Shown: positions 1 to 11,117 of the stretch, in pieces | How positions within the stretch are numbered: the first letter of the stretch is position 1 | Layout: each line of letters starts with the position of its first letter | Assembly (NCBI GenBank): GCA_017614275.1 | Contig: JAGACE010000147.1 | Span: 1 to 11,117 of the forward strand | Direction of reading: 5' to 3' | Length of the DNA stretch: 11,117 nt | DNA from: Clostridia bacterium | Lineage (GTDB): Bacteria > Bacillota > Clostridia > Oscillospirales > Acutalibacteraceae | Program-made: the position numbers and the translations under genes | Notes under the pieces: generated by a model | Told to the model about the DNA's origin: nothing | Seen by the model: the letters and a program-made list of their open reading frames with translations, nothing else | Databases searched by the model: none

Positions 1-107
1 CGCCAGATGTTTCCGAGGCCGACCGCGGAAGCCGCCGCCGCGAGGACATAGCCCATCTTGCCGGACCAGCCGGCGTTGTCGGGCGATGTGCTGGGTTTCT
101 TAGCCAT
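1..107 (-). CDS. Sodium:neurotransmitter symporter family transporter, N-terminal fragment
   Basis: Only the first 35 codons are in the window; the gene runs off the left edge. The visible protein starts with a short polar stretch followed by W14-S-G-K-M-G-Y and then AAAASAVGLGNIWR. This closely matches the start of the first transmembrane helix of the neurotransmitter:sodium symporter (NSS, LeuT-type) family, whose unwound GLGNIWRFPY segment helps bind sodium and substrate. Known members are 11-12 helix inner-membrane proteins that import amino acids or related compounds with Na+; the substrate cannot be told from this fragment. The ATG is at 105-107 and is preceded by AAGGAG about nine bases upstream, so the start is secure. 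It lies downstream of the XRE-aminotransferase gene on the same strand, so an amino-acid link between the two is possible but unproven. Confidence 0.85.
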   Translation of the reverse strand, partial: MAKKPSTSPDNAGWSGKMGYVLAAAASAVGLGNIW

Positions 108-142
108 AACTCTCTCTCCTTGAATGAAGTCACACAAAAGAA

Positions 143-165
143 CAGGCTCCGTTTCCCGGAGACTG
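143..165 (-). terminator. Terminator-like hairpin after the aminotransferase gene
   Basis: The arms CAGGCTCCG (143-151) and CGGAGACTG (157-165) pair over a five-base loop, with one mismatch between the CTCCG and CAG blocks. On the minus strand it is followed by TTCTTTTGTG, a modest T-rich tail. It lies 48 bases past the aminotransferase stop and about 35 bases before the symporter start. It could therefore end the first transcript, or form a hairpin at the very 5' end of the symporter mRNA if the proposed promoter at 173-201 is used. Confidence 0.6.
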
Positions 166-172
166 CTCTTCT

Positions 173-201
173 ATGATAATCAGTTTTCGCTTATTTCGCA
201 A
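173..201 (-). promoter_or_regulatory. Possible sigma-70 promoter for the symporter gene
   Basis: Minus-strand TTGCGA (196-201) and TATCAT (173-178) are separated by 17 bases in the short AT-rich gap after the aminotransferase stop. The -10 matches five of six consensus bases, the -35 only four. Transcription would begin near 166, just before the hairpin at 143-165. This is the best candidate seen for separate expression of the transporter. Confidence 0.35.
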
Positions 202-212
202 TACAGAATTCC

Positions 213-1682
213 TCAGTACTGGGAATATCCTTCCAGGAATTCGCCGAGCCGGTCGGTCGCCTTCTTCAGCGTCCGGCGCTCCGGCAGATAGACGATGCGG
301 AAGTGGTCCGGCGAATCCCAGTTCATCGCCGTCCCCTGCAGCATCAGCACGCGCTGCTGCTTCAGGAAGTCCAGGACCATCTGCTCGTCGTCCTTGATGT
401 GGATCTTCTTCAGGTCGATCTTCGGGAAGATGTAGAAGGCCGCCTCGGGTTTGACCGCGGAGAGGCCGGGGATGTCGTTGATCGCGTTGTAGATGAACTC
501 CCTCTGCTCGTAGATGCGTCCGCCGGGCAGCAGCAGTTCGTCCACGCTCTGGTAGCCGCCGAGGGCCGTCTGGATGACCTCCTGGCCGGGCACGTTGGAA
601 CAGAGCCGCATGGAGGACAGCAGGTTCAGGCCGGTGATGAAGCCCTGGGCGTGTTTCTTGTTGCCGGAGAGCACCATCCAGCCCACCCGGAAGCCCGCGA
701 TGCGGTGGGACTTCGAGAGGCCGTTGAAGGTGACGCACATGCGGTCCGGCATCAGGGAGGCGATGGACACGTGCTTCTTGCCGTCCATGACCAGCCGGTC
801 GTAGATCTCATCGGAGAAGATCATCAGGTCAAACTCCCGCGCCAGGTCCGCGATCTGCTTGAGGATGTCCTCCGGATACAGCGCTCCGGTCGGGTTGTTC
901 GGGTTGATGATGACGATGCCGGTGGTCTTCGAGGTGATCTTGGAACGCATGTCGGCGATGTCCGGATACCAGTTCTGCTTTTCGTCGCAGCGGTAGTGGA
1001 CCGGTTTGCCGCCCGCCAGTTTGATGGACGCGGTCCACAGCGGGTAGTCCGGCATGGGCAGCAGGATCTCGTCGTCGTTGTTGACGAAGCCCTGCATGGC
1101 CATGGTGATCAGCTCAGAGGCGCCGTTGCCGGTGTAGATGTCGTCCATCGTCACGTTCGGGATCTGCTTGAGCTGGCAGTACTGCATGATGGCCTTGCGG
1201 GCCGAGAAGATGCCCTTGGAGTCCGAATACCCCTGCGCATCCCGGAGGTTGTGGATCATGTCGTGGATGATCTCGTCCGGCGCGTTGAAGCGGAAGGGCG
1301 CCGGATTGCCGATGTTCAGTTTGATGATGTCGACGCCGTTGTCCCGCATCCGGTTGGCCTCGTCGAGGACCGGACCGCGGACGTCATAGCAGACGCCGTC
1401 CAGTTTTTCCGATTTGCCGAAGTCGCGTTTCTTCTTCGGCGCAACCGCGGGCTGCGCGGGACCGTCGGCCGCAGAAGCGTCCTCTTCCCCGAACAGCCAG
1501 TCCGTGGACACGGAGAACTCCTCTGCGATGCGCGCGGCCGTCTTCTTCGACGGGACGTTGCGCCCGTTGACATACTGGGACACCGAGCCCTTGGTCAGGC
1601 CCGTGCGGTCTGCGAAGACCTGCTGGCTCCCGCCGCAGTCGCGGTCGATCAGTTGTAAGATCCGTTCCGATGCTGTTGCCAT
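213..1682 (-). CDS. XRE-type HTH domain fused to an alanine-aminotransferase-like PLP enzyme
   Basis: 489 residues. Residues about 17-63 form a helix-turn-helix of the XRE/Cro type (Q20-VFADRTGLTKGSVSQYVNGR, then a third helix region ending STDWLF). A polar linker of about 25 residues follows, and from about residue 90 a complete class I/II fold-type I aminotransferase. PLP residues are visible: GNGASE (185-190), Y213 for ring stacking, NNPTG (262-266), D291 and Y294 in SDEIYD, Schiff-base lysine K324 in GLSKSHRIAGFRVGW, and carboxylate-binding R462 in HFRIVYLP. The enzyme part resembles AlaA-type alanine transaminases (pyruvate/glutamate to alanine/2-oxoglutarate); the exact substrate is inferred. 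Family aminotransferases are about 400 residues, so the extra 90 residues are the DNA-binding part. The ATG is preceded by AGGAGG. The promoter carries repeated octamers, so autoregulation is likely. This is unlike the MocR/PdxR arrangement, whose DNA-binding domain is a GntR winged helix. Confidence 0.9.
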   Translation of the reverse strand: MATASERILQLIDRDCGGSQQVFADRTGLTKGSVSQYVNGRNVPSKKTAARIAEEFSVSTDWLFGEEDASAADGPAQPAVAPKKKRDFGKSEKLDGVCYDVRGPVLDEANRMRDNGVDIIKLNIGNPAPFRFNAPDEIIHDMIHNLRDAQGYSDSKGIFSARKAIMQYCQLKQIPNVTMDDIYTGNGASELITMAMQGFVNNDDEILLPMPDYPLWTASIKLAGGKPVHYRCDEKQNWYPDIADMRSKITSKTTGIVIINPNNPTGALYPEDILKQIADLAREFDLMIFSDEIYDRLVMDGKKHVSIASLMPDRMCVTFNGLSKSHRIAGFRVGWMVLSGNKKHAQGFITGLNLLSSMRLCSNVPGQEVIQTALGGYQSVDELLLPGGRIYEQREFIYNAINDIPGLSAVKPEAAFYIFPKIDLKKIHIKDDEQMVLDFLKQQRVLMLQGTAMNWDSPDHFRIVYLPERRTLKKATDRLGEFLEGYSQY

Positions 1683-1703
1683 CTCCGGTTCCTCCTGTAA
1701 TTA

Positions 1704-1746
1704 CTTAAAATCGTATTTCTTAAACTATACTCTTAAACTTTAAACT
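1704..1746 (-). promoter_or_regulatory. Cluster of TTTAAA-core octamers over the XRE-aminotransferase promoter (putative operator)
   Basis: On the plus strand CTTAAACT occurs at 1719-1726 and 1732-1739, TTTAAACT at 1739-1746 and CTTAAAAT at 1704-1711. Two copies lie within the promoter spacer, one overlaps the -10 box and one lies in the 5' leader. The same octamer, inverted, recurs as AGTTTAAG at 1792-1799 and AGTTTAAAC at 1798-1806, beyond the upp terminator. In a GC-rich genome such clustering over a promoter is consistent with binding sites for the HTH protein encoded just downstream. Repression is inferred from the overlap with the promoter boxes. Confidence 0.5.
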
Positions 1747-1752
1747 TTTCAA
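1724..1752 (-). promoter_or_regulatory. Sigma-70 promoter of the XRE-aminotransferase gene
   Basis: Minus-strand TTGAAA (1747-1752) and TATAGT (1724-1729) are separated by exactly 17 bases. Transcription should start near 1717, giving a leader of about 35 bases that ends in AGGAGG before the ATG. The -35 box abuts the tail of the upp terminator hairpin. Confidence 0.7.
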
Positions 1753-1756
1753 GAGA

Positions 1757-1790
1757 AAACGCCGGAAAAGTTTAACCTTTCCCGGCGTTT
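1757..1790 (-). terminator. Rho-independent terminator of upp
   Basis: The arms 1757-1770 and 1777-1790 pair over a six-base loop: nine pairs of AAACGCCGG/CCGGCGTTT, one A-C mismatch, then four more pairs. On the minus strand the stem runs into TTTTCTCTTG. It lies 26 bases beyond the upp stop codon. Confidence 0.75.
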
Positions 1791-1816
1791 GAGTTTAAGT
1801 TTAAACGATCCAGGGC

Positions 1817-2446
1817 TTACAGGGTACCGAAGATGCGGTCTCCCGCGTCTCCGAGGCCCGGAACGATGTATGCGTTCTCGTTGAGGCGTTCGTCCAGCGC
1901 GGCACAGATGATGTCCACGTCCGGATGCGCCGTCTGCAGCGCCTGCAGACCTTCCGGCGCGGCCACGAGGCCCATGAACTTGATGCTCTTCGGATTGTAC
2001 TGTTTGATCTGGTTGATCGCGTCCACCGCGGAACCGCCGGTGGCGAGCATCGGATCCAGAACGAAGACGTCTCTCTCCTGGATGTCCGCGGGCAGTTTGC
2101 AGTAATAAGGGATCGGCTGATGGGTCTCCGGGTCGCGGTACATGCCGATGTGGCCGACCTTGGCCGAGGGGACCAGCTGCAGGATGCCTTCGACCATGCC
2201 GAGGCCGGCGCGCAGGATGGGGACCAGCGCCATCTTCCGCCCCGCCAGTTCATTGGCGTTGCAGGGACCGATGGGGGTCTCGATGAGCTTCGGCTGCAGA
2301 GGAAGGTCCCGGGTGGCTTCGTAGCATTCGAGCATGGCGAGCTCCGCGACCAGGGCGCGGAATTCGTTCGTGCCGGTGTTCTTGTCCCGCAGGATGGACA
2401 GCTTGTGCTGGATGAGCGGATGGTTGGTAATGGTTACAGTTCCCAT
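1817..2446 (-). CDS. upp: Uracil phosphoribosyltransferase
   Basis: 209 residues, the usual length for bacterial UPRTase. It converts uracil and PRPP to UMP and diphosphate in cytoplasmic pyrimidine salvage. Visible motifs are [13 protein letters not shown] (75-87), the PRPP-binding loop [10 protein letters not shown] (131-140), and the uracil-binding C-terminal segment [12 protein letters not shown] (193-204). All are intact. The ATG at 2444-2446 has AGGAGG seven bases upstream. The gene follows rpiB on the same strand after a 52-base gap. That gap carries its own -10 box, with the -35 inside the end of rpiB, so upp can be transcribed alone or by read-through from the tsaE-tsaB-rpiB operon. 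A hairpin terminator follows the gene. The rpiB-upp order is common in Clostridia. Confidence 0.97.
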
Positions 2447-2484
2447 AGAGGCGCCTCCTGATGAAGTTTTACTTTAACACTTCT

Positions 2485-2512
2485 ATTATACTCCGGATTC
2501 AGTCATTCTCAA
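2485..2512 (-). promoter_or_regulatory. Sigma-70 promoter of upp, partly inside rpiB
   Basis: Minus-strand TTGAGA (2507-2512) and a perfect TATAAT (2485-2490) are separated by 16 bases. The -35 hexamer falls in the last rpiB codons (Leu-Glu-Asn). Transcription should begin near 2478, about 30 bases before the upp ATG. Confidence 0.7.
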
Positions 2513-2936
2513 GAGCCATCACTTTGTCGATGCGTCTCTGATGACGCCCGCCCTCGAATTCGTTGTCGAGGAACGCGTCTACAAGTTCCAGCGCCAGGCC
2601 GGGGCCGACGACACGGCCGCCGAAGCACAGGACGTTGGCGTCGTTGTGGAGGCGGGTGAACTTCGCGCTGAAGGTGTCGGAGCAGCAGGCCGCGCGGATG
2701 CCTTTGATCTTGTTGGCCGCCATGGACATGCCGATGCCGGTGCCGCAGACCAGGATCCCCTGTTCCGCTTCTCCCCCGGCGACCGCGTCACAGACGACTT
2801 TCGCCACGTCGGAATAGTCGACGGAGTCCGTGCTGAAGCAGCCGAAGTCCTTGTATTCGACGCCCCGTTCTTCCAGGTGCTTCATGACTTCCTGTTTGAG
2901 TTCGAATCCGCCGTGGTCACAACCGATAGCAAGCAT
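2499..2936 (-). CDS. rpiB: Ribose-5-phosphate isomerase B
   Basis: 145 residues, full length for the RpiB/LacAB family. It interconverts ribose 5-phosphate and ribulose 5-phosphate in the non-oxidative pentose phosphate pathway. Signature elements are GCDHGGFELK (5-14), with D7 and H8 at the phosphosugar site, CGTGIGMSMAANK (64-76) with catalytic-base cysteine C64, RLHNDANVLCFGGR (95-108) with H98, and GGRHQRRI near the C-terminus. All the usual catalytic residues are present. The start ATG lies four bases past the tsaB stop, and its AGGAG site lies in the last tsaB codons, so the two are probably translationally coupled. The last codons also carry the -35 box of upp. LacA/LacB subunits are similar, but no lac genes are nearby and the housekeeping context favours RpiB. 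Confidence 0.95.
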   Translation of the reverse strand: MLAIGCDHGGFELKQEVMKHLEERGVEYKDFGCFSTDSVDYSDVAKVVCDAVAGGEAEQGILVCGTGIGMSMAANKIKGIRAACCSDTFSAKFTRLHNDANVLCFGGRVVGPGLALELVDAFLDNEFEGGRHQRRIDKVMALEND

Positions 2937-2940
2937 AGTT

Positions 2941-3657
2941 TCAGTTCTCCTTTTGTTTCTTTTTTAATTCCCGTTCCGCCTGAGGCGCTCTCAGGTAGAC
3001 GGGAAGGATCTCCTCTGATCGGACCGGGGCTTCCCCGGCCTCCAGTTTGGCCGCTGCGCAGGCCGCCACCGCCACCGCGTTCTGGTAACGCAGCGCTTCC
3101 GGCGCCAGCCGGCAGTCCGGCAGGACGTCTTTCGCGGCTTCAAAGCAGAGTTCGGCGCCGTCGCCGACGAAGAGGACCGGCCTCCCCTGCTCCTTCAGGC
3201 GTTCCAGCAGCTCCGGGACGGGCAGGGCCGTGTCTTCCATGAGGCGATGCACCTTCCCCGCTTCCCACCGGAACAGCGCGGTGTACACCTGGTTCCGCCG
3301 GGCGTCCATCGCCGGGCAGATGTCGCAGTCCTCCAGCCCGAGGCCCTCGAACAGATACGCCATGGACTCCAGCGTGGAGACGGGCACACAGGTGCTCTCC
3401 TCGGAGAACACCAGACCTTTCAGCGCCGCGACGCCGATGCGGACCCCCGTGAAGGACCCGGGCCCCGCGTTGATGGCAAAGCGGTCGATGGAGGACAGCT
3501 CCAGCTGCGCGTTGGTCAGCGCGCTGTGCACCATGGGCACCAGGGTCTGGCTGTGGGTCAGCCCGGTGTTCGTGTAGGCGGAGCTTAAGACCTTACCGTC
3601 TTCCAGAACGGCCACACTGGCGGGCTTCGCCGTGCAGTCAATCGCCAAAATCTTCAT
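2941..3657 (-). CDS. tsaB: tRNA t6A37 biosynthesis protein TsaB (YeaZ family)
   Basis: 238 residues. The N-terminal ASKHA-fold half is clear: MKILAIDCTAKPASVAVLEDGK at the start, THSQTLVP (34-41), and the family hallmark NAGPGSFTGVRIGVAALKGL (63-82). TsaB is a catalytically inactive paralogue of TsaD. It dimerises with TsaD and, with TsaE and TsaC/Sua5, makes N6-threonylcarbamoyladenosine at position 37 of ANN-decoding tRNAs. The C-terminal half is more variable, as usual, and ends in a charged stretch (ERELKKKQKEN). The gene overlaps the tsaE end by 20 bases, with AGGAG nine bases before its ATG inside tsaE, and is followed four bases later by rpiB. The common continuation rimI-tsaD is absent here, so tsaD must lie elsewhere. 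Confidence 0.93.
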   Translation of the reverse strand: MKILAIDCTAKPASVAVLEDGKVLSSAYTNTGLTHSQTLVPMVHSALTNAQLELSSIDRFAINAGPGSFTGVRIGVAALKGLVFSEESTCVPVSTLESMAYLFEGLGLEDCDICPAMDARRNQVYTALFRWEAGKVHRLMEDTALPVPELLERLKEQGRPVLFVGDGAELCFEAAKDVLPDCRLAPEALRYQNAVAVAACAAAKLEAGEAPVRSEEILPVYLRAPQAERELKKKQKEN

Positions 3658-4081
3658 GGATGGTCTCTCCTGTCACGCGGATGAGGCGTTCGTTCTCTCC
3701 GCTGCCGCGGAAGAATTCGACGCGGACGGCGTCCTCCGGCAGAGCGTTCTCGATGTTCTCGCTCCACTCGACCGCCAGCACGCAGCCGCTGTCGATGTAG
3801 TCGTAAAACCCGGTGGAGTCCAGCTCATCCCAGGTGTTGATGCGGTACATGTCGAAGTGGACCAGCGGAGGTTCTCCGCCGTACTCGTGGACCAGGGCGA
3901 AGGTCGGGCTGCTGACGCTCTCCGTGCACTGCAGTCCCCGGGCCAGACCTCTGGTGAAGACGGTCTTCCCGCTGCCCATATCTCCGAAAAAGGCGACGAC
4001 CGCGCCGGGACGCAGTTCCTTTGCCAGCGCTTCGCCGAGACGTTCGGTGTCCGCCGGACCGTGGCTCTCGTATTCCCGCAC
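3638..4081 (-). CDS. tsaE: tRNA t6A37 biosynthesis ATPase TsaE (YjeE family), GTG start
   Basis: 147 residues from a GTG start, about the usual length of TsaE. The Walker A loop is GDMGSGKT (33-40), followed by the family signature SSPTFALVHEY and by HFDMYR (75-80), then the conserved VEWSEN (104-109). TsaE is the ATPase that drives turnover of the TsaB-TsaD complex in t6A formation. Start choice: an in-frame ATG exists at 4124-4126, but it has no ribosome binding site and overlaps the -10 box of the best promoter (TAGAAT, 4125-4130). The GTG at 4079-4081 has AGGAGG five bases upstream (4087-4092) and a second AGGAGG at 4090-4095. The protein then begins MREYESHGPADTERLGEALAKEL, which aligns well with the family. 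First gene of the tsaE-tsaB-rpiB operon. Confidence 0.93.
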   Translation of the reverse strand: MREYESHGPADTERLGEALAKELRPGAVVAFFGDMGSGKTVFTRGLARGLQCTESVSSPTFALVHEYGGEPPLVHFDMYRINTWDELDSTGFYDYIDSGCVLAVEWSENIENALPEDAVRVEFFRGSGENERLIRVTGETIHEDFGD

Positions 4082-4086
4082 CGCGG

Positions 4087-4095
4087 CCTCCTCCT
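4087..4095 (-). promoter_or_regulatory. Strong ribosome binding site that sets the tsaE GTG start
   Basis: Overlapping minus-strand AGGAGG motifs at 4087-4092 and 4090-4095 lie five to eight bases before the GTG at 4079-4081. They fall inside the frame of the longer ATG version of the ORF, arguing that the longer start is not used. Confidence 0.7.
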
Positions 4096-4124
4096 CTCCT
4101 GTGTACCGAGTTTCTTTCGGAAAC

Positions 4125-4153
4125 ATTCTATCGGTAATCTTGAAAAAATGCAA
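4125..4153 (-). promoter_or_regulatory. Sigma-70 promoter of the tsaE-tsaB-rpiB operon
   Basis: Minus-strand TTGCAT (4148-4153) and TAGAAT (4125-4130) are separated by 17 bases. Transcription would start near 4118, leaving a leader of about 37 bases before the tsaE GTG. It interleaves with the divergent promoter at 4140-4168. Confidence 0.6.
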
Positions 4154-4168
4154 CACTGCTAATATAAT
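4140..4168 (+). promoter_or_regulatory. Sigma-70 promoter of the SEDS-family gene
   Basis: TTGAAA (4140-4145) and a perfect TATAAT (4163-4168) are separated by 17 bases. Transcription should begin near 4175, about 36 bases before the ATG. Its -35 lies to the left of the -35 of the divergent tsaE promoter, so RNA polymerase cannot occupy both at once. Confidence 0.75.
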
Positions 4169-4210
4169 GAATCTACTGTATTTTTGAAGAACCCCTTTTG
4201 AGGTGCATAT

Positions 4211-5650
4211 ATGGGTAAAGTCAGAGACTATTTGTCTTATTTCGTGAAGGGCACGGACAAACTCCTGCTCTTCCTGTGCCTGCTGGCGTCGGCCTTCGGC
4301 ATCCTGCTGGTCACCAGCGCCACCTGGCACACGATGAAGGAAGGCGCCTCCCTTCCCCGCGACACGTACACTATGATCGCCGCGGTCGTCCTGGGACTGC
4401 TCGTCGCCATGGCCATCTCCCTGGTGGACATCGACATCTGGTGCAGGATGTGGTACATCTGGGCCGCCGTGGGGTTGGCGCTGATGGTGTTCATATTGTT
4501 CTTCGGTACCGCGCCGTCGGCCCGGTCCGACGCGCGCACGTGGATCAACCTCGGTGTCATCTATTTCCAGCCGTCCGAGCTGGTCAAAGTCTTCTTCATC
4601 ACGACCTTCGCGGTCCATCTGGACCACGTCCGGGAGGAACTGAACAAGTTCAAAAACGTCCTCCTGCTGGGCCTGCACGCGCTCATCCCCTTCGTGCTCG
4701 TCTCCATCTCCGGCGACGACGGTTCCGCGCTGGTCTTCCTGCTCATCGCCTTCATCATGCTGTTCATCGCCGGTCTGAACTGGCAGTACATCATCGGCGT
4801 CATCGTCCTGGCGGCAGCAGCCGTGCCCCTCTTCTGGTTCCGGATGTCGGACTTCCAGAAGCAGCGGTTCATCGTCATCGTGGACCCGGACAAGTACCCG
4901 GCCACCGCGTATCAGCAGAACCTCGGTCTCTCCGCCCTCAGCAACGGCGGCTTCCTCGGCAAGGGCCTGTTCAAAGGCCCCTACACGCAGAGCGGCGCCG
5001 TCCCCGAGAGCGAGAACGACTTCATCTTCACGGTCATCGGCGAGGAACTGGGCGTCCTCGGCGGCATCCTGGCCATCGCCCTGCTCTGCGCCGTCATCTT
5101 CCGGATCGTCCGGGACGCGCAGACTGCCATCATGGGACCCGCCCAGTACATCGGCTTCGGCGTCGCCTCCATGATCGGCATCCAGACTTTCATCAACCTG
5201 GCCATGGTCCTGCGGATCGGCCCCGTCATCGGCATCACCCTGCCGTTCTTCAGCGCGGGCGGATCCTCCACCCTCTGCCTGTATGTGGCGATGGGTCTCA
5301 TCTTCAGTATCTACCGATCTGTCTACAGCCAGACGCAGGAGACGAACTTCCGCCTCATCGGCGTCCGCTCCCCCTTCGACGACACGTTCCACGACAACGC
5401 GTCCTACAAAGAGCGGACGAAAGACCGCTCCGAGAGCGCGCACGCCAAACGGGAACTCGAGCCCCAGCGCGGACGCATCGCGAAGCAGACGTCCAAGAAG
5501 GACAAGAAGAAAGCGGACCAGCTGAAAGCCGCCCAGATGAAAGCTTCGAAGAAAAAAGCCAAACAGGAAAAGAAACAGGCGAAGAAGAACCCGCCGAGAG
5601 AGCGGCAGCACAGCGCCACCTACATGAAACGGCACAAAAACGACAAATAA
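4211..5650 (+). CDS. SEDS-family peptidoglycan glycosyltransferase (RodA/FtsW/SpoVE) with a Lys-rich tail
   Basis: 479 residues, multi-pass inner-membrane protein with about ten hydrophobic segments between residues 15 and 372. SEDS proteins polymerise lipid II into glycan strands together with a class B penicillin-binding protein. Hallmarks are TWINLGVIYFQPSELVKV (110-127), YQQNLGLSALSNGGFLGKG (234-252), PESENDFIFTVIGEELG (265-281), where D270 aligns with the catalytic aspartate of RodA/FtsW, and GPVIGITLPFFSAGGSSTL (337-355). The sequence does not decide between RodA, FtsW and SpoVE, so no symbol is given. Odd feature: a hydrophilic cytoplasmic tail of about 105 residues (375-479), Lys/Ala-rich from 424 to 460, whereas typical family members end soon after the last helix. 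The start ATG has GAGGTG five bases upstream. It diverges from tsaE and ends at a shared terminator. Confidence 0.92.
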   Translation: MGKVRDYLSYFVKGTDKLLLFLCLLASAFGILLVTSATWHTMKEGASLPRDTYTMIAAVVLGLLVAMAISLVDIDIWCRMWYIWAAVGLALMVFILFFGTAPSARSDARTWINLGVIYFQPSELVKVFFITTFAVHLDHVREELNKFKNVLLLGLHALIPFVLVSISGDDGSALVFLLIAFIMLFIAGLNWQYIIGVIVLAAAAVPLFWFRMSDFQKQRFIVIVDPDKYPATAYQQNLGLSALSNGGFLGKGLFKGPYTQSGAVPESENDFIFTVIGEELGVLGGILAIALLCAVIFRIVRDAQTAIMGPAQYIGFGVASMIGIQTFINLAMVLRIGPVIGITLPFFSAGGSSTLCLYVAMGLIFSIYRSVYSQTQETNFRLIGVRSPFDDTFHDNASYKERTKDRSESAHAKRELEPQRGRIAKQTSKKDKKKADQLKAAQMKASKKKAKQEKKQAKKNPPRERQHSATYMKRHKNDK

Positions 5651-5653
5651 GAA

Positions 5654-5678
5654 AAGACCCGCGGTGTCCGCGGGTCTT
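5654..5678. terminator. Bidirectional terminator between convergent genes
   Basis: Perfect 11-base arms AAGACCCGCGG (5654-5664) and CCGCGGGTCTT (5668-5678) with a TGT loop. The tail is GTTTTTT on the plus strand and TTTTCTTATTTG on the minus strand. It sits three bases past the SEDS stop and five bases past the stop of the minus-strand gene at 5684. Confidence 0.9.
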
Positions 5679-5683
5679 GTTTT

Positions 5684-6736
5684 TTATCTGTTTTCCTGCT
5701 CCGGGTCGGAGTGCCGGCCGAGGATCGACTTCATCTCCGCGATGGGATGAGGCACGTCTTCCGGGAAGTAGTATTCGATCTTCTTGATCTCTCCCTTCAT
5801 CGGCGCGTTGCTCTCCCCGTACGGCACGAGGACCATGTCCCCCTTCCGCAGGGAGTTGTCGTTGGTCAGGTAGTAATAGCACCGCCCGAGTTCCTCGATG
5901 CGGACCGTGACGTAGATGAGTTCGCCCGCCCGCGCGCCGTGCAGGTACACGCTCGGAGAGACGATGTTGATGAACATGGTGGACAGCTGGAGCCGGTGGC
6001 CGATCATCCCCATGAAGCGCGGCCACTCCTCCGGCAGGCAGGTCCGGTTGTAGTGCCACAGATAGTGCTCCTGCGAGCCGTCGTGCCGGTCCACGCGGAC
6101 GTCGAACCGGGCGGGTTCCTCCGGCGCCGTGTCATCCATGCTGAGGGTGGGCTCGTCCGCGAAGAAGCGGTCCCACAGGTCCAGCCCGATGGACACCTCG
6201 TTCATGTTCCGGTATTCGGTCTGCACGTAGGTCTCCGGGGAGAAGCTCCTGCGGTACATCAGTTTCTGTGTGCGGCGGTCCAGCGACATCTCTTCCGTGT
6301 ACGACTGAGGCCCGAATTCGGTGTCCTCCAGGTCGGTATACGTCATGTAGATGGTCTCGATGAGCCAGGGGTCGATGAACTCCGCCTCCGGCGCCAGCTG
6401 GTCGACGAGCAGCAGCAGATCGTCCCAGCCCGGCGGGTAGGCGCCCTGGCCGTCCGAACGGACCTCCTCCCTGCCCTCGTCTTTGTAGACCAGGGACCAG
6501 AAGACGTCCTCCGGCTGCTCGGACCGGTAGTGGCGATCCAACCCGCTGAGGTTCAGCCGCGCCAGCCGCATGAGCCATTCCTCGCTGGCGACATACGGTT
6601 CGTTCGGTTTGACGGAGAGATCCGGCATGCTGTTGAACAGCCGGGCCTTGTGGTAGACCAGACCGTCCTTCACGGTCACGTCCACCTGGGAATGGACCCC
6701 GCCCCGGGTCACGTCGAAAAACATGCGTTCCAGCAT
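5684..6736 (-). CDS. Unrecognised protein with duplicated module and a C-terminal beta-rich domain
   Basis: 350 residues, not recognised. No signal peptide or membrane helix, so probably cytoplasmic; acidic and rich in Tyr/Trp. Two regions look like diverged copies of one module. The first (about 18-115) ends with FWSLVYKDEGREEVRSDGQG, then YPPGW and DDLLLLVDQL. The second (about 147-249) ends with FDVRVDRHDGSQEHYLWHY, then LPEEW and PRFMGMIGHRL. A third segment (about 270-340) has VTVRIEELGRCYYYLTND, GDMVLVPYGESN and IEYYFPEDVPHP. This resembles a small domain that I recall, without being able to check, at the ends of other uncharacterised Bacillota proteins and faintly the N-terminal GD-VLVPFG segment of PriA. 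The start has AAAGGAGG seven bases upstream. It is monocistronic, with its own extended -10 promoter and a shared terminator. No function is proposed. Confidence 0.85.
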   Translation of the reverse strand: MLERMFFDVTRGGVHSQVDVTVKDGLVYHKARLFNSMPDLSVKPNEPYVASEEWLMRLARLNLSGLDRHYRSEQPEDVFWSLVYKDEGREEVRSDGQGAYPPGWDDLLLLVDQLAPEAEFIDPWLIETIYMTYTDLEDTEFGPQSYTEEMSLDRRTQKLMYRRSFSPETYVQTEYRNMNEVSIGLDLWDRFFADEPTLSMDDTAPEEPARFDVRVDRHDGSQEHYLWHYNRTCLPEEWPRFMGMIGHRLQLSTMFINIVSPSVYLHGARAGELIYVTVRIEELGRCYYYLTNDNSLRKGDMVLVPYGESNAPMKGEIKKIEYYFPEDVPHPIAEMKSILGRHSDPEQENR

Positions 6737-6760
6737 GGGACCGCCTCCTTTCTGAGAAGC

Positions 6761-6769
6761 ATTATAGCA
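6761..6769 (-). promoter_or_regulatory. Extended -10 promoter of the 5684-6736 gene
   Basis: The minus strand reads TGCTATAAT, a perfect extended -10 element. No good -35 exists at the right distance because that position falls in the terminator stem of the upstream gene. Start of transcription is expected near 6754, about 18 bases before the ATG. Confidence 0.6.
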
Positions 6770-6776
6770 TAAAAGA

Positions 6777-6804
6777 AAAAGGGCCGCGAACCCGCAGCCC
6801 TTTT
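6777..6804 (-). terminator. Rho-independent terminator of the anchored-protein gene
   Basis: Twelve-base arms 6777-6788 and 6793-6804, all paired with one G-U wobble when read on the minus strand, a four-base loop, then TTTTTCTTTT on the minus strand. It lies 20 bases past the stop of the 6824-7258 gene. Confidence 0.85.
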
Positions 6805-6823
6805 GTTCTTTCCGTAGTCGAGA

Positions 6824-7258
6824 TCAGCTGTTGACGACTTTGCCGTTCTCGATGTCGTAGGTGACGCCGTTGAAGACGACTTTGCCGGAGAAGTCGAAGT
6901 TGCAATAACCGTTTTCGACATACCAGGTGCCGAGATCGTTCTTCGCGATACCGGTAAAAGTGTTCACGACGTTGCCGTTCTGGACCAGAGCCCATCTTCC
7001 GTCGGAAGCTTTGGCGACCGCAGCGCCCGCAGGAACCGTGACGTTGGCGGAAGTAGTGGTTTCCGCAACGGTGGTGGCAGCAGCCGTGGTGGTAGCGGCA
7101 GTGGTGGTCTCTTCCGCGACCTCAGAAACAGTGGTGGTCGGCGCGTCGGCCACTTCGGTCTTTTCCTTCTGGCCATAGATGATGCCGAGGACAAGAAGAG
7201 CCAGGATGACGATGCCGATGATGATGGCAGATTTGACTTCTTTGCTGAGTCCCTTCAT
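6824..7258 (-). CDS. Membrane-anchored small protein with Thr/Ala linker and cell-wall-binding-like repeats
   Basis: 144 residues. A short basic N-terminus is followed by one hydrophobic helix (about 10-28), with no lipobox cysteine and no clear cleavage site, so it is probably an N-in, C-out anchor. Residues 37-77 are low-complexity Thr/Ala/Val/Glu, a typical extracellular spacer. The C-terminal part (86-144) holds units of about 22 residues: GRWALVQNGNVVNTFTGIAK, then GTWYVENGYCNFDFSGKV, then a partial VTYDIENGKV. These resemble the GWWYVKNGKVDFSYTG-type repeats of clostridial cell-wall-binding proteins. A surface or wall-associated role is inferred; no enzymatic domain is present. A strong promoter (TTGAAA-17-TATAAT) and AAGGAG about eight bases before the ATG suggest substantial expression. 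It has its own terminator. Confidence 0.85.
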   Translation of the reverse strand: MKGLSKEVKSAIIIGIVILALLVLGIIYGQKEKTEVADAPTTTVSEVAEETTTAATTTAAATTVAETTTSANVTVPAGAAVAKASDGRWALVQNGNVVNTFTGIAKNDLGTWYVENGYCNFDFSGKVVFNGVTYDIENGKVVNS

Positions 7259-7279
7259 AAATTACACTCCTTTTCCATG

Positions 7280-7304
7280 CAGGACTGCCCTGTCTGGAGT
7301 CCTG
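7280..7304 (-). promoter_or_regulatory. Hairpin in the 5' leader of the anchored-protein gene
   Basis: Perfect seven-base inverted repeat CAGGACT (7280-7286) and AGTCCTG (7298-7304) around an 11-base loop. It lies at the start of the roughly 50-base leader and ends six bases before the ribosome binding site. It may stabilise the mRNA; no known element is recognised. Confidence 0.4.
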
Positions 7305-7313
7305 TCTTGTGAC

Positions 7314-7342
7314 ATTATAAAACAGTCCTATACGAATTTCAA
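7314..7342 (-). promoter_or_regulatory. Near-consensus sigma-70 promoter of the anchored-protein gene
   Basis: Minus-strand TTGAAA (7337-7342), a 17-base spacer and a perfect TATAAT (7314-7319). Transcription should begin near 7307, right at the leader hairpin. Confidence 0.8.
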
Positions 7343-7385
7343 TGGCGCGCGCGGGGAAAATTCAAAAAAGACGGCGGTCAGCGGA

Positions 7386-7961
7386 TCATTTTCCCTTTTT
7401 GTCCTTCAGAAGGGGTTTGATCGCCTTGTAGAGCTCGCTGGCTTTCTTGTTGTCCTGGCTCGGGAACTCCCGGACCAGCGCGTTGTTGATGCCCTGTTTC
7501 GTCTTGTACTTCAGGATGACGCGGACCACTTTGTCCGCGGTGGTCGGATCCCCGACGAGGGCCCGCACTTCACGGGTCAGCTGATCGGCGACCTTGTCCT
7601 CGTCCCGGCCGGCGAGGTCGGAGACGAGCGCCACGTTGATGCCGCGGTCCTTCCAGAAGACGACCGCGCTCTTGAAGCCCTTGTCCTGAGAGACGATGAA
7701 ATAGTCGTTCTTCGGGGCCATGGCGATGAGATAACCCAGATAAGACACCAGCTGGAAGTCCAGAGCGTTGGCCTTCCCGGTCTTCACCTCGGTCAGGTTG
7801 AAGTGCGCCTTGCAGGCGTTGATCTTGCGATGCATGCTGAACGTCAGCGTGTTGGCGTTCTCGCTGTAGAACAGATAGACGACGTCTTCGTTCGTCAGGT
7901 TCTCGATCCCCTTGAGACCGGCCAGCTTGACGTTTTCATAGTCGATGAGATAGGTTTTCAG
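7386..7961 (-). CDS. PIN/NYN-fold nuclease-like protein, apparent CTG start
   Basis: 191 residues if started at CTG 7959-7961. The protein then reads MKTYLIDYENV..., with PIN/NYN-type acidic residues D7 and E9, NALDFQLVSYLG (65-76) with D68, and YFIVSQDKGF (87-96) with D93. This matches single-domain PIN-like proteins of Bacillota that start with a YLIDYENV strand and are predicted metal-dependent RNases. The C-terminal third is basic and lysine-rich. Start choice: the frame is open upstream, but the first ATG (7833-7835) would remove the first 42 residues including D7. No ATG, GTG or TTG lies between. CTG has AAGGAGG (7970-7976) eight bases upstream, an ideal distance. CTG starts are rare, so an ATG-to-CTG change or a base error is the alternative. 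Own promoter and a leader hairpin; divergent from the 8166 gene. Confidence 0.82.
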   Translation of the reverse strand: MKTYLIDYENVKLAGLKGIENLTNEDVVYLFYSENANTLTFSMHRKINACKAHFNLTEVKTGKANALDFQLVSYLGYLIAMAPKNDYFIVSQDKGFKSAVVFWKDRGINVALVSDLAGRDEDKVADQLTREVRALVGDPTTADKVVRVILKYKTKQGINNALVREFPSQDNKKASELYKAIKPLLKDKKGK

Positions 7962-7969
7962 TGATGGTT

Positions 7970-7976
7970 CCTCCTT
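7970..7976 (-). promoter_or_regulatory. Ribosome binding site supporting the CTG start
   Basis: A perfect minus-strand AAGGAGG is eight bases before CTG 7959-7961. There is no ATG, GTG or TTG in this frame within 120 bases downstream of it, so this site decides the start of the PIN protein. Confidence 0.7.
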
Positions 7977-7982
7977 ACAGGC

Positions 7983-8007
7983 GGCTCCCGTGGTTCGTGC
8001 CGGAGCC
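7983..8007 (-). promoter_or_regulatory. Hairpin in the 5' leader of the PIN gene
   Basis: GGCTCC (7983-7988) and GGAGCC (8002-8007) form a six-base GC-rich stem with a 13-base loop, in the middle of a leader of about 67 bases and seven bases before the AAGGAGG. It could modulate translation or be a processing site; this is inference only. Confidence 0.35.
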
Positions 8008-8034
8008 CCCTCTTTCTAAACAGACCTCTTTGAT

Positions 8035-8063
8035 AGTATAAGGGCCGGGACCGCTTTTTTCAA
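8035..8063 (-). promoter_or_regulatory. Sigma-70 promoter of the PIN gene
   Basis: Minus-strand TTGAAA (8058-8063) and TATACT (8035-8040) are separated by 17 bases. Transcription should begin near 8028. Confidence 0.7.
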
Positions 8064-8104
8064 CAAAAGAAGGGCGTTTTCCCATAATAATCGCGCGCAA
8101 CGTA

Positions 8105-8132
8105 TTGCAATCCATCGCAAATCCGCTATACT
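8105..8132 (+). promoter_or_regulatory. Sigma-70 promoter of the small gene at 8166
   Basis: TTGCAA (8105-8110) and TATACT (8127-8132) are separated by 16 bases. Start of transcription is expected near 8139, about 27 bases before the ATG. Three GCAA tetramers at exactly 10-base steps (8097, 8107, 8117) run across the -35 region. Confidence 0.6.
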
Positions 8133-8165
8133 GAAACTACATTCCAGCAAAGAGAGGTCACACTT

Positions 8166-8477
8166 ATGGCACTGTTCAACAAGCTGCTCCGCGCCGAGGA
8201 CGCGGCACCCGGATCTTCCCGGGAGGAAGCGCTCCAGAAGCTCATCGCCGAAGGAAACGAATACATGCGTCAGCACAGGGACGAGAACTACGCGGTCCTG
8301 ATGCTGAAGGAAGCCGAGATCGAGGAGCAGTGCAAAAAACTGCACGGGTACTTCTACAAGGAGCCCGACGTCCAGCTGCTGCTGACGGAGGCCGCGCAGA
8401 AGTATCAGAGAGAGGAAGGCACCCGCTACTCCGTCGACAAGCAGGGCAACCGGCTCCTCAACTACCACGGCGACTGA
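8166..8477 (+). CDS. Small unrecognised cytoplasmic protein
   Basis: 103 residues, not recognised. It is highly charged and predicted mostly helical from residue 18 to 85, with no signal peptide, membrane helix or metal-binding cysteine cluster (a single Cys, C56). The C-terminus (TRYSVDKQGNRLLNYHGD) looks like a short beta hairpin. The ATG has AGAGGT about seven bases upstream, a weaker site than those of its neighbours. The gene has its own promoter, strong GC bias at third positions like the other genes here, and a perfect terminator twelve bases past the stop, so it is very probably real. It is divergent from the PIN-domain gene and convergent with pfp. No function is proposed. Confidence 0.75.
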   Translation: MALFNKLLRAEDAAPGSSREEALQKLIAEGNEYMRQHRDENYAVLMLKEAEIEEQCKKLHGYFYKEPDVQLLLTEAAQKYQREEGTRYSVDKQGNRLLNYHGD

Positions 8478-8488
8478 ACCGAAAACAA

Positions 8489-8515
8489 AAGACCTTCGAG
8501 ACGCTCGAAGGTCTT
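8489..8515. terminator. Bidirectional terminator between the small gene and pfp
   Basis: Perfect 12-base arms AAGACCTTCGAG (8489-8500) and CTCGAAGGTCTT (8504-8515) with an ACG loop. Followed by TTTCTTATTT on the plus strand and TTGTTTTC on the minus strand. The two stop codons lie within 12 bases on either side. Confidence 0.9.
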
Positions 8516-8523
8516 TTTCTTAT

Positions 8524-9750
8524 TTACAGGACCATGTGCTTCGGGATGCCGCCGGCCGTGTGCTTGGACAGGGAGCCCAGCACCAGCGGATGGCAGTACT
8601 CGCGGAACTCGTTGGATACGTAGGTGCCGTTGCGGATGATCCACTCGTCCGGCACTTTCTTCTCCACGTTCGCGATGTCGTGGATGTCGTGGATGCCGTA
8701 GTCCGCCACATAGGGCGCGCGCTTGAGCACTTCGATGGTGATCATCTTGCCGGTCTCGCCGTTCATGACGGCCTCGCAGCCGACATAGCCGACGTTGTAG
8801 GCTTCGTCGATGTCCACGCGGGAGGCCAGATGGGTGGCGCAGCGCTGCAGGATGGAGAACTCGATGGTACGGGTCTTGTAGCCGACGTTCTCCGCGATCA
8901 TGTTCGTCAGGACCTTGCCGGCGCCGGACAGCTGCCGGTGACCGAACGCGTCGACGAAGGCGGCGTCGTTTCCGAGTTCACAGACCAGAGTGCCGTCAGG
9001 CAGCTTGACGCCCTCCGACACGGCGATGACCACCGATTTCTTGATGGTGGTAAAGTCCTTGACCTTCTGGATGAAGGCGTCCGGATCCAGCGGGACTTCC
9101 GGCAGATAGATGAGGTCCGGGCCGTTGCAGTCTTCCTGGCGGGAAAGAGCGGTAGAACCGACGAGCCAGCCTGCGTTGCGTCCCATGATCTCCAGGATGG
9201 TAACATTTTTCTTCTTATAGCTGAAAGCCATGGCGTCCTGAATGACTTCCTTGGTGGAGGTGGCGATGTATTTGGCTGCGCTGCCGAAGCCCGGCGTATG
9301 ATCCGTGATCGCAAGGTCATTGTCGATGGTCTTCGGGCAGCCGACGAACCGCTGTTTTGCACCGGTCAGCAGGGCGTAGTCGGAGAGTTTTTTGATGGTA
9401 TCCATCGAATCGTTGCCGCCGATGTAGATGAAGATCTCAATATTCAGCTTGTCCAGAAGAGAGAAGATCTTCTTATAAAGTTCCTGATCTTCGTGGATCC
9501 CCGGCAGCTTAAAGCGGCAGGAACCGAGGAAGCAGGAAGGCGTTTTTTTCAGAAGTTCCAGATCCAGCTCGTTTTTGATGTAGTCCGACAGATCGACATA
9601 CTGCTCATCCAGAAAGCCGAGGATGCCGTACCGCATACCGTATACCTTGTTGTAGCCTCTTTCCATTGCCGTCTTGAATACGCCTGCCAGGCTGGCGTTG
9701 ATGACAGCCGTGGGTCCGCCGGACTGACCGACGATCACGTTACCCTTCAT
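8524..9750 (-). CDS. pfp: PPi-type 6-phosphofructokinase (diphosphate-fructose-6-phosphate 1-phosphotransferase)
   Basis: 408 residues. Phosphofructokinase fold with GQSGGPTAVIN (8-18), the phosphoryl-donor loop GGNDS (111-115), the catalytic loop PKTIDND (139-145) and MGRNAGWL (189-196). ATP-dependent enzymes carry GGDGS and PGTIDND. Here Asp replaces the second Gly of the first motif (D114) and Lys replaces the Gly of the second (K140), the known signature of diphosphate-using enzymes. It therefore probably catalyses the reversible phosphorylation of fructose 6-phosphate with PPi in glycolysis and gluconeogenesis. N113 replaces the usual Asp, as I recall for a clostridial subgroup. The ATG has AAGGAGG seven bases upstream. 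It stands alone, with its own promoter, a structured leader of about 112 bases and a shared terminator. Donor specificity is inferred from residues only. Confidence 0.92.
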   Translation of the reverse strand: MKGNVIVGQSGGPTAVINASLAGVFKTAMERGYNKVYGMRYGILGFLDEQYVDLSDYIKNELDLELLKKTPSCFLGSCRFKLPGIHEDQELYKKIFSLLDKLNIEIFIYIGGNDSMDTIKKLSDYALLTGAKQRFVGCPKTIDNDLAITDHTPGFGSAAKYIATSTKEVIQDAMAFSYKKKNVTILEIMGRNAGWLVGSTALSRQEDCNGPDLIYLPEVPLDPDAFIQKVKDFTTIKKSVVIAVSEGVKLPDGTLVCELGNDAAFVDAFGHRQLSGAGKVLTNMIAENVGYKTRTIEFSILQRCATHLASRVDIDEAYNVGYVGCEAVMNGETGKMITIEVLKRAPYVADYGIHDIHDIANVEKKVPDEWIIRNGTYVSNEFREYCHPLVLGSLSKHTAGGIPKHMVL

Positions 9751-9862
9751 GAAATATCCTCCTTATTCTATGCAGGCCGCCGGAGAGAACCGCGCCAGCC
9801 GTCAAAGGAGACGGCGCATGAACTGCGTCGGACACGATCCGACCGGAAGCATTCGCAAAATC
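9751..9862 (-). promoter_or_regulatory. Structured 5' leader of pfp
   Basis: About 112 untranslated bases. Two perfect hairpins are seen: GTCGGA/TCCGAC (9827-9832 with 9838-9843, five-base loop) and GCCGTC/GACGGC (9798-9803 with 9810-9815, six-base loop). In mRNA sense the second loop is UCCUUU, complementary to part of the AAGGAGG ribosome binding site (9758-9764), so a loop-to-site contact could mask translation initiation. No known riboswitch class is recognised. Confidence 0.4.
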
Positions 9863-9868
9863 CGCTCT

Positions 9869-9877
9869 ATTATATCA
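9869..9877 (-). promoter_or_regulatory. Extended -10 promoter of pfp
   Basis: The minus strand reads TGATATAAT, a perfect extended -10. No clear -35 is present. Transcription should begin near 9862. Confidence 0.6.
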
Positions 9878-9977
9878 CACAGTGGTAAAAACGCTATCGT
9901 TTTTTCTCTTTTGTGGAAAGAGAGGATCACAGATAAAGGATGTTTTCCGATGCAGGTTTTTTATAGGATTGTCTCTG

Positions 9978-9986
9978 TGTTATACT
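9978..9986 (+). promoter_or_regulatory. Extended -10 promoter of the cyclo-ligase gene
   Basis: TGTTATACT, a good extended -10, with only a T-rich stretch where a -35 would lie. Transcription should begin near 9993, giving a leader of about 130 bases. Confidence 0.5.
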
Positions 9987-9994
9987 AAATAATA

Positions 9995-10124
9995 AAGGGC
10001 TGACTTGTCGGGCGTTATATGTTCCGGCGGGGAAGGATGCCGCAAAAGGAAGGAAGATTTGCGGTTTTTACCGTGCCCTTGGCTTTTGCGATGCCGGGGA
10101 AAGGATGCATAAAGCGTAAGGAGC
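9995..10124 (+). promoter_or_regulatory. Structured leader with alternative pairings upstream of the cyclo-ligase gene
   Basis: CCGCAAA (10040-10046) can pair with TTTGCGG (10058-10064), or CGCAAAAG (10041-10048) can pair with CTTTTGCG (10083-10090); the two are mutually exclusive. AAGGGC (9995-10000) can close the region with GCCCTT (10075-10080). CGGT/ACCG (10062-10073) is a further small hairpin overlapping the first. An imperfect direct repeat is also present: CGGGGAAGGATGC at 10028-10040 and CGGGGAAAGGATGC at 10095-10108. It does not match the tetrahydrofolate riboswitch pattern that I know. Confidence 0.4.
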
Positions 10125-10664
10125 ATGGAGACGTTTGAAAAGCGCGATATCCGTCGTGAAGGGATAAGAAGACGGGTTGCTCTGTCTTGTGCGGACAGGC
10201 TTTTGTTGGACACGCGTATCCGGAAAAACGCGGCTTCTCTCCTTCTGTCCCGCGGAGCGAATCTGGTGATGAGCTATGTGACGATGGGAACAGAGCCTTC
10301 GCTCCGTCCGTTGGAGAGGCTGTGCCCGGATGTAGCATTCTGCTATCCCCGCTGTGTGGATGAGAAGGATATGATAGCTCTGCTGCCGGGTCCGGGCGGA
10401 TGGGGAAAAGATATATACGGGATCGAGGCGCCTTTGCCGGAAGAGGCGATTTTAGTGGATCCGGACAGGATCGACCTGGTTTTCGTTCCCTGCACGGCGT
10501 TCGATATTTCCGGAGGCCGTGTAGGCATGGGGAAAGGGTATTACGATCGGTTCCTTGCCGGATGTCCCAGCGCTTATAGAGTCCTGACGGCCTATTCCTG
10601 TCAACGTTTTGACCGCGTGCCGAGGGAGGAATGCGATATTCCGATGGATGTGCTGGTGACGTAA
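10125..10664 (+). CDS. 5-formyltetrahydrofolate cyclo-ligase
   Basis: 179 residues, the usual length. It converts 5-formyl-THF and ATP to 5,10-methenyl-THF in cytoplasmic folate metabolism. Motifs are the basic N-terminal helix KRDIRREGIRRRVALS (6-21), the ATP/phosphate-binding GGRVGMGKGYYDRFL (130-144), YGIEAP (98-103) and the C-terminal DIPMDVLVT. The ATG at 10125 is odd because AAGGAG (10118-10123) is only one base upstream, where five to nine is normal. No in-frame alternative exists: an in-frame stop lies at 10110-10112, and nothing suitable follows before the conserved helix. Initiation may depend on the structured leader or on coupling to a small overlapping upstream frame. Codon third positions are visibly less GC-rich than in the genes to the left. 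Monocistronic; convergent with the Suf gene. Confidence 0.93.
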   Translation: METFEKRDIRREGIRRRVALSCADRLLLDTRIRKNAASLLLSRGANLVMSYVTMGTEPSLRPLERLCPDVAFCYPRCVDEKDMIALLPGPGGWGKDIYGIEAPLPEEAILVDPDRIDLVFVPCTAFDISGGRVGMGKGYYDRFLAGCPSAYRVLTAYSCQRFDRVPREECDIPMDVLVT

Positions 10665-10697
10665 GAGGGGATCCTGTTTCCTGAGGTGCGATGAAAA

Positions 10698-10726
10698 GCG
10701 GCGGATGCCTTTTCGACATTCGCCGC
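10698..10726 (-). terminator. Terminator hairpin of the SufB/SufD-family gene
   Basis: Ten-base arms 10698-10707 and 10717-10726 (one wobble pair) with a nine-base loop. On the minus strand the stem is followed by TTTTCATC. On the plus strand there is no T-run, so it serves the minus-strand gene best, though it lies only 33 bases past the cyclo-ligase stop. Confidence 0.65.
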
Positions 10727-10749
10727 CGGATGGATCAAAACGATAAGTT

Positions 10750-11117
10750 TTATTTCAGGAAGCCGTTGACGATCTGTTCTTCGGCTTCTTTTTCCGTTAG
10801 ACCCAGGGTCATCAGCTTGATGAGCTGTTCGCCTGCGATCTTGCCGATGGCAGCTTCGTGGATCAGGCTGGCATCAACGTTGTTGGCGGTGAGCTGCGGG
10901 CTTGCGAGGACGCTTGCGTGGTCCATGATGATCGCGTCGCATTCGGTATGCCCCGCGCACTCGGCGTTGCCGTTTAAAAGGGAAGTAAAGTGCTGTCGGG
11001 ACGTATCTTTGGCAACGGATCGGCTGATGATGTTGCAGCTACAGTGCTTTCCGTTCAGATCGGCGGTAAATTCGGTGCTGGCAGTCTGGTCTCCGGTAGT
11101 CATGATCTTTTCGTGTA
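10750..11117 (-). CDS. SufB/SufD-family iron-sulfur cluster assembly protein, C-terminal part
   Basis: The last 122 codons are in the window. The frame stays open to the right edge, reading ...HEKIMTTGDQ before the first internal Met, so the ATG at 11103 is not the true start. Family motifs are SRSVAKDTSRQHF, GHTECDAIIMD, and the highly conserved HEAAIGKIAGEQLIKLMTLGLTEKEAEEQIVNGFLK end (split here for reading: HEAAIGKIAGEQ, then LIKLMTLGLTE, then EAEEQIVNGFLK). SufB/SufD proteins form the beta-helix scaffold that works with the ATPase SufC to build Fe-S clusters. Which of the two this is cannot be told from the fragment; Clostridia often carry a short SufBD form beside sufC. The upstream partner, probably sufC, should lie just beyond the window. 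Confidence 0.92.
   Translation of the reverse strand, partial: HEKIMTTGDQTASTEFTADLNGKHCSCNIISRSVAKDTSRQHFTSLLNGNAECAGHTECDAIIMDHASVLASPQLTANNVDASLIHEAAIGKIAGEQLIKLMTLGLTEKEAEEQIVNGFLK

Follow-up and report, generated by a model that had tools for sequence, protein, structure and literature searches.

A fusion of an XRE-type helix-turn-helix domain to an AlaA-type aminotransferase as a candidate repressor of its own gene

The stretch of DNA analysed here, the window of 11,117 bases, is contig 131 of a 1.28-Mb genome that is split into 249 contigs and is 78% complete. On its minus strand lie, in this order, tsaE, tsaB, rpiB, upp and a gene whose single open frame joins a helix-turn-helix (HTH) domain to an aminotransferase (Table 1). 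A 350-aa open frame at 5684-6736 on the same strand gave no Pfam match at E 0.001. The next gene downstream of the fusion, of which the first 35 codons occupy positions 1-107 (minus strand), encodes a sodium:neurotransmitter-type amino-acid symporter. A symporter is also present in the related loci L004 (4585-5973; SNF 197.2 bits), L006 and L007, and its function may be linked to that of the aminotransferase.

Table 1. Features of the fusion gene and its upstream region, in window coordinates
Feature	Position	Strand	Basis or remark
HTH-aminotransferase fusion gene	213..1682	-	single open frame, 489 aa
XRE/HTH_3 domain, residues 16-63	1494..1637	-	Pfam HTH_3, 39.1 bits; AlphaFold2 pLDDT 85-92 (residues 1-60)
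Linker, residues 64-88 (25 residues)	1419..1493	-	without internal start codon
AlaA-type aminotransferase part, residues 89-488	219..1418	-	Pfam, PDB match, residue alignment
Codon of K324	711..713	-	alignment
Shine-Dalgarno AGGAGG	1691..1696	-	precedes ATG of fusion gene
-35 element TTGAAA	1747..1752	-	consensus match
-10 element TATAGT	1724..1729	-	consensus match
Spacer between -35 and -10, occupied by AGTTTAAAGTTTAAGAG; proposed as main operator	1730..1746	-	same in 5/6 window-type genes
7 GTTTAA words, proposed operator array	1720..1806		word count
Terminator-like hairpin between upp and fusion gene	1764..1782	-	consensus match

A sequence-only reading of this locus had described an XRE-type HTH fused, through a linker of 25 residues, to a complete AlaA-like enzyme, and this description holds. 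Pfam places HTH_3 at residues 16-63 (39.1 bits against a cut-off of 23) and Aminotran_1_2 at residues 118-479 (175.5 bits against 19.7), leaving residues 64-88 as the linker. The top PDB match, E. coli AlaA (4cvq_A), scores 571.6 bits over the 400 residues from 89 to 488, and none of the best 60 of 105 PDB matches had its best-matching stretch in the HTH part. The four residues said to be retained are indeed invariant in an alignment of 25 sequences of fused and unfused relatives: D291, Y294, R462 and K324, the last of which we take from family knowledge to be the Schiff-base lysine. Judged by its domains and residues, a domain of the DNA-binding type thus appears to sit on an enzyme with its full catalytic set. 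The HTH families matched were HTH_3, HTH_19 and HTH_31 only, which bears out the earlier statement that the HTH is not of the GntR type found in MocR, PdxR and GabR; of the two features that define MocR/GabR regulators, Pfam found the aminotransferase-like domain C-terminal to the HTH and no GntR-family winged helix. The best model of the NCBIfam library was that of an alanine aminotransferase, NF006230 (PRK08363), at 336.3 bits. Because this score lies below the cut-off of 534, alanine is a likely substrate of the fusion enzyme, short of a proven one. In the AlphaFold2 model, residues 1-60 form a helix bundle (block means of pLDDT 85-92); the enzyme part, with its shallow alignment, was modelled poorly, the mean pLDDT over the whole protein being 66.1.

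Five loci with the HTH type of the window match at 83-88% identity (among the best 80 of 311 relatives); on this comparison, therefore, the fusion is no assembly artefact of this contig. The two other matches to the enzyme in its own genome cover only parts of it, at 26% and 22% identity, so that within the 78% completeness of this genome the fusion seems to be the sole AlaA-type enzyme.

The promoter of the fusion gene reads TTGAAA-17-TATAGT, with 10 of 12 bases matching the consensus. Its spacer, AGTTTAAAGTTTAAGAG, is identical in five of the six genes of the window type and changed in the remaining one, L006. The word GTTTAA, for which 1.5 copies would be expected in the whole window of 11117 bases, occurs eight times, seven of them between 1720 and 1806, and one repeat word lies inside the terminator-like hairpin at 1764-1782. 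These words leave a strong sequence footprint of a putative operator in the fusion gene's own promoter.

Relatives were collected by a scan of one genome per species, which yielded 311, and the best 80 were kept. Among these 80, fused proteins come from Bifidobacterium, Lachnospiraceae, Eggerthellaceae and records titled Oscillospiraceae, and HTH-less relatives from Blautia and Enterococcus. Across the order, a close relative was found in 46 of 394 genomes, and the match extends into the HTH in 5 of the 46. We distinguish four HTH types: W, that of the window (GSVSQYVNGR); K, for example GKSHVSQYVSGKTVPR; B (KNYLSQYCNGK; L073 and L080); and A (L089). K and B together are the Bifidobacterium/Lachnospiraceae type, or K/B. 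When seven proteins were tested, L013, L041, L047 and L089 passed a Pfam HTH cut-off; L021, L029 and L073, three of the six K/B proteins among them, passed none. One locus with a broken frame (L081) was dropped, as were L084-L088 and L190, which are the same genes as L004-L008 and L047.

A fused gene is present in each of the eight genomes examined from the window's genus. Six of them have the HTH type of the window, G003 has one with AVSFWLSS and G006 has the Bifidobacterium/Lachnospiraceae type, three types in all. The sequence-only reading had staked its case on conservation of the HTH in orthologues; this holds for the genus, though with differing HTH types, but the domain is missing from many orthologues. 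Nor is the architecture as rare as had been implied, since it is widespread among gut Bacillota and Actinomycetota, and NCBI already uses a product name for it.

Upstream of the K/B-type fused genes, within 200 nt and on either strand, the word TTGAACT was present in 58 of 60, in at least two copies in 54 and in at least three in 39. Its density there is 14.5 per kb, against 0.29 per kb elsewhere in the same loci. The same word was found upstream of 1 of 18 HTH-less orthologues and, within 200 nt, of none of the six window-type genes; GTTTAA and AGTTTAAA words stand upstream of all six. L025 and L066, the K/B genes that lack TTGAACT, have AATGAAC variants. Word copy number ranges from one to five between genes, with varying order and spacing, and no common spacing between repeats was found. 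L196, which has no upstream sequence, was kept out of these counts. The palindrome TTAACTGGCAGTTAA, read by eye, lies upstream of L089, the A-type gene of G003, where neither word occurs; it is possibly a third operator, at one locus.

Under a looser rule, at least two TTGAAC or at least two GTTTAA words, applied to 111 genes, 63 of 68 fused genes qualified versus 4 of 43 unfused ones (Fisher p 7e-20, relatedness ignored). The fused genes that failed were L015, L022 (only 63 nt available), L025, L066 and L089, and the unfused genes that passed were L092, L202, L210 and L212. The fusion state changes just about three times on the tree, a count that does not separate gain from loss, and independent contrasts are therefore powerless on the link between HTH and word. 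A better argument than this correlation, as far as sequence comparison goes, is the retention of the word in two phyla together with an invariant HTH core: S, Q, Y, G, K and P of the core do not vary in 60 K/B proteins, in which mean column identity is 65% for the HTH, 24% for the linker and 88% for the enzyme. In 19 of the 60 K/B genes, a -10-like hexamer follows TTGAAC or TTGAAT at a distance of exactly 17 nt, so that the word is at once the -35 element. Because 2 of 18 unfused genes (L009 and L011) share the arrangement with TTGAAC, it is nonspecific when taken alone. A second peak of distances to -10-like hexamers, at offsets -11 and -10, probably comes from the A-rich flank of the word and was set aside.

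Our proposal, to which we give a probability of roughly 0.7, is that of an alanine aminotransferase of the AlaA type with a second role as repressor of the gene that encodes it. Dimers of the enzyme part, its expected form, would each carry two XRE HTH domains, and these domains would bind the short word AGTTTAAAG, in exact or closely similar copies, in the promoter of the fusion gene. Since one word fills the spacer between -35 and -10, bound protein should shut out RNA polymerase, and it is from this position that we infer autorepression. The state of a ligand or cofactor (PLP, alanine, glutamate or pyruvate) may change binding; in a minimal version, the enzyme level would feed back on expression with no ligand involved.

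The fusion could instead be a multi-gene regulator, MocR-like with another HTH, for which self-control is just one task. This question was approached through the genome-wide distribution of the words. When AAGTTTAAASTTT was searched with at most one mismatch, all four matches in the 78%-complete genome of the window fell in the fusion promoter. Of the 40 matches to the window-type word in six genomes from the genus, 24 lie in the fusion gene's own promoter; the 16 elsewhere speak for a multi-gene role. The backwards-read word gave 7 matches against the 40. For the K/B type the 11-mer AAATTGAACTT was a poor probe (16 places in six of nine genomes, several within genes), and a double word was used in its place. 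In 17 genomes it marked 27 places, distributed over 12 genomes with nothing in the other five; 17 of the 27, across nine genomes, are the own promoter, 9 of the 10 others lie inside stop-to-stop frames of 370-792 codons, and the backwards control gave 7 places. By these controls (7 versus 40 and 7 versus 27), some of the off-promoter matches are chance. Among the 16 elsewhere, a near-palindromic AAGTTTAAACTTT-like site that resembles that of the window promoter precedes mreB in G002, G005 and G007. We did not accept mreB as a second target: the site is missing before mreB in G001 and weaker in G004 (G003 and G006, where the start was not located, were left out of the comparison), and the window's 78%-complete genome gave no mreB match. 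As the matches fall mostly in the own promoter, the predicted regulon is mainly the fusion gene itself, and we regard a multi-gene role as unlikely.

Two further explanations were considered. That the HTH is a relic or a structural add-on, the repeats serving another regulator or being structural, would suit the orthologues that manage without an HTH and the one window repeat inside the terminator-like hairpin; yet the repeats accompany the HTH and are rare without it, two HTH types pair with two different words, and the HTH core has stayed invariant in 60 proteins of two phyla next to a linker of such low identity. We consider this explanation a little less probable still than a multi-gene role. 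Slightly below it we place activation of the fusion gene by its HTH. Some copies do lie upstream of the -35 element, at 1768-1806 in the window and in other genes too, but the well-kept copy sits in the spacer in the window type or on the -35 in 19 of 60 K/B genes, and the window promoter already has 10 of 12 consensus bases. Autorepression is the reading we carry forward.

How the arrangement arose was examined with a quick tree of the enzyme parts only, built from 108 DNA-checked rows, with 12 protein-only rows and four long branches (L206, L202, L203 and L212) left out. Each of the types K, W and B comes out as a single group; the fused rows as a whole do not. A single fused clade was rejected for these 108 rows (p-AU 0.013, log-likelihood 72 lower), and W and A group at 100% support despite their different HTHs; several deep branches of the enzyme tree are weakly supported. 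A tree that included the protein-only rows gave p-AU 1.4e-94 against a single fused clade. We do not rely on it and removed these rows because gene calling may have cut their 405-aa entries short, just as there are 404-aa calls that match the enzyme part of a fused gene exactly. The tree of 108 rows would require at least two fusions, or a single one followed by losses and exchange of the HTH. With no single clade of fused proteins, fusion has probably recurred or HTH domains have been exchanged, a view that the differing HTH types and words favour further. Related gut bacteria thus seem to have built the HTH-enzyme arrangement more than once.

In 49 of 62 K/B genes, the enzyme part starts with an ATG of its own. 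A Shine-Dalgarno match of at least 4 nt precedes all 49, and one of at least 5 nt is found in 40 of the 62 genes. Matches of at least 5 nt occur at 11% of 613 other internal ATGs in K genes and at 4% of 23 in B genes; HTH-less orthologues have them at 18 of 38 true starts. Linker windows at a distance from the enzyme ATG gave 3.4% of 1104 for Bifidobacterium and 9.5% of 891 for the other genes. Two further genes, L072 and L083, have a GTG with a 6-nt match. The measured linkers range from 25 to 106 residues, which makes it unlikely that the internal start is a neutral relic of the fusion. These data suggest that the message of K/B genes also yields an enzyme free of the HTH; mixed dimers of this product and the full-length protein would carry one HTH, and repression could be weakened in this way. 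The internal ATG with its good Shine-Dalgarno sequence, as at the K/B loci L021, L044, L058 and L077, leads gene callers to report a short form of 404 aa in many cases. The window gene has no internal start at the enzyme part, so the second product is a feature of relatives; for the window HTH type at large, with an ATG in five of six genes and a Shine-Dalgarno match of at least 5 nt in only one of six, we claim none. A fuller scheme, in which own repressors arose more than once with different XRE domains and words, K/B genes make both full-length enzyme and, from an internal ribosome site, free enzyme, and mixed dimers tune repression according to the ratio of the two products, a feedback loop resting on dimerisation of the enzyme, is tentative, and we would give it somewhat less than even odds.

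Among known proteins, E. coli AlaA is the counterpart of the enzyme part, down to the four retained residues; its match excludes the HTH, and the fusion adds an XRE domain and an operator-like promoter. NCBI has given the name 'bifunctional HTH-domain containing protein/aminotransferase', presumably that of CDD model PRK13355, to a Bifidobacterium thermophilum RBL67 entry (P0175) whose sequence agrees, at 100% identity, with the enzyme part encoded by the fused gene in the B. thermophilum locus L016, so annotators have already seen the architecture. The entry itself is a 404-aa call without the HTH, and its name comes with no function, operator or double origin attached. Full-text searches of open-access literature gave, among the top matches listed, no paper whose title or abstract treats the function of an HTH-aminotransferase fusion; subscription papers lay outside them. 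The new part is not the architecture, which has been named, but the upstream words tied to the HTH.

In conclusion, the fusion resembles regulators and enzymes of two kinds. MocR, GabR and PdxR, which sense PLP or GABA, likewise join an N-terminal HTH to a fold-type-I aminotransferase-like domain in a single chain. Unlike them, the fusion has an XRE-type HTH, its other half resembles a housekeeping enzyme and its main predicted target is its own gene; the HTH of MocR regulators is of the GntR family (PMC5320631). BirA is a metabolic enzyme whose DNA-binding domain represses transcription. Both BirA and PutA are enzymes unrelated to the aminotransferase of the fusion. PutA, too, is a metabolic enzyme with a DNA-binding domain and a repressor of transcription. 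Enzymes that regulate their own genes are, to our knowledge, known as single cases, and we know of no repeated recruitment with changing operator words for BirA or PutA. If our reading is true, an enzyme family that repeatedly gains a repressor domain, with an operator word that can be read and that changes with the domain, would offer a natural experiment on how such switches evolve, and the reading points to a way in which many gut bacteria may control their alanine synthesis. The fusion, then, probably works in the manner of BirA and PutA, in a MocR-like layout that lacks the GntR domain by which MocR is defined.
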